In this document: in pieces, positions 1-64,000 of the stretch | Layout of the letters: each line of letters opens with the position of its first letter | Position numbering within the stretch: the stretch's first letter is position 1 | Origin: a virus | Virus record (IMG/VR): IMGVR_UViG_3300036861_000632 | Coordinates: 29,587 to 93,586 of that record | Direction: 5' to 3' (one strand) | Length of the DNA: 64,000 bases | Made by a program: the position numbers and the translations under genes | The notes under the pieces: generated by a model | Databases searched by the model: none | The model's input: the letters and a program-made list of their open reading frames with translations, nothing else | What the model was told of the DNA's origin: nothing

Positions 1-313
1 TGCCTCCGGCTGCCACCGGATGATCGAACACCATCGTCAACCCGGTGCCTGCCGCTTGAACCTCAACGTCGTCGGGAATGATGACTTCGCCGGTCAACGC
101 CTGTTCATCGAGCGCCAGCGCGAGCGTTTGGTTCGTGGCGGGCACAGTCACGGGTCCGTGAGTCTCGGCCGTAATCAACGCCTCGACTTCGGCTGTCGTT
201 GGCCGTGTGGCAATATCCGCGTCATGCTCGCCTTTGCGAATGCAGTCCTCATCCGCCGTCGCCGGGCCGGACGAGGTGAACTTCGGAGCGGTTGTGGCTT
301 TCAGGTCGGCCAT
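1..313 (-). CDS. Partial head-region protein, runs off the left edge
   Basis: An open frame starts at ATG 313 and stays open for 104 codons to the window edge, so the C-terminus is missing. It begins 3 bases after the portal stop, where portal-proximal head genes usually lie. The visible part is rich in Ala, Thr, Glu and Asp and shows no membrane segment or motif I recognise. It could be a scaffold, decoration or other virion protein. That it is real is likely from the packed operon layout; its function is unknown. Confidence 0.6.
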   Translation of the reverse strand, partial: MADLKATTAPKFTSSGPATADEDCIRKGEHDADIATRPTTAEVEALITAETHGPVTVPATNQTLALALDEQALTGEVIIPDDVEVQAAGTGLTMVFDHPVAAGG

Positions 314-316
314 GCG

Positions 317-1816
317 TCAGGAATTATGCTGGCCTCCGGCGGGTGTGCCCGGACTGCCTGATGGAGCCTTGACACCGGCCTGTTTCTGGAACGTTGATTC
401 GCCAAGGGCCGGGTGCATTCCCTGCGCGACGGCGTAAAGTGGGCTGAATTTCTTGACCGCATCAGGATCATCGGCTTCTTCCACCTTCCGGTCGCCCTCC
501 TGATCGTCCAAACCAAATTCCTTGTTCGTCGTGGCGACGCTGCTCAATCCATTCTGATAGGCGAATTTCAGCATCTCCATCATCAACCGGGCCTCGTTGA
601 AGATCAGGTTGGACCAGACCACGTTGACCTCTACCGGCGGATGCCATGCCGCATTGATGATGAACGTCAGGTAGGAACCCATCTCGTTTCGGGCATCGAA
701 CGCCTCGCCCTTTACCATGCTCGTGAGATAGGGTGCCACGCCCTTCGCTTGGAGCATCTTCGCGATGCTGCCGCCCCAATCGTTGAGCCGCTTATCCGTA
801 CCGCGCCACGCGAGATCGTCGAAGCGTTTGAGATCGGGCCACGGAAAATCAATGGCATGGTCGAAGTTCGCGGTGACATCGTTGACGCCCTCGACATTCA
901 GGAACTTGTCCTTCACACCCTTGTCGCGCGTCGGGTTCCACATATAGGTGGACTTGCCTGCATGGACGCCGCTTTTGATCTCATGGCCAAGCTGGTGAAA
1001 CCGCGTGACATTGCGGAGCAGGAACGATTCGCGCGCGAATCCGATCTCCTTGTCCTCCACTTCGCCAAGGAGGCGAAAAATGCTGAACAGCCTCGGCACG
1101 CCCAGTCCGTCACCAACGGCCGCCTGCTTCAACACCTTGAAGTGTTCGCCCTCTTTTGGGTTGAGGAATATTTCCGCCCGCGCGAAACGCTGCGCTTGTT
1201 CCGGCAACAATTGGGCGATCTCTGCCTGCGTCAGTCCGTGCTGGTACTTCAGCGTCTCGACGGCGAACTTGTCCGAGTACGTGCAGACATCCGGGGCGAG
1301 CGTCAGGGCGATGTCGCGGTCGTCCAGCCACATCGAGATCACACTGTCGTACAGAAGGAACCGGCTCCAAGCGTCCTTGGCGAACTTTGCCAGTTGCTCG
1401 CCGAACTTCGCATTGCTCTCGATTTCGATTTCCTCCTGCGTTTGCGGATCGGTGATGGTTTTTACGAGCGGGTCCGCCTGTTTGGCCAGCCACTCGTCGA
1501 GCTTCTTGAGCGCGTTCTTCTTGCTGGCATCCTTGCCGGCGGGAACGACGTGAAACTCGTAATTGAGGATCGAAAGCTTGAGCGGCAGGAAAGAGGACAG
1601 GAACGATGATTCCTGCGCGTAGTAGCGGCACTTGGCGAAGACGCTGGAAAGGTCGCTGACGCCCGGTTTCTTCGTGCGCTCCGACTGGACCCATTCGAGC
1701 TTTTGGAGTTGGGCGAGATTGCCCGCGTGCTTCGTCATCGCGACGTACATCGCGTTGGCTGAACGGGTCAAGGCCCGGTTCTCGGAAGCTGTTGCCCGGC
1801 GGGTTGCATTCTTCAT
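317..1816 (-). CDS. Portal-like protein
   Basis: This 499-residue protein follows the large terminase by 49 bases, the standard position of the portal, the ring at the capsid vertex through which DNA enters and leaves. Its length fits the family. The C-terminal part (about residues 410-450) has the helical stretch ending in a GlnAsnGlyLeuSerSer turn and an acidic tail region that resembles portal proteins of the SPP1/HK97 type. The last 25 residues are Gly/Pro/Ser-rich and probably disordered. I see no enzyme motif. The call rests mainly on gene order and size; another head protein in this position is the main alternative. Confidence 0.7.
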   Translation of the reverse strand: MKNATRRATASENRALTRSANAMYVAMTKHAGNLAQLQKLEWVQSERTKKPGVSDLSSVFAKCRYYAQESSFLSSFLPLKLSILNYEFHVVPAGKDASKKNALKKLDEWLAKQADPLVKTITDPQTQEEIEIESNAKFGEQLAKFAKDAWSRFLLYDSVISMWLDDRDIALTLAPDVCTYSDKFAVETLKYQHGLTQAEIAQLLPEQAQRFARAEIFLNPKEGEHFKVLKQAAVGDGLGVPRLFSIFRLLGEVEDKEIGFARESFLLRNVTRFHQLGHEIKSGVHAGKSTYMWNPTRDKGVKDKFLNVEGVNDVTANFDHAIDFPWPDLKRFDDLAWRGTDKRLNDWGGSIAKMLQAKGVAPYLTSMVKGEAFDARNEMGSYLTFIINAAWHPPVEVNVVWSNLIFNEARLMMEMLKFAYQNGLSSVATTNKEFGLDDQEGDRKVEEADDPDAVKKFSPLYAVAQGMHPALGESTFQKQAGVKAPSGSPGTPAGGQHNS

Positions 1817-1865
1817 CGCTTCCGCCGGGGTATAACCGCCCTTGACGCCGTGGCAAGGCTAAAGC

Positions 1866-3695
1866 CTACCCGCACATCGCCGCGCTCTCCTCCGGCACAT
1901 CGTTCCCGCCCTCGGACATCTGCTCCTTCAACCACTCCCGAAACGCCACATACGCATACATGCCCGCGTAGGCGAAGTCCTTGTTGCCGCGCGCCGAGTA
2001 GAGCCGTGCCCCGTGCGCCGACGTGAACGTGGTCCCGTTCTCGTTCGTCTTCACGAAGACGCGCGTCAACTGGATCGCCATTTTTTGCAGCAGCCGGTTG
2101 GCGTGTTTGCGTTCCTCGGTCCATTCGGCGGTTTGTTGCTGCGGCCGGTCATTCAACCGCTCCGGCAGTCCGATGAGCCTGTTGGAGATGGCCTCGTGGA
2201 ACTCCGAGTGCGCCAGATCGTACAGGTTGTCATCGTGCCGGCGCGGGCATTCGCTCCACAACTCGCTGATCCGGGTGTCCTGCCACGAGAACATGGAGAG
2301 GATGAATTCCGAGTTCATCGGCAGCTTTTCCTCGTCCTCGATGCAGGCGATGGGGCGCACACGCACGTTCTCTCCTGGCACTTCACGGCGGGCCTTGGCC
2401 AGTTCGGGACGAATCCACTGACCGCCGCCGTTCGGGTCCATCACAATCCGCGAGAATCCGAAGTGGAGATGCTTGCGTTGCAGAATCGCCGCCCATTGTT
2501 CGCCGTCCGCTCCGCGCACCTGATAGGCCCAGATGAAGTCCAGTTCCATGTCCCGCAGATCGAGGATGGATTCGCCGACCTGTCGCGCCCGCAGCACGAC
2601 CACGGCGCCGTCATCGGATTTGCGCGAGTCGGACTTGGCCGGGTCAATGCCGCAGAAATAGAACGTGGGCCTTGCGCCGATCAAGTTCGTCGGTGATCGG
2701 TGCCCCGTGATGGGCAGGACGTTCCGTTCCTTGCCGAGATTGTAGGCGGCCTTGATGAGTTCCGGCGTGTACAGCCCGCGGCCATTGTCAGACCAGATGC
2801 CCAGCAATTCCTCGCGCACCTTGGCCCGGCCTTTGCGGCGCATGTCGGCAATGTTGTCGTCATCGCGCAACTTTTCGCGGAACGACTTGCCATCGCGATA
2901 CTGGAAATGGCTCCAGTCCTTGTACGAGTATTGCAGGATGGCGAAGTTCGGATCACCCGCGGCAACGCGGCGCTTGAAGTAAAGCCACCGATCGTACCCC
3001 GGATGGACGGCATCCTCGGCGGTGCCCAGGAACATCTGGTGGTTGGTCCAGAACGGGTGTTCCTTGTTGAAATTCTCGCGGTTCGTCCGGCCAATGAGTT
3101 GATCGTCGATGCCGGTTGATCCGGTCGCGTCGATCTTCGGCCATTCGTCGATGCCAAGAAAGTTGAAGCGCAGACCGGCTTGGTTTTTAGAGTCCTGCAA
3201 GAACGAACCGGCCGGCATGAGGATTTTCGATTGGTTGAGGAAATCGACCGCGTAACACGACGGGTTCTTGCTCGCCCCCTTGCTCACGTCCTCCTCAACG
3301 CCATCGAGGCCGACCACGCGCGGTTTGCCCACCTGTGCGCGGAAGAAATCCGACTGCGCGGCGTAGCGCGAGAAGTAGGGGTAGAACGCCTGCTGCATGG
3401 TCGGGAACGACTGAAAGTAGATGGCGGCGACGTGATCGGGGATGACGATGCAGCGGAGGACGGATACCCAAAACAGGTTGACCGTCTTGGCGGAATTGTA
3501 GCCCGACGAATCCATGACGCGCGGCACCCACCAACTGATTTTGAACCGGCTCTTTTGGAACTCGTCCATCTTGATCTTGAAGGTGAACTCGGCGAGGCGC
3601 GTCACGTCGTCCGTCATCGCGTCCTCGATCATCGTCTGAGTGATCTTCAGATGCTTGGGGACGGAGGGGATGAGGATTTGCGGGCCGTCGGTCAT
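1866..3695 (-). CDS. terL: Terminase large subunit (TerL)
   Basis: A 609-residue packaging motor that cuts concatemeric DNA and pumps it into the prohead. An N-terminal ATPase domain carries a deviant Walker A, GYNSAKT at about residues 65-71, and a Walker B ending in GIDEW at about 181-185, whose Glu is the expected catalytic base. The C-terminal RNase H-like nuclease begins at FCGIDPAK near residue 348, whose Asp would bind metal, with a further acidic strand (VMDPNGGG). Its start ATG overlaps the stop of the cytosine methyltransferase gene by 4 bases, so translation is probably coupled. The 398-residue gene two places upstream may supply the small-subunit role. Confidence 0.88.
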   Translation of the reverse strand: MTDGPQILIPSVPKHLKITQTMIEDAMTDDVTRLAEFTFKIKMDEFQKSRFKISWWVPRVMDSSGYNSAKTVNLFWVSVLRCIVIPDHVAAIYFQSFPTMQQAFYPYFSRYAAQSDFFRAQVGKPRVVGLDGVEEDVSKGASKNPSCYAVDFLNQSKILMPAGSFLQDSKNQAGLRFNFLGIDEWPKIDATGSTGIDDQLIGRTNRENFNKEHPFWTNHQMFLGTAEDAVHPGYDRWLYFKRRVAAGDPNFAILQYSYKDWSHFQYRDGKSFREKLRDDDNIADMRRKGRAKVREELLGIWSDNGRGLYTPELIKAAYNLGKERNVLPITGHRSPTNLIGARPTFYFCGIDPAKSDSRKSDDGAVVVLRARQVGESILDLRDMELDFIWAYQVRGADGEQWAAILQRKHLHFGFSRIVMDPNGGGQWIRPELAKARREVPGENVRVRPIACIEDEEKLPMNSEFILSMFSWQDTRISELWSECPRRHDDNLYDLAHSEFHEAISNRLIGLPERLNDRPQQQTAEWTEERKHANRLLQKMAIQLTRVFVKTNENGTTFTSAHGARLYSARGNKDFAYAGMYAYVAFREWLKEQMSEGGNDVPEESAAMCG

Positions 3696-4351
3696 GTGGC
3701 TACCAAGGTGTGTTGCTTCACGCCGGGCATTATGGCACGACCGATGTATTCCGTGTAGGCTGGCGGTATTGCTTCCTTGAGTCCGTCACTGGACATCCAT
3801 CCAATGCCATAGGCTTGCGGCGCGTTCTTCACGGACTTCGGCTGGATGCCGAGGGCGTGGCGTTTGGCGCGGCTTGCTTTGCTGGCGGTCGTCACCAGCA
3901 GCGGAAGATTTGAGTGGTCGCACTTGCACGGAGCGGCGACTTGGATATTCGTCTCGAAGTAGCGATGCCGTTGCGTCCGCAGCCCGAACATTGAGCCGCA
4001 GAGCATCACCGGGTTTTCCAGTTCGTGCCGTGCGCCCGCCACATTCTCGATGACGTAGGGCTTGTCGAGACGCTTAACCAGTTCACGCACGGCGGGTATC
4101 AGCTTCGCGTGGTCGCCGCGATTCTTGGCGGGCGTCAGGTGCGAATAGCCTTGGCATGGCGGAGAGGCGTGTATCAGGTCGTATTCGTGGCCGTGCGCTT
4201 CGAGGTATTCGAGAGCATCACCGAGCACGAACGAGAACGGGTAGCGCGGACGCGGCATGATGTCCACGCCCGTCACTTCGTAGCCCGCGAGCGCGTAGCC
4301 CATGCCTGCGCCACCTTCGCAGCAGAACAAATCCAAAAGGCGGATGCTCAT
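3692..4351 (-). CDS. Small C5-cytosine DNA methyltransferase
   Basis: A compact 219-residue enzyme predicted to transfer a methyl group from S-adenosylmethionine to C5 of cytosine. The motifs are in order: motif I DLFCCEGGAGMGY (residues 7-19, SAM binding), motif IV SPPCQGYS with catalytic Cys66, motif VI ENVAGA near residue 98, motif VIII QRHRYFE, and a C-terminal EAIPPAYTEYIG like motif X. The region between VIII and X, where the target-recognition domain sits, is only about 60 residues, so specificity may be relaxed or short. It lies between the terminase and a 398-residue gene, suggesting methylation late in infection, possibly to protect packaged DNA from restriction. Confidence 0.88.
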   Translation of the reverse strand: MSIRLLDLFCCEGGAGMGYALAGYEVTGVDIMPRPRYPFSFVLGDALEYLEAHGHEYDLIHASPPCQGYSHLTPAKNRGDHAKLIPAVRELVKRLDKPYVIENVAGARHELENPVMLCGSMFGLRTQRHRYFETNIQVAAPCKCDHSNLPLLVTTASKASRAKRHALGIQPKSVKNAPQAYGIGWMSSDGLKEAIPPAYTEYIGRAIMPGVKQHTLVAT

Positions 4352-4352
4352 A

Positions 4353-5549
4353 TCAAGTCGCTCTTACCGGATTGTTGTCTATCGACACACACGCTTCCGG
4401 CGCGGCGATGTCTTCCTCCTCGTCCGGCACAAACAACGGCGGGAACTCGCCTTCCGGCCCGGCCGCCTCAAGGTCAATCACGATGCCATGTCGCTCGCGC
4501 AATTTCGCCTGCGCCTCGCGGAAGCCTTCATCCATCGCGCGCAGATGCGACACCGGCAGCTTGGACTTGAACGCCGGATCGAACAGTCCCGCCTTCGCCT
4601 CAAGAATGGCCGCTACCAATCCAGGCCGGTAACGCACGGGCAGTTGCTCGCTTTCCCGCAACTCGACTTGGATCTCGAATGCGGAGAAGAACCCGTCGAT
4701 GAGCGGGTCTTTCTTCGTCAGCCGGCCAAGGGCGGCATTACGCACGATTTCCACCAGTTGCGAAAAACAGCCGGTGACATTGACCTTGTTGCGCGCGGCC
4801 TTGAGGTAGGGGCAGCTTTCCTCCAGTTGCTCCCACTGCTTCTGATACATGGATTCGATGGTGTTCTGCGTCTTTTGAATCCGCTCGAAGTCCTTCGACA
4901 AAACCGGCGTCGAGCACGATTCGTTGTCGAGCCGCCGCATCTGGAGTTCGTTGATGATGATGCGCCGGGCATTGCCGCTGGCATTGGTCTGGTGCAATGC
5001 CTGCCCGATTTCTCCAAGCCGCTTGGCGAACCACCGGATTTCATCCGTGCGTTCAAGGTCGTCCTTCCGCTCCACATCGAACATCTTCATCGTGAAGCCG
5101 TGATCGGTGATGATCTTGGACAGCTTCTCGTATTCTTCCGGCCCGATCTCCGGCGTGAGTGGCGCGGGCACGACGGCTTCAGCGACGGCCAGTTCGTTGT
5201 CCGCCGGCCGGTCCCGCGTGTATTCGTTCCATTTGAACGCGAGGAAGTCGAGTTGATCCTCGATGACGGCGACCTCGACATTGCTGATTTTGGCGATTTC
5301 CTCGACCTCGAAGCACTTGAGGAATTCGACATCGGAATCCGCCTTGGGCACGAGCGGGTTGATGCCATACATCATTCGGCACATGCGCCACTGGGTCGGA
5401 TGGCCCTGCGCCATCGTGTGCAGTTGCGCGAGGTCTTTGGGGAACAGTTTGCCAAAGCGATCCTGCATAGGGCCGAAACGGTCGATGCGCCAGATGCGGT
5501 CTTCCTCGATGGTGCGGTATTCTTCGATGTCGTTTTTTTTGCGGGCCAT
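4353..5549 (-). CDS. Protein of unknown function next to the terminase, possible small-subunit role
   Basis: A 398-residue soluble protein with a charged N-terminus (MARKKND) and an acidic C-terminal tail (about residues 375-385). I recognise no catalytic motif. It is separated from TerL only by the small methyltransferase gene, so a DNA-recognition role like a small terminase subunit is possible, but it is larger than the usual 150-250 residues of that family. Its middle part is helical, with many Arg and Glu. It lies 3 bases after the gene upstream and 1 base before the methyltransferase ATG. Confidence 0.8.
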   Translation of the reverse strand: MARKKNDIEEYRTIEEDRIWRIDRFGPMQDRFGKLFPKDLAQLHTMAQGHPTQWRMCRMMYGINPLVPKADSDVEFLKCFEVEEIAKISNVEVAVIEDQLDFLAFKWNEYTRDRPADNELAVAEAVVPAPLTPEIGPEEYEKLSKIITDHGFTMKMFDVERKDDLERTDEIRWFAKRLGEIGQALHQTNASGNARRIIINELQMRRLDNESCSTPVLSKDFERIQKTQNTIESMYQKQWEQLEESCPYLKAARNKVNVTGCFSQLVEIVRNAALGRLTKKDPLIDGFFSAFEIQVELRESEQLPVRYRPGLVAAILEAKAGLFDPAFKSKLPVSHLRAMDEGFREAQAKLRERHGIVIDLEAAGPEGEFPPLFVPDEEEDIAAPEACVSIDNNPVRAT

Positions 5550-5552
5550 AGG

Positions 5553-5792
5553 TCAATGGATTCTGGAAAGCTGGGCACGCCAAGCGTTCGCCATATCCAA
5601 CAAGGCGTTCACGTCTTCATCGGAACCCGTGCGTGCCTGCGCCATGTGATAGCCGTGGCGACGTTGGAATTCGGCTCCGGCGATGAGGAGGTTGTGGCGC
5701 AGCACCTCGGCCGGCATCTCGTCAATGGATGCGTAGTGGTTCCCGGTGCGGCAGCATTTCAGCGGGTGAAGATTACATCTGACGTTTTTCAC
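5553..5792 (-). CDS. Small protein of unknown function
   Basis: A 79-residue frame with a GTG start whose GTGA overlaps the stop of the N4/N6 methyltransferase gene, implying translational coupling. It contains two Cys near residues 13-14 and several His, but no complete zinc site. It is wedged between the methyltransferase and the 398-residue terminase-linked gene. Function unknown. Confidence 0.7.
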   Translation of the reverse strand: MKNVRCNLHPLKCCRTGNHYASIDEMPAEVLRHNLLIAGAEFQRRHGYHMAQARTGSDEDVNALLDMANAWRAQLSRIH

Positions 5793-6538
5793 AGCTTCAG
5801 GTATTCGGCATTCACGTCATTGAGCCACGCCCGTCGTCCGTTGGCGATGGCTTCACGCCCGGTTGTACCACTGCCCGCGAACGGGTCAGCCACAAGGTCG
5901 CCGGGATTCGACCACGAAAGTATCAGGTCACGCGCCAGCCATTTCGGCATCATCGCCGGATGCTTCAATTCGACGCACATTTCCTCCTGTCCGCGAGTGT
6001 TGCCAAGCCAGACGTTGTGGCGCATTCCGAACTCAGCGTTGATCTTCTTTGCGCGAACCGATTTGCTGCCATTCCGCTCCGTGAACGTGTTGACTCCAAG
6101 GTTGCCGACGCATCCCGCCGTGAGGTTCTTGCGATCTTTTATGGGGTTGAAAACCCGCGGGGCACCTTTTGACAGGATGAACACATACTCAAAGACTTGG
6201 TGATACCGCGTGCGCTCCGGGTGACTGAAATTCCGCTTCTGATAGATCATCGTGTCATGCACGCGAAAGCCGCATACGTCAGCGAAATAGATTTTCTGGC
6301 GGCATGAGGTCAGCGTTTCTGAACCTTTCACCACCGCGTCGTTCACGTTCCAACAAACTATCCCGCCTTTGCATAGCACACGGTAAAGCTCGCGCGCTGT
6401 TCCCTCAAAGTCCCATTCGCATCCTGTGTAATCCCGTAAATTGTCGTAGGGAGGAGAAGTACAGACCAGTTGCACGCTGCCTTGCTCAAGCGTTTTCAGG
6501 GCCGCCACGGAGTCTTTGTTCTCAATGATCTTTGTCAC
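5789..6538 (-). CDS. DNA methyltransferase, N4-cytosine or N6-adenine type
   Basis: A beta-class amino-methyltransferase of about 249 residues. Motif IV, TSPPYDNLRDY (about residues 27-37), comes first and the SAM-binding motif I, DPFAGSGTTG (about 219-228), comes near the C-terminus, after HPAMMPKWLARDLI. SPPY favours N4-cytosine but also occurs in N6-adenine enzymes, so the base is undecided. A TTG start at 6565 is possible. I prefer GTG 6538 because its GTGA overlaps the upstream stop, the pattern used throughout this arm. With the C5 enzyme two genes on, the phage carries two chemically different DNA methylases beside its packaging genes. Confidence 0.88.
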   Translation of the reverse strand: MTKIIENKDSVAALKTLEQGSVQLVCTSPPYDNLRDYTGCEWDFEGTARELYRVLCKGGIVCWNVNDAVVKGSETLTSCRQKIYFADVCGFRVHDTMIYQKRNFSHPERTRYHQVFEYVFILSKGAPRVFNPIKDRKNLTAGCVGNLGVNTFTERNGSKSVRAKKINAEFGMRHNVWLGNTRGQEEMCVELKHPAMMPKWLARDLILSWSNPGDLVADPFAGSGTTGREAIANGRRAWLNDVNAEYLKL

Positions 6539-7284
6539 AGCTTCAAAATCCCTTCCATCGGACAAACCTGCGCGGCCACATCACCAAACTGTTTGAGCAG
6601 CATCTCGGTCTGTGATGGAATCACGGTATCGGGCATGTGTCGCCCGCGAGTCTTACCATAGAGTCGCATGGCCAGACCACACAGAATTATCTCCAGCTTG
6701 GCATCGGTCAGTTCCGAAGTGACCCGGTGGGCATCGGCGATCAACCCCGTCTCATACTGGTCAATGTCGCGCGGTTCCGGCCGCTTGAGGATTTGGTCCA
6801 CGGTGCGAATAAGCACGACGGCGCGGTTCATCTCGCTGGGCGTCATGCGGCTGCCATCGCCCTTTTCCCAGATGGCCGGCGGAAGCTCCTCCACGAGCCG
6901 CGCCGTGCCCAGGATGATCTTCTTTGGGTTCACCAGCGAGTAGAATTGCTTGCGGTAATCGCCGCGCTCGCGATGGTTGGCGTCGAGTTCAAGGTTCTCC
7001 TGCCGGAACCATTTGCAGAGCCAATAGTCGGGGTCGGGATCGTCCACGAGCAGGCGCGCGGATTGGAGCGCCGTGATTGGAAGATCGGTGTCGGCCTTGA
7101 GCCAGCGCGAGAAGTTCGCCGCCTGATCTTTGAGGAAGCCACCCGCGCGCCCGTGCAACTCGGCCTGATAATCGAGTTGGACCCACAAGCCGATGAAGAT
7201 GTGCGTGGCCATCGGCTCATTGCCGATCCGGGCGACGAGGTTTTGGAACGACGGATGGGATTGGAAATCACGAGGGAGATTCAT
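6535..7284 (-). CDS. Protein of unknown function upstream of the methyltransferase
   Basis: A 249-residue soluble protein. I chose ATG 7284 rather than an in-frame start further upstream because a good AAGGA ribosome site precedes it by about 9 bases and a longer product would overlap the previous gene far more. It still overlaps that gene by 17 bases. It opens with a MetAsnLeuProArgAspPhe segment and contains many Trp and Arg. No motif was recognised. It might support replication or morphogenesis; there is nothing in the sequence to decide. Confidence 0.8.
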   Translation of the reverse strand: MNLPRDFQSHPSFQNLVARIGNEPMATHIFIGLWVQLDYQAELHGRAGGFLKDQAANFSRWLKADTDLPITALQSARLLVDDPDPDYWLCKWFRQENLELDANHRERGDYRKQFYSLVNPKKIILGTARLVEELPPAIWEKGDGSRMTPSEMNRAVVLIRTVDQILKRPEPRDIDQYETGLIADAHRVTSELTDAKLEIILCGLAMRLYGKTRGRHMPDTVIPSQTEMLLKQFGDVAAQVCPMEGILKL

Positions 7285-7513
7285 CTCTGAGGTTCCTTGC
7301 TTCTGACGTGTCGTGGCCTTCCTGCCGAAATATCTCGACGAGTTCCATCCCGCAATAGATGGCGTGCTCGAATAGAATCTGGATGCCGCCAAGCTGAAGC
7401 GAGTCGAGGCGGTGCGCCTTGCCGATTTCAAACGCCTTCTTGCGGGCGTGATCCTCCGCCCATTGCCGGAATTTCTCCTTTGGAACCTTGAATTTTTCTT
7501 GCGATGCCTTCAT
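7268..7513 (-). CDS. Small protein of unknown function
   Basis: An 81-residue protein with a Lys-rich amphipathic N-terminus (residues 1-35). Its ATG overlaps the stop of the preceding HTH/Cys protein (ATGA), and its 3' end overlaps the next gene by 17 bases. No recognised domain. The coupling on both sides supports that it is translated. Confidence 0.72.
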   Translation of the reverse strand: MKASQEKFKVPKEKFRQWAEDHARKKAFEIGKAHRLDSLQLGGIQILFEHAIYCGMELVEIFRQEGHDTSEARNLRDESPS

Positions 7514-7797
7514 GTCAAAATTTTATGGGTTAGTAGTTCGCTAGTAATTGGAGCGCGTTTCCTCCGCTGATAGAACACGGCCACGTCGGATACTCCAAGC
7601 TGCCGGGCAATCGCCATGTTCGTCTTGCGCCAATCCACGGCGGCCCACAGCGCGCGGCGGGTCAGCTTGGCTCCGGTGAGTCCATATTTAACAAGGTGAA
7701 CCAAGCAGTAAACACCGCCCGCGTAAGCCTCGTTCGGGCAAAGGACGCACAGCCCGGCGGCCCGGTGTCTCAACTGGTAGTCCTGCTGGCGGCTCAC
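7510..7797 (-). CDS. Small DNA-binding-like protein with CxxC and helix-turn-helix
   Basis: A 95-residue protein. Residues about 17-33 contain CysValLeuCys followed by Cys and His, which could form one zinc-binding site. The segment NMAIARQLGVSDVAVFYQRRK (written here in two parts: NMAIARQLGV, SDVAVFYQRRK) near residues 61-81 has the length and hydrophobic spacing of a homeodomain-like helix-turn-helix. Its GTG start overlaps the stop of the 1484-residue tail-type gene. It may regulate or nick DNA; plain DNA binding is the safest reading. Confidence 0.72.
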   Translation of the reverse strand: MSRQQDYQLRHRAAGLCVLCPNEAYAGGVYCLVHLVKYGLTGAKLTRRALWAAVDWRKTNMAIARQLGVSDVAVFYQRRKRAPITSELLTHKILT

Positions 7798-10700
7798 AAC
7801 TCAACTCCGTGGTTCATTACCAGCCAGAATCGCTCATCGGTATCCGCTGAGAGCACGGTGATGTCCTGCGCCACGACAATCTGCGGGTCGGTCTTCTCGA
7901 CGTGAATGGTTTCGCCGACGTTGCCGTTGCCATCGAGCGGGCCTTCCGTGCCGCCCGTGCCGGCGGAGACAGCGCCGACCTTGCGTTCATAGCTGGAAGT
8001 CCAGTCATCCGTGAGCCGCGTCCAGAACGGGCGCGGAAACAGGAAGCATTGCTGCTCGCCGCGTGAGATGACGGCGAGGTTTAGCACTTCGCTCAAGGCC
8101 CATTGGTGCCACGTTTCATCGTCGGGGCCATCGGTGAAGGTGAGCACGGCGGAGGCCCACTGGCCGGCTGGTGAAGTTGTGACTGGGTTTCCAGATGTGA
8201 ACGCATTGCTGGTGAGGTCTTGTATTCCTGCCCAATTCGGAACGAAGTTCACCGTCCTGAGATCGTAATTTCCAAACCCGGCTTGAAATGCAACGTAGCC
8301 GAACCCACCGGCACCAGAAACAATTTGGTGTGGGCCGTGATAGTCAGAGTTGTCAATTGCCAGATATGCGGCGGCCATCAAATGCTCGCGCGGAAAGTCC
8401 AGCCGGTCAGTGATGTTCCAAATTTCCGGGCGCGAGTTGACAAGATTGGACCCACGCACTTTCCACATGGCTGAATCTGAATCGGCAGCGACCGCGAAAA
8501 CGAGCAGCTTGGTGAAACGGGTCAGCGATATTTCATCATCAAACAGGAGGATGGCTCGCGCTGGATAGGCTTCATGCCCGTAAGTCTCGCCGGCTGGCGG
8601 TGATGTGATCGTGATGGCGGGCCGTGTCACTTCGTCGTAATCGCCGCCCTTGGTGGATGGCAGGCTGACCATGCGGCCATTGCTGCCGCTGAACTTGAAG
8701 GTGAATCCAGCGGTCAATGTTTGGATGCCATCGTTGGCGGTAACAGCCGTGCCGGTGTAGCCCCATCCGCCATCGGTGACAATGAACCTGCCGCGGTGTG
8801 TGCCCGGCCACGCGCCATTCCTGCCCACCCGGCCGGCGCGAAACAGAGAGCCATTAAGAGAGTCCAGCACGCGCTCCACGGCATCGGTTCGCAGCGCCCC
8901 GACTTCATCGTAGTAGTCGGTCGGCAGTGACCCGCTGACCGATACAGCTTGGTTGAAGTTGAATGGTTCAACTTCCACATCCGCAGCCTTCTCCAAGTAT
9001 GCGAGTGATAGCGGACGGCAGACTTCCGTGTAATCGAATTCAACCGCGAGGTCCAAGTCGTCAAGGAACTGCTCCATTGCCGTTCCTACATCCTCGATTG
9101 TCACCCATCGGATGTTTCCGTAAACGGCGCGCAAATCAACCTCAACGCAACCTCCGGGCAGGTTGAGCGTCGAAAAGAAATCAGCGCCGCGATCCCGGTT
9201 GTAGCTGTTCTGTGGAGCCTTGAAGTGGGCGATACCCTTCCGCCCGTGCTCGAAGCGGTCCAATTCGGAGAAGTCAACCGAACAGGCCGCATTCCCGCTG
9301 AAGGTCAAATCCCAATGCGCAGAGATTGTGCCGGGTGGAATCAACGTCTGACTCGTCACGCTCAGACCGCCAACCGCCCCCATCTTCGCCACGATGACTT
9401 GGATTTCATTCTTCAAGTCAAACTTCGCCAGTTCATCCGGGTCGAAATCGTCCATCGTCTTGATCGGGATGCCCAGCAGTTCGCAGAGCAGTTCCATGTT
9501 CGACCCGGACTCGAACACGGCGAAGGCGTTCATGGGGATCGGGACTTCCGTGCCGCCGTTGGCGACGCCGTGAAAGCCGGTCGCATCCGCCGTCACGCCC
9601 CACTTGGAACTGGTGTCGAGCGAGACGTAGGTGAAGTTGTCCGGCGTGGGTTCGATGAGGAACTTGATGAACCGCCAGTCGAGCACCTGACCCGTCTTGC
9701 GCGCGTTGATCTCACGGGCGATGGCGTTGTAGTGCTCGGCACAGAGCGCCATTGATTCGGGCGCGGGTGAATAATTGGTGGGCAGTTCTGTGGCCGCAAA
9801 GCCGACACGGTAAAGATTGTAGAACAGGATGTTCTCGGTCGCGCCGATGTAGGGTGCCAGCAGTGTGAACACATCGTTGTGATGCACCATGATCGAATCG
9901 TTGAACTTGGTGAGTTCTTCGCCGCGAATGCGTTTGAGGATTTGGTACGGGCTACGGCTCAACCGCAGCGGGTTTGCTTTGAAGTCGAGTGAGAAGTCCC
10001 TGCCGTCCCATTGCTCGACGTAACCGCGACAGGGATGCCGGTGATATTTCGGCAGATGGAACGCGGCGCGTCCGGCGTCGGTTTGCAATTCCCCCCAACC
10101 GTGGCCGCGGAAGGTGATCTTGCCTTTGCGCGTGAAGAACTCGCCGTTGATTCCGTCAAGGTTGACCGGGTGAAGGGTGCCTTGCTCAAACACCGCTCCC
10201 GTCACGGGCCGGTGGGCGTAAAGCTTGAACGCGCCGGTTGAGCCGTCTTGGTTCCAGGCGGAGAAAAGGAAGCCGTAACCGTTTACCGTGGTGTCGATTT
10301 CAAACGCATCGGCCAGCACGCTTTCCGTGTAGCGCAACACGAGGCCGGATGGGGTCATGCGGAGCGATTTGTCAGTGTATCCGCTGTACGCTGAGTTCTG
10401 TGGACCGCCACGGACGCCGAAGTGTTCCAAAGTCGCCAGCAAGGTCGCAACCGTTGTCGATTGCGGCGTGGTGATCGGCAGTGCTCCGCCATTCGTGCCC
10501 GTGTAGTAAGTGCGGGCGACGCCACGAAGTTCGTAAACGTCCGCCGATACTGGAACTGCCGTGTCGCCGGGAATCAGATGGTAGGTGCGATTCTGCGTCG
10601 TGGTCGCCCGCACGATTGGCCCGCCGATGAAGCGGCGCGAGGAATTGGAGAGAGCATAATCGGCTGTCGTCGTGAGTCGCCAGTAATCGGGGTTTTGCAA

Positions 10701-12248
10701 TGGCGGTTTGTTCAGGCTCGCCTGCATGGCTTCCCAGTAAAGTTCGTGGTCGAAAACGACTGCGCCGAGGCCGTAATTGATGACCGAACTCCAATCTTCC
10801 ACGGCGACCGGATTGCCCTCGAATATAGCCGACTCCAGCAAATAGGGTGAAGTGATGTCCAGCACGACCGCAGGAACGTCATTGCCGCGCTTGAGCAGGT
10901 TGGTGGACAGCGAAATCAAATCGACGTGCGAGTAGAGCGCGTCCGGCGGGTAGCTCAACTTGAGCGGCCCGCTCGCATCCGCAACCACGGTGATGCCCTT
11001 GGCCGCGAAGTCGGCCACGATAGTTTCGTAGCCGTTGAACGTCACCTTCTCGAAGATCGTGCGCTTCGTGCCCGTCGGATAACCTTCCACGTCGGCCGCG
11101 AGCACCTTGGCCAGAAGCAGGTCGCCCTTGTGATGAATCAGGTCGCCAATCAACGTCGCCGGATTGTCCGCCGCGCCGAATTGCGGGTTGGCCGGGCCGC
11201 AATCGGTTTGCTCGTGTTCATCCTCGAAGAAATACGCCCGCTTGATCGTGTTGTCGGGCGGTTGATTCTGGCCGGTGTTGGTGAAGTGCTTGCACCATTG
11301 GCCGAGGATTTGCGGGTTGGCCAGATTGTTCGCCCACGAGGAACCACTGACTGAGTTAGGGCCGGGCCACCAGAACGAACGCGGATCGCCCGGCTCGAAC
11401 AACCAGAAGTAGGGCAACTGCAACCGGGCGTTCTGGCCGTCGGGATCGCGCCGCACGCACATGCAGCGGAGCGGCGGCAGGTCGAACACGAGCGCGCCGA
11501 ATTGCACCGTCAGCTTGAACAGCGACAGGTTGTGGACCCGGAAGAAGTTGTACTTGGTCCACGCGGAATCGCATTCCCAAGTGCCGTCTTCTTCAAGGCC
11601 GTCCACGATGATCTCGGCCACGGCGAAGTTGTGGCGGCGTTCCGCCTGGCCATAAACTTTGACCGGCCAATCGGATACAGGTTCGCCCGCGAACTGCTGC
11701 CGGAAATAATAGGGCACCGGCTCGTCATCGGCCTCGCCCTGGAACTCGACGTAGTGCGCCTCCAGTGAATCATCGAACGTCAGGGTGGTATCCGTGATGG
11801 CGAGATGCCGGTCTTCGTCGTGTTCGATGACGTTGGCCGCGGCGGCGAGGGCCGTGAAGGGAGCGTGATCGTAACTGCGACCGAGATAGGGCGGCACGTA
11901 GGGAACGGCGTCCTGATTGTCAACATCGGTGCGGTCCACTCCGCCCCAGTTGACCGGCACGGTGTTGAGCACGGCATAGCCCGGAAAGGCCGTCGCGTAA
12001 AGGGTTGGCTTTCCGTTCAGGAAGAAGAAGTTCTTGCCGAGCAAATCAGCCGGCAATCGAGCGCAACGAAGCTTGTCCGAGCTTGTGGCGAACCCGCCGC
12101 TGATGGCATCGAAGTAGGTGGTGGGTTGAGCAACAGCCGGCGACAGCCCAAACAGCAGCTTGGCCAGCTTGTCGTTCAACTCGCGCACGAGCAGGTTCAT
12201 CCGCACGTAGTCGGGGCGTTCTCCGCCGGTGAGGTAGGCGATGCTCAC
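7794..12248 (-). CDS. Very large tail-type virion protein
   Basis: A 1484-residue protein directly coupled (ATGA) to the 827-residue tail-type gene. It has no signal peptide and no membrane helix. It is rich in Gly, Asp, Thr and aromatic residues and beta-prone throughout, as in tail tip, fibre or baseplate proteins. I do not recognise a catalytic domain. The N-terminal 100 residues contain GlyGly and AsnTrpGlyGly turns; the C-terminal 300 residues look like a separate beta-rich module. Size and neighbour suggest a host-contact or tip-complex role. Confidence 0.72.
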   Translation of the reverse strand: MSIAYLTGGERPDYVRMNLLVRELNDKLAKLLFGLSPAVAQPTTYFDAISGGFATSSDKLRCARLPADLLGKNFFFLNGKPTLYATAFPGYAVLNTVPVNWGGVDRTDVDNQDAVPYVPPYLGRSYDHAPFTALAAAANVIEHDEDRHLAITDTTLTFDDSLEAHYVEFQGEADDEPVPYYFRQQFAGEPVSDWPVKVYGQAERRHNFAVAEIIVDGLEEDGTWECDSAWTKYNFFRVHNLSLFKLTVQFGALVFDLPPLRCMCVRRDPDGQNARLQLPYFWLFEPGDPRSFWWPGPNSVSGSSWANNLANPQILGQWCKHFTNTGQNQPPDNTIKRAYFFEDEHEQTDCGPANPQFGAADNPATLIGDLIHHKGDLLLAKVLAADVEGYPTGTKRTIFEKVTFNGYETIVADFAAKGITVVADASGPLKLSYPPDALYSHVDLISLSTNLLKRGNDVPAVVLDITSPYLLESAIFEGNPVAVEDWSSVINYGLGAVVFDHELYWEAMQASLNKPPLQNPDYWRLTTTADYALSNSSRRFIGGPIVRATTTQNRTYHLIPGDTAVPVSADVYELRGVARTYYTGTNGGALPITTPQSTTVATLLATLEHFGVRGGPQNSAYSGYTDKSLRMTPSGLVLRYTESVLADAFEIDTTVNGYGFLFSAWNQDGSTGAFKLYAHRPVTGAVFEQGTLHPVNLDGINGEFFTRKGKITFRGHGWGELQTDAGRAAFHLPKYHRHPCRGYVEQWDGRDFSLDFKANPLRLSRSPYQILKRIRGEELTKFNDSIMVHHNDVFTLLAPYIGATENILFYNLYRVGFAATELPTNYSPAPESMALCAEHYNAIAREINARKTGQVLDWRFIKFLIEPTPDNFTYVSLDTSSKWGVTADATGFHGVANGGTEVPIPMNAFAVFESGSNMELLCELLGIPIKTMDDFDPDELAKFDLKNEIQVIVAKMGAVGGLSVTSQTLIPPGTISAHWDLTFSGNAACSVDFSELDRFEHGRKGIAHFKAPQNSYNRDRGADFFSTLNLPGGCVEVDLRAVYGNIRWVTIEDVGTAMEQFLDDLDLAVEFDYTEVCRPLSLAYLEKAADVEVEPFNFNQAVSVSGSLPTDYYDEVGALRTDAVERVLDSLNGSLFRAGRVGRNGAWPGTHRGRFIVTDGGWGYTGTAVTANDGIQTLTAGFTFKFSGSNGRMVSLPSTKGGDYDEVTRPAITITSPPAGETYGHEAYPARAILLFDDEISLTRFTKLLVFAVAADSDSAMWKVRGSNLVNSRPEIWNITDRLDFPREHLMAAAYLAIDNSDYHGPHQIVSGAGGFGYVAFQAGFGNYDLRTVNFVPNWAGIQDLTSNAFTSGNPVTTSPAGQWASAVLTFTDGPDDETWHQWALSEVLNLAVISRGEQQCFLFPRPFWTRLTDDWTSSYERKVGAVSAGTGGTEGPLDGNGNVGETIHVEKTDPQIVVAQDITVLSADTDERFWLVMNHGVEL

Positions 12249-14728
12249 GGCAACCAGATGGGTTCTTGTTCCACCGCCGCCGATGCCCCCAGCCGCACGA
12301 GAATCAGCTTGATCGCATCGTCCTCGATCTCTTGCAGGGCCGTGCCCACGCTGGGCGTGCCGTCCGCCGCGAGATAGCCGGTGCCATCCGGCCCGCGTCC
12401 AATCGGATCGTTCGCCTCAATCGGGCCTTGGACTTGGGCCAACGCTTCGCCGTGGTCAATCGTCGGAATCGTCGCATCGGACGGCTCCTGATGCCGCGTC
12501 GTGACGCCCGCGAAGATCGTGTGATCCGGCGTCGTGTTGGCCGGAAGCACGGGGCGGCTTTCGCGGTCAGTTTCTTCCTCCTCCGGCAGCTTGCGCTTTT
12601 TCCATAGTGGTACACCGACCAGCAACTTCGTATCCGCATCCCCATCCTTGAGCGTGACGTGCTTTGTCGGCGTCTGCGTCAGGCCGATGAACCCACGGAA
12701 GGCATTCGTCAGCGTCTTGCGCGCCTTCGAGTCCTGATTCAACGCCGCCGCCGTCAGCTTGTGAATGTTGGCCGTCGCGCGAAGTTGCTCCTGTCCGGGC
12801 AACAGCGTGTTCAACCGCGAGGTCCGGTCAAGATGTCGTTCCGGCACGTAGGTAGCACGCGGTTTCTCGGATGTGAACTGAACCGTCTCCTGCCCGCCAT
12901 CCGGGGACACTTGCACGACGATCCGGTCCATCTGCGTCGTCAACGCCGTGCCCGCCGGATAATTGCCGCTCTCATCCGGCGTCGGGTAGTTGACGTGCCG
13001 GCCACAGCGATACACGAACTGGCCGTTGAGCAGCGCGTTGGCGATGTCTTGGGCCTTCGCGCTGGCCAGATCACCGTCCGCATAGGGAATCTCCGCCGGG
13101 ATGAAGCCAACGGCCCCGGCGAACTCCGCGCACAACCCGGAGACATTCTCACAGCCATCGCGCGTGCCCACGCCCACGACGTAGCTGAATATTTCCGCCT
13201 CGAAGACGAGCGCCGCGCGCACATTGGGAATGCCAATCGTGGGTCGCGCCTTGAACACCGCGTAGCCATCAATGAGATCCACCAAATCCTCTGACCTGAT
13301 GATCGGCTCGGCAAACAGCAGGTAGCCCACCTCGCCATCGCCGCTGTCGTCGATTTGGAACTCGTGATGTTCCCACACGTCCTGAGTGTTCTTCCAGTCG
13401 GCGATCTTGAACCGTTCGGGCCGGATGGTGGCGAACAAATCCTTGCCCACCTGATAGCCCCGCACGATGGCGTAACCGTTCCCCGCGGGCGGGTCCGCGG
13501 GAAACCACGACATGAGGCCGGTGGACGGATCGTGAGTGACGGAGGCCACCATCCGGTCAGAGATCGACAGGGACTGTTGCGGGATCAGCCGGCCGTAGCC
13601 GTTGAGCAGGTTGTAATTGGACGGCACGCGGAAGGCGCGAAAGAGGATGGCGTTGATGTAGAGAGCGGCCGGCATGTCGAGCCGCGACTTGCCGGCGAAT
13701 CGCCGGTAGTCATCCCAAGTGTTGTGGTTGCCGCGCAATTCCGCGTATTCCCAGACGGTAATCTCCGCCGCCCGCGCCGCCGCAAGTTGCTGCGTAATGA
13801 GCCGGTCGGGATCGTCGTCATCGCTGACGGCCGTAAAGAGCGTGCCGGCGGCATAGTTCGTTGAACCGATCGTCATGCCAGAGGTCAACTTCCCGCGAGC
13901 ATAGATGTCATCCTGAAACACGTAGAAGTCATAGAAGGCTTCCCAAGCGCCGTTCCAATCCGGCACCAGATTGAGGTTGTGAACCTGGTAGCGGTTGCGT
14001 TCGCCCAGCACCCGGATGCGCGTCGGGTTGGTGGACATCGCCCCGCCATCCTCGCGATGGTCGCTCGTGGCCGGAAACGTGATCGCTGTGCCTTCGCCTT
14101 TACGGCCCCAAGTGAGATGGAAATAATCCGAGAGCGTGAACGTCAATCCCTGCTTGTCGCTCACTTCCTGCAAGGCTTGGCGCAAGGACGGCCCGCCGAG
14201 GAAGTCCAGATTGTAAACCGGCTGGTTTTGGTCGGCATGATAGGACGTGATCCAGAGGTCTTCGGTCGTCGGCGCCGAGAGCAGGAAGTTGATGATCTGC
14301 GAGGCGGTATAGGGGTCGGTCGTGAAGGTCTTGGTTAGCGTGTTGAAGTTGACCGGCAGGACGTGCCAGTAGCGGCGCGTCAGGACGCCATTAACCAGTT
14401 TGATTTCTTCCTTGTTGAACGCGCAGTAGGCACGGTCCCATTCGAGGTAGTCGCGCAGATCAACGAAGCTCAGGGTTTTGTCCTTGCCCTGCGAACTGTT
14501 CACATCCTTCACTTGCCGGCATGAACCCCAAAACGTGTGGCCGAGCAATTCGATCTTGAGGATGCTCGCTTCCGGCACGGCATCGCCCACATAGACGATC
14601 TCCGCCGTGCCCGGCTCGCTGCCCCACGCCTTCACGAACGTCGCCGACTGCGCGTAATAGACCGTGCTGACTCCGCCGCCGCCACGGTGGCCGAGGATGG
14701 GCAGGACGTTGATCTTGGCGCGGGGCAT
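12245..14728 (-). CDS. Tail hub- or tip-like protein
   Basis: An 827-residue protein. The segment at about residues 180-215 (LRQALQEVSDKQGLTFTL, then a Trp-Gly turn) resembles the hub domain of tail proteins related to phage late-control D or the siphophage distal-tail/Tal family, where a SerXGlnAlaLeuXXXAla-like helix precedes a LeuThrPhe strand. Later regions are beta-rich with a Pro/Asp-rich linker near residues 680-760. It is coupled to the 1484-residue gene, so the two probably assemble together at the tail end. The hub call is a resemblance by eye, not proven. Confidence 0.62.
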   Translation of the reverse strand: MPRAKINVLPILGHRGGGGVSTVYYAQSATFVKAWGSEPGTAEIVYVGDAVPEASILKIELLGHTFWGSCRQVKDVNSSQGKDKTLSFVDLRDYLEWDRAYCAFNKEEIKLVNGVLTRRYWHVLPVNFNTLTKTFTTDPYTASQIINFLLSAPTTEDLWITSYHADQNQPVYNLDFLGGPSLRQALQEVSDKQGLTFTLSDYFHLTWGRKGEGTAITFPATSDHREDGGAMSTNPTRIRVLGERNRYQVHNLNLVPDWNGAWEAFYDFYVFQDDIYARGKLTSGMTIGSTNYAAGTLFTAVSDDDDPDRLITQQLAAARAAEITVWEYAELRGNHNTWDDYRRFAGKSRLDMPAALYINAILFRAFRVPSNYNLLNGYGRLIPQQSLSISDRMVASVTHDPSTGLMSWFPADPPAGNGYAIVRGYQVGKDLFATIRPERFKIADWKNTQDVWEHHEFQIDDSGDGEVGYLLFAEPIIRSEDLVDLIDGYAVFKARPTIGIPNVRAALVFEAEIFSYVVGVGTRDGCENVSGLCAEFAGAVGFIPAEIPYADGDLASAKAQDIANALLNGQFVYRCGRHVNYPTPDESGNYPAGTALTTQMDRIVVQVSPDGGQETVQFTSEKPRATYVPERHLDRTSRLNTLLPGQEQLRATANIHKLTAAALNQDSKARKTLTNAFRGFIGLTQTPTKHVTLKDGDADTKLLVGVPLWKKRKLPEEEETDRESRPVLPANTTPDHTIFAGVTTRHQEPSDATIPTIDHGEALAQVQGPIEANDPIGRGPDGTGYLAADGTPSVGTALQEIEDDAIKLILVRLGASAAVEQEPIWLP

Positions 14729-14730
14729 GG

Positions 14731-15045
14731 TCAGGCCGTTTTAGGCAATCGCTGAACCCAGCCCGGATGGGCGTTGTGGCCACGGAACCGCGTGGCGATG
14801 AAGTTGTGCGAATTCCGAAAGTGATTCGGAGTATATGCGCCTTTCTTTTTTGCCTTCATCATTCTGGTCAGCTTGTTCGCGTATTCCGCCTTCGCCGCCT
14901 TCACCTTGAGAATCGCCTCGCGCCGGTTTGGCTCAGGTATCCTGCTGCAATCAATCACCACGCCGTAGTAATCCTCCAGCCGCCACGCCCACTTGCCAGT
15001 ACTAAGCTGGCGGACGATACCGCGAACTTCAGTTGGTTCACTCAT
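14731..15045 (-). CDS. Small basic protein of unknown function
   Basis: A 104-residue protein that is basic in its second half (RMMKAKKKGAY region) with several His and Trp near the C-terminus. It ends 2 bases before the tail hub-like gene starts. The 60 bases upstream of its ATG (15,046-15,105) hold no gene. No family recognised; nucleic-acid binding is plausible from the charge. Confidence 0.7.
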   Translation of the reverse strand: MSEPTEVRGIVRQLSTGKWAWRLEDYYGVVIDCSRIPEPNRREAILKVKAAKAEYANKLTRMMKAKKKGAYTPNHFRNSHNFIATRFRGHNAHPGWVQRLPKTA

Positions 15046-15105
15046 TCAATGGGCGGTTGCATTTCTATCGAATACCCGTTCTTTAGGCCGCTTGCAATCT
15101 CGGCG

Positions 15106-15483
15106 TCAAGTTGCTCCAACAAAGTCAAGGAACTCTTGGAACGAGTAAACCACGCGATGCTTATGCTCTAAGGCCAGCAGAACGTGCCGCGTGATGGCTT
15201 GGTCTTTTGTAAGCTTGGCACCGCGCCGCTTCACCTCAACCCAATAGACAACACCACCGGGAGCCGCACAGATAAAATCGCAGACCCCGCTTTGGGTCGT
15301 CGTCGCCTGATCCATGCGCGAATGCACGGCATACCAGCGGCGTCTCTGCAACTCGGCCGCGATTTGCTCATGCAGCTTGGATTCTCGCTCGCAGCCCTCT
15401 TTCGCGGCAACCGGCTGTCCACGATTTGTCTTGGCCAGTTGCCGGGCTTGCATGGCCTCGAATTGGGCGGGGGAGATTCCCAT
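15106..15483 (-). CDS. VRR-NUC family nuclease
   Basis: A 125-residue stand-alone VRR-NUC domain, a member of the PD-(D/E)XK nuclease fold often found in phage replication and recombination modules. The catalytic set is visible: GlyValCysAsp with Asp69, then ValGluValLys with Glu83 and Lys85, and a helix starting LysAspGln that follows in the family. The N-terminal helix (GluSerLysLeuHisGluGlnIle) carries a Glu expected in the site. It probably cuts branched or flap DNA. It closes the recombination block begun by the Sak4-like ATPase and RecE-like exonuclease. Confidence 0.88.
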   Translation of the reverse strand: MGISPAQFEAMQARQLAKTNRGQPVAAKEGCERESKLHEQIAAELQRRRWYAVHSRMDQATTTQSGVCDFICAAPGGVVYWVEVKRRGAKLTKDQAITRHVLLALEHKHRVVYSFQEFLDFVGAT

Positions 15484-15486
15484 TTA

Positions 15487-15690
15487 TTATTTAGAGCTTA
15501 GATGCCACTGGCTACAGTAGTAACACAGGTAAACCCTGAATGCTCTGACGCTACAGTCAGGCTCAGAGAGAATCCGCGCAGCCCGGACGTTGGCCGCTTC
15601 AGCGGTCTTGAAGCAGACCTTTTTGGTTGGTCCACATCTAAGAAACTGCGCGCTTTTTTGCTCGTTCTTCCATTTTACGTTACCGCGCAT
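15487..15690 (-). CDS. Small Cys-containing protein
   Basis: A 67-residue protein with Cys19, Cys26 and a C-terminal CysTyrTyrCys pair followed by His. These could make one zinc site in a ribbon-like fold. It lies 3 bases before the VRR-NUC start. The sequence resembles small phage zinc-ribbon proteins of unknown role. Confidence 0.62.
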   Translation of the reverse strand: MRGNVKWKNEQKSAQFLRCGPTKKVCFKTAEAANVRAARILSEPDCSVRAFRVYLCYYCSQWHLSSK

Positions 15691-15702
15691 GGCAATGCCT
15701 TG

Positions 15703-15999
15703 TCATTGGCAGGCCCGGTCACGCTTTGTGTATTTTCTAGGTTCTTCGTATTCGCTCGCATGAGTCCACGACCACCAGACCTTGCCGGTGCGGTCGGTAT
15801 ATTTGAGCAGCGCACACCGTCCGCGACGGTAGAGCTTTTCGATTTCTACCACCGTGCCGGATTTGATGACGACACCCGGCTTGAACAGGTCGTCATCCTC
15901 ATTGCCGCGCCGAAGATAAAACATCGAGTCTTTCTCGACCTGCCACCGCCCGATGCGCTTGGCGTCTCTCAGGTCTTGCATTGTTATCTTTGTTCTCAC
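15703..15999 (-). CDS. Small protein of unknown function
   Basis: The reading frame is long, but the preceding exonuclease gene ends at 15,996, so translation most likely starts at GTG 15,999 (GTGA overlap, 98 residues) or at ATG 15,981 (92 residues). The product has a beta-rich core with Trp repeats near the C-terminus (LysValTrpTrpSerTrpThrHis) and charged ends. It looks like a small single-domain protein; function unknown. Confidence 0.68.
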   Translation of the reverse strand: MRTKITMQDLRDAKRIGRWQVEKDSMFYLRRGNEDDDLFKPGVVIKSGTVVEIEKLYRRGRCALLKYTDRTGKVWWSWTHASEYEEPRKYTKRDRACQ

Positions 16000-17021
16000 A
16001 CTTTGATTTCCACCCTTTCCTCTTTTTCTTCCTCCGGCTCCGGCTCGTGAAACACAGCCATCTGATCCACGGTTCCAAGGATCATCCATGGTTCCGGCGC
16101 GCACAGTGTCCAGCCGTTGATGCCATTCGTGGAATCATCGTAGCCCGGCCAGCGGTCCTCCGCCAGACAGCGCGCGTACAGCTTGAGGGCGAGGCGATAG
16201 TTCGCGCGCCCGATCTGCACGTATTCATCCGTGGCCAGTTCCCGTCCCGGCTCGAAGGGCCGTTTGTTTTCCTGAATGGCCCATGCCCAGTCAATCCGGT
16301 TCTCGCCCGTCGCCTTGTTGTAAACGTCCAGATAGAGCGCCGCCTGCGTATGGTAGTGGTAATCGAACACGGAACGTTTCCAGCGCCGGGGATTGACGCT
16401 CTTGGCCGTCTTGTAATCCGCCAGCCGCCGCCCGAATTCGGGATGCTTCACGTCCGGCTTGAGGTCGATCAATGTCTTGATGGGGATGGTCAGCCCGGTG
16501 GCCTTGTCCACGTATTCCGCCGTGCAATAGACCTGACGCTCGGAACAGTCGATCAACTCTTTGATCTTCGCGTCGTTCAACAGTGCGGTGCGGGCGTCGA
16601 GCGCGTCCTTCTTGAGCTTCGTGTTGACGACCGTGCGCCCGGCTTCCTTCTGTTCGGCTTTCCACGCCTTGCAGACGTTCGCGTTGCCGGACCAGTCCTT
16701 GATCTCGCCTTTGTCGTTCCGGTACGTCAGCGGCGTCTCGACGAACTTCTTGACGAACTGTTCCGGGGTGATGATGAGGCAGTCGAGGCAGTTGCCAAAC
16801 ACCAGCGAGGGCGATTCCTTTTCGTCCTCGTCTTCCTCCACTTCACCAACCCGCCAGCGATGCGGGCATTCGAGGAAGTCCATCAACTCGCCGCGCGACA
16901 TGACGAACTCTTTGTCGCCGCGTCGGGCGGTCTGCTTGTGGTAAACCGCCGGGTCGAAGTTCGCGCCGACGACCTTGGCGGTGACGAACGGGCTGGGGAG
17001 TTCGGTGGGTGGGGCGCTCAC
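15996..17021 (-). CDS. PD-(D/E)XK exonuclease, RecE-like
   Basis: About 341 residues. The PD-(D/E)XK core is clear: an Asp in the LeuIleAspLeuLysProAsp strand (about residue 186), AspTyrLysThr (about 202-205) giving the catalytic Lys, and the GlnAlaAlaLeuTyrLeuAspValTyr helix that follows in phage exonucleases of the RecE/DUF3799 type. It would resect DNA 5' to 3' to give single strands for annealing. It sits next to the Sak4-like ATPase and a coiled-coil protein, so these form the recombination module. Start: GTG 17,021 overlaps the upstream stop (GTGA); ATG 17,048 is the alternative. Confidence 0.88.
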   Translation of the reverse strand: MSAPPTELPSPFVTAKVVGANFDPAVYHKQTARRGDKEFVMSRGELMDFLECPHRWRVGEVEEDEDEKESPSLVFGNCLDCLIITPEQFVKKFVETPLTYRNDKGEIKDWSGNANVCKAWKAEQKEAGRTVVNTKLKKDALDARTALLNDAKIKELIDCSERQVYCTAEYVDKATGLTIPIKTLIDLKPDVKHPEFGRRLADYKTAKSVNPRRWKRSVFDYHYHTQAALYLDVYNKATGENRIDWAWAIQENKRPFEPGRELATDEYVQIGRANYRLALKLYARCLAEDRWPGYDDSTNGINGWTLCAPEPWMILGTVDQMAVFHEPEPEEEKEERVEIKV

Positions 17022-18220
17022 AGCAACCCCGCTCTCTTTTCGACCCATGCGGCAAACGCTTCCACCTTCGCCGTGATCTCCGCCATTGCGGCCAGTCCCT
17101 TCTCGGTTTCGAGCGTCGGCAGTTGGATCATGCGGATGGCCACGGCCAGCACCATGAGCTTGTCCTTTTCCGGTGCCATCTTCGCCGCCTCGGCGGCAGC
17201 GCGGGCTTTTTTCTTCGCCTCGTCCTCGGCCCGTTTACGCTCGGCGAGTTCCGCCTCGGCCTTCTCGCGGGCTTCCCGCTCCGCTTTGTTCTTCGCCTCA
17301 ATCGCCTCGCGTTCTTTGACAGCAAGTTCCATCGCAGCGTCGCGTTCAGCTTTCACCTTTTTCTCGGCGGCTTCCATTGCGGCCCTCGCCTTCGCCAGTT
17401 CCCGTTGCAACAGCGCGGCGGCTTCGGCCTCGGCGGCGGCACGCTCCTTGTCGGCCTTCTCTTTCGCTTCGCGCGCGGCTTTGGCATCGGCTTCACGTTG
17501 CGCCTTCGCTGCCGCCTCAATCGCCTCGCGTTCGACACGGGCCTTCTCGGCGGCGATGGCGGCGGCTTCTTCGGCGGCCTTGCGGTCGGCGGCAGCCTTT
17601 TCCAATTCCGCCTTCAACCGTTCGTTCTCGATGCGCTGGGCTTCGATGCGGTCGGCTTCCGCCTTGGCCGCCGCCTCGGCATCCTGCTTTTCCTTCAACT
17701 CTCGTGCCAGCCGGACAGACTGGGCATCCTTCGCGTCCTGCAACACTTTGGCGTATTCCGCGTCGGGCATCTTGCCGAGATCAATCAGGATCGGCCCGCT
17801 CAACAGCGGCGTGATCTCCGCCGTTCGGGCCACGCGCTTTTCTTCCTCGATGCGCGCCTGTTCGCGTTCCTCGAATTGTTCCTGCTCCAACAGCCGCGTC
17901 TCCAGAGGCTCGATGGCTTCCTTGAGCTTCTTGGCCGCGCCATCAATCCGCTGCTTCTCGCGCAGGGCGGCTTCGCCAAGCTCCCGGCGCCGGTTCTCGA
18001 TCTCGACCCGGAGGTCTTTGAGCGCGAGCCGGGTCTGCCGGGCGAGCTTCATCTCGGCCTTCTGCGTTACGTCCGTGACGGTCAACGTCTCGGCGGTGAG
18101 TTTGAATTTCGCGACCTTCTGCTCGAAGGATTGCCAGATGTCCGGCAGATCGGCGCGTTTGGTGGGGAGTTCGGCGTCCTTGGGGACGAGTTCAACGGGG
18201 GCTTGTTCGGTTGCGGTCAT
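17018..18220 (-). CDS. Long coiled-coil protein of the recombination module
   Basis: A 400-residue protein. Residues about 65-340 are an unbroken run of Ala, Glu, Lys and Arg with heptad-like spacing, so a long coiled coil is nearly certain. The N-terminal 60 residues and a C-terminal cap of about 50 residues look folded. Proteins of this kind accompany phage recombination genes (related to DUF1351-type proteins), but no activity can be read from it. It lies between the Sak4-like ATPase (3-base gap) and the RecE-like exonuclease (4-base overlap), suggesting a partner or scaffold for one of them. Confidence 0.85.
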   Translation of the reverse strand: MTATEQAPVELVPKDAELPTKRADLPDIWQSFEQKVAKFKLTAETLTVTDVTQKAEMKLARQTRLALKDLRVEIENRRRELGEAALREKQRIDGAAKKLKEAIEPLETRLLEQEQFEEREQARIEEEKRVARTAEITPLLSGPILIDLGKMPDAEYAKVLQDAKDAQSVRLARELKEKQDAEAAAKAEADRIEAQRIENERLKAELEKAAADRKAAEEAAAIAAEKARVEREAIEAAAKAQREADAKAAREAKEKADKERAAAEAEAAALLQRELAKARAAMEAAEKKVKAERDAAMELAVKEREAIEAKNKAEREAREKAEAELAERKRAEDEAKKKARAAAEAAKMAPEKDKLMVLAVAIRMIQLPTLETEKGLAAMAEITAKVEAFAAWVEKRAGLL

Positions 18221-18223
18221 AGG

Positions 18224-19240
18224 TCATGTGTGTTTTTCGATTTGGGAAATCAACTCCAACAGGGCGGGTCTGCTGGTCGGAACCTTAGAGAGCGCCCAAG
18301 CTTCCAAGGGCTGATCCGGCATTATGAATCCCTTGTCGATCGCGTATTGGAACGCCCGATCCTTAAAGGGTTGCAGTTGCGCGATGAACCATGTGCGGGT
18401 TGCTTCCGTGGCTTCTTTGGGCGGGGCGGGCGTTGATGCGGCGGGTTGTGCGGTGGGCGCGGAGGTTGGTGGTTTGCCAGCGTTATTGCACCAAGCGGCG
18501 ATGGCCGCGCCGTGAGCTTGCGACATTCTCTCTGTTTCCGGCTTTGGCAGAATCGCACCCAGACTCGGATGGGAAATCTTGGCGTGCGGGTAGGGCATCC
18601 GAATCAATCCGCCCCTGCCTTCTTCCTGATAAGTCTCGAAGGCAATTAAGGCTTCAAAGATCAGCTTTTTGTCGAAAATCGGAAGCGTCGTTTTGCTCGT
18701 GACGATCTGCGACTTGCCCTTGTCGTCTTTGATGAGTTGTGATTTTTCCTCGCCGCGAAAGCAGCCGATGATCGGTATTTTTGCGCGCATCAGCTTGTCT
18801 TTGAAAACTTGCAGTCGCGCCTTGGGTTCTTTCCACGCGCGCCAGCTTGCCGCCTCGCGCTTGGCCCAATCGTTGCCAACCATGCGGTCAAGAATCTCCT
18901 CGTGCATCTCAAGGACTCCATCGGGGCCGGACCAGAGATGGCTGAGAGAGTCTATGACACCAACGTCGGCGTTGTTCTCCATCGTTTCAATCAGTTCGCA
19001 ATACCGTTCCGGTGTGAACGGCGGCTGGAAATCAATGTGGCTGAATCCGCCATCGACCTGATCGGCGCAAAGCAAAGCCCTTCCGTTTTCCGTGTCGCCA
19101 CAAACAACCCGGCCCTTGGGTCCGGCCATTCCGCGGGCCATCAAGAGTGCGCTCAGGCTTTTGCCGCCGCCTGTGCCGCCCCAAATGAAGATGAGCGGGA
19201 TGATCCCCTTGCGAGCGGCGGGTGTTATTGTGAATGGCAT
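18224..19240 (-). CDS. Sak4-like AAA ATPase for single-strand annealing
   Basis: A 338-residue RecA-fold ATPase of the phage Sak4/AAA_24 type, which promotes annealing of single strands. Walker A is GGTGGGKS at about residues 21-28 and Walker B is ValGlyValIleAspSer near residue 95; the following SerLeuSerHisLeuTrp is typical. The C-terminal 100 residues include an Ala/Pro-rich linker and a short helical domain. The first 17 residues are a variant of the same N-terminal segment carried by the neighbouring HNH protein, which overlaps this gene by 16 bases. This suggests that its start was rebuilt or replaced. Confidence 0.88.
   Translation of the reverse strand: MPFTITPAARKGIIPLIFIWGGTGGGKSLSALLMARGMAGPKGRVVCGDTENGRALLCADQVDGGFSHIDFQPPFTPERYCELIETMENNADVGVIDSLSHLWSGPDGVLEMHEEILDRMVGNDWAKREAASWRAWKEPKARLQVFKDKLMRAKIPIIGCFRGEEKSQLIKDDKGKSQIVTSKTTLPIFDKKLIFEALIAFETYQEEGRGGLIRMPYPHAKISHPSLGAILPKPETERMSQAHGAAIAAWCNNAGKPPTSAPTAQPAASTPAPPKEATEATRTWFIAQLQPFKDRAFQYAIDKGFIMPDQPLEAWALSKVPTSRPALLELISQIEKHT
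19196..19240 (-). repeat. Second copy of the ATPase N-terminal segment
   Basis: The first codons of the Sak4-like ATPase, beginning MetProPheThrIleThrProAla. This copy continues into the GGTGGGKS Walker A, while the other copy at 19,864-19,908 continues into the HNH protein. Confidence 0.7.
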
Positions 19241-19908
19241 GAATTTATTGGGGTTGTGAGTGTCCGGGTGTCAGCCCAGCCACGGTAGCTGCGCGCCAGA
19301 ATCGTCCCGGCTCCAATTCCTGTTTTGCGCCCCCACTCCGCCGCGGAAAGGGTAACTCCATTCAGCGTGAACAAGTGGTTCGACCGACGGTTGTTGGCTT
19401 GAGCCGTGCGGGTGGCCCATTCGCAATTATCAGGGTTGTATCCGTCATTGTTGTTCTTACGCTCGATGGTGTGTTTTGGGGTTGGCCTCGTTCCCATGTC
19501 GGCGAGAAAAGCGGCGAATGATTTCTGCCATCGGTCGCAAACCGTAATGCCCCTGCCTCCGTAGCGATGATAAACCGGGTTTCTTTTGTCCTGACACCTT
19601 TGCCGCATTGATGACCAAACCTTCCATTCCGCAGACTTGCCGTTTCTCCTTGAGCAGCAACCGTGAATCAGCTTTCGACTTGACGAGAGTTCGCTCTGGA
19701 GGCATCCGCAACTTGCGATCCTGCCAGATTTTATGTGATCCACGCGGATGAATTTTTCGGTGCCGCAATCGCATCGGCATTTGACCTTTTTCCGCCATGC
19801 GGCATCCTTTGTGAATTCCCGCAAGATCGTAAGGCGTCCAAATTTACCCTCAATCAACGGTTTAACCCCCGCGCGAGTGGCCGGCTTGATGGTGAATGAT
19901 TCGCTCAT
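19225..19908 (-). CDS. HNH endonuclease carrying an ATPase N-terminal segment
   Basis: About 227 residues from ATG 19,908, which overlaps the preceding stop (ATGA). Residues 1-19 match the usual N-terminus of the Sak4/AAA_24 ATPases, then the sequence switches to a Cys-rich zinc region (Cys44, 46, 48, 67, 69). Next comes an HNH-type core with YGGRGITVCDRW, a His at about 146 and AsnProAspAsnCysGluTrpAla, the hallmark of phage HNH/AP2-like homing nucleases. The C-terminal repeat (LeuSerAlaAlaGluTrpGlyArg, then a Gly-Trp turn) is a NUMOD-like DNA-binding helix. It very likely cuts a specific site in related phages and spreads by repair. Confidence 0.85.
   Translation of the reverse strand: MSESFTIKPATRAGVKPLIEGKFGRLTILREFTKDAAWRKKVKCRCDCGTEKFIRVDHIKSGRIASCGCLQSELSSSRKLIHGCCSRRNGKSAEWKVWSSMRQRCQDKRNPVYHRYGGRGITVCDRWQKSFAAFLADMGTRPTPKHTIERKNNNDGYNPDNCEWATRTAQANNRRSNHLFTLNGVTLSAAEWGRKTGIGAGTILARSYRGWADTRTLTTPINSCHSQ
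19864..19908 (-). repeat. First copy of the ATPase N-terminal segment, fused to HNH
   Basis: This stretch encodes the first 15 or so residues of the HNH protein, beginning MetSerGluSerPheThrIleLysProAla. It is the counterpart of 19,196-19,240 at the start of the Sak4-like ATPase. About 10 of 15 aligned residues are identical, but the DNA has diverged, so it is an old or foreign copy rather than a fresh duplication. Confidence 0.7.
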
Positions 19909-20384
19909 CGCCTGGCTCCTTTCTTCCGTTTCTCCTGCAACTCGACGACGCGCTTGGTCAGCTTTTCGACCTTCTCGCATTCGTGATTCAGCCGTGCCCG
20001 AAACACGGCGTTCTCGGCAATCAGTTCGTCGGCGCGGTTGCGGTTCAGCGCGATTTCATGCCGGAGCGTTTCCACGATGTCGCTGTGCCGCCGTTGGAAG
20101 AACGGCAGCGTTTCGTGGAGCAGCAGGAACCGGCGCGCGAATTCGGTGCGCAAGTGTTCCGAGACGGCATCAATCTGTTTCAGGTCGGCTGCCGATGTCT
20201 GGTCGCGGGATTCATCGGCGAGGTAGGCGTAGAGTTCTTCGGAGGTGATGAAGGGTTGCATTTGCGGCTTTGACAGTTGCGTGGTTGCGTAGCACTCGTC
20301 TGGATTCATGGCTGCTTTGGGTTTTGGTTCAAAAAGCGTTTGGTCGTTCCAGATTCCGATGTATTTCACTGGTGGGGTTCGCAT
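19905..20384 (-). CDS. Helical protein of unknown function
   Basis: A 159-residue protein with a coiled-coil-like helical half (about residues 85-155, rich in Glu, Arg and Leu) and a basic C-terminus (LysLysGlyAlaArgArg). ATG 20,384 lies one base after the upstream stop; ATG 20,309 is possible but less natural. It precedes the HNH gene with an ATGA overlap. Function unknown. Confidence 0.72.
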   Translation of the reverse strand: MRTPPVKYIGIWNDQTLFEPKPKAAMNPDECYATTQLSKPQMQPFITSEELYAYLADESRDQTSAADLKQIDAVSEHLRTEFARRFLLLHETLPFFQRRHSDIVETLRHEIALNRNRADELIAENAVFRARLNHECEKVEKLTKRVVELQEKRKKGARR

Positions 20385-20385
20385 G

Positions 20386-20580
20386 TCAGGTTGCTGACTG
20401 TAATACGGACGACCCGTTCCTGGCTACTTCTTTCGCAAACAAAACGGCAGGCTTGAGGCGATTTGCATTCTTCACCACGTCGCCAGCCGTATCAACCACG
20501 CAATAACGGCCAGATCGCCTGGGTTTCACGTTCTCGCGCAGGCAGATGTTGAGCTTGCCGATGGTGCGGATGATTTTCAT
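20386..20580 (-). CDS. Small basic protein of unknown function
   Basis: A 64-residue product from ATG 20,580, which overlaps the stop of the HNH-like gene (ATGA). The upstream part of the open frame is a shadow of that gene. The sequence has alternating basic and hydrophobic residues (LysIleIleArgThrIleGlyLys) and looks beta-rich. No family recognised. Confidence 0.65.
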   Translation of the reverse strand: MKIIRTIGKLNICLRENVKPRRSGRYCVVDTAGDVVKNANRLKPAVLFAKEVARNGSSVLQSAT

Positions 20581-21026
20581 GTGGCTGGTTCGCCCACCGA
20601 CCAGTCCGGGTCGCCATTGGCGTCCGTCTTGATGCCTGGACGGCCGGGGTAATCCGCAAAGGCCGCCCGGCTGTTTTCGGAGAGCGTAAGGCACTCGATG
20701 TTGTCCAGCGTGTAGCCCTTGGTACTATCCTTGCGGTTGATGGAAAAACAGTGGGCCTTCTTGCCGGACATGATCCGGTAGCCCGTGTCGTGCGCGAACT
20801 TCTCGAATTGCTCGCGGGTCAGCTTGAAGTCGTGCCCGCGTTCCTTCGCGCGATTGCGCAGCTTGGCGAAGGCATAGGAGAGCGGATGATTCTCGCGCCA
20901 CTGACGCGCGCGACATTTGCCGCATTTGGGCGACTTCTCGGACAACTGCACGATGTTCCGGCAGTACTTCGTGCAACACTTCTTGGGGAAGGTTGAGCGG
21001 GGGAGATGGATCAGGGGGCGGGTCAT
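20577..21026 (-). CDS. HNH-like endonuclease with N-terminal zinc finger
   Basis: A 149-residue protein. The N-terminal part holds Cys17, Cys18, Cys22, Cys35 and Cys38, a probable zinc site. The C-terminal half has PheSerIleAsnArgLysAspSer followed by GlyTyrThrLeuAspAsnIleGluCys, the beta-alpha pattern of HNH/NUMOD-type homing nucleases where an Asn-Arg-Asp element replaces the His. It differs from the other HNH protein 700 bases away, so the replication-recombination border carries two unrelated homing-type genes. It could also be a resolvase-like structural nuclease; target unknown. Confidence 0.65.
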   Translation of the reverse strand: MTRPLIHLPRSTFPKKCCTKYCRNIVQLSEKSPKCGKCRARQWRENHPLSYAFAKLRNRAKERGHDFKLTREQFEKFAHDTGYRIMSGKKAHCFSINRKDSTKGYTLDNIECLTLSENSRAAFADYPGRPGIKTDANGDPDWSVGEPAT

Positions 21027-21220
21027 GCGGCTTCTTTCGATCTCGCCAGAATGCGTTGAATGTCCAGATCGTTCGCGCAGGCCGCGAGCATCACCCCATC
21101 CGCCTCCGTCAAGTCGCCGTGCGGTGCTTCGAGCAGTTCAAAATAAAGTCGCGCCTTTGCCAGCACGATTTTTTCTCGCGGGGTCATCTCGGCCATTTGT
21201 TTGCGGAAAAAGTCGGGCAT
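21023..21220 (-). CDS. Small protein of unknown function
   Basis: A 65-residue protein from ATG 21,220, two bases after the DnaB stop. It is helical with an acidic C-terminal half (LeuThrGluAlaAspGly). Both ends overlap or abut neighbours in the usual way (ATGA with the HNH-like gene), supporting translation. No family recognised. Confidence 0.68.
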   Translation of the reverse strand: MPDFFRKQMAEMTPREKIVLAKARLYFELLEAPHGDLTEADGVMLAACANDLDIQRILARSKEAA

Positions 21221-21221
21221 G

Positions 21222-22652
21222 TCAGATGTCACTAGGCACATCGTCGCTGGAGACTTTGGAGGCTGTCTCGAAGCGGGTGAAACTTTTGAGGAAGGTGAAA
21301 TGCAGGTCGCCACAGCAGCCATTTCTTTGCTTCGCTATCAGAAGGTTCACCTGCTCGGTGTCACTGTAAATGTCGCCTTCCTCTGCGTTTGGCCGGTACA
21401 GCAACCCTACCAAATCAGCATCCGCTTCAATCTGGCCAGATTGACGCAAATCGCTGAGTTTCGGCTTTGCGCCCGCCTCTCGTTTTTCGATCTCCCGGTT
21501 TAGCTGGCAGAGAACCACCACTGGAATATTGAGTTCCTTGGCGAGTCCCTTGATCCCGCGGGAGATGTCGGCGGTTTCCTGCTCCTTGTTCTCGGCACGC
21601 CGGTCTGTCGAGTGCAACAGTTGCAGGTAGTCAACGACGAGCAGCTTGATTCCGTGCTGCTGCTGCATTCTGCGGGCCTTGGCGCGAAGTTGCAGGATGG
21701 AAAGCCCGCTGGAGTCGTCGATGTAGATGGGTGATTCGCCGATCTTTCCGGCGGCGTTGGTGATCCGAGGAAAATCCCGCTCCGCGAGGAATCCTTCGCG
21801 CACGTTGCGCACGTTCACCCGGCCGCAGGAACAGATCATCCGCAGGACAAGTGAATCCGCGGTCATTTCGAGGCTGAAAATTCCGACGGGGAGCTTGAGT
21901 TCAAGGGCGACGTGCTCGGCGATATTCATTGCCATCGAAGTTTTTCCAAGACCGGGCCTCGCCGCTATCACAATCATGTCCCCCGGATGCAGTCCCGTCG
22001 TGATCTTGTCGAAATCGCTGAACCCGGTGGACAACCCCGTGACGGCGCCTTGGTTCTGGTGATACTTCTCAATCGTATCGACGGCCTTGTGGACGAGTAG
22101 TTTGATGGGCAGGGTGCCGGTGCCGCGATCGCGCTCCTGACTCAGCTTGAGCACATCGGTTTCAAATTCGTCCAGCACTTCGTCCGTCTCGCCCTGATAC
22201 TCGTAAGCCCGGCCCACGAACTCCGTGCATACGCGGATGGATTTTCGCAGGACGTACTTGTCCCATACGATGTCGAGATAGTATTCAATGGATGATGCCG
22301 ACGGCACGGCGTCGGGCAGGGCGGCGAGATACGAGAGGCCGCCGACGGATTCGAGTTGGTTCTTGTCCTTGAGGCGCTGCGAGAGGGTGACGAGATCAAT
22401 GGTGATCCGGGCGTCGAACATGGCGACCAGTTCATCGAAAACGGTTTGGTGTCGAAGGTCGTATAGCTGGTCGCTGTTCTTGATACGCTCGATGGCGATG
22501 GGCAGGGAGACGGCGGGGTCGAGCAAGAGGCAGCCGATCACGGCTTGTTCCGCCTCGGTTGACGATGGGGGAAGTCTTTCAAGGCGCGAGAGATCAATCG
22601 GATGATCCCCGCGTCGGCGCGAGGCTCTAAGGTCTGTGGGTTCGTCGCTCAT
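21222..22652 (-). CDS. dnaB: DnaB-type replicative helicase
   Basis: About 476 residues, the length of bacterial DnaB, the hexameric 5'-3' helicase that opens the fork. The N-terminal domain (SerThrGluAlaGluGlnAlaValIleGly region, about residues 30-45) is typical. The RecA-like domain has AlaArgProGlyLeuGlyLysThr (about 232-239, Walker A) and LeuLeuValValAspTyrLeuGlnLeu (about 340-348, Walker B). A conserved LysGlnArgAsnGly arginine-finger segment is near the end. I start at ATG 22,652 because it overlaps the upstream stop (ATGA). No intein is inserted. It probably works with the initiator-like protein encoded just upstream. Confidence 0.95.
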   Translation of the reverse strand: MSDEPTDLRASRRRGDHPIDLSRLERLPPSSTEAEQAVIGCLLLDPAVSLPIAIERIKNSDQLYDLRHQTVFDELVAMFDARITIDLVTLSQRLKDKNQLESVGGLSYLAALPDAVPSASSIEYYLDIVWDKYVLRKSIRVCTEFVGRAYEYQGETDEVLDEFETDVLKLSQERDRGTGTLPIKLLVHKAVDTIEKYHQNQGAVTGLSTGFSDFDKITTGLHPGDMIVIAARPGLGKTSMAMNIAEHVALELKLPVGIFSLEMTADSLVLRMICSCGRVNVRNVREGFLAERDFPRITNAAGKIGESPIYIDDSSGLSILQLRAKARRMQQQHGIKLLVVDYLQLLHSTDRRAENKEQETADISRGIKGLAKELNIPVVVLCQLNREIEKREAGAKPKLSDLRQSGQIEADADLVGLLYRPNAEEGDIYSDTEQVNLLIAKQRNGCCGDLHFTFLKSFTRFETASKVSSDDVPSDI

Positions 22653-22906
22653 TGCTCTTTCCAATTCCTGATGGACAGGAGCCGCCCGGCACCGTCCATC
22701 GTGACCACCTTGGTCAAGCGCAGGGGTACATGCTGAAACGTCGGCAGGTTTTTGTTTCGTGGTCGTGGCACGTCGAAGGAGAACGTGACGTACCAGCGCC
22801 GCCGGGCGGTGTAAATTTCTTCCAAGAGCAGGCGGACGCCGGGGAATACATGCCGGCAGTGATGGCGGGCGAGACGAATGAACTTTTTGGATTCAGGGAT
22901 GGTCAT
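22649..22906 (-). CDS. Small beta-rich protein of unknown function
   Basis: An 85-residue protein from ATG 22,906 (ATGA overlap with the preceding stop). The middle has alternating aromatic and basic residues (ArgArgTrpTyrValThrPheSer) as in small beta-barrel folds. It sits between the DnaB gene and a 301-residue gene of unknown role. Single-stranded DNA binding is a possibility, without direct motif support. Confidence 0.65.
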   Translation of the reverse strand: MTIPESKKFIRLARHHCRHVFPGVRLLLEEIYTARRRWYVTFSFDVPRPRNKNLPTFQHVPLRLTKVVTMDGAGRLLSIRNWKEQ

Positions 22907-23808
22907 GGGTTTGTTTTGGCATTCAGTTTCCGTCGGTCGCTTTTTGCCGCTTCCGAATACCAGTAGGCCGGGGTGTTTCCAGCCCCAGGCCACCAAGGAC
23001 GGTAGCCTTCCGGCGCTCTCTGGATTTCCGGCTTAGGTTTGGTGGCGCAGCTTTTCTCCATTCTGCCAAAGCAGTTGAAATCAATGTCCCGCACGTTGGT
23101 CGGTCTGAGCAGATCCAGGATCGTCGATTTCAAGGCGCGGTCGCACTTTCGTTTGAATGGATTGCCGCGCACTTGCAGTTCCGCCCGGTTCATCTTTGGA
23201 AGCACATGGCCGAGTTTATTGGTTCTGAACTGACGCATCCACCACAGCAGGCCACGGCTCAAGTTGTCGCCACTGTCCTTGTGCTCCGGCCTGCGTTTGT
23301 AAAGCCCGAAGATTCTTCCCTTTTTGTCCGGCCCATAGGCGTACACCAGCGTTTCATCTGGATCATCCTTTTTCGTTGTTCCCAGCGTATAGAGTTTGCC
23401 TCCCTCTTGTCGCCACCAGCGCAATGTCCCGGCATCCAATCTGCGGATAAATCGCGCCCGGCCAATGTCGCATTCCAGCTTGACGCCAACCGCCTTGGTA
23501 AAGCGCACACCAAAGCTCAGTTCAATCTGATGCGCGGTGCGGCGCTCCGGCCAGCCGCCCAGGTAGGGAGTGACGCCAAGATACAGCCCTTTGATCGGCG
23601 TGGTCAGGCACCACGACATGAGGTTCTTGTAATCGTCACTGCCCTGGTTCGGCCAGCCAAAGCGGCGCAGCATGTAACAGGCGAGCCACGGGCCGGGCAT
23701 TTCTTCGCCGAAGACTTCCAAGGCCAGCTTCCCGGCGTCTCCCGCGTGGCCGCTGTCCCACCTTGGTTTATCCGGCGCCGAAGTGATGAAGGATGTTTTT
23801 TTGTTCAT
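22903..23808 (-). CDS. Protein of unknown function in the replication module
   Basis: A 301-residue soluble protein, strongly basic in its second half with a run of ArgTrpTrp and LysArgLysCys features, and four or five scattered Cys. It lies between the initiator-like gene and DnaB, so a primase-like or loader role would fit the position, but no primase (TOPRIM or AEP) motif is visible. ATGA overlap at its end with the next gene. Confidence 0.75.
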   Translation of the reverse strand: MNKKTSFITSAPDKPRWDSGHAGDAGKLALEVFGEEMPGPWLACYMLRRFGWPNQGSDDYKNLMSWCLTTPIKGLYLGVTPYLGGWPERRTAHQIELSFGVRFTKAVGVKLECDIGRARFIRRLDAGTLRWWRQEGGKLYTLGTTKKDDPDETLVYAYGPDKKGRIFGLYKRRPEHKDSGDNLSRGLLWWMRQFRTNKLGHVLPKMNRAELQVRGNPFKRKCDRALKSTILDLLRPTNVRDIDFNCFGRMEKSCATKPKPEIQRAPEGYRPWWPGAGNTPAYWYSEAAKSDRRKLNAKTNP

Positions 23809-24035
23809 TGGAATTTGCGGTTTAAGGACGCGCCAGTTGAACTTGCCCCCTCAATCAGCCGCACGACCCGCCGCAGGCACCAGACGCAATCGCATTCGCT
23901 GAGTTGGCCGAGGTCTTCCTGCCAGTGCTTGCCGCGCTTGAGCCGTCCGCCGCCGCACAGGGGCAGCCCCGCCTTGGCGATGTGCCGGCGGGCGCGCGGA
24001 GAGTTGATACGGCTGATGAGGTTTAGTCCTGGCAT
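23805..24035 (-). CDS. Small Cys-rich basic protein
   Basis: A 76-residue protein with CysAspCys followed three residues later by CysLeu, a possible compact metal site, preceded by a basic Arg-rich N-terminus. It overlaps the next gene by 4 bases. Function unknown. Confidence 0.62.
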   Translation of the reverse strand: MPGLNLISRINSPRARRHIAKAGLPLCGGGRLKRGKHWQEDLGQLSECDCVWCLRRVVRLIEGASSTGASLNRKFQ

Positions 24036-24036
24036 A

Positions 24037-24939
24037 CTACTTTCCTTTTTTGATGATCTTCTGCCTGAGTTCTTCGATCTGCTTGGATAGCTGTTTGATT
24101 TCAGCCGCCGCTTCCGGTTTTATCATGTCGTGAAAGGTGCCCGCCGGCCGGAATGTCTTTTTTTCCTCAATGGCGATTTGTTCTTTGATGCGCGCGATCT
24201 GCGCCTCCATGTCCCGCACTGTGGTTTCGTATAATCGTGGTGATTGCGCAGACAGTTGTTTCTTTTCGTAATTGATCGTCCACTTGGTCAGCGCGGAGGA
24301 AAGTTTGATGTAGTAACCGCCCACCCGCCAGCCGTGCATGTCGTAGTGCGCGAAGAACAACTTGAGTTCCTGATCCGGCAAATCCTTCGCCTCCGGCATG
24401 GCCCTTACCTCGTCCAGCGTGGGAATGGTGAACGGGTTTACGGTCGCATCCGGCGGAACGTATTTCACATCGTCGAGCACGCCGGGGTAAAGTTCCCTGA
24501 AGGTATCCACCAGCCCGTGCTTGTGGAGCAGGCCGATGACGGGACGGTGCGTGGAACAGGTTTGCGTGAGCTTGCCGACGTTCTTCTCCGCTTCCTGATT
24601 CTCGACCTTCCAGGTCAGCCACACGAAGGGGATGAACTTGATGAGCCACCATTTGTTGCCGCGAATTATCATCACCTGCTTGCGCGCCTCGCATTTCTCC
24701 CCGATCAGATGTTCCGGGGGCGCGTTGAGTTCTTCGAGGAACGCCTTCCAGTCGATCTTGCGGGGCGGGTCCGTGCGGTGGAAGCCACAGCGGAACTCGG
24801 CCAGCTTGTAGTTCGGTTCCCACACGCCCGCGGCGTCGCAGGTGCCGCGGATGTACTTGAGGAGCAACTTGGAGTCCGGCATCAAACCCATGAACCATTC
24901 GTCTTCCCACTCCTCGGTGGCGGTCGGGCGCTTTGGCAT
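24037..24939 (-). CDS. Phage replication organiser / initiator-like protein
   Basis: A 300-residue protein. The N-terminus (TrpGluAspGluTrpPheMetGlyLeu, then LeuLeuLysTyrIleArgGlyThrCysAspAlaAlaGlyValTrp) has the winged-helix pattern of phage replisome organisers. The C-terminal segment (GlnGluLeuLysLeuPhePheAlaHisTyrAspMetHisGlyTrp) matches the conserved helix that such proteins use to contact helicase or fork. A long charged helix follows (about residues 235-298). Placed two genes upstream of DnaB, it probably recruits the helicase to an origin. Other wHTH regulators are the alternative. Confidence 0.75.
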   Translation of the reverse strand: MPKRPTATEEWEDEWFMGLMPDSKLLLKYIRGTCDAAGVWEPNYKLAEFRCGFHRTDPPRKIDWKAFLEELNAPPEHLIGEKCEARKQVMIIRGNKWWLIKFIPFVWLTWKVENQEAEKNVGKLTQTCSTHRPVIGLLHKHGLVDTFRELYPGVLDDVKYVPPDATVNPFTIPTLDEVRAMPEAKDLPDQELKLFFAHYDMHGWRVGGYYIKLSSALTKWTINYEKKQLSAQSPRLYETTVRDMEAQIARIKEQIAIEEKKTFRPAGTFHDMIKPEAAAEIKQLSKQIEELRQKIIKKGK

Positions 24940-24984
24940 ACGCTATACGCATTGCCGATTTTGGTTGTGTGCGGACATGGCAGC

Positions 24985-25236
24985 TTACGTTGTGATGGCC
25001 TTCTTGAAGACCGGCATGAGTCCGCGCCGGAGATACTTTTCGAGCACGTATTTTTGCGTGACTTTCGGATCGTTGGCGGTCCCGCCCGCCTCGATGTTCT
25101 CGTGCTTGAAGGCCGCGAGCAGCATTTCGCGCACGGGTTCGCTCGCCTCATAGCAGAAGATGAACCGGCCGTCGGGCGTCTTGGAGAACGGCTTTTTGTC
25201 GTTGTTGCGGGAAGATTTCTCCGAATCGGTTGGCAT
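24985..25236 (-). CDS. Small protein of unknown function
   Basis: An 83-residue protein with a basic, Ser-rich N-terminus and a helical C-terminal half. Its ATG (25,236) is 8 bases downstream, in the direction of transcription, of an 18-bp inverted repeat, in one of the few gaps in this arm. It begins the replication module and may be expressed from its own promoter. Confidence 0.65.
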   Translation of the reverse strand: MPTDSEKSSRNNDKKPFSKTPDGRFIFCYEASEPVREMLLAAFKHENIEAGGTANDPKVTQKYVLEKYLRRGLMPVFKKAITT

Positions 25237-25244
25237 GGGTTTGT

Positions 25245-25262
25245 TAATACAGTTTTGTATTA
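25245..25262. promoter_or_regulatory. 18-bp perfect inverted repeat upstream of the replication module
   Basis: Arms TAATACA and TGTATTA with a 4-base spacer. It lies in the 48-base gap between the 75-residue gene and the 83-residue gene, immediately before the latter's ATG on the minus strand. A short AT-rich dyad in a GC-rich operon is a good candidate operator. On the minus strand a weak TTGCCT..TGTATT promoter pair with a 16-base spacer can be drawn across it. Confidence 0.5.
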
Positions 25263-25284
25263 CCAGCAGGCAATCAAATTGTGC

Positions 25285-25512
25285 TCATGCCGGCGGAATT
25301 CTCCACGGACCTTCCGCGCCGCACTGCTCGCAGCGGAAATTATCGTCCGATTGCTTGTGATCGCAGTTCCAGCAGTGGCAGAAGCCGGGGTTGCGGTTGG
25401 ATGTCCACCTTCCGGGTGCATCGTCGGATACGAACTCGATGTTCAGCCCTGTCCGCCTTGGAGCGTTCCAGCCCAGCCAGCTTTTCAAGCGATTCAGGAA
25501 TTCTAGGATCAC
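25285..25512 (-). CDS. Small zinc-ribbon-like protein
   Basis: A 75-residue protein. Residues from about 45 contain CysHisCysTrpAsnCys and then CysGluGlnCys, a four-Cys ribbon pattern. The N-terminus is basic with Trp residues. It lies at the start of the small-gene block that leads into the replication genes. Nucleic-acid binding is plausible; function unknown. Confidence 0.68.
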   Translation of the reverse strand: MILEFLNRLKSWLGWNAPRRTGLNIEFVSDDAPGRWTSNRNPGFCHCWNCDHKQSDDNFRCEQCGAEGPWRIPPA

Positions 25513-25775
25513 GGTTTCGCTCCTGTGTTCAGATGGCTTTCGATGACCACCGGCACGATGTCCGCACCGCGATACTTCCCGTCCGCAATCCGGCTGGCCA
25601 TCGTGCGGTCGTCGCGCACGTCGGAAGCTTTGATTGCCTCCGCGGCACCAGTGAACTCCGCCAGTTCCTTCGTGCCGAGATATAGAACGGCAGGCCAGCG
25701 TCCGGTGTCGCCGAAATGGCGGAGTATCCGCTTGTCCACCCGCGAGAAGAATTTTCGGGCTTCGTCGATGGTCAT
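25509..25775 (-). CDS. Small protein of unknown function
   Basis: An 88-residue acidic protein, overlapping its neighbours by 4 bases at both ends. It contains ArgArgHisPheGlyAspThrGlyArgTrp-like residues near the N-terminus and no metal site. No family recognised. Confidence 0.65.
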   Translation of the reverse strand: MTIDEARKFFSRVDKRILRHFGDTGRWPAVLYLGTKELAEFTGAAEAIKASDVRDDRTMASRIADGKYRGADIVPVVIESHLNTGAKP

Positions 25776-26065
25776 GGGATGAATTGGCTGATGTGGTGCA
25801 TCGTTACGGGTTCGTCGTGCGGGTATTCGTGGGCTTTCGCTTCGGCAAAGGTATAGCGGCCCGCCTCATCAATGCGGTCGGTGTAGCCATTGGCGTTTGG
25901 GCGATAGAATAGCCCGCGCTTTCTGACGACGTAGCACCTCCGGCCCCATATTGTAAGTCGCACTCCAAGCATCGGAATCGGGAAGATGTAGAGGGCGCGC
26001 TTCTTTGAGTCCCAGAACAGGCCAACCCAAAAATCGTACCAGCAAAACAGGGGTTTAATCTTCAC
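25772..26065 (-). CDS. Small aromatic-rich protein, GTG start
   Basis: A 97-residue product. I chose GTG 26,065 because an excellent AAGGA site sits 7 bases upstream and the GTGA overlaps the previous stop; the longer open frame is a shadow of that gene. The N-terminal third is rich in Phe, Trp and Tyr (CysTrpTyrAspPheTrpValGlyLeuPheTrp), which could associate with a membrane or form a hydrophobic core. The C-terminal part is charged. Function unknown. Confidence 0.7.
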   Translation of the reverse strand: MKIKPLFCWYDFWVGLFWDSKKRALYIFPIPMLGVRLTIWGRRCYVVRKRGLFYRPNANGYTDRIDEAGRYTFAEAKAHEYPHDEPVTMHHISQFIP

Positions 26066-26340
26066 AGCAATTCCTTCTGTTCCATCCTCACCCCCGACCG
26101 CTCCAGGCATTTCGGGTGGAAGCGGGCTTCGAGTCTGCCCTTGGTGAAGCGGACTGGCAGGACATCTGCCGCGATGAGTTTGTGACACCACGAACACCAG
26201 CAGCCGTGTCCGCCCGCTTTGGGGCTGTCGATATACCAGTGAATCTTTTCCTCCTCGATGCACTTCGGGCAGATGGCCCAGTTCGGGCCGCGGACAACGA
26301 TGAGGACTCCGGTTTCACGGTTGCATTTTGGACAAGTCAT
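26062..26340 (-). CDS. Small zinc-binding protein with multiple CxxC
   Basis: A 92-residue protein starting at ATG 26,340 (ATGA overlap). CysProLysCys and CysProLysCys pairs in the N-terminal half form a ribbon-like site. CysTrpCysSerTrpCys and a later HisProLysCys make a second, possible site. Probably a structural zinc protein that binds nucleic acid; no enzyme motif. Confidence 0.7.
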   Translation of the reverse strand: MTCPKCNRETGVLIVVRGPNWAICPKCIEEEKIHWYIDSPKAGGHGCWCSWCHKLIAADVLPVRFTKGRLEARFHPKCLERSGVRMEQKELL

Positions 26341-26528
26341 TTTCGCCGGCAGCAGAATTTGAACTTCTTTCCGCTGCCGCAACCGCACGGCGCATACAGG
26401 CGAATTTGCATGTTGGCTTCTTCGCGTTTGGTGAGGTCGCGTTTTACCGGGATGTATTTTGCGCGCTCGGCTGGCGGCATTCGCTCCAGCTTTGAGGCGT
26501 TCACGAGTTCTCCTGTTTCGATGTTCAT
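26337..26528 (-). CDS. SEC-C motif mini-protein
   Basis: A 63-residue protein from ATG 26,528. The C-terminal CysGlyCysGlySerGlyLysLysPheLysPheCysCys is a full SEC-C zinc motif, the tail found at the C-terminus of SecA and in many small bacterial and phage proteins. The rest is a charged helix. It could contact SecB-like partners or ribosomes, but in phages the role of this motif is unknown. Confidence 0.75.
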   Translation of the reverse strand: MNIETGELVNASKLERMPPAERAKYIPVKRDLTKREEANMQIRLYAPCGCGSGKKFKFCCRRK

Positions 26529-26740
26529 TTGATATGCTTCATCCATTCTTCCTCGCCGCTGGCTTTGATGAGCCATTCCTTGAGGACGTTGATTGCATCG
26601 GCACGGTTCATTGACGAGATGTAGGTGAGCCGGTTATTGTCGCCTTCGCCGTATGGCGCGACGAGCAATATGAAGCCGTGGTTATCCGGCAGCTTTGCGT
26701 TGACCGCCTTTGCTGCTTCCTTGAGATATTCCCTGTCCAT
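26525..26740 (-). CDS. Small phage protein of a common unknown family
   Basis: A 71-residue protein starting at ATG 26,740, within a TAATG overlap of the preceding stop. The centre TyrIleSerSerMetAsnArgAlaAspAlaIle and a following LeuLysGluTrpLeuIle helix are familiar from many phage accessory proteins, whose role is unknown. No catalytic motif. Confidence 0.7.
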   Translation of the reverse strand: MDREYLKEAAKAVNAKLPDNHGFILLVAPYGEGDNNRLTYISSMNRADAINVLKEWLIKASGEEEWMKHIK

Positions 26741-27156
26741 TATTTCCCCTCCGATGCGGGCGTCTCGGAGGTGATGTTTTCGGCCGCCCACTTTCGCATC
26801 CGCACCCAACGCTCTCCGGGGGTTTCGATCTGGCGGCAGGCTTCATCATTCATGTAGGCAATCTCCGCCGCCATACAGCGGGCGACTCCGATCTTTCGCG
26901 CTACTGAATCCTGGTCTTCGTAATCGACACGGCTCACGTCGATGGCGCGGGCCTTGCAGACTGCTCCAATGGCACAGCATCCGCCCCGCTCATCAATGAG
27001 TTCTTGAGCAATCAACGCCTTTTCCGGCATGGCGTCCAGCGTCGCGACCAGTTCGCGCAAGAACGCCTGTCCGCGTTGGCCACGCAATGCGCGACTCACG
27101 CTGGCGCGATACAGTTCAACGTTTTCGCAGTCGTCAGAGTATCCACTTCGGCTCAT
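26740..27156 (-). CDS. Phage protein of a common unknown family
   Basis: A 138-residue protein. The start MetSerArgSerGlyTyrSerAspAspCysGluAsn and the LeuArgGlyGlnArgGlyGlnAlaPheLeu segment that follows are typical of a widespread family of phage and prophage accessory proteins. The family's function is unknown. The middle has several Cys and acidic residues, and the C-terminus is Arg/Trp-rich. Confidence 0.78.
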   Translation of the reverse strand: MSRSGYSDDCENVELYRASVSRALRGQRGQAFLRELVATLDAMPEKALIAQELIDERGGCCAIGAVCKARAIDVSRVDYEDQDSVARKIGVARCMAAEIAYMNDEACRQIETPGERWVRMRKWAAENITSETPASEGK

Positions 27157-27177
27157 AATTTTGGTCTGGTTTGGGGT

Positions 27178-27447
27178 TTATGCAGGATGCGTTGCCTCGT
27201 GAAAACTCATCGCTGGAAAATGCGGGGGCAGTCCGCCGATGAAGGACAGGAAGATTGGCTGGCCGGCGGCGATCTGAAGTATCTCCTGCGGGGATGGCTG
27301 CCACGCGACCACGACGATCTCTTTGCCGTCAACACAACCGCCGCGCACTTGTCCGACATAGGCATGGAGCCTTGAGCACTGCGATTCATCGAGGTCGGCC
27401 GGCGGGCCGAAGACGGTGTTGGATTCGGGAAATTCGGCGGGGTGCAT
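27178..27447 (-). CDS. Small phage protein of a common unknown family
   Basis: An 89-residue protein from ATG 27,447, in a TGATG overlap with the HerA-like gene stop. AsnThrValPheGlyProProAlaAspLeuAspGluSerGlnCys and IleGlyGlyLeuProProHisPhe are familiar from phage proteins of unknown role. It follows the ATPase gene directly, so it may act with it, but no evidence beyond position supports this. Confidence 0.75.
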   Translation of the reverse strand: MHPAEFPESNTVFGPPADLDESQCSRLHAYVGQVRGGCVDGKEIVVVAWQPSPQEILQIAAGQPIFLSFIGGLPPHFPAMSFHEATHPA

Positions 27448-29234
27448 CAGAATTGGAACAGCCATTCCGCCGCGCGAACGTGGTCCGGCTGCGGATACGT
27501 GATGAGTTCCTTCGAGCGCAGTGCGCCGCGGGGGTTCGTGTAGCCGGTGGACGAATGGCTGTAGCCGGCCAGTGTCGCCGCTTCTTCGTTGGTCATCGTG
27601 TTGGGATGTCCGCTGGCAATGGCGGCAAGAATCCTCCGCTCCGGGCCGCCAAGCTGGCTCAGGACGAAATCAAGGAGCGAACCGTTGAGTTGGAGCGCCG
27701 TGTAATTGCCAAGTCCTTCCTCGGTCAATTGAACCATGTCGGGTTGCGGGTAGTTCACCAAGCCGAGCGACTTGAGGGCACCGCGCGGGTTGGTGTACCC
27801 CGTCGAGGTTGGGCTGTAGCCCGCCAGCCATGCGACCTGACAGTTCGATGGCGCCGGATGCCCCATCGCGCCCCAGGTGGCGAGTGAATTGAGGATGCGT
27901 TGGCCGGGGCCGGTTATCTCCAAGCCTGTTCCATTGTTACCCTCACGCGGGGGAGCCGGCGGCGCGTCGGCCAAGGGCCGCTCTGCACGCACGGTCCCGG
28001 CTCCCCTGATTGCTGGCGTGTATTTGTTCGCCGCAAGATTCGGAAGCTTGGAGAATTTTCCTTCCAACACGGATTTGATCGCAGTCACTTCCGGTTTCAA
28101 CTCGTTCGTGATGCGCGAAAGCGTTTCAAGCTTGGAATAGTGGCCTTCCGCAGCGGCGTAAAGATTCTCAAAAGCAGCAACCAGCTTGGTCAGCCGCTTG
28201 CGCTCGGAAGCCGTGAGCACGGGTTCTTTTACGGTCAGTGTCTTCGTCACCACCTTCTCGCCGCCGGCCGCCTTCTCCAGCTTTGACTTTTCGTGCTTGA
28301 GCCGCGCGATCTCCGCCTTCAACTCGCGCGGGTCGTTCGCCTTCGCTTCTTCAATGACCGTGGCCAGCTTTTTACGCACCTCATCGAGATCGACCGCAGA
28401 CCAACCACTGTCGCTGACTTTGCGCTGAAGTTGTGGCGGAGCGAACGAATCGAACGTGGTGAACATCGGAAAAATCAACCGCTTCGGCCCGAATCCGATT
28501 TCCGGGGACCAGACGTAAGCCTCGCCACGCGCCATGCCCGCAAGCGAATTCAAGACTTCTTTGCCCTTGCTGATGTCGCCGCACCCCTCGATCCAGTCCT
28601 GAACGGCATCACGATCCGCCTTGTGGATCACGCGCATCGCCACAAGTGTTTCACATTGCGTCAAGACATCATTGTGAAGTTTCTGCGGGCGTTGTGTTGC
28701 CAGCAAACAGATCAACCCAAGCCCGCGCCCCTCGCCAAGCAGGGTGTTCGACCAATGCAGGCACATGCCAGCTTCCGGGCTTAGAATTTTCCCCTTGGGC
28801 GCGAAATTGTGAAACTCGTCTCCGACAAGATACAATTCGCCGAGCGTTTTGGCGGCGTAAATCCCCTGTGCAAAATCAATCCAGAACCGCGTGCGGTTGC
28901 CGACCGTCCAGCCACGGAAACCGATTATGCAGGGCCGGTTGCCGGTCACGATCAGTTCCGCAACGAGCTTGCCGGATTGCGCGTTGATGGGAATGTCCGT
29001 CGCCTTTGATTCCTTGAAGTCACCAAAGGCAATCACGTCGAACCCGACCGATTTGCCATCAGCGGATTTTTTCAAACCCCACCAGTCGCCCTTGGGATCT
29101 ATGATGCAGACGCGCTTCTTATGGCTCAACAGGTGTTCGACGATGTGGCGCAACGCGGAGGATTTCCCGGCGCCGGTTTTCCCAAGCACGGCGACGTGCT
29201 GCTTTAGGGTTTCTTCGGGGATGCAGAGGGGCAT
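27447..29234 (-). CDS. HerA-like ATPase with tandem winged-helix domains
   Basis: A 595-residue protein. The HerA/FtsK-type ATPase domain occupies about residues 1-300: Walker A GKTGAGKS at 18-25 and Walker B ending in GlyAspGluPheHis at about 137-141, with conserved LeuAlaThrGlnArgProGlnLys sensor residues. A coiled-coil linker follows (about 285-330). The C-terminus contains two near-identical winged-helix modules, about residues 445-505 and 530-590, both with LeuAlaGlyTyrSer followed by SerThrGlyTyrThrAsnProArgGlyAla. They would bind DNA as a pair. HerA-like proteins pump or thread DNA; this one could serve DNA processing, resolution or defence. Its neighbours are a Pro/Ala-tailed protein and a PolX-like enzyme. 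Confidence 0.88.
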   Translation of the reverse strand: MPLCIPEETLKQHVAVLGKTGAGKSSALRHIVEHLLSHKKRVCIIDPKGDWWGLKKSADGKSVGFDVIAFGDFKESKATDIPINAQSGKLVAELIVTGNRPCIIGFRGWTVGNRTRFWIDFAQGIYAAKTLGELYLVGDEFHNFAPKGKILSPEAGMCLHWSNTLLGEGRGLGLICLLATQRPQKLHNDVLTQCETLVAMRVIHKADRDAVQDWIEGCGDISKGKEVLNSLAGMARGEAYVWSPEIGFGPKRLIFPMFTTFDSFAPPQLQRKVSDSGWSAVDLDEVRKKLATVIEEAKANDPRELKAEIARLKHEKSKLEKAAGGEKVVTKTLTVKEPVLTASERKRLTKLVAAFENLYAAAEGHYSKLETLSRITNELKPEVTAIKSVLEGKFSKLPNLAANKYTPAIRGAGTVRAERPLADAPPAPPREGNNGTGLEITGPGQRILNSLATWGAMGHPAPSNCQVAWLAGYSPTSTGYTNPRGALKSLGLVNYPQPDMVQLTEEGLGNYTALQLNGSLLDFVLSQLGGPERRILAAIASGHPNTMTNEEAATLAGYSHSSTGYTNPRGALRSKELITYPQPDHVRAAEWLFQF

Positions 29235-29235
29235 A

Positions 29236-29820
29236 TTACTTGGCGGCGACAGGGGCGGCTGGCCCTGTCACGGGCGCGGCGGATGCAGGCGCGGGTCTGG
29301 CCGGCACGATCACCGGCGCGGGCCGTGCGACTGCTGGTTTCGGGCCAGGTTTTGCGCCTGCGGCCGTCCGCGTTTTCGGAATGGGCGGGCGGGTGTCAAG
29401 CGTTTCAAACCCGGAGACGACGAGGAAACCTTCGCCGGCTTCTTCGATCTTGAGCGGGCCATGTCCTTTGACGGTTTGAGCGACCGGGTTGTCGCCGGAA
29501 AACCGGAGGCGCAGGCTCTCGCCGGTTGTTTTATACAGCCGGCAGCCCGGCGCGTTGGCTTCCGCCTTTTGGAACAGGATCATATTTGCCGCCCTGTCGA
29601 TCCAAGTGGAGATGATTTGATCGGACGCGAATTCGGTCTTGCTGATGGCAGTGCCGCGAAACGTAAACGCGATCTTATCGTCCGATCTGCTCACGGATAC
29701 GGGGATGGAACTGATAGCCGGGTTTTCAACCAGTTCAAAGGATGGGCGTTTGGGGTGTGGGGTCATAATTTTACAGTGGGTTGGCGGACATTGATCGTGG
29801 TCGCAGGGCGGAAGGTTCAT
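29236..29820 (-). CDS. Protein with a Pro/Ala-rich tail, coupled to the HerA-like gene
   Basis: A 194-residue protein, most likely starting at ATG 29,820 (ATGA overlap); ATG 29,766 is possible. Residues 1-135 look like a small beta-rich domain. The last 50 residues are mostly Ala, Pro and Val (a flexible tail with AlaArgProAlaPro repeats). It ends one base before the HerA-like ATPase starts, so the two are probably made together. No motif recognised. Confidence 0.75.
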   Translation of the reverse strand: MNLPPCDHDQCPPTHCKIMTPHPKRPSFELVENPAISSIPVSVSRSDDKIAFTFRGTAISKTEFASDQIISTWIDRAANMILFQKAEANAPGCRLYKTTGESLRLRFSGDNPVAQTVKGHGPLKIEEAGEGFLVVSGFETLDTRPPIPKTRTAAGAKPGPKPAVARPAPVIVPARPAPASAAPVTGPAAPVAAK

Positions 29821-30446
29821 CTGTCTTCGGGTTCGAGATAGGGAATGCCGACGAGTTCAAAAACATGCCGCTCGGAAACGCTCCGTATCTTCGTCTGCTG
29901 GTCTTTGGGCAGTTCCACGAGGCAGCCGTCGGCTTGGACGGTGTGCGTTACGGTCACACCATCCCCGTTCGCATTCAGCGAGCGCCCGATTTTGTTCGCC
30001 GAGATCGCGAGCTTGCGGTTCATCTCGGCGCTGCCCGTGCGGATGACGAGGGCGTTGAACTTTTTGTCGGCGGTCGTGGCGAACAGGTCCACGGGCATTC
30101 CGGTCGGGACATGGATGGCCAGTTTGTTTTCCGGTCCCCAAGTGAACACGCCGATCTTGCTGGGGCGTTTGGCCAGCGTGCCACCGTCGAGCAATTCCTG
30201 AATCCGCCGTTCGGCCAGATCATCGAATTCGATCTGCTCGAAGGTGCCGAACAATCCGGCCTGCTCTTTCACCTTCTCGGCCAGCTTCGGAATAAAAACG
30301 ATTTCGGCGTCCCCAACCTCCTGCTTGCCGCGACGCAACGAGCCGGCGACGATCAGCCATTCCGTGACTGGCTTGAGCGCGTTGCAGATTTCCTCCGCGA
30401 CCGCCAGCGCGGTTGCCCGAGGCCATTTTTGTTTGGTCTTGTGCAT
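29817..30446 (-). CDS. Minimal PolX-type nucleotidyltransferase
   Basis: A 209-residue enzyme with the palm of DNA polymerase beta. GlySerLeuArgArgGly and GlyAspAlaGluIle (about residues 34-49) form the nucleotidyltransferase motif with two acidic residues; a third is in MetProValAspLeuPhe (about 119-124). IleArgThrGlySerAlaGluMetAsnArg is the downstream palm-thumb motif. The lyase and finger domains of full PolX are absent. The C-terminus (GlyIleProTyrLeuGluProGluAspArg) is the usual PolX ending. It might fill gaps or extend ends in DNA repair. Start at ATG 30,446, TAATG overlap. Confidence 0.85.
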   Translation of the reverse strand: MHKTKQKWPRATALAVAEEICNALKPVTEWLIVAGSLRRGKQEVGDAEIVFIPKLAEKVKEQAGLFGTFEQIEFDDLAERRIQELLDGGTLAKRPSKIGVFTWGPENKLAIHVPTGMPVDLFATTADKKFNALVIRTGSAEMNRKLAISANKIGRSLNANGDGVTVTHTVQADGCLVELPKDQQTKIRSVSERHVFELVGIPYLEPEDR

Positions 30447-30766
30447 TACGAGAGCGCCTTCGATATTTGGGGCGTGAAGCCTCCGAAATGGCCGAACAGT
30501 CGCGCTTTGAATACCTCGGCGAACGGCAGCATGGAGTCGAAGTAAGGATGCCCGGCGGGTGCGAATCGCCAGAGCGAGCACATATCGAAGTGAGACATCT
30601 CGTTGATGCGATTGATGGTTTGTTGCTGCTCCGCCGTGATTGTTTGGGACGTGCTCATGTTTTTCCTTGCCGCCAGTTCGCCCATCGTCGGGCCGTTCTT
30701 CTCGGCGTACAGTCGCGGTGCCCCCGCGCAGAAATTGTAGTGGTCAGGACTCTCAGTGATTGGCAT
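30446..30766 (-). CDS. Small protein of unknown function
   Basis: A 106-residue protein. ATG 30,766 has a GAGG ribosome site about 7 bases upstream, so I keep it. The first 35 residues are polar; the last 50 contain PhePro, GlyHisPheGlyGlyPhe and aromatic residues. Coupled to the PolX-like gene by TAATG. No known family. Confidence 0.7.
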   Translation of the reverse strand: MPITESPDHYNFCAGAPRLYAEKNGPTMGELAARKNMSTSQTITAEQQQTINRINEMSHFDMCSLWRFAPAGHPYFDSMLPFAEVFKARLFGHFGGFTPQISKALS

Positions 30767-30775
30767 TGTGGTTCC

Positions 30776-30955
30776 TCAATTCGTCCCGAACATCCGCTTC
30801 AATCCATCGGCCCGCCGGTCAGCGCACCGCCATGCGATGCTCCAGCCAATCGCGGTCAGGATGTAGAACACCGCCGCCCAGTCGTACTGGCACGCGCGGA
30901 TGACGAGGCACGGAAGCAAGAGCAGGATGGTGATGGCAACGGCGAGGGTTTTCAT
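30776..30955 (-). CDS. Small membrane protein
   Basis: A 59-residue product from ATG 30,955. MetLysThrLeuAlaValAlaIleThrIleLeuLeuLeuLeuPro is a long hydrophobic N-terminus that can span a membrane or act as a signal. A second hydrophobic stretch (AlaValPheTyrIleLeuThrAlaIleGlyTrp) makes two helices likely. It ends 9 bases before the next gene starts. Holin, superinfection-exclusion or membrane anchor are possible; undecided. Confidence 0.62.
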   Translation of the reverse strand: MKTLAVAITILLLLPCLVIRACQYDWAAVFYILTAIGWSIAWRCADRRADGLKRMFGTN

Positions 30956-31149
30956 TCCTTGCCTCCGGCCGGAAAGTGCGCTGGCTTGCTGGCAGTAGAT
31001 TCGTCCGGCGCCTTTAATTTGAACTGGTAGCACCAGTCCGTTTTCTTTTTGCCGACCTCGATGGGGTTCAGGCGGCACGCGCCCCGTCCGGTTTTCTTCG
31101 TGAGCGGGCCGGCTTTGAAGCATTGGCAGAGTTCGCAGCGTTCGTTCAT
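30952..31149 (-). CDS. Small Cys-rich protein
   Basis: A 65-residue product from ATG 31,149 with CysGluLeuCysGlnCys near its N-terminus and two later Cys, a probable metal site. The longer open frame upstream is noise. Overlaps the membrane protein start (ATGA). Function unknown. Confidence 0.62.
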   Translation of the reverse strand: MNERCELCQCFKAGPLTKKTGRGACRLNPIEVGKKKTDWCYQFKLKAPDESTASKPAHFPAGGKE

Positions 31150-31163
31150 GTGGGTTTCGTTTG

Positions 31164-31463
31164 TCAATCCGCAACATGGAAGGAATGGCCGCCGTAGTAG
31201 CCCGAACCGCTCAGGGTATAATCCTTTCCCCCGTGTTGGAATTGCTGCCACCAGTCCCACTGCCAGCCATTCGTCTCGAAGCCTTCACCATTGCCCTCGT
31301 CCGTTTTCTTCTTTTCCGTGCCCTTGATGGTCAGCACGGCGTCGATGATCGCCCCGGCCGGATGATGCAGCGTCTTGTCTTCCCACGGCACGCCCGTTTC
31401 AAGAACGCGATTGATGTTGGACAGCAGCGCGGCCAATTCTTCCTGATTGAGTTCTAATTTCAT
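31164..31463 (-). CDS. Small acidic protein of unknown function
   Basis: A 99-residue protein from ATG 31,463 (ATGA overlap with the MazG-like stop). An N-terminal helix with repeated Leu and Glu (LysLeuGluLeuAsnGlnGluGluLeu) and a Gly/Trp/Tyr-rich C-terminus are seen. No motif. The track-long frame starts further upstream but is a shadow of the MazG-like gene. Confidence 0.68.
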   Translation of the reverse strand: MKLELNQEELAALLSNINRVLETGVPWEDKTLHHPAGAIIDAVLTIKGTEKKKTDEGNGEGFETNGWQWDWWQQFQHGGKDYTLSGSGYYGGHSFHVAD

Positions 31464-32245
31464 ATTGTGTTGAGTTCGGAGACTTTGATCGGCACGCGGC
31501 GGATTTCGCAATTCATGCCTTGAGCGAATTCTTCGACATGGCAGAGCACCAAGGTTCCGCCCTTGATGTTGAGGCTGATGTAGTCGCTCATCAGGAGGGT
31601 TTCCGGTCCAAGCAAACACCATTCCTGCCCGATCACTCTCACAGTTTCGGACGAGACGGACGAGACGGTTGCCCCACATGGAAGCACCGGGCTGCCGAAG
31701 TCATGCGCTTGAATCTGTCCACCAGATGATTCAAGCACCGCCCGTTCCTTCGCCAGATCGCGCGTATGCGCGAGGGCGGCGTCGAATTTTTCTGGGTATC
31801 TTGCGCGGAGCTTGTTGATGTTGCGCTCCATCTCGGCCGGGAACGTCGTGCCCAGCGCGTCGAACAGCACGGCGAGATACCAGAGCAGATCGCCGGCTTC
31901 TTCCTTGAGGTTGGTTTCGTCGTGGGGTTCAGCGTTGGATGTCACGGGCCAGTCGGCCATCAACGCCTCGCCAAACTCGCCCGCCTCGGTGATGATGCCT
32001 AGCAGTGCGTGAAGGATGCGGACATCGCGGCCGGCGATGTAGAGTGGGTATATTTCCGCGTCGCCGGTAAACAGAAGTGGCTTGCCGTAAAACAGGTGCT
32101 TCTTGATTTGGTCCAGTTTTTTACCGGCGGCGACAAACTCGCCGATCGCCATGAACGCGGCATGGTTTTGTTTTCCATTCAGCCGCACACACTCCGGCCG
32201 GCTCTCCGTCCGCAGGGCGAGGGGTTGGTATTCTTCAGGCGTCAT
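31460..32245 (-). CDS. MazG-like NTP pyrophosphohydrolase with C-terminal extension
   Basis: About 261 residues from ATG 32,245. The MazG-like four-helix core covers about residues 60-150: GluAlaGlyGluPheGlyGlu and GluGluAlaGlyAspLeuLeuTrpTyr supply the acidic residues of the metal site. Such enzymes clear NTP or alarmone pools during infection. The last 100 residues have a Ser/Val-rich domain not seen in minimal MazG enzymes (region ending in IleLysGlyGlyThrLeuValLeuCysHis). It is a fusion, or a second small domain added to a phage MazG. Substrate unknown. Confidence 0.8.
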   Translation of the reverse strand: MTPEEYQPLALRTESRPECVRLNGKQNHAAFMAIGEFVAAGKKLDQIKKHLFYGKPLLFTGDAEIYPLYIAGRDVRILHALLGIITEAGEFGEALMADWPVTSNAEPHDETNLKEEAGDLLWYLAVLFDALGTTFPAEMERNINKLRARYPEKFDAALAHTRDLAKERAVLESSGGQIQAHDFGSPVLPCGATVSSVSSETVRVIGQEWCLLGPETLLMSDYISLNIKGGTLVLCHVEEFAQGMNCEIRRVPIKVSELNTI

Positions 32246-32819
32246 GGTGCGTCTCTTTCTCCAGCGCCTCATGCGCGGCCAGCACCGCCGCGCGAGCGTC
32301 CTCGGCGTCTTCGAGTGACCAATAGCGCCCGCCCGCATCCTTGCCGCCGTGTGCGATGGATTTTTTCCTGACGATCTCTGCCAGGGCTTCGGCATCTGCG
32401 CGCCAGAGGGCGCGCTCTTTGCGTTTGGCGGCGCGTTGCTCCAGCCGTTCCAGATTATCGACCCGCCGGCCCTCGGTCATCAGCAGCAGTTCGTATTTCA
32501 ATCGCACGATCTCAGCCGCGCGGTCGTCCGCGAGTTTGTGCCAGTCGTCGCGGTCGTGGATTATTCCGTCCTTGGCGGTCAATGAATCAGCGAGCGCACC
32601 GTCGCGCTGCCCGGTCATTTCAGCCAACTCGCGCTCCAGCCGATCGCGTTCCTTCGCCGCACGCTCGATAACCAGCTTCGCTTCGGCGATCCATTCGTTC
32701 GCCTGTTCGAGAGTGCTGGTCGCCGCAATCAGTTCGCACTCAAGCGTGCGGGCCAGATCGGCAACCTCCTGCCATGTGCATTCAGGATTTAACGCATCCG
32801 TGCGCGGCGTATCTCTCAC
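32235..32819 (-). CDS. Coiled-coil protein, GTG start
   Basis: A 194-residue product. The GTG at 32,819 overlaps the exonuclease stop (GTGA), and the start ArgAspThrProArgThrAspAla is typical of phage proteins. About residues 25-110 are a charged coiled coil with Glu, Leu and Arg, followed by a second helical part. It overlaps the MazG-like gene by 11 bases. Function unknown. Confidence 0.72.
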   Translation of the reverse strand: MRDTPRTDALNPECTWQEVADLARTLECELIAATSTLEQANEWIAEAKLVIERAAKERDRLERELAEMTGQRDGALADSLTAKDGIIHDRDDWHKLADDRAAEIVRLKYELLLMTEGRRVDNLERLEQRAAKRKERALWRADAEALAEIVRKKSIAHGGKDAGGRYWSLEDAEDARAAVLAAHEALEKETHHDA

Positions 32820-33610
32820 AAAAACGCCTCCTGTTTCGGAATCCGCAAAATCTTCTCCAGCGCGTGCTTTGTGTTCGCCGGGAAGAACCCCTTGTCCAGC
32901 ATCCAATGTGCGTAGCCCGGATCGCGCACGACGGGCACGCCGCGGTTGCGCTTGGTGTTGAACACCGGCACGCCTTCTTCATTGAGCACGATGATCCCCG
33001 CCAGATCGACGCGGCCGTGATGCCGGTCGTCGCCGATGCTGAACGCCGCGAGGGCATCAAACGTCATCCCGTCCAGTTCCGGGTAGCGCGCCAGTTGCGC
33101 CGCCGCCACGTCAATCGTCGCCGTGACATCCGCCGCCGAGCCGTGCGCGCCCGTGTGTTCGCGGGCGCAGTAAAACTTGAGCGCCGCCGACAGATCGCGG
33201 CGTTCCATCTTTTTGAAGATCGACCCGACATCGAGCAGGCGCACGCCCGTCATATCCCAGCGCAGGCCGGCGCGGTGGAATTCCTCGTACAGCAGGGGCA
33301 CGTCGTAATTGCTGTGATTGTACCCGGCAAGGTCGCATCCGCGCAGGTTCGCCATGATCTCGGCGGCCAGTTCCTTGAACGCCGGTTTGCCCGCCACGTC
33401 CACCTCACTGATGCCGTGAATGGCGGTGCGGCGCAGGGGCGCTCCGGGGTTGAACCACAGCGTTTCGACAATCGGGATTTCCACCGGCGGCGGCGGCAGT
33501 TCGTCCACCTTGCGGATGGACAGCGTGACGATCCGGTCGGTGGTGACATCCGGTTCGTCGGCGCCATCCGTCTCCAGGTCGAGGAAGGCGAGGGGTTTCG
33601 CGAGGGTCAT
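32816..33610 (-). CDS. DnaQ-like DEDDh 3'-5' exonuclease
   Basis: A 264-residue protein from ATG 33,610 (ATGA overlap). The exonuclease motifs are in order: PheLeuAspLeuGluThr (about residues 7-12), IleHisGlyIleSer, TyrAsnHisSerAsnTyrAsp, and HisGlySerAlaAlaAsp, whose His and Asp close the DEDDh site. It would degrade single strands or proofread. There is no phage polymerase in the window, so it may support mismatch or recombination processing. A C-terminal part of about 70 residues (VPVVRDPGYAHWMLDK) is beyond the usual core. Confidence 0.85.
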   Translation of the reverse strand: MTLAKPLAFLDLETDGADEPDVTTDRIVTLSIRKVDELPPPPVEIPIVETLWFNPGAPLRRTAIHGISEVDVAGKPAFKELAAEIMANLRGCDLAGYNHSNYDVPLLYEEFHRAGLRWDMTGVRLLDVGSIFKKMERRDLSAALKFYCAREHTGAHGSAADVTATIDVAAAQLARYPELDGMTFDALAAFSIGDDRHHGRVDLAGIIVLNEEGVPVFNTKRNRGVPVVRDPGYAHWMLDKGFFPANTKHALEKILRIPKQEAFL

Positions 33611-33873
33611 AATTTTTGTTCCCCCCACCGCAGAAACCTTCCGCGCAGGGCGTTGCGGTTCCAAATATCCGGCTCGTTATCCAGCGCGCACTCGGCCCGC
33701 GCGCAATCCCACGCGACCCGCCGGGTGGACGAAACGAGCGTGTGCCACTTCTTCACCGGGGCGTTGCAGAAAAAAAACAGCGGGTAGCGCAGCGCGTGAG
33801 AGAAATAGTGCCGCCAGAAATTCCAGCCGCGCGTCTGCACGACGGCCAGTTCGGGAAAATGGTTGGGAATCAT
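33607..33873 (-). CDS. Small Trp/Arg-rich protein
   Basis: An 88-residue protein. ATG 33,873 overlaps the upstream stop (TGATG); a GTG three bases earlier is also possible. Many Trp, Arg and Phe residues; no metal site. Coupled at its 3' end to the exonuclease gene. Function unknown. Confidence 0.65.
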   Translation of the reverse strand: MIPNHFPELAVVQTRGWNFWRHYFSHALRYPLFFFCNAPVKKWHTLVSSTRRVAWDCARAECALDNEPDIWNRNALRGRFLRWGEQKL

Positions 33874-34169
33874 CACTCAATCCTCCAGATGCGGCATTCG
33901 GTTTCCGAGATCGCGCGCACTGTGATCTTCATGCCACAACACCGGGCGGTCGAAGACCATGAATGTTGTTTCTCGCTCGGTATCACGGTTGAATCTCCAA
34001 TGCTCATGCCTGCCAGTATTACGGCAGCCGCGCTCTTTTTTCCGCCCTTCGCCGGAATTGGTATTCCTGATTCTATAAGATGGCCAAGGATTTCAACCCG
34101 TCCATCTGTTGCCTGTGGTTCGCCACCCTTACCGTTTTCGTTTTCCCCTTCGTTTCTTTCAATTGACAT
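33873..34169 (-). CDS. First gene of the leftward operon, small phage protein
   Basis: A 98-residue product from ATG 34,169. The core IleProIleProAlaLysGlyGly and MetSerIleGlyAspSer, then a ThrValArgAla segment ending in ArgIleTrpArgIle, resembles a widespread family of small phage proteins of unknown role. The frame stays open upstream to 34,415, and those extra residues look protein-like, so the true start could lie there. No other start has a clear ribosome site. It is the promoter-proximal gene of the leftward block. Confidence 0.62.
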   Translation of the reverse strand: MSIERNEGENENGKGGEPQATDGRVEILGHLIESGIPIPAKGGKKSAAAVILAGMSIGDSTVIPSEKQHSWSSTARCCGMKITVRAISETECRIWRIE

Positions 34170-34186
34170 AAGCGATGCCGCTGTCT

Positions 34187-34213
34187 GTAATACGGAACCC
34201 TCCAAGTCGTCAA
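34187..34213 (-). promoter_or_regulatory. Candidate leftward promoter
   Basis: On the minus strand TTGACG (34,213-34,208) and TATTAC (34,192-34,187) are separated by 15 bases, slightly short of the optimum. Transcription would start just upstream of ATG 34,169. If the longer version of the first gene is real, this pair lies inside it. Low confidence. Confidence 0.3.
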
Positions 34214-34800
34214 CTTTTATTTTTGCAATGGCGAGAAGAGCCGCCGCCTGGATCGGGCCTCCGACCTCCAGCGCGCGTCCGGTTCCATTGAGGAACTGCG
34301 CGAAGAGACGCAGGTTAATATTTCCTCTCCGATTTCGGGTCTGGTTAAACCGCGCCCATCTTAACCAGATCAGAAAACCGGGGGTGTTCTTTAACCGACG
34401 GCGCCGGCCACCCATCCCCGCGGCGATTGCCAGGGCCGGAAGCCGAATCAGCCGGATAGACCGAACCGGACCCGCCGCGCTGTCTCACTTATGAGAACGC
34501 CACGCGACGGTCGAAAGAAATATTTCTCGCAGGCCAATTCTGCCACCCAATAGAGTCAACCACGAGCCGGGTTGAGACTGTCTGTACGCCTTGTCCGTGT
34601 CTCGATTGCCTTGAGCTTGCAAGCCGTCTCGTGCATGGCTTACACACGCCTAGCCTCCTTGCCAGTTTACGGTCGAAACGCTTGAACCCGCCTTACCGCT
34701 TGATTGACTCGTATAAGCCAATTCAAGGATCGCCGAGAGCGACTTGACCCCAAAATCCGTCATTCTGCAATTCTGTATTACGGGCCATTTGACCCTATCG

Positions 34801-35101
34801 AGGGGCTATCGACACCCTTCCGATCTGGTCCAAAACCCGAAAACCCAAAAACGCGCCAGTTGCCCCAGGAGCGATTTTGATTGCCAAGACCTACCTCGAC
34901 CTACCCCCCTCCCCGTTCAAAACGCCGCCAGCGCCCGGCTGGCGCGTAGCAATGCCCTGGAAAAAACCAGATCCCACTCCAGAAAACCCCAACTTCAAAA
35001 TCGACCTCTCCCTCTCCCTCCCCCCCACACCCCCCCTACTCTTACCCTCTCTGACTCAGGTACTGTTTCTGTTTCTGTACCAAAGGGTGTCGATAGCCCC
35101 T
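34801..35101. repeat. 19-bp perfect inverted repeat with a 263-bp spacer
   Basis: Left arm AGGGGCTATCGACACCCTT at 34,801-34,819; right arm is its exact reverse complement at 35,083-35,101. The bases outside and inside the arms do not match, so the boundary is sharp. The spacer holds a strongly C/T-rich tract. Its size and arms resemble an invertible segment or a small mobile element without a gene. Confidence 0.75.
35004..35052. other. Polypyrimidine tract
   Basis: A run of almost only C and T on the plus strand, with C blocks of up to 7. On the minus strand this is a GGG/AGG-rich purine tract that could form a triplex or G-quadruplex. It lies inside the segment flanked by the 19-bp inverted repeat. 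Confidence 0.6.
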
Positions 35102-35123
35102 CCCGGCAAAATGGGAAACTGTA

Positions 35124-35215
35124 GCTCTTGTACAACAAAAAGACATAGAAATAAATATAAATACTTCTGTTTGAAGAAGTAATAGAGGAAATAAAGAAAA
35201 AAGAGCAGAACGGGA
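35124..35215. other. AT-rich tract
   Basis: A stretch of mostly A and T in a GC-rich genome, containing a 7-bp-arm dyad (TACTTCT / AGAAGTA at 35,162-35,181). It follows the 19-bp inverted repeat. Such a tract could be an unwinding element of an origin or a promoter region. Confidence 0.5.
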
Positions 35216-35285
35216 TGCGCCTACCCACAAGACTGTAAATCGTTGCAGGTCAACGCAAAAACCTCGCCCGGTCAAAAGGAATTAA

Positions 35286-35303
35286 ACACAACATTTATTG
35301 TGT
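35286..35303. promoter_or_regulatory. Candidate operator dyad
   Basis: ACACAA and TTGTGT with a 6-base AT-rich spacer. A small perfect dyad within the control region. Confidence 0.45.
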
Positions 35304-35545
35304 CATGATAATTCGGTCGTCGGTCGGCTCTGTGGCGACCAAAGCAGGCGGTCAAGCCGGGCGACCAAAGGCGGGTAAAGGCGGGTAAAGGGCACGGATC
35401 GGGAGAGGATCAATTTTGGCTTAAGCATTGACTATGCCAGTCGACGAAAGAAACATGGGTTGGATTTGATTCTACCCCTTCCACCTAACATTCAATTCGA
35501 CCGTTCCGCGTGATACCTGTCACACCTTGAGTCATTCTGACACAC

Positions 35546-35574
35546 TGAGACACGAGTGGACTGTTGGTGTCTCA
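35546..35574. promoter_or_regulatory. Candidate operator dyad
   Basis: TGAGACAC (35,546-35,553) and GTGTCTCA (35,567-35,574) form perfect 8-bp arms with a 13-base spacer. It begins a cluster of four dyads within about 100 bases. Confidence 0.5.
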
Positions 35575-35580
35575 CTTGGC

Positions 35581-35594
35581 GTTCCATGTGGAAC
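35581..35594. promoter_or_regulatory. Short palindrome resembling a parS site
   Basis: GTTCCATGTGGAAC has 6-bp arms around a central TG and resembles bacterial parS (GTTCCACGTGGAAC) with one change in the centre. No ParB gene is in the window, so a role in partition is only a guess. Confidence 0.4.
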
Positions 35595-35603
35595 AATGGG
35601 TAG

Positions 35604-35647
35604 GTAGGACACTGAATGTCCTACTGGTCGGACATTGGATGTCCTAC
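35604..35647. promoter_or_regulatory. Two tandem operator-like dyads
   Basis: The first, GTAGGACA-CTGAA-TGTCCTAC at 35,604-35,624, is perfect. The second, GTCGGACA-TTGGA-TGTCCTAC at 35,627-35,647, has one mismatch. Their centres are 23 bases apart, about two helical turns. Same half-site, same spacing and same 5-base spacer suggest binding by one dimeric regulator. Confidence 0.6.
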
Positions 35648-35882
35648 CGTGATAGCCTCGCCTAACAATTTTCGCTTCGCCTTTGAGACTGAATCTCAGT
35701 GGGGTATCGGCTTGAGGTTTCGCGCGATCCATGCGAGAAGTAACGCAGAACTGAGCGAGCCGGGCGGGCCTGCGGCGTCCGAATCCTCCAAGCGCGTAGC
35801 CCCGCCCGGATTCGCTCTTCTGCGTCCGGTCGAATTGTCAAAAACCCCAATAAAAGTGGGTCAAAATAAGTGAAGATTTCTC

Positions 35883-35910
35883 TTGCAATACCTAACCGCT
35901 CTGCTATTGT
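35883..35910 (+). promoter_or_regulatory. Candidate rightward promoter
   Basis: TTGCAA (35,883-35,888) and TATTGT (35,905-35,910) with a 16-base spacer precede the first rightward gene. The predicted transcript starts near 35,917, leaving a leader of about 40 bases. Confidence 0.45.
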
Positions 35911-35958
35911 GTGGGTAGTTGAGCGAGGGCCCGTAACCCGGACCAACCAAAAGACAAT

Positions 35959-36285
35959 ATGAAAACTCTCGGACAAAAACTGATGGAAGCCGCGAAAACC
36001 GAAACTGTGAAGCTCACCGACAAATACTGGGGTTCGGAGTTCTTCAAAGCCAGCGACCAAAACACCTACTGGGTGCGTCATCACAAGCAGGGGTTTGGTG
36101 GGATGAAATCGCGCGACGTGCGCGTGCTCGCGAAGGATGTCGCGTCCTGCGACACCACCGAAGAACTCGCTGCGCTGCTCAAGCCGACGAACGACGAAGC
36201 CCCCGGTGATCCGATGCACTACACCCCGCGCGACGTGCAACCCGTGGAACTCACCTGGACACCGACCGAACAAGTCCCCGCATGA
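35959..36285 (+). CDS. First gene of the rightward block, unknown function
   Basis: A 108-residue protein, basic in its N-terminus and with a TyrTrpValArgHisHis segment in the middle. Its ATG follows a candidate promoter and lacks a Shine-Dalgarno sequence. It overlaps the next gene by 4 bases. As the first gene after the control region it may be an early regulator or anti-host protein, but no motif is visible. Confidence 0.75.
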   Translation: MKTLGQKLMEAAKTETVKLTDKYWGSEFFKASDQNTYWVRHHKQGFGGMKSRDVRVLAKDVASCDTTEELAALLKPTNDEAPGDPMHYTPRDVQPVELTWTPTEQVPA

Positions 36286-36533
36286 AAAATCCAGCCGCTG
36301 TCGCACTTGGACGCCTCGGAGGGAAAGCTACCTCCGAGGCAAAGACGCGGGCCGTCCGCGAAAACGCGAAACTGGGCGGCTGGCCGAAGGGCCGGAAGCG
36401 CAAGAAACCGCGCAAGGCTAGGACGCAGAACAGACATATGACAACAACACAGACAGCAAGCGAGAAGCAATCCAACGGGCCGAAGTTCAGCAATGACGCT
36501 GGGCGGGTGTCCGTGAAAGTAACAGACATATGA
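36282..36533 (+). CDS. Small Gly/Lys-rich phage protein with a repeated tail
   Basis: An 83-residue protein. MetLysAsnProAlaAlaValAlaLeuGlyArgLeuGlyGlyLys is typical of a small phage/bacterial protein family of unknown role. The C-terminal 30 residues, from MetThrThrThrGlnThrAlaSer, copy the start of the next gene: 35 bases at 36,429-36,463 recur at 36,521-36,555. The end of this gene therefore seems to have been altered by a local duplication. Confidence 0.7.
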   Translation: MKNPAAVALGRLGGKATSEAKTRAVRENAKLGGWPKGRKRKKPRKARTQNRHMTTTQTASEKQSNGPKFSNDAGRVSVKVTDI

Positions 36534-36555
36534 CAACAACACAGACAGCAAGCGA
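36429..36555. repeat. 35-bp direct repeat of a gene-start region
   Basis: The copies are at 36,429-36,463 and 36,521-36,555, offset 92 bases, identical. Each holds an ATG followed by ThrThrThrGlnThrAlaSer codons. The second copy is the start of the 545-residue gene. Since 92 is not a multiple of three, the first copy is read in the frame of the previous small gene. Confidence 0.8.
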
Positions 36556-38167
36556 CGCTCTCATGCGTCAACGCGCGCAGAGCGTCACTGCATCACGTCG
36601 CGTCAAGGCAAGACCGCAGACAGTCCCTACAGGGACTGTCTCTACAGTTCCCGGCGCGACGGTCAAGCCAAAGCCGGTCAAGTTACTAAAGGCCAAGCCG
36701 GCCAAGCCAACGGCGGCAGATCGTGCCGCGCAGTGGCTAATCGACAACCGGATTGTCGGCTCTGCGGTTGCGCAGTTCCAAGACATAACCGGCGGTACTG
36801 GCGGACGGCTCGCGCTCCATTCCAACACTGACGCTGCCACGCTGGCAGGGTTGCATGGTGTTGACGTTCCCGGCGCGTGGACACTGGACGAAGTAGCGGC
36901 TGGCATCTACACCAAGCTCCCGTTTCGCGTTGCCGGCCACGACGAGGCCGGCAAGCCGGAGTTCACAGTACGCGGTGGGGATTCCATTATTCAGTATCGG
37001 CGTGATCGTGCGTCCGGTATGCTTCACCGTCCTGCCACGCTGGGCGAAGACTACGATTCCAAGCGGCTTGTTTCGCTTGGTGTTTCGGAGTCGGCATTGC
37101 AGGCAATGTCCCCGGTGGAATTGACGTTGCTCGCCATTGCGGAGCGTTCGGCCAATTCCGCCGTTCGCCGCGTGGAAGCCGGCCAATTCCGCAAGGGTGC
37201 AAAGGTTGAGACTCTTGGCGTTCGTGATGGGGTTCAAATCGTCAAGACGGCCGCCACTGAGTTTGATTATTCAGACGGCCGGCAGGCAACCGTTTCAGAA
37301 TCGAGCAAAGCAGACGCGATGGGTGATGCACTGGCGGCCGTGATGGACACCTTGAATGAGGTTTACAATCGGGCTGGCGTGAATTGGGATTCTGCCCTTG
37401 CTCGCCTTGCTCCGATGTTTTCGTCGCCAGTGTTCTTCGGCCCGCACTTGGGCGAAGCCTGGGCGGGCCGTGAATCATGGGCCGTTGCCAAACCGGCGTT
37501 GCAATTCCGCATTCGCCGCTGGCTTGGCGCAACCGCGCACCGGGCAGCATTCAACGGCTTGTCACGACTGGCGGGCGGACTGACAGGGCGCAAGGGAGCG
37601 GGCGCACGCATGGCGGCGCGAGTGGAATTGTTTGACGTATCCCGGCACGATTCTACCAGCGAGCAACTTTCGCCCGCTGAGTTGGCGATTGCGGCCGAAG
37701 AACTCCAAGCGGCGATTTTCGGCAACCGTTTGCGTCAACCGGCCAGTGAATCCCGGTTGACGGCAATCCGGCAATCGCCGTTGCCCGTTGGGCGACTCTC
37801 CTCGTCGTGGTCTATGGTTGACGCCTCGCAGTGCTCCCGTTCTGAATCAGAACATGAGCGCAACGCGGTTGCCTCGCGTGGCACCGATGAGCGGACACTG
37901 GCGCGCGGTGTTCTCTTCACTCGCCTTGTCTTGCCGGCCATCAATTCACTTCGGGCGGCCGTTGCGCCAATGGCAGTACGGGACGCGCGACGTGCGCTCC
38001 GGGCGGCCGGCAAGCGGTTTGCCGTTCTCTCGCTTATGCTACGGGGTGAACTGGCCGAGGACGCCTGCGCGCTCGCTGGCGTGGCAGTGGCCAGCGTTGA
38101 ATCGACACTGCGGGACTTCGGGTTCAAAGTGACTTCGCGGCGCGCGGCGACGAGCGCAGTGGCCTAA
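36530..38167 (+). CDS. Protein of unknown function with a C-terminal HTH-like segment
   Basis: A 545-residue protein, the second-largest of this strand. The first 55 residues are a Lys/Pro/Val-rich linker. The body is Ala/Arg-rich and folded in appearance. The last 45 residues (LeuAlaGluAspAlaCysAlaLeuAlaGlyValAla then SerThrLeuArgAspPheGly) look like a helix-turn-helix. A 10-bp-arm palindrome sits in its early codons. It is followed by a clear intrinsic terminator, so it ends a transcription unit. Regulator or DNA-associated protein is plausible. Confidence 0.72.
   Translation: MTTTQTASDALMRQRAQSVTASRRVKARPQTVPTGTVSTVPGATVKPKPVKLLKAKPAKPTAADRAAQWLIDNRIVGSAVAQFQDITGGTGGRLALHSNTDAATLAGLHGVDVPGAWTLDEVAAGIYTKLPFRVAGHDEAGKPEFTVRGGDSIIQYRRDRASGMLHRPATLGEDYDSKRLVSLGVSESALQAMSPVELTLLAIAERSANSAVRRVEAGQFRKGAKVETLGVRDGVQIVKTAATEFDYSDGRQATVSESSKADAMGDALAAVMDTLNEVYNRAGVNWDSALARLAPMFSSPVFFGPHLGEAWAGRESWAVAKPALQFRIRRWLGATAHRAAFNGLSRLAGGLTGRKGAGARMAARVELFDVSRHDSTSEQLSPAELAIAAEELQAAIFGNRLRQPASESRLTAIRQSPLPVGRLSSSWSMVDASQCSRSESEHERNAVASRGTDERTLARGVLFTRLVLPAINSLRAAVAPMAVRDARRALRAAGKRFAVLSLMLRGELAEDACALAGVAVASVESTLRDFGFKVTSRRAATSAVA
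36619..36640. repeat. 22-bp palindrome inside a coding region
   Basis: Arms GACAGTCCCT and AGGGACTGTC around two bases (AC). It lies in the linker part of the 545-residue gene. A GC-rich perfect hairpin in early codons could pause ribosomes or act as a protein-binding site. Confidence 0.6.
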
Positions 38168-38498
38168 GCTGCCCCTTCCCATCCTGCCCGGTGGCATTGA
38201 CGCCACCGGGTTTTTGCTGCCCGGTTGCAGCGGGCGGATTCTTCGCGCGTGCAACCGGGCTATTACTCTTGGAAGCGGTTGCGCGGTTGCAATCGCGCCG
38301 TGCGATGCAATGTCGCGCGGTTGGCAGTCGCGCCATGCGATTGCCGGTTTGAGTTTCGCGTCAAGGTGCGCGAGAGATCAGGTTGACGTGAGCGATCGGC
38401 GCCGTCGCCCTGGCGGTCCTCGGGTACGTCCATATTGGGATCTGTGAAGATTGCCCGGAAATTGTTGGCGCGTGCATCGGGGCTTTATAGAGTGAAGG
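38168..38498. other. Non-coding structured stretch
   Basis: After the terminator, a second 9-bp dyad (CCCGGTTGC 38,220-38,228 and GCAACCGGG 38,251-38,259) and two imperfect direct repeats of about 30 bases (38,281-38,308 and 38,315-38,344, both GCGCGGTTG...TCGCGCC-like) are seen. No gene is supported here; it may be a small RNA or a protein-binding region. Confidence 0.5.
38187..38215 (+). terminator. Intrinsic terminator after the 545-residue gene
   Basis: CCCGGTGGC (38,187-38,195) and GCCACCGGG (38,202-38,210) form a 9-bp stem with a 6-base loop, followed by TTTTT. A strong rho-independent terminator 20 bases after the stop. Confidence 0.9.
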
Positions 38499-38732
38499 GT
38501 GAAGTTGAGAATGCGCGGAGTTCCGCGCGGAAAGGCGAAAGTGAAAATCAAAATTCGTTGGTACAACGGCGACGGTTCTGACGGAGGAACCGAGCGAACC
38601 ACGCTCGAAGAAATTTCGACGCGGATGGCGAACGAAACCAAGACGCACACGGGCCAGCCCGGAGACAAGCTGGTGGCTATCTGGCGTCATGGCGGCACGG
38701 GTGAAGTAGCGCGGTGCTACACGCTTGAATGA
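38499..38732 (+). CDS. Small basic protein of unknown function
   Basis: A 77-residue frame. GTG 38,499 or ATG 38,511 could start it. The N-terminus is basic (LysAlaLysValLysIleLysIleArg), the centre Gly/Asp-rich. It lies between two structured regions, so it may be controlled from its own leader. Confidence 0.58.
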   Translation: MKLRMRGVPRGKAKVKIKIRWYNGDGSDGGTERTTLEEISTRMANETKTHTGQPGDKLVAIWRHGGTGEVARCYTLE

Positions 38733-38747
38733 AGCGCCGAAAGCGGG

Positions 38748-38820
38748 CTGAGTTCGCTGGATCTTAACTGGTAAGAAGTGTTTACCAGTTGGTCCGGCGA
38801 ACTCACTCCGTCGGAGTGAG
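38748..38820 (+). promoter_or_regulatory. Long leader stem-loops upstream of a small gene
   Basis: Outer stem GAGTTCGCTGGA (38,750-38,761) pairs with TCCGGCGAACTC (38,793-38,804), with one G-U type pair. Inside it, AACTGGTAA (38,766-38,774) pairs with TTACCAGTT (38,782-38,790). A second hairpin, CTCACTCCG / CGGAGTGAG (38,802-38,820), contains the only GGAG ribosome site before ATG 38,824. The two outer structures compete for the CTC at 38,802-38,804. A leader that controls translation is likely. Confidence 0.62.
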
Positions 38821-38823
38821 ATT

Positions 38824-39039
38824 ATGATTTCCAAAACTGCCAGTCTGAATGACGTGGAGCGAATGTATCGCAACGGCACGGCCAGCGTTCAAGAGGTGAC
38901 GGAGTACCTCCGCGCTTGGAATGCCGGGCCGCACTTCACGCAAGCCGTCCTTTCTGACGGTGCCATCCGAAACTTTGACCCGGAAAAGTCGGGCGTGTTT
39001 TATCGGCACCTGAAGGACGAATTCGGATTGCGACTCTGA
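38824..39039 (+). CDS. Small protein under a structured leader
   Basis: A 71-residue protein with a helical N-terminal half and a charged end (LysAspGluPheGly). Its GGAG site at 38,813-38,816 is 7 bases before ATG but lies in the stem of a perfect 9-bp hairpin, so its translation may be held off until the stem opens. Function unknown. Confidence 0.65.
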   Translation: MISKTASLNDVERMYRNGTASVQEVTEYLRAWNAGPHFTQAVLSDGAIRNFDPEKSGVFYRHLKDEFGLRL

Positions 39040-39322
39040 TTTTCCCCGCGAGTCCAGGGCGTGACTTGTCACGGCGTAAGACGGTTAAACCGCGGCCCCG
39101 ACTCTGCGGGGGTGTTTCCCCTCAGTACCTCGCCAGAACCTCCCCTTGCCAGTCACCCGAAAGGGCTTCTGAAACGACTGGCAACGTGAGTCTCTGACCG
39201 AGTAAAAGACTCCAACCGACGGACAGACGAACTGGCGTAATTGCACCAGCGGAACAAACCGAAAGGGTGAAATCCCGTCGGCATCGAACTCCCGGCCCAT
39301 CTTCGGGTGGACCTGGACTTCT
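39040..39322 (+). other. Structured leader-like stretch, no gene
   Basis: About 280 bases without a convincing frame. A 9-bp stem TTGCCAGTC / GACTGGCAA encloses a CCCGAAAGGG hairpin with a GAAA tetraloop, and further down CGAAAGGGTGAAATCCCG forms another pair. The pattern suggests a folded RNA ahead of the 219-residue gene. I do not recognise a known riboswitch or tRNA. Confidence 0.5.
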
Positions 39323-39982
39323 ATGGAAACAGCGACAAAAACTCCACTGATAACTGACGAGCAATCGCTTGTCGCCGCAACCTCTCGTTTTGGCCGGCAA
39401 ATCCGGGTCTATGATGACGGATTCGGCAGTCTCTATATCCATCGTGATTCGATGGGCATTTCCGGCATTGTGCGCGCCCAAACTTGGGAAGACGCCTATG
39501 CGATCTGCGAAGACGAGTTTTTCCCGGCCGGCGACGAAGAGGCCGGCGAGGAAATGCAACGGATCGAGGCCATGCCGGACGGAGATGAAAAGAGACACGT
39601 GCAAGCGTGTTGGGATGAGCAATACGGGTTTCGCGGTAACAGCCGCAAAGAATCCGACGGCTCGCTTTCCAGCATCTATGCCAAGGATTTGAACGGCGAC
39701 GCACTTGACCTGCTCACTCCCAAGTTGCTGGCTGAGTTGGAAGCGCGGGCGCGCACCGTGTCGGACGAAAACGACGCGAACGAGATCGTCGTGCGTCTGG
39801 CCATGCTGCCGTCGGCGTTTGCCGACAACAAGGACGACAAGGGAGTCGTCCGATTCAGCGCGGAAAAGCTGAACGGCTGGGTTGCGGAAGCCACGGCTTC
39901 CGAGGATGAGGCCGCGAAGTTGGAAACGCTGGACACGCCGGAAAAGATTCAGGCGCGGATTGCGGAGTTGCAAGCGGCCTGA
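39323..39982 (+). CDS. Acidic protein of unknown function
   Basis: A 219-residue acidic protein with a beta-rich N-terminal half and a helical C-terminal half rich in Glu and Ala. Preceded by a folded leader-like stretch and followed by a 9-bp hairpin, so it may be its own unit. Its charge resembles DNA-mimic or nuclease-inhibitor proteins, but this is only a thought. Confidence 0.72.
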   Translation: METATKTPLITDEQSLVAATSRFGRQIRVYDDGFGSLYIHRDSMGISGIVRAQTWEDAYAICEDEFFPAGDEEAGEEMQRIEAMPDGDEKRHVQACWDEQYGFRGNSRKESDGSLSSIYAKDLNGDALDLLTPKLLAELEARARTVSDENDANEIVVRLAMLPSAFADNKDDKGVVRFSAEKLNGWVAEATASEDEAAKLETLDTPEKIQARIAELQAA

Positions 39983-39999
39983 AAGTCGTTTGAGCATGG

Positions 40000-40021
40000 G
40001 CGCCCGTGGAGTCACGGGCGC
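40000..40021 (+). terminator. Hairpin after the acidic gene
   Basis: GCGCCCGTG and CACGGGCGC form a perfect 9-bp stem with a GAGT loop. No U-run follows, so it may attenuate or protect the 3' end rather than terminate fully. Confidence 0.5.
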
Positions 40022-40031
40022 TCTAGCTCAG

Positions 40032-40280
40032 ATGAAAACAAAACTCACCAAAGAACAACTCTGGAATGCTTGCGTCGGGATGACGTGGGTTTGGGATTAC
40101 TGCAAAACCGGGACCGCAAAAGCCAACGCGCCGGCCATCCAAGGCTGGATTGAACGGCGCGGCGATTACACCGCGTCATTGAAAGTCTGCGCGGCCGTTG
40201 CTGCTGAAATCCGACGGCACCAGAAAGAACCATTCAGCAAACCCATTGGCACAGGATTCGGAGAAATCAGGTTTCCATGA
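40032..40280 (+). CDS. Small protein of unknown function
   Basis: An 82-residue protein from ATG 40,032 (the longer frame is a shadow). Basic N-terminus (LysThrLysLeuThrLysGluGlnLeuTrp), then a helical core. It overlaps the next gene by 4 bases. Function unknown. Confidence 0.68.
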   Translation: MKTKLTKEQLWNACVGMTWVWDYCKTGTAKANAPAIQGWIERRGDYTASLKVCAAVAAEIRRHQKEPFSKPIGTGFGEIRFP

Positions 40281-40717
40281 AAACAGTCACCATCAACGAA
40301 AAGGAACGGCTCTACGTCATTCCTGAAGCCAGCGGGTACACCTGCCTTGGCTTCGACGTGTGCCAAAAACGCGCAACGCTACTCGCCGCCGAACTCGGCG
40401 TGGCTCCACCCGGCGCCAAGGTTGGCACCCTGACGGCCTACGAGGAATACGCGGATTTGATTTCCCGTGCCGAGGCGAAGCACAAGGCTACCGGCTGGCG
40501 CAGTTCCTCGGAACTCACGCCCGAACTCGTGGGCTTGGAAGGCCGGCGAGTGGAGATCGAGCACGAATGGGAAAGTGGCAGCCGGGAAACCGTGCGGTTC
40601 AAGGTTGGCAAGTCCACCGGGTTCATTCCCTGCCACTTGATGCTGGCCAACGTCAGAAGCCACGAAGGTTTCGCCGTCTGCCTTGGCAAGATAATCAGAA
40701 TCCGAACCATTTCGTGA
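40277..40717 (+). CDS. Small beta-rich protein of unknown function
   Basis: A 146-residue protein. The first 35 residues and a later segment (GluGlySerArgGluThrValArgPheLysValGlyLys) are beta-like, with a helix between. Coupled by ATGA to the previous gene. No family recognised. Confidence 0.7.
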   Translation: MKTVTINEKERLYVIPEASGYTCLGFDVCQKRATLLAAELGVAPPGAKVGTLTAYEEYADLISRAEAKHKATGWRSSSELTPELVGLEGRRVEIEHEWESGSRETVRFKVGKSTGFIPCHLMLANVRSHEGFAVCLGKIIRIRTIS

Positions 40718-40785
40718 AAGATCGAAAGCTGAAAAGCACGGGCAAGCGAGTGCTGCTGAAAGAGGTCTTCAACTGACATGGCTTT

Positions 40786-41013
40786 ATGAGCAACCAGGAA
40801 CTCGCCAGAAAATTCAGAAATCTTGCGGTCTGTTTCCGGGTGAACGACCCGAACCTCGGCCACGTTTCCACGTTGGAAACGATGACCGAGGCGGGACTGG
40901 CCTACACTTACGGCGTGTTTCGAGGAACCCCTGCGAGATTCAAACGCGAACTCCGTCTGCAACGCGAGGCGATTGCGAAGGCGCTGGACAGGAAAGCCGG
41001 CGAACTCCAATGA
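40786..41013 (+). CDS. Small basic protein of unknown function
   Basis: A 75-residue basic helical protein with Arg-rich C-terminus (ArgLysAlaGlyGluLeu). The 68 bases before it hold no clear gene. It overlaps the next gene by 4 bases. Confidence 0.62.
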   Translation: MSNQELARKFRNLAVCFRVNDPNLGHVSTLETMTEAGLAYTYGVFRGTPARFKRELRLQREAIAKALDRKAGELQ

Positions 41014-41303
41014 ACGCCACAGACGCCAGCCGGCTCGATACCGCCGACAGATTCTTGTCAGATAAAACGGACCTTGTTGTTCCGTGGGCGGCATCCGTCG
41101 GCATCGACCGCGAAATTGTCACGGTCTATATCGCCGAAACCCGAAACTTGACGGCGGACCACGCCGAAAGTGTCGTGGCTCGGCTATGGCCGGTTACTCC
41201 GAATCGGAGTTGCGGCTTGTTCAATCCGATTCGCAGCGAGTTGCGCGGCTGGAGCAAACGCTGCCGCGACTGTGGCGGCTTTGAACATCAACATTCTACA
41301 TGA
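41010..41303 (+). CDS. Small protein with two C-terminal Cys pairs
   Basis: A 97-residue protein starting at ATG 41,010 (ATGA). The end has CysArgAspCysGlyGlyPhe, a half zinc site. The middle is helical. It overlaps the next gene's ATG. Function unknown. Confidence 0.65.
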   Translation: MNATDASRLDTADRFLSDKTDLVVPWAASVGIDREIVTVYIAETRNLTADHAESVVARLWPVTPNRSCGLFNPIRSELRGWSKRCRDCGGFEHQHST

Positions 41304-41851
41304 CCACAACCCAATCCCCCGCCATGCAAACCATCGAGCGGGCTATCTATGGCTACATGGGCACGCTCAACAGCGATTACCCGAACCTAGTGTTCGACGA
41401 ACGCGGCCTCGCGCGGCTCGCCTCGATCTACGGTTGGATCACCGGCCTCAAGGCAAGTGAACAGCACAATGACCTCGGCAATCGCGCCGCCGAGGAAATC
41501 GTCGCCACCTTCGACCGGCTGAACAAGTGGGGCGCGCATCACGAACCCATCTTCGACCCTCCACGACCCGGCTGTGCGCGAGGCCGTCGCATCGAAACGG
41601 TCAAGGTCGTGATTGGCGACGATGGCACTTTTCACGGGTTCTCGCTGCTGTGGTTTTCCTATCTCAAACCGGAGGTCATTCAGGAAAACGGCTTCAAGGA
41701 GGACGGCAGCCGCATTCGCAAGCTCGGACTGTGGGGTGATCTTTACCATTTCAATTTCAATGGCGGGCTGATCTATCACGGGCCGGGACGCGGAGAGACG
41801 TTCACGGTCACTCTCGGCGATAGCAAACATCTGTGGGGGATACATACCTGA
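41300..41851 (+). CDS. Protein of unknown function starting MTTTQ
   Basis: A 183-residue protein. It starts with MetThrThrThrGlnSerPro, one of several genes here sharing a ThrGln-Pro-like start. The first half is helical, the second half has HisHisGluPro and GlyPro turns. No catalytic motif. Confidence 0.7.
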   Translation: MTTTQSPAMQTIERAIYGYMGTLNSDYPNLVFDERGLARLASIYGWITGLKASEQHNDLGNRAAEEIVATFDRLNKWGAHHEPIFDPPRPGCARGRRIETVKVVIGDDGTFHGFSLLWFSYLKPEVIQENGFKEDGSRIRKLGLWGDLYHFNFNGGLIYHGPGRGETFTVTLGDSKHLWGIHT

Positions 41852-41911
41852 CTCCGTTTCAGAGTGGAATCTGAGTTGCAATCCTTCGCGGTCAATGTAA
41901 TACAGGCTTCA

Positions 41912-42019
41912 ATGAAACGCACGACGCCCGAACCCCACGCGCCGGCCTGCTATCTGGCCTGGCTTGCGGCGACGGCGATTGCGGTGGTTGTGTGGATTGC
42001 GCGGATGGCGTGGAATTGA
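41912..42019 (+). CDS. Tiny single-helix membrane protein
   Basis: A 35-residue frame with a hydrophobic core from CysTyrLeuAlaTrpLeu to IleAlaValValValTrpIle, enough for one membrane helix. An AGG lies 7 bases upstream. Too short for the frame list, but it sits in a 170-base gap and abuts the next ATG. Holin-like or regulatory micro-protein possible. Confidence 0.5.
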   Translation: MKRTTPEPHAPACYLAWLAATAIAVVVWIARMAWN

Positions 42020-42020
42020 A

Positions 42021-42176
42021 ATGACTCTCACCAAAACCAAACGCCGGCAAACCCGGCCGCTCGCGATCCTGCCCACGATCCAGCAAAACGACCACGCCGG
42101 CCGCTTCACGGTGAGCCTGCTGTGGATTGAGAAAACGCTGACGGATTACCGCACGACGATCTTCGGTAGAAACTGA
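42021..42176 (+). CDS. Tiny basic protein
   Basis: A 51-residue product from ATG 42,021, one base after the previous stop. The first 12 residues are Lys/Arg-rich. Coupled to its neighbours. No family recognised. Confidence 0.6.
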   Translation: MTLTKTKRRQTRPLAILPTIQQNDHAGRFTVSLLWIEKTLTDYRTTIFGRN

Positions 42177-42180
42177 ACCC

Positions 42181-42393
42181 ATGAAAGCTCCCTCCAAAAT
42201 GACCGTGCCACAAATGCGCCGCGGGCTTTCCGAAGCCACGGGCGAAGGCCAGCCCAAGCCATGCGGCGAAAGGCTTCACGGCGTGAACGGATTCAAAGCA
42301 CGATGCACCCAGGAATGGGGCACCGAACATAGCCACTCCGATCATACAGCCGAGGAAGCGGCCGCACGCGGACTGGCCAAGAAAATATCGTGA
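42181..42393 (+). CDS. Small His/Cys-containing protein
   Basis: A 70-residue protein with two Cys and several His (GlyThrGluHisSerHisSerAspHis), perhaps metal-binding. Basic N-terminus. Its stop overlaps the GTG start of the next gene (GTGA). Confidence 0.62.
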   Translation: MKAPSKMTVPQMRRGLSEATGEGQPKPCGERLHGVNGFKARCTQEWGTEHSHSDHTAEEAAARGLAKKIS

Positions 42394-42575
42394 CACAGAA
42401 CCCCCAACAGCTTCCCCTGTTCTCCAAACTCCCTCCGCGCCGGATGAAGGCCGCGGGTGAGACGGCGAGGAAGTGGTTCAAGCTGATGCACGAACTGGTA
42501 GATCAGGCGGGAGCACCGAAGATCGGGAGTCCACCAAAAAATGAACATTCCAATCCGGGTAGTCTCAAACGTTGA
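42390..42575 (+). CDS. Tiny basic protein, GTG start
   Basis: A 61-residue frame starting at GTG (GTGA overlap). Lys/Arg-rich throughout. It overlaps the next gene by 35 bases, so one of the two starts may differ. Confidence 0.5.
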   Translation: MTQNPQQLPLFSKLPPRRMKAAGETARKWFKLMHELVDQAGAPKIGSPPKNEHSNPGSLKR

Positions 42576-42762
42576 CCACCTGAGAACGCAAGCATGGCCG
42601 CGTTCAATGGCCTGCCGCCCTGTCGTGGGAGATTTCATAAGCTCACAGACAGGTCATCGGGCAAAGATAGTTTCGATCTGTCACGTTGAGCAGAAACGCC
42701 ACGGCCACCATGAAGCTCAAGCCGAACTTGAGGTCGAAGTTTGGGAACAGCCAAAACACTAA
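42541..42762 (+). CDS. Small beta-rich protein
   Basis: A 73-residue protein. AspPheIleSerSerGlnThrGlyHisArgAlaLysIleValSerIleCysHisVal and AlaGluLeuGluValGluValTrp are strand-like, as in small beta-barrels. It overlaps the previous frame by 35 bases. Confidence 0.58.
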   Translation: MNIPIRVVSNVDHLRTQAWPRSMACRPVVGDFISSQTGHRAKIVSICHVEQKRHGHHEAQAELEVEVWEQPKH

Positions 42763-42806
42763 CGCGCCGAAGATTGGGCGACCGCCACTCAACCCCACAG
42801 AATCGA

Positions 42807-43166
42807 ATGAACAAAGAAATCGCGCCCGTGCTCGCTGAACTCAGCGCCGTGCTGAAAAAGCACGACATGGCCGGACTACTGATCGTGTCCAACCAGACGC
42901 ATGTGGACTGGCGCATTGAAGTTGAGGCGTCATGGTCGTGCGCCCGGATTGAGAAGGACGCCGATGGCAGGGAGGGGCTGCGCATCCGCAGCAAGCTGGA
43001 GGAATATCCGAGCCGCGAAGCTCAGAAGAAAACACTCGAATCGACAGTCGGAACACTCGTATCCATGACGGACGTTCTGTGGATGGCCGGTGAGAACATT
43101 GAACGGATGCTGAAGATAGTCGCGCAACACGTCCAGTTCTTCGGAAAAAGCACAAGGGAAGATTGA
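42807..43166 (+). CDS. Helical protein of unknown function
   Basis: A 119-residue protein from ATG 42,807, in a frame that otherwise overlaps the previous gene. The start MetAsnLysGluIleAlaPro and a ValSerAsnGln turn lead to a helical end with several Glu. No recognised family. Confidence 0.68.
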   Translation: MNKEIAPVLAELSAVLKKHDMAGLLIVSNQTHVDWRIEVEASWSCARIEKDADGREGLRIRSKLEEYPSREAQKKTLESTVGTLVSMTDVLWMAGENIERMLKIVAQHVQFFGKSTRED

Positions 43167-43239
43167 CTTTACCGCGCCCCCGTGCGGGCGGGACTGATAG
43201 AACCCCGGCAGCTTCACACGCTGCGAGCGCGAACAATTT

Positions 43240-43515
43240 ATGAAATCCCCCGATCAAATGACGCTGGTTGGCCTTGTGCTCGCCTACGTCAAATACACCG
43301 CACTGGCGCGTCTCGTGAAGGCGCGCAAGAAGTCGCTAACCGAGGAACTGATTGGCCGGCTTGAGGAAAAGACGCCGACGCTCATTGCCGGTTGGCGACT
43401 GCGCAAGTGCTGGCGCTCGGCCTACTCGGGCACCACGTTCGTCAACCGGCCCGCACATTGGGCGCTGGACATCCGGCGCGACACGAAGCCGCTGAAGGAC
43501 GCCGAGAAGCCCTGA
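43240..43515 (+). CDS. Small basic protein of unknown function
   Basis: A 91-residue basic protein (LysAlaArgLysLysSer region). The 70 bases before it contain a GC-rich hairpin but no gene. Starts MetLysSerProAspGln. Function unknown. Confidence 0.62.
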   Translation: MKSPDQMTLVGLVLAYVKYTALARLVKARKKSLTEELIGRLEEKTPTLIAGWRLRKCWRSAYSGTTFVNRPAHWALDIRRDTKPLKDAEKP

Positions 43516-43524
43516 CCATTATTT

Positions 43525-43746
43525 ATGAAATCACCACACACCACGGATTCTGAACGGCTCACGACATTCCTATGGGGATTCGCCAAGGGCGCGAATATTG
43601 ATCGGAGCGAGGCAGACCAGCAATGGGCTGCGTGGTCGCGTCAGCTTGGTGATGCAGAACGCGAGGCGGCAGAAAAGGACGGCGAGGATTCCGGGTTTGC
43701 CGAAGGCATCGCCTTTGCTCGGTTTCACGCGAAAGGTGCGTCGTGA
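43525..43746 (+). CDS. Small acidic protein of unknown function
   Basis: A 73-residue acidic protein with a helical middle (AspAlaGluArgGluAlaAlaGlu). Overlaps the GTG start of the next gene (GTGA). Confidence 0.62.
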   Translation: MKSPHTTDSERLTTFLWGFAKGANIDRSEADQQWAAWSRQLGDAEREAAEKDGEDSGFAEGIAFARFHAKGAS

Positions 43747-43970
43747 CCCTCGCCCAACAATTCGACGGCTGCCACGACTCCTTCAAGGAACGGGTCAACC
43801 GCATCGCCAAAGTCGCCAAGCTCACGCCGCTGGAGGTCTATGCGTTGTGGCGTGAGTACGCCAACGACTGCCTCGGCTGGGATCAATCTCCCGTGCTGGG
43901 CGAGTTCATCGAATGGAGCAAGGCTCCGCTTGGCGGAAACATGGACGAACTGAGAAAGGCAATCGTATGA
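43743..43970 (+). CDS. Small helical protein, GTG start
   Basis: A 75-residue protein starting at GTG 43,743. LysLeuThrProLeuGluValTyrAlaLeuTrp is an amphipathic helix. It overlaps a 15-codon frame that links it to the next gene. Confidence 0.62.
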   Translation: MTLAQQFDGCHDSFKERVNRIAKVAKLTPLEVYALWREYANDCLGWDQSPVLGEFIEWSKAPLGGNMDELRKAIV

Positions 43971-44014
43971 CCCCCGACACTCAACCCGGCCCCATCATTC
44001 AAGGCAGCCCATGA
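43967..44014 (+). CDS. 15-codon linking frame
   Basis: ATG 43,967 overlaps the previous stop and the frame ends in TGA that overlaps ATG 44,011. The product begins MetThrProAspThrGlnProGlyPro. It shares the AspThrGlnProGlyPro start with the gene at 44,639. It may be a leader peptide or a start region left behind. Confidence 0.4.
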   Translation: MTPDTQPGPIIQGSP

Positions 44015-44649
44015 AAACACCCCGAAGCAGAAAGCAGATGATCGAGTTCCTGAGCGGACATTTCCGCTACGACACGATGAACTCGTGGAACGCAGCGACG
44101 AGTTACGCTGCCAACGTGAAGTTGAGCCGGCTCACCTTTCCGAACAGTGAGGCAAGGAACCGCGCCTACGATCTCATCCAGACCGACGAGGCAATGCTGG
44201 AAGTGAACAGCATTATCCGCGAATTCGACGAGGCTCACGATTACGAATGGCAAGCCGGGTTCAATGGGCGCAGCGCGGGATATATCGTGCTCTACCGGGG
44301 AGGTCGGAAGCCTAGCGAATACAAACGGATATGTCACGACTGCGGCCAGAAGAACTTTCGGGCGGATTCAACCAAGTGTGGCCGCTGCGGCAGCGAGAAC
44401 ATGCACGACTTTTCCGACCATGAAACCTTCACCTATCCCGGCAAGGGTGTCGATGCTGGTGAGGACTTTGAGGGTTGGGACACCGACTCACTGAGGAAGC
44501 GCGTCAGTCTGGTGATGCAATTCGACCGAATGGTTGAACGCTGCGTTGCTGCTTTCGTGGCCTTCTGTGTCAATCACGAGGCGGAGGAGGAGACCTATTT
44601 GGAGCCAAAGAAACGACTGGTAGCGAAAGAGATTGCTCATGCAGCCTGA
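44011..44649 (+). CDS. Protein with a C-terminal zinc ribbon
   Basis: A 212-residue protein. CysHisAspCysGlyGln and CysGlyArgCysGly (about residues 108-132) make a clear four-Cys zinc ribbon, flanked by charged helices. No nuclease or polymerase motif. DNA binding, RNA polymerase modification or another zinc-dependent role is possible. Confidence 0.75.
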   Translation: MKTPRSRKQMIEFLSGHFRYDTMNSWNAATSYAANVKLSRLTFPNSEARNRAYDLIQTDEAMLEVNSIIREFDEAHDYEWQAGFNGRSAGYIVLYRGGRKPSEYKRICHDCGQKNFRADSTKCGRCGSENMHDFSDHETFTYPGKGVDAGEDFEGWDTDSLRKRVSLVMQFDRMVERCVAAFVAFCVNHEAEEETYLEPKKRLVAKEIAHAA

Positions 44650-44893
44650 TACCCAACCCGGCCCCTACTACGTCAGCGCGATTGACGGGCCGAAAAGCGC
44701 GCTCGTGTCCGGGCCGTATGCCGACCACGCGACCGCCCTAGCCCTCGTGGATCGGGCGCGGGACATCGCAAGTGACAACGACCCGCGTGCGTGGTTCGCG
44801 GCATTTGGAACCGTCCGCATGAAGCCGGAGGTCAACCAGCCGGGAGTCCTGCAAACGTGGGGCTACAACTTGGAACTGACTGAACGCGCTTGA
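44639..44893 (+). CDS. Phage protein of a common unknown family
   Basis: An 84-residue product from ATG 44,639. AspThrGlnProGlyProTyrTyrValSerAlaIleAspGlyPro and GlyProTyrAlaAspHis match a family found in many phages, function unknown. It overlaps the zinc-ribbon gene by 11 bases. Confidence 0.75.
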   Translation: MQPDTQPGPYYVSAIDGPKSALVSGPYADHATALALVDRARDIASDNDPRAWFAAFGTVRMKPEVNQPGVLQTWGYNLELTERA

Positions 44894-44926
44894 TTATCCA
44901 TCCCATCCGCACTACACAAACCACAC

Positions 44927-45025
44927 ATGCGAATCGGCCCAGTGATTCACCAGATTTCCGGCGAGAGGCTCATCTTGCCGGATGATCCAACCGACCACCT
45001 GATTGTCACCTTCGAGTTTGGTTGA
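44927..45025 (+). CDS. Tiny acidic protein
   Basis: A 32-residue frame ending AspHisLeuIleValThrPheGluPheGly. It lies in a gap between two genes, before an intrinsic terminator. No ribosome site is clear. Possible but unproven. Confidence 0.35.
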   Translation: MRIGPVIHQISGERLILPDDPTDHLIVTFEFG

Positions 45026-45080
45026 AAAGCCGAACGTCGGCACAAGCCCTGAGCCGGGTGATGCCTGAAACAACCAATGT

Positions 45081-45105
45081 GGGCCGGGGACACGTTCCCC
45101 GGCCC
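45081..45105 (+). terminator. Strong GC-rich hairpin
   Basis: GGGCCGGGGA and TCCCCGGCCC form a 10-bp stem with a 5-base loop, followed by TTGTCATTT. Likely ends the transcription unit that includes the zinc-ribbon gene. Confidence 0.7.
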
Positions 45106-45198
45106 TTGTCATTTGCCGACACAAGCTGGCGCGCGTCGCCGGTTTCTATCCACAAATGAATCCCAACTTCATCACCACGATCTTCAGCCGTGACTCAC

Positions 45199-45594
45199 AT
45201 GAAAAAAGCAGAAATTGAAAAGCGATTGGAGTACCTGCGTGGAGAACTCCGCGCCGAGCGAATCAGTTACGGAGAAATTCACGAACTGCAATCGTTGGCC
45301 AAGCACATCAACCCCGGCGATGTAGAACTTTTGGAAGCCGCCGGAGTGCCGGAATTTCATTACACCGGCATTGACGCGGATGAATCCGAACACACTGCCG
45401 CGCTGTGCAGTTGTAAATTGATCCGCTTGCATGGAACTGTGCGGCTCTATCACTGCCCGATGCACGACGCAGCGCCGGAATTGCTTGCGGCGCTGCAACA
45501 CACTCTCTGCTATTTGGAAGCCGACTCGGATGACGCCCAAGAGCGGGCCGACCATGCCGAAGCCAGCGCCGCCATCGCTAAAGCCGCTCTTTGA
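45199..45594 (+). CDS. Phage protein of a common unknown family
   Basis: About 131 residues from ATG 45,199 (GTG 45,190 also possible). TyrLeuArgGlyGluLeuArgAlaGluArg and LysHisIleAsnProGlyAspValGluLeuLeuGluAlaAla match a widespread phage and bacterial family. The C-terminus is Asp/Glu/Ala-rich and helical. It carries Cys residues in the middle. Function unknown. Confidence 0.75.
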   Translation: MKKAEIEKRLEYLRGELRAERISYGEIHELQSLAKHINPGDVELLEAAGVPEFHYTGIDADESEHTAALCSCKLIRLHGTVRLYHCPMHDAAPELLAALQHTLCYLEADSDDAQERADHAEASAAIAKAAL

Positions 45595-45618
45595 CCGCTG
45601 AACCAAACCGCCATTACT

Positions 45619-45747
45619 ATGCCGATTGAGATGCCGCGTCATTTAGGTGCGGTTCCGCCGCCACTTCCGAAAGGAAAGGCTGAAAAGATGCCCACAGCGG
45701 GGGCGCGGCGTCTCCCTGACAAATCCGCCAAGGCCAAACCTTTATGA
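45619..45747 (+). CDS. Tiny Pro/Lys-rich protein
   Basis: A 42-residue frame, ProProLeuProLysGlyLysAla in the middle. Its TGA overlaps the ATG of the next gene (ATGA), a pattern that supports translation. It lies opposite longer minus-strand frames that look like shadows. Confidence 0.45.
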   Translation: MPIEMPRHLGAVPPPLPKGKAEKMPTAGARRLPDKSAKAKPL

Positions 45748-46079
45748 CCACCGAAACCACCGACCGCTTCATCACCCGCATTCTCAAAGCCGCCCCGATC
45801 GAATGGCCGGCAATCCTCCGACGCTTCCAGCGGCGAAACAAGTTCTCCACCTCCGACATGAACGACCTGACGCACAGGATGGATGACACCGCCGAGCGTC
45901 TGGCGTTCCTGTCTGAATACGTGACTGTCCGGTTTGGCTGCACGGGCTGCGGAGATAAAAACCCGGCGCAGGCGGTCAAAGCCGCACAAAAGCGACAGGT
46001 CAAAGTGGCCGTCGCCCTTGGATTCTACCGCCAATACCGCACGCCATTCTTTTCGAGTGGCGCAACTCCGCAGGAATAA
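45744..46079 (+). CDS. Small protein of unknown function
   Basis: A 111-residue protein starting MetThrThrGluThrThr. A GlyCysThrGlyCysGlyAsp pair is near residue 68. The C-terminus is basic. It precedes a tiny membrane protein. Confidence 0.68.
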   Translation: MTTETTDRFITRILKAAPIEWPAILRRFQRRNKFSTSDMNDLTHRMDDTAERLAFLSEYVTVRFGCTGCGDKNPAQAVKAAQKRQVKVAVALGFYRQYRTPFFSSGATPQE

Positions 46080-46081
46080 TC

Positions 46082-46210
46082 ATGTTCCTACTCAGACCAA
46101 GGTGGAAAACCTTAAGCTATCGCGGGCGCGTTACCTTCATGTTTTGCTGGTTGCTGCTCACAATCTGGGTCGTCTTTATGGTGGGCCTTTGGAAAATCAC
46201 CCATCCGTAA
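46082..46210 (+). CDS. Tiny membrane protein with a good ribosome site
   Basis: A 42-residue frame with a hydrophobic core CysTrpLeuLeuLeuThrIleTrpValValPheMetVal. AGGA lies 9 bases before ATG, unusual for this arm. One membrane helix with a basic N-terminus. Candidate membrane effector. Confidence 0.55.
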   Translation: MFLLRPRWKTLSYRGRVTFMFCWLLLTIWVVFMVGLWKITHP

Positions 46211-46265
46211 TACAAAACCGCTTGCTTTCCTTTCCGCCGTCCCACACCCTTAACACCGCCAAACC

Positions 46266-46502
46266 ATGAAAGTAGAAATCACCGAAAACATCGAGCGCGA
46301 AGGCGTGGAAATCCGGTTCGCTGGCCCCATCTCGCCCGCCATCTCGCACGTCCTGCGCGAGAATGGATTTCACTTCCACCCCGACCGCAAGAATCACGGC
46401 GCGGATAAACGCTGGTGGACCAAGCGCACGCCGCAACGGCTGACGTTCGCGCAGAACCTCGTCATCGCACTCGCCGATCAACCGCAGCAAGTGGCTGCCT
46501 GA
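46266..46502 (+). CDS. Small protein of unknown function
   Basis: A 78-residue protein with beta-like N-terminus and HisProAspArgLysAsnHisGly in the middle. Ends in a short helical tail. No family recognised. Confidence 0.65.
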   Translation: MKVEITENIEREGVEIRFAGPISPAISHVLRENGFHFHPDRKNHGADKRWWTKRTPQRLTFAQNLVIALADQPQQVAA

Positions 46503-46506
46503 ATCT

Positions 46507-46938
46507 ATGCTCCAAAACCTAAAGCAACTCCTCGCGTCTCCCGAAGACGTGCTCCATCTCACCTTCACGAAGACCGACGGTGAGAACTACCGGCTCAGAA
46601 TCCACGTTGGGTTTACCATCGCCGGAACATTGGCCGAAATCGAAGCCGCAGACCTGACGCCCATCACTGCCGCAGTTGAAGCCATGAAGAAGGCCCGGCC
46701 GGGGCAAGCCGTTCCTGCCCGCAAGAAGCCAGGCCCAAAGCCGAAGCCGGCGACCGCAACGCAACCCGAACTGTCAGCCGGCCCCGACGCCGAGAAGAAG
46801 AAAGCGGACGAAGCCGCTGCCGAGGCCAAGAAGAAGGCCGACAAAGAAGCCAGAGACAAGGCCGAGGAAGAAAAGCAGCGGGAGATTGCCGAGCTTCAGG
46901 AAAAGCTGAAGATCGCACTGGCGAAGAAGGTTGATTGA
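46507..46938 (+). CDS. Protein with a charged coiled-coil tail
   Basis: A 143-residue protein. The first 65 residues are a small folded domain (LeuLeuAlaSerProGluAspValLeu). A Lys/Pro/Ala-rich linker leads to a charged coiled coil (Lys, Ala, Asp, Glu) for the last 55 residues. Layout resembles small DNA-associated proteins, but no motif decides it. Confidence 0.68.
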   Translation: MLQNLKQLLASPEDVLHLTFTKTDGENYRLRIHVGFTIAGTLAEIEAADLTPITAAVEAMKKARPGQAVPARKKPGPKPKPATATQPELSAGPDAEKKKADEAAAEAKKKADKEARDKAEEEKQREIAELQEKLKIALAKKVD

Positions 46939-47020
46939 ACAATTCCCCGCGTCGCCTTAGCCGGGCGGTCAGTGGTCATTCACTGGTGCAGTCACGGCTT
47001 CGGCGGCGCGGGCCTTCAAT

Positions 47021-47353
47021 ATGAAATACTTCATCCCCCAAGTCACATTCATCGGGCGCAATGATGACACTGAAAAGCTGTATGCCGCCGAAGATGCCGT
47101 CCGTGAAGCCGTGAAAGAGGCGGCTGATGAACTCGGTGACGTGCTCGGCATCAACCGGCAGGATTACTGGACGCGCACCATGCCGATCGCGCTCATGCAA
47201 CTGCTCGACACCTTCGAGAAAGCGGTATCGGAAGCGGCGGCCATCGGGCTGCTGGAATCTCGCGGTTACACCGTAATGGTGCGCGCCACTGAGTCGCTGG
47301 ACTTGCCGCCCAAACATCCCAGCGGCCATCACGAATTTGTGAGGGACGAATGA
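47021..47353 (+). CDS. Small protein of unknown function
   Basis: A 110-residue protein, acidic, with a long helix (GluAlaValLysGluAlaAlaAspGluLeu). Starts MetLysTyrPheIleProGln. ATGA overlap with the next gene. No family recognised. Confidence 0.68.
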   Translation: MKYFIPQVTFIGRNDDTEKLYAAEDAVREAVKEAADELGDVLGINRQDYWTRTMPIALMQLLDTFEKAVSEAAAIGLLESRGYTVMVRATESLDLPPKHPSGHHEFVRDE

Positions 47354-47754
47354 AAACCATACCCATGTCCCAATTCGGCCGCGATCACTGGTCGGTGTTC
47401 GCCTACATCGAAACGCTGTGCGTCGATAACAAAGGCGTTCCCGATCACGACCGGATGCGAACGAATCCCAAGACGCATCCGGGCTTGGTCGGCCCGCGCA
47501 TCGCAATAATGAAGCGCAGTTGGAAGCCGGAGTACGGCAGCAGGCTTCGCGGGCACGCCATAGACAAGCCGGTTCAACGACTCAACCACGACGATTGGGA
47601 TTGCGCCGATGACTTGGTAGCGGCGGGACTGATCGAATCAAACGGCACGGGCATCAATCCGTGGTTCACTCTGACCAAGACAGGGCTGGCGATCGCAGCC
47701 GCGCTTCGCCAGCACAAAGCCAGTGGCGGTTCTTTCAGCAACTTCACGCCATGA
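47350..47754 (+). CDS. Phage protein of a common unknown family
   Basis: A 134-residue protein. MetLysThrIleProMetSerGlnPheGlyArgAspHisTrpSer and GlyValProAspHisAspArgMetArg match a family found in phages and prophages, function unknown. ThrLysThrGlyLeuAla resembles a DNA-binding wing, but that is slight. Confidence 0.75.
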   Translation: MKTIPMSQFGRDHWSVFAYIETLCVDNKGVPDHDRMRTNPKTHPGLVGPRIAIMKRSWKPEYGSRLRGHAIDKPVQRLNHDDWDCADDLVAAGLIESNGTGINPWFTLTKTGLAIAAALRQHKASGGSFSNFTP

Positions 47755-47755
47755 T

Positions 47756-48013
47756 ATGACCAACGACCGCACCGACACGACCACCATCGGCGTCTCCCGC
47801 AAGCAGACCATCCGGGGCGGCGAGGCTTACGTGCTCAAACGCTCTGACTGTTCCGACCGCAAGAACAACGCCGTGAATGACTACGTGCGCAACGCCGAGA
47901 TGTTCGCCACGATGCCGCGAATGCAAGTCGTCAGGGCGGCGTTTCTGCTGGTGGAAGAAGTCAAGCGATTGAGAAAATTATGCCCCTCATCTACATCCCC
48001 CAAAAGCACCTGA
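47756..48013 (+). CDS. Small basic protein of unknown function
   Basis: An 85-residue product from ATG 47,756. ArgLysAsnAsnAlaValAsnAspTyrValArgAsn is polar; a helix follows. It overlaps the next gene by 34 bases. Confidence 0.6.
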   Translation: MTNDRTDTTTIGVSRKQTIRGGEAYVLKRSDCSDRKNNAVNDYVRNAEMFATMPRMQVVRAAFLLVEEVKRLRKLCPSSTSPKST

Positions 48014-48213
48014 ACACCGTTCTGGAAACGCTCAGACTGGACGCTGACTCCGGCAACTTCGATCCGAAGTTGCGCCGCCAGATCGCCGCCGCTGAAGCCT
48101 CAATCAAACTCGCCTGCCCGCAAGTCCGCATCGACGTTAGCGGCGGGGTCGCCTACGTCGGGCGATGCTCAAGAGGCGTGAGGGTAAAGATCGTTGACCA
48201 TGACAACCGTTAG
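47980..48213 (+). CDS. Small protein of unknown function
   Basis: A 77-residue protein. LeuArgArgGlnIleAlaAlaAlaGluAlaSerIle is helical, then SerGlyGlyValAlaTyrVal. Coding looks convincing even though it overlaps the previous frame. It precedes an array of short phased repeats. Confidence 0.65.
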   Translation: MPLIYIPQKHLNTVLETLRLDADSGNFDPKLRRQIAAAEASIKLACPQVRIDVSGGVAYVGRCSRGVRVKIVDHDNR

Positions 48214-48234
48214 GAAGCCGAGGTAAGCCAGTCC

Positions 48235-48291
48235 GTCAACTCGGCGTCAACAAATGTCAACACCTGTTAACAAGCGTCAACACCTGTTAAA
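48235..48291. repeat. GTCAAC repeats in helical phase
   Basis: GTCAAC or GTTAA(C/A) occurs at 48,235, 48,246, 48,256, 48,266, 48,276 and 48,286, ten or eleven bases apart. GTCAACACCTGTTAA is repeated exactly at 48,256-48,270 and 48,276-48,290. All copies therefore lie on one face of the helix. It is immediately upstream of a replication-initiator-like gene. An iteron array or operator array is the natural reading. Confidence 0.75.
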
Positions 48292-48316
48292 GACAGCAGG
48301 CCAGAATTGTATGGAC

Positions 48317-48343
48317 AGTCCCTCCTTGTCCCGTAATGTCCCG
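48317..48343. repeat. Three phased TGTCCC repeats upstream of an initiator gene
   Basis: AGTCCCT (48,317), TGTCCCG (48,327) and TGTCCCG (48,337) are exactly 10 bases apart and end 4 bases before ATG 48,347. The same TGTCCCG recurs inside the gene. Confidence 0.65.
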
Positions 48344-48346
48344 CTC

Positions 48347-49051
48347 ATGGCATATACGAAGCTTTTCAGTTCCATTGTGACTTCAACCATCTGGACGGAG
48401 GACGACCGCACTCGAATTGTCTGGATCACCATGCTGGCGATAAGCGACAAAAACGGCGAGATTCAGGCCAGTGTCCCTGGATTGGCGCGCATCGCCGGAG
48501 TTCCCGTAGAAGCGTGTCGGGCGGCAATCGCCAAGTTCCTTTCCCCGGACCCGGACTCAAGAACCAAGGACGACGGGGGTAGGAGAATTGAGGAAATTGC
48601 AGGCGGTTGGGCGCTCTTGAACTTCCAAAAATACCGCGAGATGGCGTCGAAGGAAGAATCGAAAGCGTCGGAGGCTATTCGGAAGGCGAGGTATCGTGCG
48701 AAGGTGGCGAGAAATAATGTCCCGAAATGTCCCGTAGGTGTCCCGCCTGTGTCCACGGAGAACCCGGACATAGCAGACTTAGAATCAGACTCAAACCCAT
48801 CTTATTCAAAGCTTCAAAGGGAAAAGCTTGACCAAAATCCTGATTCCGAGGAGGCGGTTGTTGCCCAGTTCAAGCACCTTCTGCGCGACGCGATGCTCAA
48901 CGATGGCGGTAAGTGGCGGAACCGTTACCGCAAGAACCGCGGCAAGACGTTGCGCGTGCTGCGCGCGTGCCAGAGCGACCTCGTAGAAGGAAAGGTGCCG
49001 CGCTCATGGGCCGCCTACGCCGAAGACCTCTGGAAAAGATTCGCCGATTGA
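48347..49051 (+). CDS. Winged-helix replication-initiator-like protein, copy 1
   Basis: A 234-residue protein from ATG 48,347. Residues 1-100 match the N-terminal domain of phage replication proteins with TyrThrLysLeuPheSerSerIle and ValTrpIleThrMetLeuAla, then ValProGlyLeuAlaArgIleAla and ProAspProAspSerArgThr. A polar linker follows, carrying three TGTCCCG DNA repeats, then a helical C-terminus with a basic patch (LysTrpArgAsnArgTyrArgLysAsn). It would bind its own origin, lambda O style. The gene at 51,221 is its paralogue. Start chosen because the domain begins here. Confidence 0.78.
   Translation: MAYTKLFSSIVTSTIWTEDDRTRIVWITMLAISDKNGEIQASVPGLARIAGVPVEACRAAIAKFLSPDPDSRTKDDGGRRIEEIAGGWALLNFQKYREMASKEESKASEAIRKARYRAKVARNNVPKCPVGVPPVSTENPDIADLESDSNPSYSKLQREKLDQNPDSEEAVVAQFKHLLRDAMLNDGGKWRNRYRKNRGKTLRVLRACQSDLVEGKVPRSWAAYAEDLWKRFAD
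48718..48754. repeat. TGTCCCG repeats inside the initiator gene
   Basis: TGTCCCG at 48,718, 48,728 and 48,739, then TGTCC at 48,750, spaced 10-11 bases. They lie between the N-terminal and C-terminal parts of the gene, and a less GC-rich stretch (48,760-48,845) follows. This matches origin iterons within a phage initiator gene. Confidence 0.65.
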
Positions 49052-49308
49052 ATGCACGCCATCCACATACCCCTTTGAACCATCACATCTACGCCAAGCT
49101 CACCCCGCCGGAACAACTGGCCGCCACCAACCGGGCCATCTCCCAATGCGAGGAAAAGCTCACCCAGCTTTACGTTGATGAGGACATTGATCCTTCATTG
49201 AAGGACGATGAGAAGCACGCCGGCCAACTGCGCGGTGAAACCCTGTGCCTGAACATCCTCAAGTCGGAACGCGAACGGCTGGAGGCGGAGTATGCGAGAA
49301 GGAATTGA
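49048..49308 (+). CDS. Helical protein, probable TTG start
   Basis: An 86-residue frame. No in-frame ATG is available after the initiator stop, so TTG 49,048 (TTGA overlap) is the likely start. Glu/Lys-rich with a helical body (GluLysLeuThrGlnLeuTyrValAspGlu). A partner of the initiator is possible from position only. Confidence 0.55.
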   Translation: MNARHPHTPLNHHIYAKLTPPEQLAATNRAISQCEEKLTQLYVDEDIDPSLKDDEKHAGQLRGETLCLNILKSERERLEAEYARRN

Positions 49309-49311
49309 AAC

Positions 49312-49533
49312 ATGAACGCTGACACGCAACCCGATTTATTGGAGTGCCTTGTGGTGACTCTTGAACATGGCTGGCTGTGTATCCGTAACACCCACGGATG
49401 GTTGCTTTGGTCATCTAAGGCCACGGAAATAGACTGGCATCGTGGCGTGGTGATGGCTGACATCGCGGGCGAGCTTCGGAAGAACCAAGCCGCATGGCAG
49501 AAGGACCACGACGAAATGGAGGCTGCTAAATGA
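49312..49533 (+). CDS. Small protein of unknown function starting MNADTQP
   Basis: A 73-residue protein. MetAsnAlaAspThrGlnPro resembles the start of other small genes here. The middle has Trp and Ile, the end is charged. ATGA overlap with the next gene. Confidence 0.65.
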   Translation: MNADTQPDLLECLVVTLEHGWLCIRNTHGWLLWSSKATEIDWHRGVVMADIAGELRKNQAAWQKDHDEMEAAK

Positions 49534-49778
49534 ACCCAATCCTCAACCAGCTAATCCTCGAACTGAAAACCGCCAGCCAGCTCACCGCGGCTCCGACGAA
49601 GGGCGCCCGCAAGCGTTGGGCGAAGATCGTCGAAGCGGCCAGCGTGACGCTCGCGACCGAGCACAAGCTGACAATGGCTCTCACCACTGCGGCAACTCAC
49701 GTTCTCGGCCATGTCCACGTCGAATTGCACAAAGCGCGGGGTGACGAGTATGTGGCGCTTATCAAGCGAACCAAGTAG
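49530..49778 (+). CDS. Small basic helical protein
   Basis: An 82-residue protein. LysGlyAlaArgLysArgTrpAlaLys is basic, and the rest helical. ATGA coupled to the previous gene. No family recognised. Confidence 0.65.
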   Translation: MNPILNQLILELKTASQLTAAPTKGARKRWAKIVEAASVTLATEHKLTMALTTAATHVLGHVHVELHKARGDEYVALIKRTK

Positions 49779-49779
49779 C

Positions 49780-49884
49780 ATGTCTTTCGACAGCGCACTT
49801 TCAAGCGGCGAGCCGGTGCGCCGCGCTACAAATGCGACGATGGGTTGTGAGCCTGCGCGCTGTCGGTTGTGTTGTACGCAGTAA
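49780..49884 (+). CDS. Tiny Cys/Arg-rich frame
   Basis: A 34-residue frame ending CysArgLeuCysCysThrGln. It lies in the 130-base gap before the DUF6166-like gene. Weak support; may be noise or a metal-binding micro-protein. Confidence 0.3.
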   Translation: MSFDSALSSGEPVRRATNATMGCEPARCRLCCTQ

Positions 49885-49906
49885 TCGTCGTCCCGGCATA
49901 CTTTCT

Positions 49907-50224
49907 ATGAAGCTCTACATCCTCAAACGCAACAACGGCGAGGCTGAATGCCTCGTCCAAGATCAGGCCAGCGGATTCAAGCGGCTGCTCGAAATCGGTC
50001 CATCGCTGAAGCTCGCCAGCCATAGTCCAACAGGATTCGCATTCGGTTATGCCGGTAGCGGACCCGCTCAACTGGCACTGGCCATCCTGCTCGACTACAC
50101 GGGCGACGAACAGCGCGCACTCCGCTGGCATCAGGACTTCAAGCAGGCATGGATTGCCGGCGCTCAAGCCGGGCAGATCATCGGTTCGACCGATCTCAAC
50201 GACTTTCTTTCGACGAGGGCATGA
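49907..50224 (+). CDS. DUF6166-like protein
   Basis: A 105-residue protein from ATG 49,907. HisSerProThrGlyPheAlaPheGlyTyrAlaGlySerGlyProAlaGlnLeuAlaLeu is the signature of DUF6166, a family of small phage and bacterial proteins with unknown function. A TrpHisGlnAspPheLysGln helix follows. ATGA overlap with the next gene. Confidence 0.8.
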   Translation: MKLYILKRNNGEAECLVQDQASGFKRLLEIGPSLKLASHSPTGFAFGYAGSGPAQLALAILLDYTGDEQRALRWHQDFKQAWIAGAQAGQIIGSTDLNDFLSTRA

Positions 50225-50607
50225 GCGGACTCAAAAACAATCGCATGAAACCAACCAAACTCGGAAAAGTAGAACGCACCAGCCGCGGCTTTGAAGTCGT
50301 GAACTTCACTGACCACTACGGAACAAAATGCAGCATCCAAGCGGGCAGTCTCGCCATCTATGCAAAGCCCGGCACATCCGCCGTGTGGCTTGGAGTGGAT
50401 GACGTTGAACCGAAAGTGATGGCGAGCCAGGCGGCGAGGTTCGGGATCAAGACGGAAAAAACAACAGGCTGGATACCGTATCCCATCCCGCCAGATGTCA
50501 GTCTGGCGACCCGAATGCACCTGAACCGCGAGCAAGTCGAAGCCCTGATTCAGACGCTTCAAAGCTGGCTGAAGCGGGACACGTTCAAATTGAAAACCGG
50601 CAAATGA
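50221..50607 (+). CDS. Phage protein of a common unknown family
   Basis: A 128-residue product from ATG 50,221 (ATGA). PheThrAspHisTyrGlyThrLysCysSerIleGln, ValTrpLeuGlyValAspAsp and MetHisLeuAsnArgGluGlnVal match a widely spread phage family, role unknown. The C-terminus is helical. Its role may be linked to the DUF6166-like neighbour. Confidence 0.78.
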   Translation: MSGLKNNRMKPTKLGKVERTSRGFEVVNFTDHYGTKCSIQAGSLAIYAKPGTSAVWLGVDDVEPKVMASQAARFGIKTEKTTGWIPYPIPPDVSLATRMHLNREQVEALIQTLQSWLKRDTFKLKTGK

Positions 50608-50789
50608 AAAGACTTCTTGAATGGCTCCGCTTCAAGCTGACCGGCAAGCGCGACGAAGGCGCAATGGTCGTGCTGGAACATGACAGCCGCAAAAACACGT
50701 TCCGAATCCTGAGCGCCAAGACCGGCCCCTACAGCGAGGCGGACTGGCAGCAGGCACTCGGCCGCACAAAGCGATTGGAAGGCAAATAG
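50604..50789 (+). CDS. Tiny basic protein
   Basis: A 61-residue basic protein (LysArgLeuLeuGluTrpLeuArgPheLys). ATGA overlap with the previous gene. No family recognised. Confidence 0.6.
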   Translation: MKRLLEWLRFKLTGKRDEGAMVVLEHDSRKNTFRILSAKTGPYSEADWQQALGRTKRLEGK

Positions 50790-50790
50790 C

Positions 50791-51168
50791 ATGGACCTGA
50801 TCTTATTCCCCACCAGCCCCAACGAATTCAAAGCGATCTTTCCAGACAACGCGGCGTGCGCGAAATATCTGGAGTCGCTTCGTTGGCCCAAAGGATTCAC
50901 CTGTCCGAACTGCGGGCTGCATGGCGAGCCATACCGCTTCAAAACCAGATCATCCGTGGTCCTGCGCTGCCGGCGTTGCCAAGTGAGCACGTCGTTGACG
51001 GCGGGAACGGTAATGCGATCAAGCCGTGTACCGCTAATCGTTTGGTTCCGCGCGGCCTATCTCACGACGACCAACCCCAATCAACCCATCGTTCAATTCC
51101 AGCGGCAGCTTCGACTGAAGCACTACCAGACGGCGCATCGGATGGCCAAGCTTCTGAGGGCGCGCTAA
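50791..51168 (+). CDS. Orphan IS1595-type transposase zinc ribbon
   Basis: A 125-residue protein matching the N-terminal zinc-ribbon domain of IS1595-family transposases. LeuArgTrpProLysGlyPheThrCysProAsnCysGly gives Cys38/Cys41 and ArgCysArgArgCysGln gives Cys60/Cys63; SerLeuThrAlaGlyThrValMetArgSerSerArgValProLeu follows. The helical segment ends where the DDE catalytic domain would begin. No inverted repeats or target duplication were seen. A recruited DNA-binding module seems more likely than a live element. Confidence 0.78.
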   Translation: MDLILFPTSPNEFKAIFPDNAACAKYLESLRWPKGFTCPNCGLHGEPYRFKTRSSVVLRCRRCQVSTSLTAGTVMRSSRVPLIVWFRAAYLTTTNPNQPIVQFQRQLRLKHYQTAHRMAKLLRAR

Positions 51169-51185
51169 TCAATATCAGATACCGC

Positions 51186-51213
51186 TTGACCTGTAGATAC
51201 GTTTTTCTACAGT
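51186..51213 (+). promoter_or_regulatory. Promoter with overlapping inverted repeat
   Basis: TTGACC (51,186-51,191) and TACAGT (51,208-51,213) with a 16-base spacer. An inverted repeat CTGTAGA / TCTACAG (51,191-51,197 and 51,206-51,212) overlaps both. Transcription would start almost at ATG 51,221, so the message may be nearly leaderless. Confidence 0.5.
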
Positions 51214-51220
51214 AGAGCAC

Positions 51221-51823
51221 ATGAGTATGACCTTCACGAAGCTGTTTTCATCCATCACTGAGAGCACGATTTGGAGCGAGTCCTCTGACGTGCGCTTGGT
51301 CTGGATCACTATGCTGGCAATGGCTGACAGGCGCGGGCGGGTCTGGGCGAGCGTGCCAGGGCTTGCCAATCGGGCGCGCGTGCCATTGGCGGACTGCCGG
51401 GAAGCATTGGCAAAATTCCTCGGCCCTGACCCAGACAGCCGGACTCAGGCTTTTGAAGGCCGACGCATCGAAGTAATCGACGGCGGCTGGCGGCTGTTGA
51501 ACTATGAAAAGTATCGCCAGATTCGCGACGACGAATCCGTTCTGGAAGCCAAGCGAAGATATATCAACAACAGGCGGGCTGTAGAACGTGTAGATCGAGG
51601 TAGAGCCAATGCAGAGGCAGATTCAGAAGCAGAAGCAAAGGGGGAGTCCCCCGCTCTTTCTGCGACGGACAAGATAAGTTTGGAACGCGAGCGCAAGGAG
51701 TTGAAAGCGTCCTTGGCTGCCTCGGCCGGAGTTTCCTTCCGGTCCCCAGATGAAGTCGCAAAGCGCAAAGCCATGCGCGAGCGCATCGGCAAAATCGAGA
51801 AAGCCCTGCACATACCACTATGA
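51221..51823 (+). CDS. Winged-helix replication-initiator-like protein, copy 2
   Basis: A 200-residue paralogue of the gene at 48,347. Shared landmarks include ThrLysLeuPheSerSerIle, ValTrpIleThrMetLeuAla, ValProGlyLeuAla, ProAspProAspSerArgThr and GlyArgArgIleGluValIle. The C-terminal part is different, with an acidic/Lys-rich coiled-coil helix and no basic patch like copy 1. TGTAGA repeats lie in its linker, and an inverted TGTAGA pair overlaps its promoter, so it may bind its own repeats. Coupled to the next gene by ATGA. Confidence 0.75.
   Translation: MSMTFTKLFSSITESTIWSESSDVRLVWITMLAMADRRGRVWASVPGLANRARVPLADCREALAKFLGPDPDSRTQAFEGRRIEVIDGGWRLLNYEKYRQIRDDESVLEAKRRYINNRRAVERVDRGRANAEADSEAEAKGESPALSATDKISLERERKELKASLAASAGVSFRSPDEVAKRKAMRERIGKIEKALHIPL
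51580..51604. repeat. TGTAGA repeats inside copy 2
   Basis: TGTAGA at 51,580 and 51,589, then GGTAGA at 51,599, spaced 9-10 bases, in the linker-encoding part. They match the inverted TGTAGA/TCTACA pair over the promoter at 51,192-51,211. Confidence 0.55.
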
Positions 51824-52119
51824 ACAAAACCCAAATCCCAAACGACAAACTCCAGCAAGACATCGCTTTCCTGCTCAAGCGTGCGATGAAGGCCGGCTAT
51901 TGGTCTTCGGAAACCAAGGACCGCGATGTTGGAATGAGCAGCAACTCAATCGTCGCCATTGCCTATGGAGCACCGCTGAAAAATCAAGTCTTGCCGGCGG
52001 ACAAATCCGACTTCGCAGCCTGCGAAGCAATGTGGGAACAATTGCCACCGCACAGGAAAACTTTTACCGCCAAACAGGCGATGGCCTGTGCCTGCAATGC
52101 AATTAACGCCGCTGTATGA
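51820..52119 (+). CDS. Small phage protein starting MNKTQIPN
   Basis: A 99-residue protein. MetAsnLysThrGlnIleProAsn and the spacing of following Leu-Gln resemble the start of the next gene. LeuProAlaAspLysSerAspPheAlaAlaCysGlu and LeuProProHisArgLys are familiar from small phage proteins. It overlaps the next gene (ATGA), so the two are made together. Function unknown. Confidence 0.72.
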   Translation: MNKTQIPNDKLQQDIAFLLKRAMKAGYWSSETKDRDVGMSSNSIVAIAYGAPLKNQVLPADKSDFAACEAMWEQLPPHRKTFTAKQAMACACNAINAAV

Positions 52120-55100
52120 ACCGCACCCAAATCCCCAACCAAATCCTGCAAGAGCACCTTGAGGCGTCAACGAATGCGTTAGAAAAAGGCGTAGCGCAAT
52201 TCGAGACTCCGCTTGAGTGGGCTGGCCCAATGGGCATTCCACTCCCGACGCACCGGCCAACGCTGATTGATCTGAATTGCGGCCACGGGCAACTGCTTCA
52301 AGGCATCGCCAACCACACGACCAAGCATCTGCTCGGCGTCGATATTGACCCGTGCCATCTGGTCAAGGCCGACCGGCCCGACCGAGACGACCGCATTCAG
52401 CGCGTCAAGATCAACGGCGACGTGACGCTCGTGGCCGATCTCTTTCGGAAGATCAACCTCGAAGGCGACCTATTCGTGCTCAATCCGCCGTGGGATTTGC
52501 ACTTCCATCGGGACCGCCTCAAGTTCCTTTTTCAAAGCGACTGTGAAGCGGTCGCCGCCGCCTTCAACGGAATCGACCCCCGGCTGGGCCGCGAGCAAAT
52601 CGACAGCACAATTGCGATGCTCATGCTCGCGCTGAACTTCTCATCCAGTCATGGCGAGGGCGTGCTCGTGGCGAACGAGGCCACGCTGCAACGCCTCATC
52701 TTCCGCAAGGGCGCTCCGCATGGCGCCCTGGCCGATCATGTCTGGGCGCATCTGGTCATCGCTGGCAATCCCATGACCGGCAACGCCCGCGCCGAATTTG
52801 AGGACGGATTCCAGACGGGCGTGATTTACTTCGCCCGGAGCCACCTGTCCGGGTGCGCGCCGGAAACCCTCATGCCGCCGGCCACCGATCTCGCGTCCTT
52901 CCGCAAGCAGGCGATGAACCTGAACCGCCTGTCGAATCGCGACGGGACACAGGTTCACAACGAGTATCAAATCCACACGGACGCGACGGGGCAGTTTGAG
53001 GGCGTCCGCGAGGAATGGGCGGAGATTCAAGGCAAGCGGCAAAAGCGGTTCAACATCTGGTTGGATGACCTTGGGATGATCCGCACGTATCTGTCGCGGT
53101 TTGACGATGCGGTGGCGGATAAGAATGAGGCGAAGGCGCTCTTTAGTCTGACGGATCAGAAACCGATGAATTTAGTGATGCAGGTTGCATCACGGGCCGC
53201 GCTCATGCGGGCGGTCAACGGAGGACTCTGGAAGGTAAGTCCTGAGTTGCCCGCCAAAGTGGCCGAGGCGATGGACGCCTACAACGCCATCCGCGCGCCG
53301 CTGTATCCGATGCCGGAGATCATGCGCTTGGCGTACGTTGATGAACAGTCGTTCATCAAGTGCATCAAGGATGTCGAGGTTCCCGCGCCGGACCTCGACG
53401 CGGACAGCCGCAAGCGGTTGCTGGCCTTCATCCATGCGCCGTCGAGTGAGACTTGGGAAGAAATCGCGCACCGCAGGTTGACGGGCGACACGGCATGGCG
53501 GATCGCCAATCGTCTTGATGCGAAATTCCGCGAAGCGTCGCCCTTGGCCGGAATCGGCAACGGCAGAGACGGCCTGCCGATTCGCGACAAGCCAGCCCGC
53601 GCGGATGGTGGGTGGGCTGTCGTGCCAGACACGAAAGTCTTCGACGCCTTTCTCGACAAGAAGGTTTTATTCGTGGCCGGCAAACGCTACGCCGTTTCCA
53701 GTCAGACCGTCATGGTCGAGCGCAAGGCGATGAAGCCGAATGCGGCCGGCGGTGACGATGAGGTGCTTTTGAATGGTCAGGAGCTTGCCATTTTAATCGA
53801 GGACGAATGCGGCAAGAAGCGGTGCTTCATGGACCGCCAGCACTTCGCCGCCAACGCCATCAAATCGGACACGGGCGGATGGCACGCCGAATCGGTGGAC
53901 CCGGACCTATCGTTGCAGGATTTGGTTGAAGGCTTTGAGATTCCCGACGTGCCCGACGTGGCCAAGTGTCACCCGGAAAAATACGCCGCCCATCTGGCCG
54001 CGCTTGAAGACATCGAGCGGTATCTCCCGCCGACGTTTCGCTTCAAGCAATTCCAACGCGAGGACGTGGCGCGAGGGGCCATCCATCCGGGGTGCATCTT
54101 CGGCCTTGATCCCGGCCTTGGCAAAACGATATGCGGGATCGCGCTCGCCTTGCTCAAGGTGGGCCATGACGCGCTCGTGCCGAAGAAGCCCTGCCTCATC
54201 GTCGCGCCCGGCAATTTGCACGCGCAGATGCTCGACGCTTACGCGAAGCTGAACATCCCCGTCACGCCTCTGGACTGTCAGGAAACCTACCGCACCTTCT
54301 GGCCGCTCAAACCCGGCTTCTATCTCACGAGCTTTATGCAACTGGCCCGCAACAAGGTGTTGAAGCTGCCGGAAGTGAACCACGAGACGACGCTGGCCGA
54401 TCTGGCGGAGGTCATGGTCGATCTCGGCATCAATCTGGCGGATGCGCAGAAGATGCACAAAGAGCAAACCGTCAAGAAGGCGGATCGCCTGACCCTCATG
54501 CAGTGCATCGTCGAGTTGTGCCGGGCGACGATCATCAAGATCGGCGAGGGTGTGGGCGAGGAAGTCAACGGCGTGCGCTGCGTCTATTCGCCGTCGCTGG
54601 CCGAACTCACCCGCGGCGTATTCGAGTGCGTCGTCATTGATGAGGGCACCAAGATCAAGGGCGAAGATTCACAGATCGGCGTCGGGTGCCGGTTGATGGA
54701 CCCGCCGTTCCGATTCGTGCTCACCGGCACGCCGATCAAGAACCGGCTCAAGGATTTGTTTTGGCTCATGTGGTGGGCCTGTAGCGGCAAGGTTGAAGCC
54801 ACGCCGCGCTTTCCCTACGGCGGCACCGCCGAGGAACAGGACCGTTACGAGGCCACGTTCGCCGTGTGCGAGCGCAATCTGACGAAGGAACGCGCCATGA
54901 ACGGCGGCCGGCTCAAGGAACAACCGACTGTCACCCGGCGGCGCGGCAAGTGGCGCGGACGCGGCAAGGTCACGCCGGAAGTGTGCAACATCCATCTGTG
55001 CTGGAAACTCAATGCGCCGAACCTGCTGCGCCGTCGCATGGAAGACATCGGGCAGGATGTGGTTCGCCGGATCACCAAGCCGATCTGGTGCCCGATGGGT

Positions 55101-56018
55101 GAGCAACAGGCGGAAGTCTATGGGTATCACCTGACCGCCCGTTATGAGGATGAGAATGGCAACGACTCGCCGCTCGCCAAGCTGACCGCCCTGCGCTCCG
55201 CCGCCGCCGCCCCACACTCCGATCTCCTGCTGAACAAATCCGGCCACCATGAAACGCCGTATCGCAGCAAAACCGAATACATCCCAAAGGTTGCCGCCGC
55301 GCTTGAGGTCATCCGCCAGATTCTCGAATCACGCGAACAGGTGGTCGTGTTCTCGGCGTTGCAGGAACCGAACCAAGCCTTGAGCCGGCGTTTGAAGGCG
55401 GCGGCCATCCCGCACCAGATTCTCGACGGGTCCATGACCCAGGGCAAGCGCGGCAAACACGCGCTGGACTTCAAACGCGGCTGGCCGGATGGCCCGCCAA
55501 TCGCCTTGGCGGGCATGTCCTCGATGGCGGAGGGCAACGACTGGCCACTGTGCCGGAATGCCATCATCATCGCCTACGATTGGGCCTACGACCTCTATGC
55601 GCAGGCGATCAAGCGGATTCACCGGCTCAATTCCGAGAAGGAAGTTACGATCTGGACGATCCTGTGCAAAGGGACCATTGACCGGAAGCTCGAAGCGTTG
55701 AAGGACGAGAAGGGCGACGCGGCGGAACTGGTGCTGGACGGCAAGTTGCTGGGCGAGGATGTGAGTCAGGTGAACCTGCGCGAGTTGCTACAGGTGGCCT
55801 ACGATGAGTTTGATCCCAAGGCGATCTATCCCGAATCCGAACTGGAGAAGCAGTGGCCGGAGTTGCGCGAGAAGCTGCGGGCGGCTTACAATGGCTGGCG
55901 CGTCGCACCGTCCGAACCGCCGAAGATCATCGAATTTCCGAAACCTGTGGCCGCCCAAATCTACATTCAACCCACCATCGTCCGGGCGGCGGCGTGGAAA
56001 CCGATGGTGTTTGCATGA
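52116..56018 (+). CDS. Methyltransferase-SNF2 helicase fusion
   Basis: A 1300-residue two-part protein. The N-terminus is a SAM-dependent DNA methyltransferase: motif I AspLeuAsnCysGlyHisGlyGlnLeu (about residues 52-60) and motif IV AsnProProTrp (123-126), the N6-adenine type. After a long middle region comes an SF2/SNF2 helicase: GlyLeuAspProGlyLeuGlyLysThr (about 663-670), ValIleAspGluGlyThr (about 840) in place of DEAH, a ThrGlyThrProIle motif, GlyMetSerSerMetAlaGluGlyAsnAspTrp (about 1133) and GlnAlaIleLysArgIleHisArgLeu (about 1163). The layout recalls phage P1 DarB and other methylase-helicase counter-defence proteins. Methylation plus translocation could protect phage DNA from restriction or remodel it. 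The DEGT variant needs checking. Confidence 0.82.
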   Translation: MNRTQIPNQILQEHLEASTNALEKGVAQFETPLEWAGPMGIPLPTHRPTLIDLNCGHGQLLQGIANHTTKHLLGVDIDPCHLVKADRPDRDDRIQRVKINGDVTLVADLFRKINLEGDLFVLNPPWDLHFHRDRLKFLFQSDCEAVAAAFNGIDPRLGREQIDSTIAMLMLALNFSSSHGEGVLVANEATLQRLIFRKGAPHGALADHVWAHLVIAGNPMTGNARAEFEDGFQTGVIYFARSHLSGCAPETLMPPATDLASFRKQAMNLNRLSNRDGTQVHNEYQIHTDATGQFEGVREEWAEIQGKRQKRFNIWLDDLGMIRTYLSRFDDAVADKNEAKALFSLTDQKPMNLVMQVASRAALMRAVNGGLWKVSPELPAKVAEAMDAYNAIRAPLYPMPEIMRLAYVDEQSFIKCIKDVEVPAPDLDADSRKRLLAFIHAPSSETWEEIAHRRLTGDTAWRIANRLDAKFREASPLAGIGNGRDGLPIRDKPARADGGWAVVPDTKVFDAFLDKKVLFVAGKRYAVSSQTVMVERKAMKPNAAGGDDEVLLNGQELAILIEDECGKKRCFMDRQHFAANAIKSDTGGWHAESVDPDLSLQDLVEGFEIPDVPDVAKCHPEKYAAHLAALEDIERYLPPTFRFKQFQREDVARGAIHPGCIFGLDPGLGKTICGIALALLKVGHDALVPKKPCLIVAPGNLHAQMLDAYAKLNIPVTPLDCQETYRTFWPLKPGFYLTSFMQLARNKVLKLPEVNHETTLADLAEVMVDLGINLADAQKMHKEQTVKKADRLTLMQCIVELCRATIIKIGEGVGEEVNGVRCVYSPSLAELTRGVFECVVIDEGTKIKGEDSQIGVGCRLMDPPFRFVLTGTPIKNRLKDLFWLMWWACSGKVEATPRFPYGGTAEEQDRYEATFAVCERNLTKERAMNGGRLKEQPTVTRRRGKWRGRGKVTPEVCNIHLCWKLNAPNLLRRRMEDIGQDVVRRITKPIWCPMGEQQAEVYGYHLTARYEDENGNDSPLAKLTALRSAAAAPHSDLLLNKSGHHETPYRSKTEYIPKVAAALEVIRQILESREQVVVFSALQEPNQALSRRLKAAAIPHQILDGSMTQGKRGKHALDFKRGWPDGPPIALAGMSSMAEGNDWPLCRNAIIIAYDWAYDLYAQAIKRIHRLNSEKEVTIWTILCKGTIDRKLEALKDEKGDAAELVLDGKLLGEDVSQVNLRELLQVAYDEFDPKAIYPESELEKQWPELREKLRAAYNGWRVAPSEPPKIIEFPKPVAAQIYIQPTIVRAAAWKPMVFA

Positions 56019-56227
56019 AGACCGCCTACGAAGCCGCCCTTGACCGGGCGATAAAGAACGGGCCAACCAAGCCATTCGTCACGAAGTTATTTGGCGTGAC
56101 GCCTGACAACAAGACGATGCGCCGACTGCGGGCAATGTGGCATTCGCCGGACGTGGCCATCCATTCCGGGTATAAATCCGGCAAGACCCAAGCCTTCCGT
56201 GAACTCAACAAGGACCATACCGCATGA
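56015..56227 (+). CDS. Small protein after the fusion gene
   Basis: A 70-residue product from ATG 56,015, ATGA overlap with the fusion stop. Basic, with LysProPheValThrLysLeuPheGlyValThr, a possible short HTH-like segment. Co-translation with the fusion protein is likely. Function unknown. Confidence 0.65.
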   Translation: MKTAYEAALDRAIKNGPTKPFVTKLFGVTPDNKTMRRLRAMWHSPDVAIHSGYKSGKTQAFRELNKDHTA

Positions 56228-56439
56228 AGATCGCCGGCTACGAAATAGCCAAGAGCAACGGACGCGGCGGCAAGGCGGGCCGTGACCAAAACAAGACAGC
56301 CACGATTCAGGTGCGAGACACAACATGGATGGACGGCGGATACGTGCTGTGCAAACAATTCCGCTTCATCGTCGGCAGCGCGGAGTCTGAAAAGGCCGCG
56401 CTCAAGAAGGCACGCGATTGGGTGTTGAACCATTTATGA
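56224..56439 (+). CDS. Small basic protein
   Basis: A 71-residue protein with GlyArgGlyGlyLysAlaGlyArgAspGlnAsnLys in the N-terminus and a helical end (LysLysAlaArgAspTrp). Overlaps both neighbours by 4 bases. No family recognised. Confidence 0.62.
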   Translation: MKIAGYEIAKSNGRGGKAGRDQNKTATIQVRDTTWMDGGYVLCKQFRFIVGSAESEKAALKKARDWVLNHL

Positions 56440-56642
56440 ACCTAAAAACGCGACCAGTCCTGAAACCGAAACTCGTCAGGCCAACCAAGCTCCGAATTGG
56501 ATACGGAGACGGCGATGATTGGGTGCTGGAAATCACCGAGACTGGCAATCTGGAAATTAGTCATGGAGACAGGCTTTGCATCGTCGCCGCGCCGATTCTT
56601 GAGGACAAACTCCACCTATATTACGACCCACCAGCCAAATGA
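56436..56642 (+). CDS. Small beta-rich protein
   Basis: A 68-residue product from ATG 56,436 (ATGA overlap). GlyTyrGlyAspGlyAspAspTrpValLeuGluIle is strand-like. It overlaps the start of a truncated gene by 4 bases. Function unknown. Confidence 0.62.
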   Translation: MNLKTRPVLKPKLVRPTKLRIGYGDGDDWVLEITETGNLEISHGDRLCIVAAPILEDKLHLYYDPPAK

Positions 56643-56884
56643 GCCTCGACGTATATCTCACCGGAAAGACCAAGCAAGTCGCCTGCATCTGCGCCTACAC
56701 CTCCACATACTCAAACTCCGGCAGAGTCTCAGAGAACGTGAATTCTACGGTACAAACGCTCGAATTCGCCCCATCCCCACGCCCAACGCCATCCGTCAGT
56801 TGCAGGAACGTCCAGCGTTTGCGGATGCGTGGCGGTTCGTGGTATCGGCTGGATGGTTCATCGCCGCCGCCCGTCCCATCGTAG
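56639..56884 (+). pseudogene. Truncated start of a MSLDVYL-type phage gene
   Basis: MetSerLeuAspValTyrLeuThrGly, then CysIleCys, is the start of a small phage family that normally runs about 100 residues. Here the match stops after about 20 codons and the frame continues antisense to the end of the 976-residue gene. The junction near 56,695 therefore looks like a recombination boundary. The last part of the frame is noise. Confidence 0.6.
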
Positions 56885-59625
56885 AACGGCAGCGCCCGGC
56901 ACTTCGTCACCCAAGTCATGCACGCCGTTTCCGTCGGCGCCGTCACACTGCCGGAAACCGTCCGGCTCCCTTCCTTGATCCCGCAATCCTGCGGGATGCT
57001 CACCCCGTCCGGCAACGCCTTGAACTGCCAGCGCGTGCCGCTGTAAACCATGTCCTCATCGAGCGAACAATTGATGACCGCCGCCTCGCTCGTGAGGGGC
57101 GACTCGTAATTGTCCGTGAAATCCAAACCCGTCACATGCTCAAGCGCATCCCCGTAACGTTCGCGCGTCGAATCGCGTTCACTATCCAGATGCTTCGCGG
57201 ACCCGACCAGACTGGTCAACAGGGCATCGAGCTTGTTGCCGCCCGTGCCCGCCTCGGCCGCCGCGATCATGGCCGCCCCGCCAAAGAACCGCCCTTGAAC
57301 CGTGACGCGCCGGACTAGGTTCACGTAATCGAGCTTCACCTTGAAGCCGTACTTGATCGAATACGCCCCGACCGTTTTCGCCTGATAGACCTCGAATGAG
57401 AAATCCAGCCGGATTTGCAACTCAGCGTAGCTGCCAAGACCAGCCCACGTCGCCTCGCCGGAATAGCTGCCCTGCTCAACCTTGTGGCGGGCGTCCACGG
57501 TCGATTCGTTGCGCACCGCCTGGCCGTTGTAGGCGTCGCGGACCTGAGCCAGATAGGCAGCCCGCGCCACGGTGTTGTCGCTCGCCACAACGAAGCCAGA
57601 GACGCGCAACACCTTCTCCCCGAAGACAGCTTCCTCGGTCGAAGCACTGACTTCCATGTAGATGCGCGTGCCCTTCACGCGGTATTCAAACGTGAACTCC
57701 AGCGTGACGAAATCAGGCAACTCAGACTCGCCAACCTGCCGGTCGCTCCGGGTGATCCGCGAACGGTCAAGGAACGTGTGCTTGTTAGCGCCCAGCGCCA
57801 GCGCCTTCGTCAGCGCGGCGGCGTAGGCGGCATCGGCATCGGCTCCGCTGGCGGTCACGCTGCCGGAATAGGTCAGGCCCGACAGCCCGCTCTTTACGTC
57901 AATGTCACCGGGAACGACGTTGACCTTGAAGGAGAGGATGTTGGAGGCCCGTTGCCGGTATGTTTCCGTGAACGTGAAAACCGAATTGGAGGTTCCGTCA
58001 TCGCAGTCGATGTAGCTCGGCTCAATCTGTGAATTGAGCAGCTTGCCCGCGGCGAATCCATTGGCCGCCAGTGCAGACGGCCGCAACAGTTCGAGCTTGG
58101 CGCGGGCGACGATTTCAGTGGTCGCCTCGACCTTGCCGGACAGAGTGAGCATTTGATCGCCACTCTCGCGGTCGAGTGAAATGGCCGCCTTGAATTGCGC
58201 GGTGGCATACCCATCCTCATCTGGGAACAAGGTGTAGCTCGCCTGCAACTGCCATTTGATGCGAGTCACGGCTTTGTCGATGGTCGCGCGGAAGTCGTCA
58301 ACCCTGACAAGCTTGTTGAAAAAGCGGTTGCTGGGCGGCCCGTAGGTAAGCCGGCCGTCCTTGCCATTGACGGCCGTTTCCCATTCTTCAATCCGCGCCA
58401 GCATGTCCACCCGGCGAACCGTCACGGAATCGGCGCGATTGGCGACATACTCGCCGGAAATGACGACCATCCCGCCCGCCCGCTCGCGCAGGTTTTTCAG
58501 TTCCATGAACCGCTGGGATTTGTAAGCGCGCTCCACCTTCTCGACGTGCCCAAGGTTGATGGACGAACCCGTGCCGGTCTTGGTAAAGGCAATGGGCAAC
58601 CGATCCGCCCCGTCCGCCAGATCCCGGTAAGCCTCCGTGAAGTTGATCTCCAGAAACGCCGTGCCGTCGTCGCAGTCGATGTTCTTGTCCCAAAGCTGGC
58701 GTTTGTCGAGAACGGCGTAAAGGAACCCGGCGTCCGAAAGGATGGCATTCCGCAACGTCGCGAGCTTCGTCACCGCCGCCGCCTTGTCGTTGGCAGCTAC
58801 CTTGCCCGAAATAGTCAGGATGGCATTCGATGTTTCGGCGAAGTCCTCATCCTTTTCGACCGTGAACTCGGCGGTCGCATAGTCTGCCTCGTCGGGATGG
58901 ACCGTGTAACTGAACGCCATGCGCCAGACGATGCCGTTGACGCCTTGATTGACCTCCGCCGCGAACGAATCGACCCGGACGGTACGATCGAAGAAACCGC
59001 CATAGGACAGATCGCCGCTCTTGCCGTTCAGCGCGGTTGACCATTCGGCGATGCGGGCTTCGAGCCAGGTGCGCTGGGCGTCGAGTGTGTCATTCGGATT
59101 GGCCAGCCATTCGCCCTCGGCATGGATGACCGACCGCACGCTCTCCCGAATGTCGCGCATCGGATGGAACCGGGTCGTGTTCCATTCAGGACGCCAGACG
59201 GTGACGTGGCCCAGCGTGAAATCCGCCGAGCTATCCGTGTCGGTGAACTCCAGTTCAAGGTGCGTTGAGGCGGTCGAAAGATTGACCTGATATGTGACGG
59301 TGATAGTCAGCCGTTGCTGATAGGTGCCCCATGCGTTCGGGTCTTCGGGCAGATTGTGGCTGGCGACGATGACGGGGCGGTTGAGGTATTCCGTGCCGTC
59401 ATCGTCCTGAATCAAGAGCGTGACGTAACCCTTGGCGAGCGAATTGCGCGCGGCGGTGATGGCGGCCGTGTTGAGCTTGTAACTCTGCTCCCACGTTTCG
59501 AGTTGCAGGACGAGCGTGCGCGTCTCCTTGTTCGGCAGCTTGAGTCCGCCGTTCTCGGACGCCTGACTCATCAGGCTCACTTCGCCGAGCGCGTGAATCG
59601 AAATGCTGTCGAGCCAGAGTTTCAT
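56695..59625 (-). CDS. Large tail-type protein with tandem repeats
   Basis: A 976-residue protein with a tandem duplication of about 200 residues, from roughly 135-345 and 355-565. Both units start with LeuGlyHisVal, then share GluTrp..AlaXXGlyLys, a ValArgValAsp strand, a Tyr..ProAspGluAlaAsp-like turn, SerGlyLysVal and AspCysAspAspGlyThr. A further, more diverged SerGlyPheVal copy lies near residue 690. It is beta-rich and lacks a signal peptide. ATGA overlap with the tape-measure gene implies a tail tube, tip or baseplate role. Confidence 0.75.
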   Translation of the reverse strand: MKLWLDSISIHALGEVSLMSQASENGGLKLPNKETRTLVLQLETWEQSYKLNTAAITAARNSLAKGYVTLLIQDDDGTEYLNRPVIVASHNLPEDPNAWGTYQQRLTITVTYQVNLSTASTHLELEFTDTDSSADFTLGHVTVWRPEWNTTRFHPMRDIRESVRSVIHAEGEWLANPNDTLDAQRTWLEARIAEWSTALNGKSGDLSYGGFFDRTVRVDSFAAEVNQGVNGIVWRMAFSYTVHPDEADYATAEFTVEKDEDFAETSNAILTISGKVAANDKAAAVTKLATLRNAILSDAGFLYAVLDKRQLWDKNIDCDDGTAFLEINFTEAYRDLADGADRLPIAFTKTGTGSSINLGHVEKVERAYKSQRFMELKNLRERAGGMVVISGEYVANRADSVTVRRVDMLARIEEWETAVNGKDGRLTYGPPSNRFFNKLVRVDDFRATIDKAVTRIKWQLQASYTLFPDEDGYATAQFKAAISLDRESGDQMLTLSGKVEATTEIVARAKLELLRPSALAANGFAAGKLLNSQIEPSYIDCDDGTSNSVFTFTETYRQRASNILSFKVNVVPGDIDVKSGLSGLTYSGSVTASGADADAAYAAALTKALALGANKHTFLDRSRITRSDRQVGESELPDFVTLEFTFEYRVKGTRIYMEVSASTEEAVFGEKVLRVSGFVVASDNTVARAAYLAQVRDAYNGQAVRNESTVDARHKVEQGSYSGEATWAGLGSYAELQIRLDFSFEVYQAKTVGAYSIKYGFKVKLDYVNLVRRVTVQGRFFGGAAMIAAAEAGTGGNKLDALLTSLVGSAKHLDSERDSTRERYGDALEHVTGLDFTDNYESPLTSEAAVINCSLDEDMVYSGTRWQFKALPDGVSIPQDCGIKEGSRTVSGSVTAPTETACMTWVTKCRALPFYDGTGGGDEPSSRYHEPPRIRKRWTFLQLTDGVGRGDGANSSVCTVEFTFSETLPEFEYVEV

Positions 59626-62600
59626 TGGTGTGGATTTTGCGGCACAACTGGATAGCCGAAAGATTCATCCCTTGCCAGCTTGCTGTTTAACCGCTCGTTC
59701 AACAGGGTCATCGAAGTCGAAAGCTGAATGACGATTTCGTTCAGGCCGCTCATGCTGTCGGTCGATTTCTTAGCCTCGCTGTTGAACCCCACCAGTCCAT
59801 CTACATTCGAGGCTGAAATGCCTCCAGTTGGAAGGCTGCTCTTGCCAGCCGGAATTGATTGAATGGAGCGCAATTCTTCCAGCTTCTTGATGGCACCTTC
59901 CATCTGGTCCTTGAAGAAAACAGCCTTGGTGGTTTCGCCGCCGCGAGAGGCTTCTTCCATCACCCGATTCAACCCGGCAATGTGCTTTTCCCATCGCCGG
60001 ATTTCTTCCTGACGCTCGAATCCGGCGCGTGCCGGGCCTTGGATTTCGATGGGGATGCGGTCAGGCGTCGAGCGGGGTTGCGGCGCGACATCCGCGCGCA
60101 CCCCGGTATTCGGCTGCGTGAAATCGCGCGGCTTGGGCAGGTTGCGCGTGCGGCGGGTGATCTCGTCCTGAATCTGTTCTTCGGTGGGCCGCTCCGTTCC
60201 AAAGACTTTCTTGAAGGTTTTACGCCCGGCCCGCTCCTCATCGGCGAAATCGCGCTGCTTGAAGAAATCGGTTCGCTCAAACAAATCCTTCCGCGCGTCC
60301 GGTGCCATCGAGAAAATACGTCCGGCGGTCAGGTTCTTCGGATCAACCTGACTCGTGGCCAGCTTGCGCAACAACTCCGCCGGACCAGCCCCCAGCAAGC
60401 CCTTCTCGAATTCACGGTTCGCCTTGCGCGTCGATTCCGTGCGTTCCTCGGCCAGCGTCAGCAGGCGCTCGTGAAGTTTGATCAGCGCCTCGGCCTGCTT
60501 GCGCTCGCTGGTCATCAATTCGATGGTCTGATTGTCAAACCGCTGCTCCTTGCCGGGCACGCCGCGCACCGCATTCAGTTCCTCCTTAGTCTTGGCGATC
60601 TTCTCGTTGAGCTTTTCATACTGGTTGACCAGCTTCTCAGCCTCGGTGTCACCCTGCGCGAAGGCGTTGGCCTGCGTCGCGGCAAAGCCGGCGATGAGAT
60701 TCTGAGCATCGGCCATTTCGGTCATCAGCTTGACCGTGGGGTCTTCCTTTCCGGCCAGCTTGGGCTTTAGCTTGAGCAGCGCCTCATCGGCTTGTTTCTG
60801 CAAATTCTGCCGGTGAATCTGGTCCTCGCCTGCCGGTGTTTTGTCGAATTCCTCGCCCTTGAGTTCGATGCCTTTTTTCTTACCCTGGAGTTCGTCAATG
60901 CGTATTAAGACCGCCTCAATTTCGAGGAGCTTCGTCTTTTCAGCCTCGCGCAACCGCAGGTTATCATCCCTTAACTTCGCCCGGACGTTTTCTGTGTCTC
61001 CCGTTGAGAGGTCCGGGGCAGCCTGCTCGGTAAGGGCATAATTCGATTTTGTGCGTGCATAAATTGCATCCAGCAATTTTTGGGCTTCTTCCCTGCGCTT
61101 CAGAATCTCATCACTGATCGGCTTGATGTCTTCAGTGAATTTATTCCGCGTGGTTCCGCCGGCCTCACTGACACCCTTGAAGTAAGCCTTCTGGTCGTCG
61201 ATAACCTTCTGCCAGTAGCCGATGGCGATTTGCAATCCTTGAATCTCCAATGTGAGCTTGTCCGATCGGTTTCCGCCTTCGCCCATCTGCTGATAGAGTT
61301 GGCCGATGGATTCCACTGTGGTCTTATGCCGCTCCAGCAGGCTTTGATAAATTAAATCCTTGTCGATAAGCCGCTGAAGGGCTTCCTCGTTACTCTTGAG
61401 TTCATCCACGAGAACGGCCGTCATCTTGGCCCGGTAGCCGCTCTGCTCGTCCCGTAATTTTTTGATTTCTTCGCCTCGCGAGACGTTGCTTTTCAACCGC
61501 ATCAATCCCTTTGGGTTCTCATACTCCGCAATCCGACGGGCGACGTTTGCTTCGGACTTAGCCAATTCTTCCATTTGCCGCTTCCGATCCTGAGCTTCGC
61601 GCGCCACCCAGCCTGCTGAGATTCGTGCGAGGTCCACGCCGATTTGCCCCATCTCGTTTGCCTTGAGCATCAACTGCCACTGCTCATTGAGCGCCTTTGT
61701 CTTGGCTTCATTCGCGGATTGCTCTGCTTGGCTCTGACCGGATTCCTTCGGATATGCGATTTCCGCAACCGTCGCGAGGAGCTTTGATTTCTTTCCGAAA
61801 TCCGCATTGGAGTTGAGCACTTCCTGCGCGACGCCAATCAACCGGATGCTCATGGCGGCTGCCTGTGCCGCCTTGTCTGCCCGTTCTGCTGCCTGCGCGA
61901 GCTTGTCCAGTTTGTCCGTCAGCTTGTCGTTGCTCAGTCCGGCTGCATCGGAAAATTCGTTCCACGCTTTCGATAGGGCGTAAATTATCCCCAGTACGAT
62001 CCCAAGATGCGCCGCTGCTTTTACCGCGCCAATAGCCAGGGCTGGCACCGCGTTCAATGAAGTAACCGTGCCCGGCACCGGAGCCTTGGCGTCGGGCAAC
62101 GGGCCGATGAATCCCTTCGGCGCATTCAGCTTCGCGCCCGCCATTGATTGCGCCAGCGTGCCCCAACCGCCTGCCGTCCTGATTAGCGCGCCATGCAAAT
62201 CCCCCATTGCGTTCCTGATTGCCTGCCCGGTGTTCCTGAGAATGCCGCCCTTGACGTTGACGCTCTCCATTGCCATTGCAGTTACGCCAAGCCGGGCGAC
62301 GAGTGCGATCAACGAACCGCCAATCAGTCCTACCGCACCGGCGCCCACGGGTGTATTCGCGAACCGCAACAGATTTGTAAACGCTTTCGTAACCTGCATC
62401 AGCATGTTGGACAAACCAACATCCTGACCCGTGCGTGACTGAATCGCCACGAACCGTTCCCACTCACTCGCCAGCGCGGTGAGTTGCGCCTTCATCGTCG
62501 CTTTGATCTTCGCGTTTTCTTCCTCGGCGCTGTTGAGGTTGAGTTGCGCCTGAATTGCCAGCACTTGCGAGCGGATATAGTTGTCGAGAATCGACGCCAT

Positions 62601-64000
62601 GCGGGATGCTTGGTTCTTGCCGGCAACGGAGAACAGCATCGTCTGTTGCTCCGCTTCGCCCAGCGCCATATACTTCACATACAGTTCCGAGAACAGCGCG
62701 CTCATGTTCTTGAGTTCATCGCCGCCCTCCGCCGTGACCTCGAACTTGTAATCCTTGCGGAGAATGTCCCGCACGTTGGAAGAAGCCAGCGAACCGATGA
62801 TGCTCTTGATGGCGTTGCCGAAGTTAGGACCTGTTCCGCCACTTCCGCCAACACCCGCGCCAATGATGGCCATGAGTTCGACCAGCGGAATCTTCGCCTG
62901 CGCCGCGATGCCGGCCACGCGCGCCACACCGTCGAACATCGCCCGGTTGGTGACGTTGTAGGTGTTCGAGATCGAATTGATCTGGCCCAGCAATCCGGGC
63001 AACTCGCCCACAGACAGCTTGTACGCCTGCATGATGGTGGACAGCCGATCCGTCGATTCGGCCACTGTCATTTCCGCCACGTTCGCCGCCATCATGGACG
63101 TGCGGACGGCGGTGTTCGTGGCGACGCGGCCAAGGCCAAGGCGCGTCCACGAGATCGTCGCCTCCATTGATTCGTTGACGGCGCGGCCGTTGATGGACGC
63201 CATCCGCATCACGTCATCAGCCAGACCGCGTGATTCGGTGCGGGAGCCACGGAAGACTTGCTCCAGCCGCGCCATTTGATAGCCCGTGTTGACCATCGAG
63301 GTCATGCCCTGCCGGGCGAGTGCAAGGGAGCCGTAAAGGATACCCACTGACGCGGCCCAAGTCGCGACGTGCCGCGTGTTGTCGAGCAGGTTCTTGCCGA
63401 CTTTGTAGGTGGCGGCGTCGAGACGGAGGGTTTGCTGGGCGGCGGCAGCCGTGGCATTCGAGTAGAGATTGAGATTACGGGCGGCTTCAGCCTTGAAGTT
63501 GTCAGCCTGCGGGCGTGCCGCCTTGTCGCCGGCCTTGTAGCGCGCATCGGCTTCGAGGGCGAGCGATTGGGCCTTCAACTGGTTGGCCTTGTGCATCGCC
63601 GCCTGCGAGTTCAGTTCCTCGATGCTCAACTGGCCGGGCGTCTTGCCCTTCATCCCGGCCGGGCTGTAGATGGCTTCCTTACGCTTGGCGTGGGCTTCGA
63701 GTTCGTCGGACTGGTGCCGTGAGTAGGCGGAAGCGGCATCCGTGCGGGCGGCCTGTTCAAGCCGGGCTTTCTCCTTGGCCTTGGCATCGTCCAGTATCTT
63801 TTGCTGCCGGCGTTGCTCGCGGTTAAAGTCGTCTGCCTTGGCCTTGGCATCGGCTTCCTGCTTGTCCCTTCCAGCAAAGACGGTTGATCCTTTCTCGGCA
63901 CGAGCCTGTTCAAGCCGGGCTTTCTCCTTGGCCTTGGCATCGTCCAGTATCTTTTGCTGCCGGCGTTGCTCGCGGTTAAAGTCGTCTGCCTTGGCCTTGG
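59622..64000 (-). CDS. Tail tape-measure protein, start beyond the right edge
   Basis: The frame is open to the window edge, so the N-terminus is missing and at least 1459 residues are visible. Long Ala/Lys/Glu/Arg helices, a hydrophobic part (about 150-500 residues after the internal Met at 63,653) with many Gly and Ala, and a second coiled-coil half are typical of tape-measure proteins, which set tail length and help DNA entry. The N-terminal visible part contains a 51-residue unit repeated exactly. It is followed, with ATGA overlap, by the 976-residue gene. Confidence 0.85.
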   Translation of the reverse strand, partial: KAKADDFNREQRRQQKILDDAKAKEKARLEQARAEKGSTVFAGRDKQEADAKAKADDFNREQRRQQKILDDAKAKEKARLEQAARTDAASAYSRHQSDELEAHAKRKEAIYSPAGMKGKTPGQLSIEELNSQAAMHKANQLKAQSLALEADARYKAGDKAARPQADNFKAEAARNLNLYSNATAAAAQQTLRLDAATYKVGKNLLDNTRHVATWAASVGILYGSLALARQGMTSMVNTGYQMARLEQVFRGSRTESRGLADDVMRMASINGRAVNESMEATISWTRLGLGRVATNTAVRTSMMAANVAEMTVAESTDRLSTIMQAYKLSVGELPGLLGQINSISNTYNVTNRAMFDGVARVAGIAAQAKIPLVELMAIIGAGVGGSGGTGPNFGNAIKSIIGSLASSNVRDILRKDYKFEVTAEGGDELKNMSALFSELYVKYMALGEAEQQTMLFSVAGKNQASRMASILDNYIRSQVLAIQAQLNLNSAEEENAKIKATMKAQLTALASEWERFVAIQSRTGQDVGLSNMLMQVTKAFTNLLRFANTPVGAGAVGLIGGSLIALVARLGVTAMAMESVNVKGGILRNTGQAIRNAMGDLHGALIRTAGGWGTLAQSMAGAKLNAPKGFIGPLPDAKAPVPGTVTSLNAVPALAIGAVKAAAHLGIVLGIIYALSKAWNEFSDAAGLSNDKLTDKLDKLAQAAERADKAAQAAAMSIRLIGVAQEVLNSNADFGKKSKLLATVAEIAYPKESGQSQAEQSANEAKTKALNEQWQLMLKANEMGQIGVDLARISAGWVAREAQDRKRQMEELAKSEANVARRIAEYENPKGLMRLKSNVSRGEEIKKLRDEQSGYRAKMTAVLVDELKSNEEALQRLIDKDLIYQSLLERHKTTVESIGQLYQQMGEGGNRSDKLTLEIQGLQIAIGYWQKVIDDQKAYFKGVSEAGGTTRNKFTEDIKPISDEILKRREEAQKLLDAIYARTKSNYALTEQAAPDLSTGDTENVRAKLRDDNLRLREAEKTKLLEIEAVLIRIDELQGKKKGIELKGEEFDKTPAGEDQIHRQNLQKQADEALLKLKPKLAGKEDPTVKLMTEMADAQNLIAGFAATQANAFAQGDTEAEKLVNQYEKLNEKIAKTKEELNAVRGVPGKEQRFDNQTIELMTSERKQAEALIKLHERLLTLAEERTESTRKANREFEKGLLGAGPAELLRKLATSQVDPKNLTAGRIFSMAPDARKDLFERTDFFKQRDFADEERAGRKTFKKVFGTERPTEEQIQDEITRRTRNLPKPRDFTQPNTGVRADVAPQPRSTPDRIPIEIQGPARAGFERQEEIRRWEKHIAGLNRVMEEASRGGETTKAVFFKDQMEGAIKKLEELRSIQSIPAGKSSLPTGGISASNVDGLVGFNSEAKKSTDSMSGLNEIVIQLSTSMTLLNERLNSKLARDESFGYPVVPQNPHQ
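63751..64000 (-). repeat. 153-bp tandem repeat in the tape-measure gene
   Basis: The first 97 bases visible at 63,904-64,000 are identical to 63,751-63,847, an offset of 153 bases or 51 codons. The unit encodes a charged helical stretch (AspAspPheAsnArgGluGlnArgArg) that may set tail length in steps. More copies could lie beyond the window. Confidence 0.85.

Follow-up and report, generated by a model that had tools for sequence, protein, structure and literature searches.

A perfect inverted repeat in the largest gene-free gap

A pair of perfect inverted arms lies within the largest gene-free gap of a tailed-phage record, and we tentatively favour the interpretation that this repeat acts in cis as a built-in element of the main non-coding control region of the phage, which would most plausibly be a replication origin and/or an early-control region. 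The window, that is, the whole 64,000-nt stretch of DNA analysed here, corresponds to bases 29,587–93,586 of the 93,586-base virus record, and the features of the gap are collected in Table 1. The inverted repeat itself is real and beyond chance: perfect pairs of at least 20 nt within 600 nt are expected at ~6e-5 per 64 kb, the longest inverted pair in first-order Markov sequences (n = 30) was 17 nt compared with the 20 nt observed, and the arms constitute the sole perfect pair of at least 15 nt with a spacer of ~20–600 nt in the window. The pair is nevertheless significant rather than extraordinary, since 3 of 57 other virus loci (L011, L012 and L054) contain a perfect pair of at least 20 nt in the same scan. 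No other match to the arm is present in the window at up to five mismatches, or in the whole record over 18 bases at up to two mismatches, leaving a single-copy pair.

The first-pass annotation had described a perfect 19-bp repeat with sharp edges. The arms are indeed exact reverse complements, but of 20 rather than 19 nt, and the sharpness holds for the outer edges, where the flanks lack inverted similarity (p 0.25 and 0.76), and less so for the inner edge, where a 6-nt indel is followed by similarity at 13 of 17 nt (p 0.043, uncorrected). Its description of the spacer, a nearly pure C/T run that is G-rich on the other strand and no gene inside, stands in both respects. The tract scores 32, higher than any other pyrimidine segment in the window (best of 40 Markov sequences, 23), and its complement carries a canonical G-quadruplex motif; open frames are present, but codon-usage scoring gives no coding frame throughout the gap.

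Table 1. Features of the gene-free gap and its inverted repeat (window coordinates)
Feature	Position	Strand	Basis
Gap of 2,085 bp without a coding frame, the largest in the record, separating a leftward operon from a rightward one	33874–35958		Codon-usage gene calling
Left arm, GAGGGGCTATCGACACCCTT	34800–34819	+	Exact-repeat search
Spacer between arms, 263 nt, without coding signal	34820–35082		Codon-usage scoring
Left arm, weak inward continuation	34826–34842	+	13/17 with 35066–35082 past 6-nt indel
Polypyrimidine tract, strongest and longest in the window	35005–35052	+	Segment scoring
G-quadruplex motif, only canonical one in the window	35010–35036	-	Motif scan
Right arm, weak inward continuation	35066–35082	-	Partner of 34826–34842
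Right arm, exact reverse complement of left arm GAGGGGCTATCGACACCCTT	35083–35102	-	Exact-repeat search
Most AT-rich 100 bp of the 93.6-kb record, 72% AT versus 62% for the runner-up; may be a promoter area or an unwinding element	35110–35209		Composition scan
10-bp repeat AAAGGCGGGT, 2.5 copies, iteron-like	35367–35391	+	Repeat search
parS-like palindrome	35580–35595	-	Resemblance to parS consensus
Two tandem 21-bp dyads (GTAGGACA-n5-TGTCCTAC and a variant), operator-like	35603–35648		Repeat/dyad search

The gap was ranked by codon-usage gene calling over the record, in which the second largest gap measures 1,303 bp. Part of a 545-aa reading frame, which scored poorly for codon usage and also belonged to the training set, probably falls within the latter; the codon-usage scoring is therefore rough.

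Gene content and relatives of the phage

Tail proteins, among the best 25 of 33 families in one search, identify the virus as a tailed phage. The leftward genes encode a HerA/FtsK-like ATPase, a MazG-like protein, a DnaB-like helicase (21222–22664) and an exonuclease. At the DNA level, no similarity to phages or plasmids was found, with chance-level pieces only at E-values up to 10, and the 545-aa protein, the MazG-like protein and a 1,300-aa helicase have no relatives in IMG/VR. The exonuclease matches two IMG/VR loci at 47% identity, and the DnaB-like helicase is at best 41% identical to proteins of named phages and 52–53% identical to that of IMG/VR contig L015. The latter contig is the only one among the 57 IMG/VR loci with a HerA-like ATPase that also has the exonuclease and DnaB, and it contains no gap that can be compared with the one described here. 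Of 30 records searched, three carry the exonuclease and four a DnaB match; eight HerA-bearing records, taken in pieces, each have one to three proteins in common with the phage and no comparable pair. A homologous gap is present in none of the contigs compared.

The HerA/FtsK-like ATPase itself (27447–29234, minus strand) shows a partial terminase-family match, and its 57 relatives reside in virus contigs that are otherwise largely unrelated. Separately, the phage has carbohydrate-related genes (L004, 16–1317 and 3646–5312), comprising a GH130-like phosphorylase, an FkbM methyltransferase and a family 25 glycosyltransferase. A retron was also considered and rejected, as the search returned no reverse transcriptase domain.

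The setting of the repeat points to a possible built-in control region

We favour a built-in control region because unusual sequence features crowd into one large gene-free gap. The position of this gap at the junction of divergent operons, together with its size, counts in favour of this interpretation, as does the AT maximum of the record, which falls beside the right arm in windows of 60, 100, 200 and 500 bp alike and, at 100 bp, starts eight bases to the right of it. The strongest pyrimidine tract with the only G-quadruplex motif of the window and the further repeats and dyads within the gap point in the same direction, the tandem dyads being situated ~310 bp ahead of the first rightward gene. 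A single copy and a missing target duplication are more easily reconciled with a fixed than with a mobile site, and the absence of inversion enzymes of the families searched likewise counts for a fixed control site.

Phage and plasmid origins, as a general class, combine AT-rich unwinding DNA with repeats. The gap resembles them in being non-coding and in combining an AT-rich stretch with dyads and short direct repeats that lie near one another, and the phage encodes its own DnaB-like helicase, which counts for an origin. An earlier suggestion that the segment may be part of an origin gives the best fit to the setting (gap, AT maximum, tract and G-quadruplex motif), and a candidate AT-rich unwinding element is present as a sequence property only. 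Several observations argue against an origin: the GC skew has no turning point at the arms, neither of the two DnaA-box patterns tried gave a match, domain searches recognised no initiator gene among the phage proteins, and the iteron-like array amounts to only 2.5 copies of a 10-mer. The gap differs from phage and plasmid origins in lacking a recognised initiator, a strong iteron array and a skew signal, and an inverted 20-mer pair 263 nt apart is no standard origin part. The AT-rich DNA between the divergent operons might serve only as promoter DNA, yet a promoter scan gave one site compared with 1.1 expected by chance, that is, no excess.

If the repeat belongs to such a control region, a phage or host protein would bind both arms and bridge them across 283 bp, the AT-rich DNA adjoining the right arm would melt, and either the DnaB-like helicase of the phage would be loaded at the melted DNA or, alternatively, transcription of both operons would be set, with the spacer held in a fixed orientation and no inversion involved. 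The arm centres are 283 bp apart, equivalent to ~27.0 helical turns at 10.5 bp; this spacing is a weak argument, as we estimate that it would arise by luck about once in five. The palindrome resembles the parS consensus, but a partition site at this position was rejected since domain searches found no ParB domain in the record.

A possible decayed mobile element as a close second

It is also possible, and a close second to the control-region interpretation, that a decayed non-autonomous, MITE-like element of ~300 bp was inserted into the gap, with the arms representing its terminal inverted repeats, mobilised in the distant past by a transposase provided in trans. The sharp outer edges combined with the weak inward continuation of the arms correspond to the anatomy of transposon ends, and the segment of ~300 bp contains no gene. 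Prokaryotic MITEs are typically <500 bp with terminal inverted repeats of ~4–30 bp, are often found in AT-rich intergenic DNA and lose their flanking repeats over time, according to a 2024 review (PMC10969869), and a study of TIMEs describes these elements as usually single copy, with flanking repeats in 4 of 18, those derived from Tn3 having 38-bp inverted repeats conserved at both ends and a 5- or 6-bp duplication (PMC4133298). Like these elements, the segment described here is short, gene-less, intergenic and bounded by sharp terminal inverted repeats around <500 bp of non-coding DNA, and its single copy is usual for TIMEs.

The first-pass annotation had raised a non-autonomous mobile element, with which the edges and size agree, whereas a target duplication, extra copies and a relative were not found. 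Two checks that it proposed came out negative. First, no target duplication of 4–12 bp, with one mismatch allowed, flanks the arms at 25 boundary offsets, although such a duplication may be lost in old copies. Second, the arms were not found in other viruses: IMG/VR contains no exact 18-nt arm, and neither IMG/VR nor 84,980 species genomes contain the two-arm pattern (11 nt per arm, spacer 258–288). The same genomes gave two exact 18-nt arm matches, compared with ~7 that we estimate by chance, and both are lone sites without a partner at up to five mismatches within their 8-kb loci. No autonomous element or other copy with the same arms thus emerged from the record, IMG/VR or the genomes, the arm searches being exact-match searches of limited reach that could miss a diverged family. 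In addition, the pair is single copy in the record, and the repeat segment is 57% GC and thus not AT-rich, which distinguishes it from prokaryotic MITEs. Compared with Tn3-derived TIMEs, which have 38-bp arms, the perfect similarity here extends over 20 bp and drops to weak similarity beyond (38-nt ends compared by eye), and the 5- or 6-bp duplication is likewise missing.

The arms also fail a model of IS1595 ends, built over 18 positions from 28 end sequences of plasmid and virus loci. Real ends, when left out, score 9.5 to 25.3, with the reservation that for virus-contig ends the partner end remained in the model, whereas the arm scores -5.4, a value equalled or exceeded at 1,540 places of the window. 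In the model, the row for L080 carries an incorrect final letter, which affects 1 of 28 rows at 1 of 18 positions. Omitted from the model were the ends of L091 and L097, which are without the TATC core, L078 as a duplicate of L077, and L092 and L090 as repeats of L085 and L084; no IS1595 end was found in L093, L099, L075 and L081. Although the letters CTATC are common to the arms and some ends of IS1595-family elements (ISAcr1, ISCsp2), we rejected the arms as IS1595 ends on the basis of this score and the missing 8-bp duplication. A similarity between the arm and the L076 end (p 0.002 before correction for 20 comparisons, with a 5-nt gap needed) was not upheld.

RNA folding, inversion and artefact

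A structured RNA, in which the arms would pair as the stem of a long hairpin within a small RNA or leader transcribed through the segment, is unlikely and, in our assessment, weakly supported. As plus-strand RNA, the whole region has a better fold than every one of 100 shuffles (z -3.89), but a strong fold is expected here because the arms provide 20 paired bases, and the signal comes mostly from them: the z-score is -2.30 for the minus strand of the whole region, and the spacer alone gives -1.73 on the plus and +0.19 on the minus strand. Moreover, there is no Rfam match at the gathering score in the window, nor at E-values up to 1 in the gap.

Inversion of the spacer by a recombinase working at the arms, the invertible regulatory switch of the first-pass annotation, appears very improbable. 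Such a switch would be in keeping with the perfect inverted arms, the short segment and the divergent operons on either side, but no cognate invertase was found in the record, where domain searches gave neither a serine resolvase/invertase (PF00239) nor a Piv/IS110 protein (PF01548), and no promoter-like site is reported within the segment; an enzyme of the host might act instead. The tyrosine-integrase model has its sole match at 13,602–13,781 of the record, ~50 kb from the arms, where a broken C-terminal relic with an internal stop is found. This relic (13602–13781, L003) sits among rightward genes.

We consider it equally doubtful that one arm arose as an artefact of assembly or of the library: the ten bases CTTCCGATCT, identical to the terminal bases of a common Illumina adapter, are located at 34817–34826 and nowhere else in the window, but they occur only at the left arm and are missing from the right arm, and the letters preceding them differ from the adapter.

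A stand-alone transposase DNA-binding protein

Among 51 phage proteins scanned against Pfam, one has an IS1595 zinc-ribbon domain (50791–51168, plus strand); it is a zinc-ribbon/HTH protein of 125 aa that matches the ISAcr1 transposase over its N-terminal part at 56% identity. This corresponds to the DNA-binding half of an ISAcr1-like transposase without the catalytic half, and no IS1595 catalytic domain is present anywhere in the record. Its frame begins one base past the end of the preceding frame. A link between this protein and the arms is speculation, and in a very improbable scenario the phage would have co-opted the end-binding half of a transposase as an initiator or repressor, with the arms, as a pair of transposon-like ends, serving as the two sites that it binds. 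Were this so, a co-opted transposon end-pairing step would now control phage replication or early transcription, but since the arms do not fit IS1595 ends, the binding would have to have drifted far or to belong to another protein.

A narrow literature search found, among the titles listed, no report of stand-alone IS1595 domains in phages, which does not prove their absence. Elsewhere, virus contig L032 contains a 477-bp element (15757–16233) with IS1595-type ends and a perfect 8-bp target duplication, ATGTATAT; it is transposase-less and has one open frame of ~125 aa, a small cargo frame, and a separate IS1595-type transposase-like frame of ~315 codons (14053–15000) lies 0.8 kb away. A second pair of IS1595-type ends encloses a transposase-less segment in virus contig L116 (1034–1608), where no target duplication is found.

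Implications

Inverted repeats are by themselves ordinary in phage control regions, and the importance of the present one is modest; the stand-alone transposase DNA-binding protein and the transposase-less IS1595-type cargo elements may merit more attention than the repeat. Within the favoured control-region interpretation, the repeat indicates where control is probably centred in a phage lineage that has few proteins in common with described phages, and the gap that contains it provides a small target for locating the origin and the early promoters.
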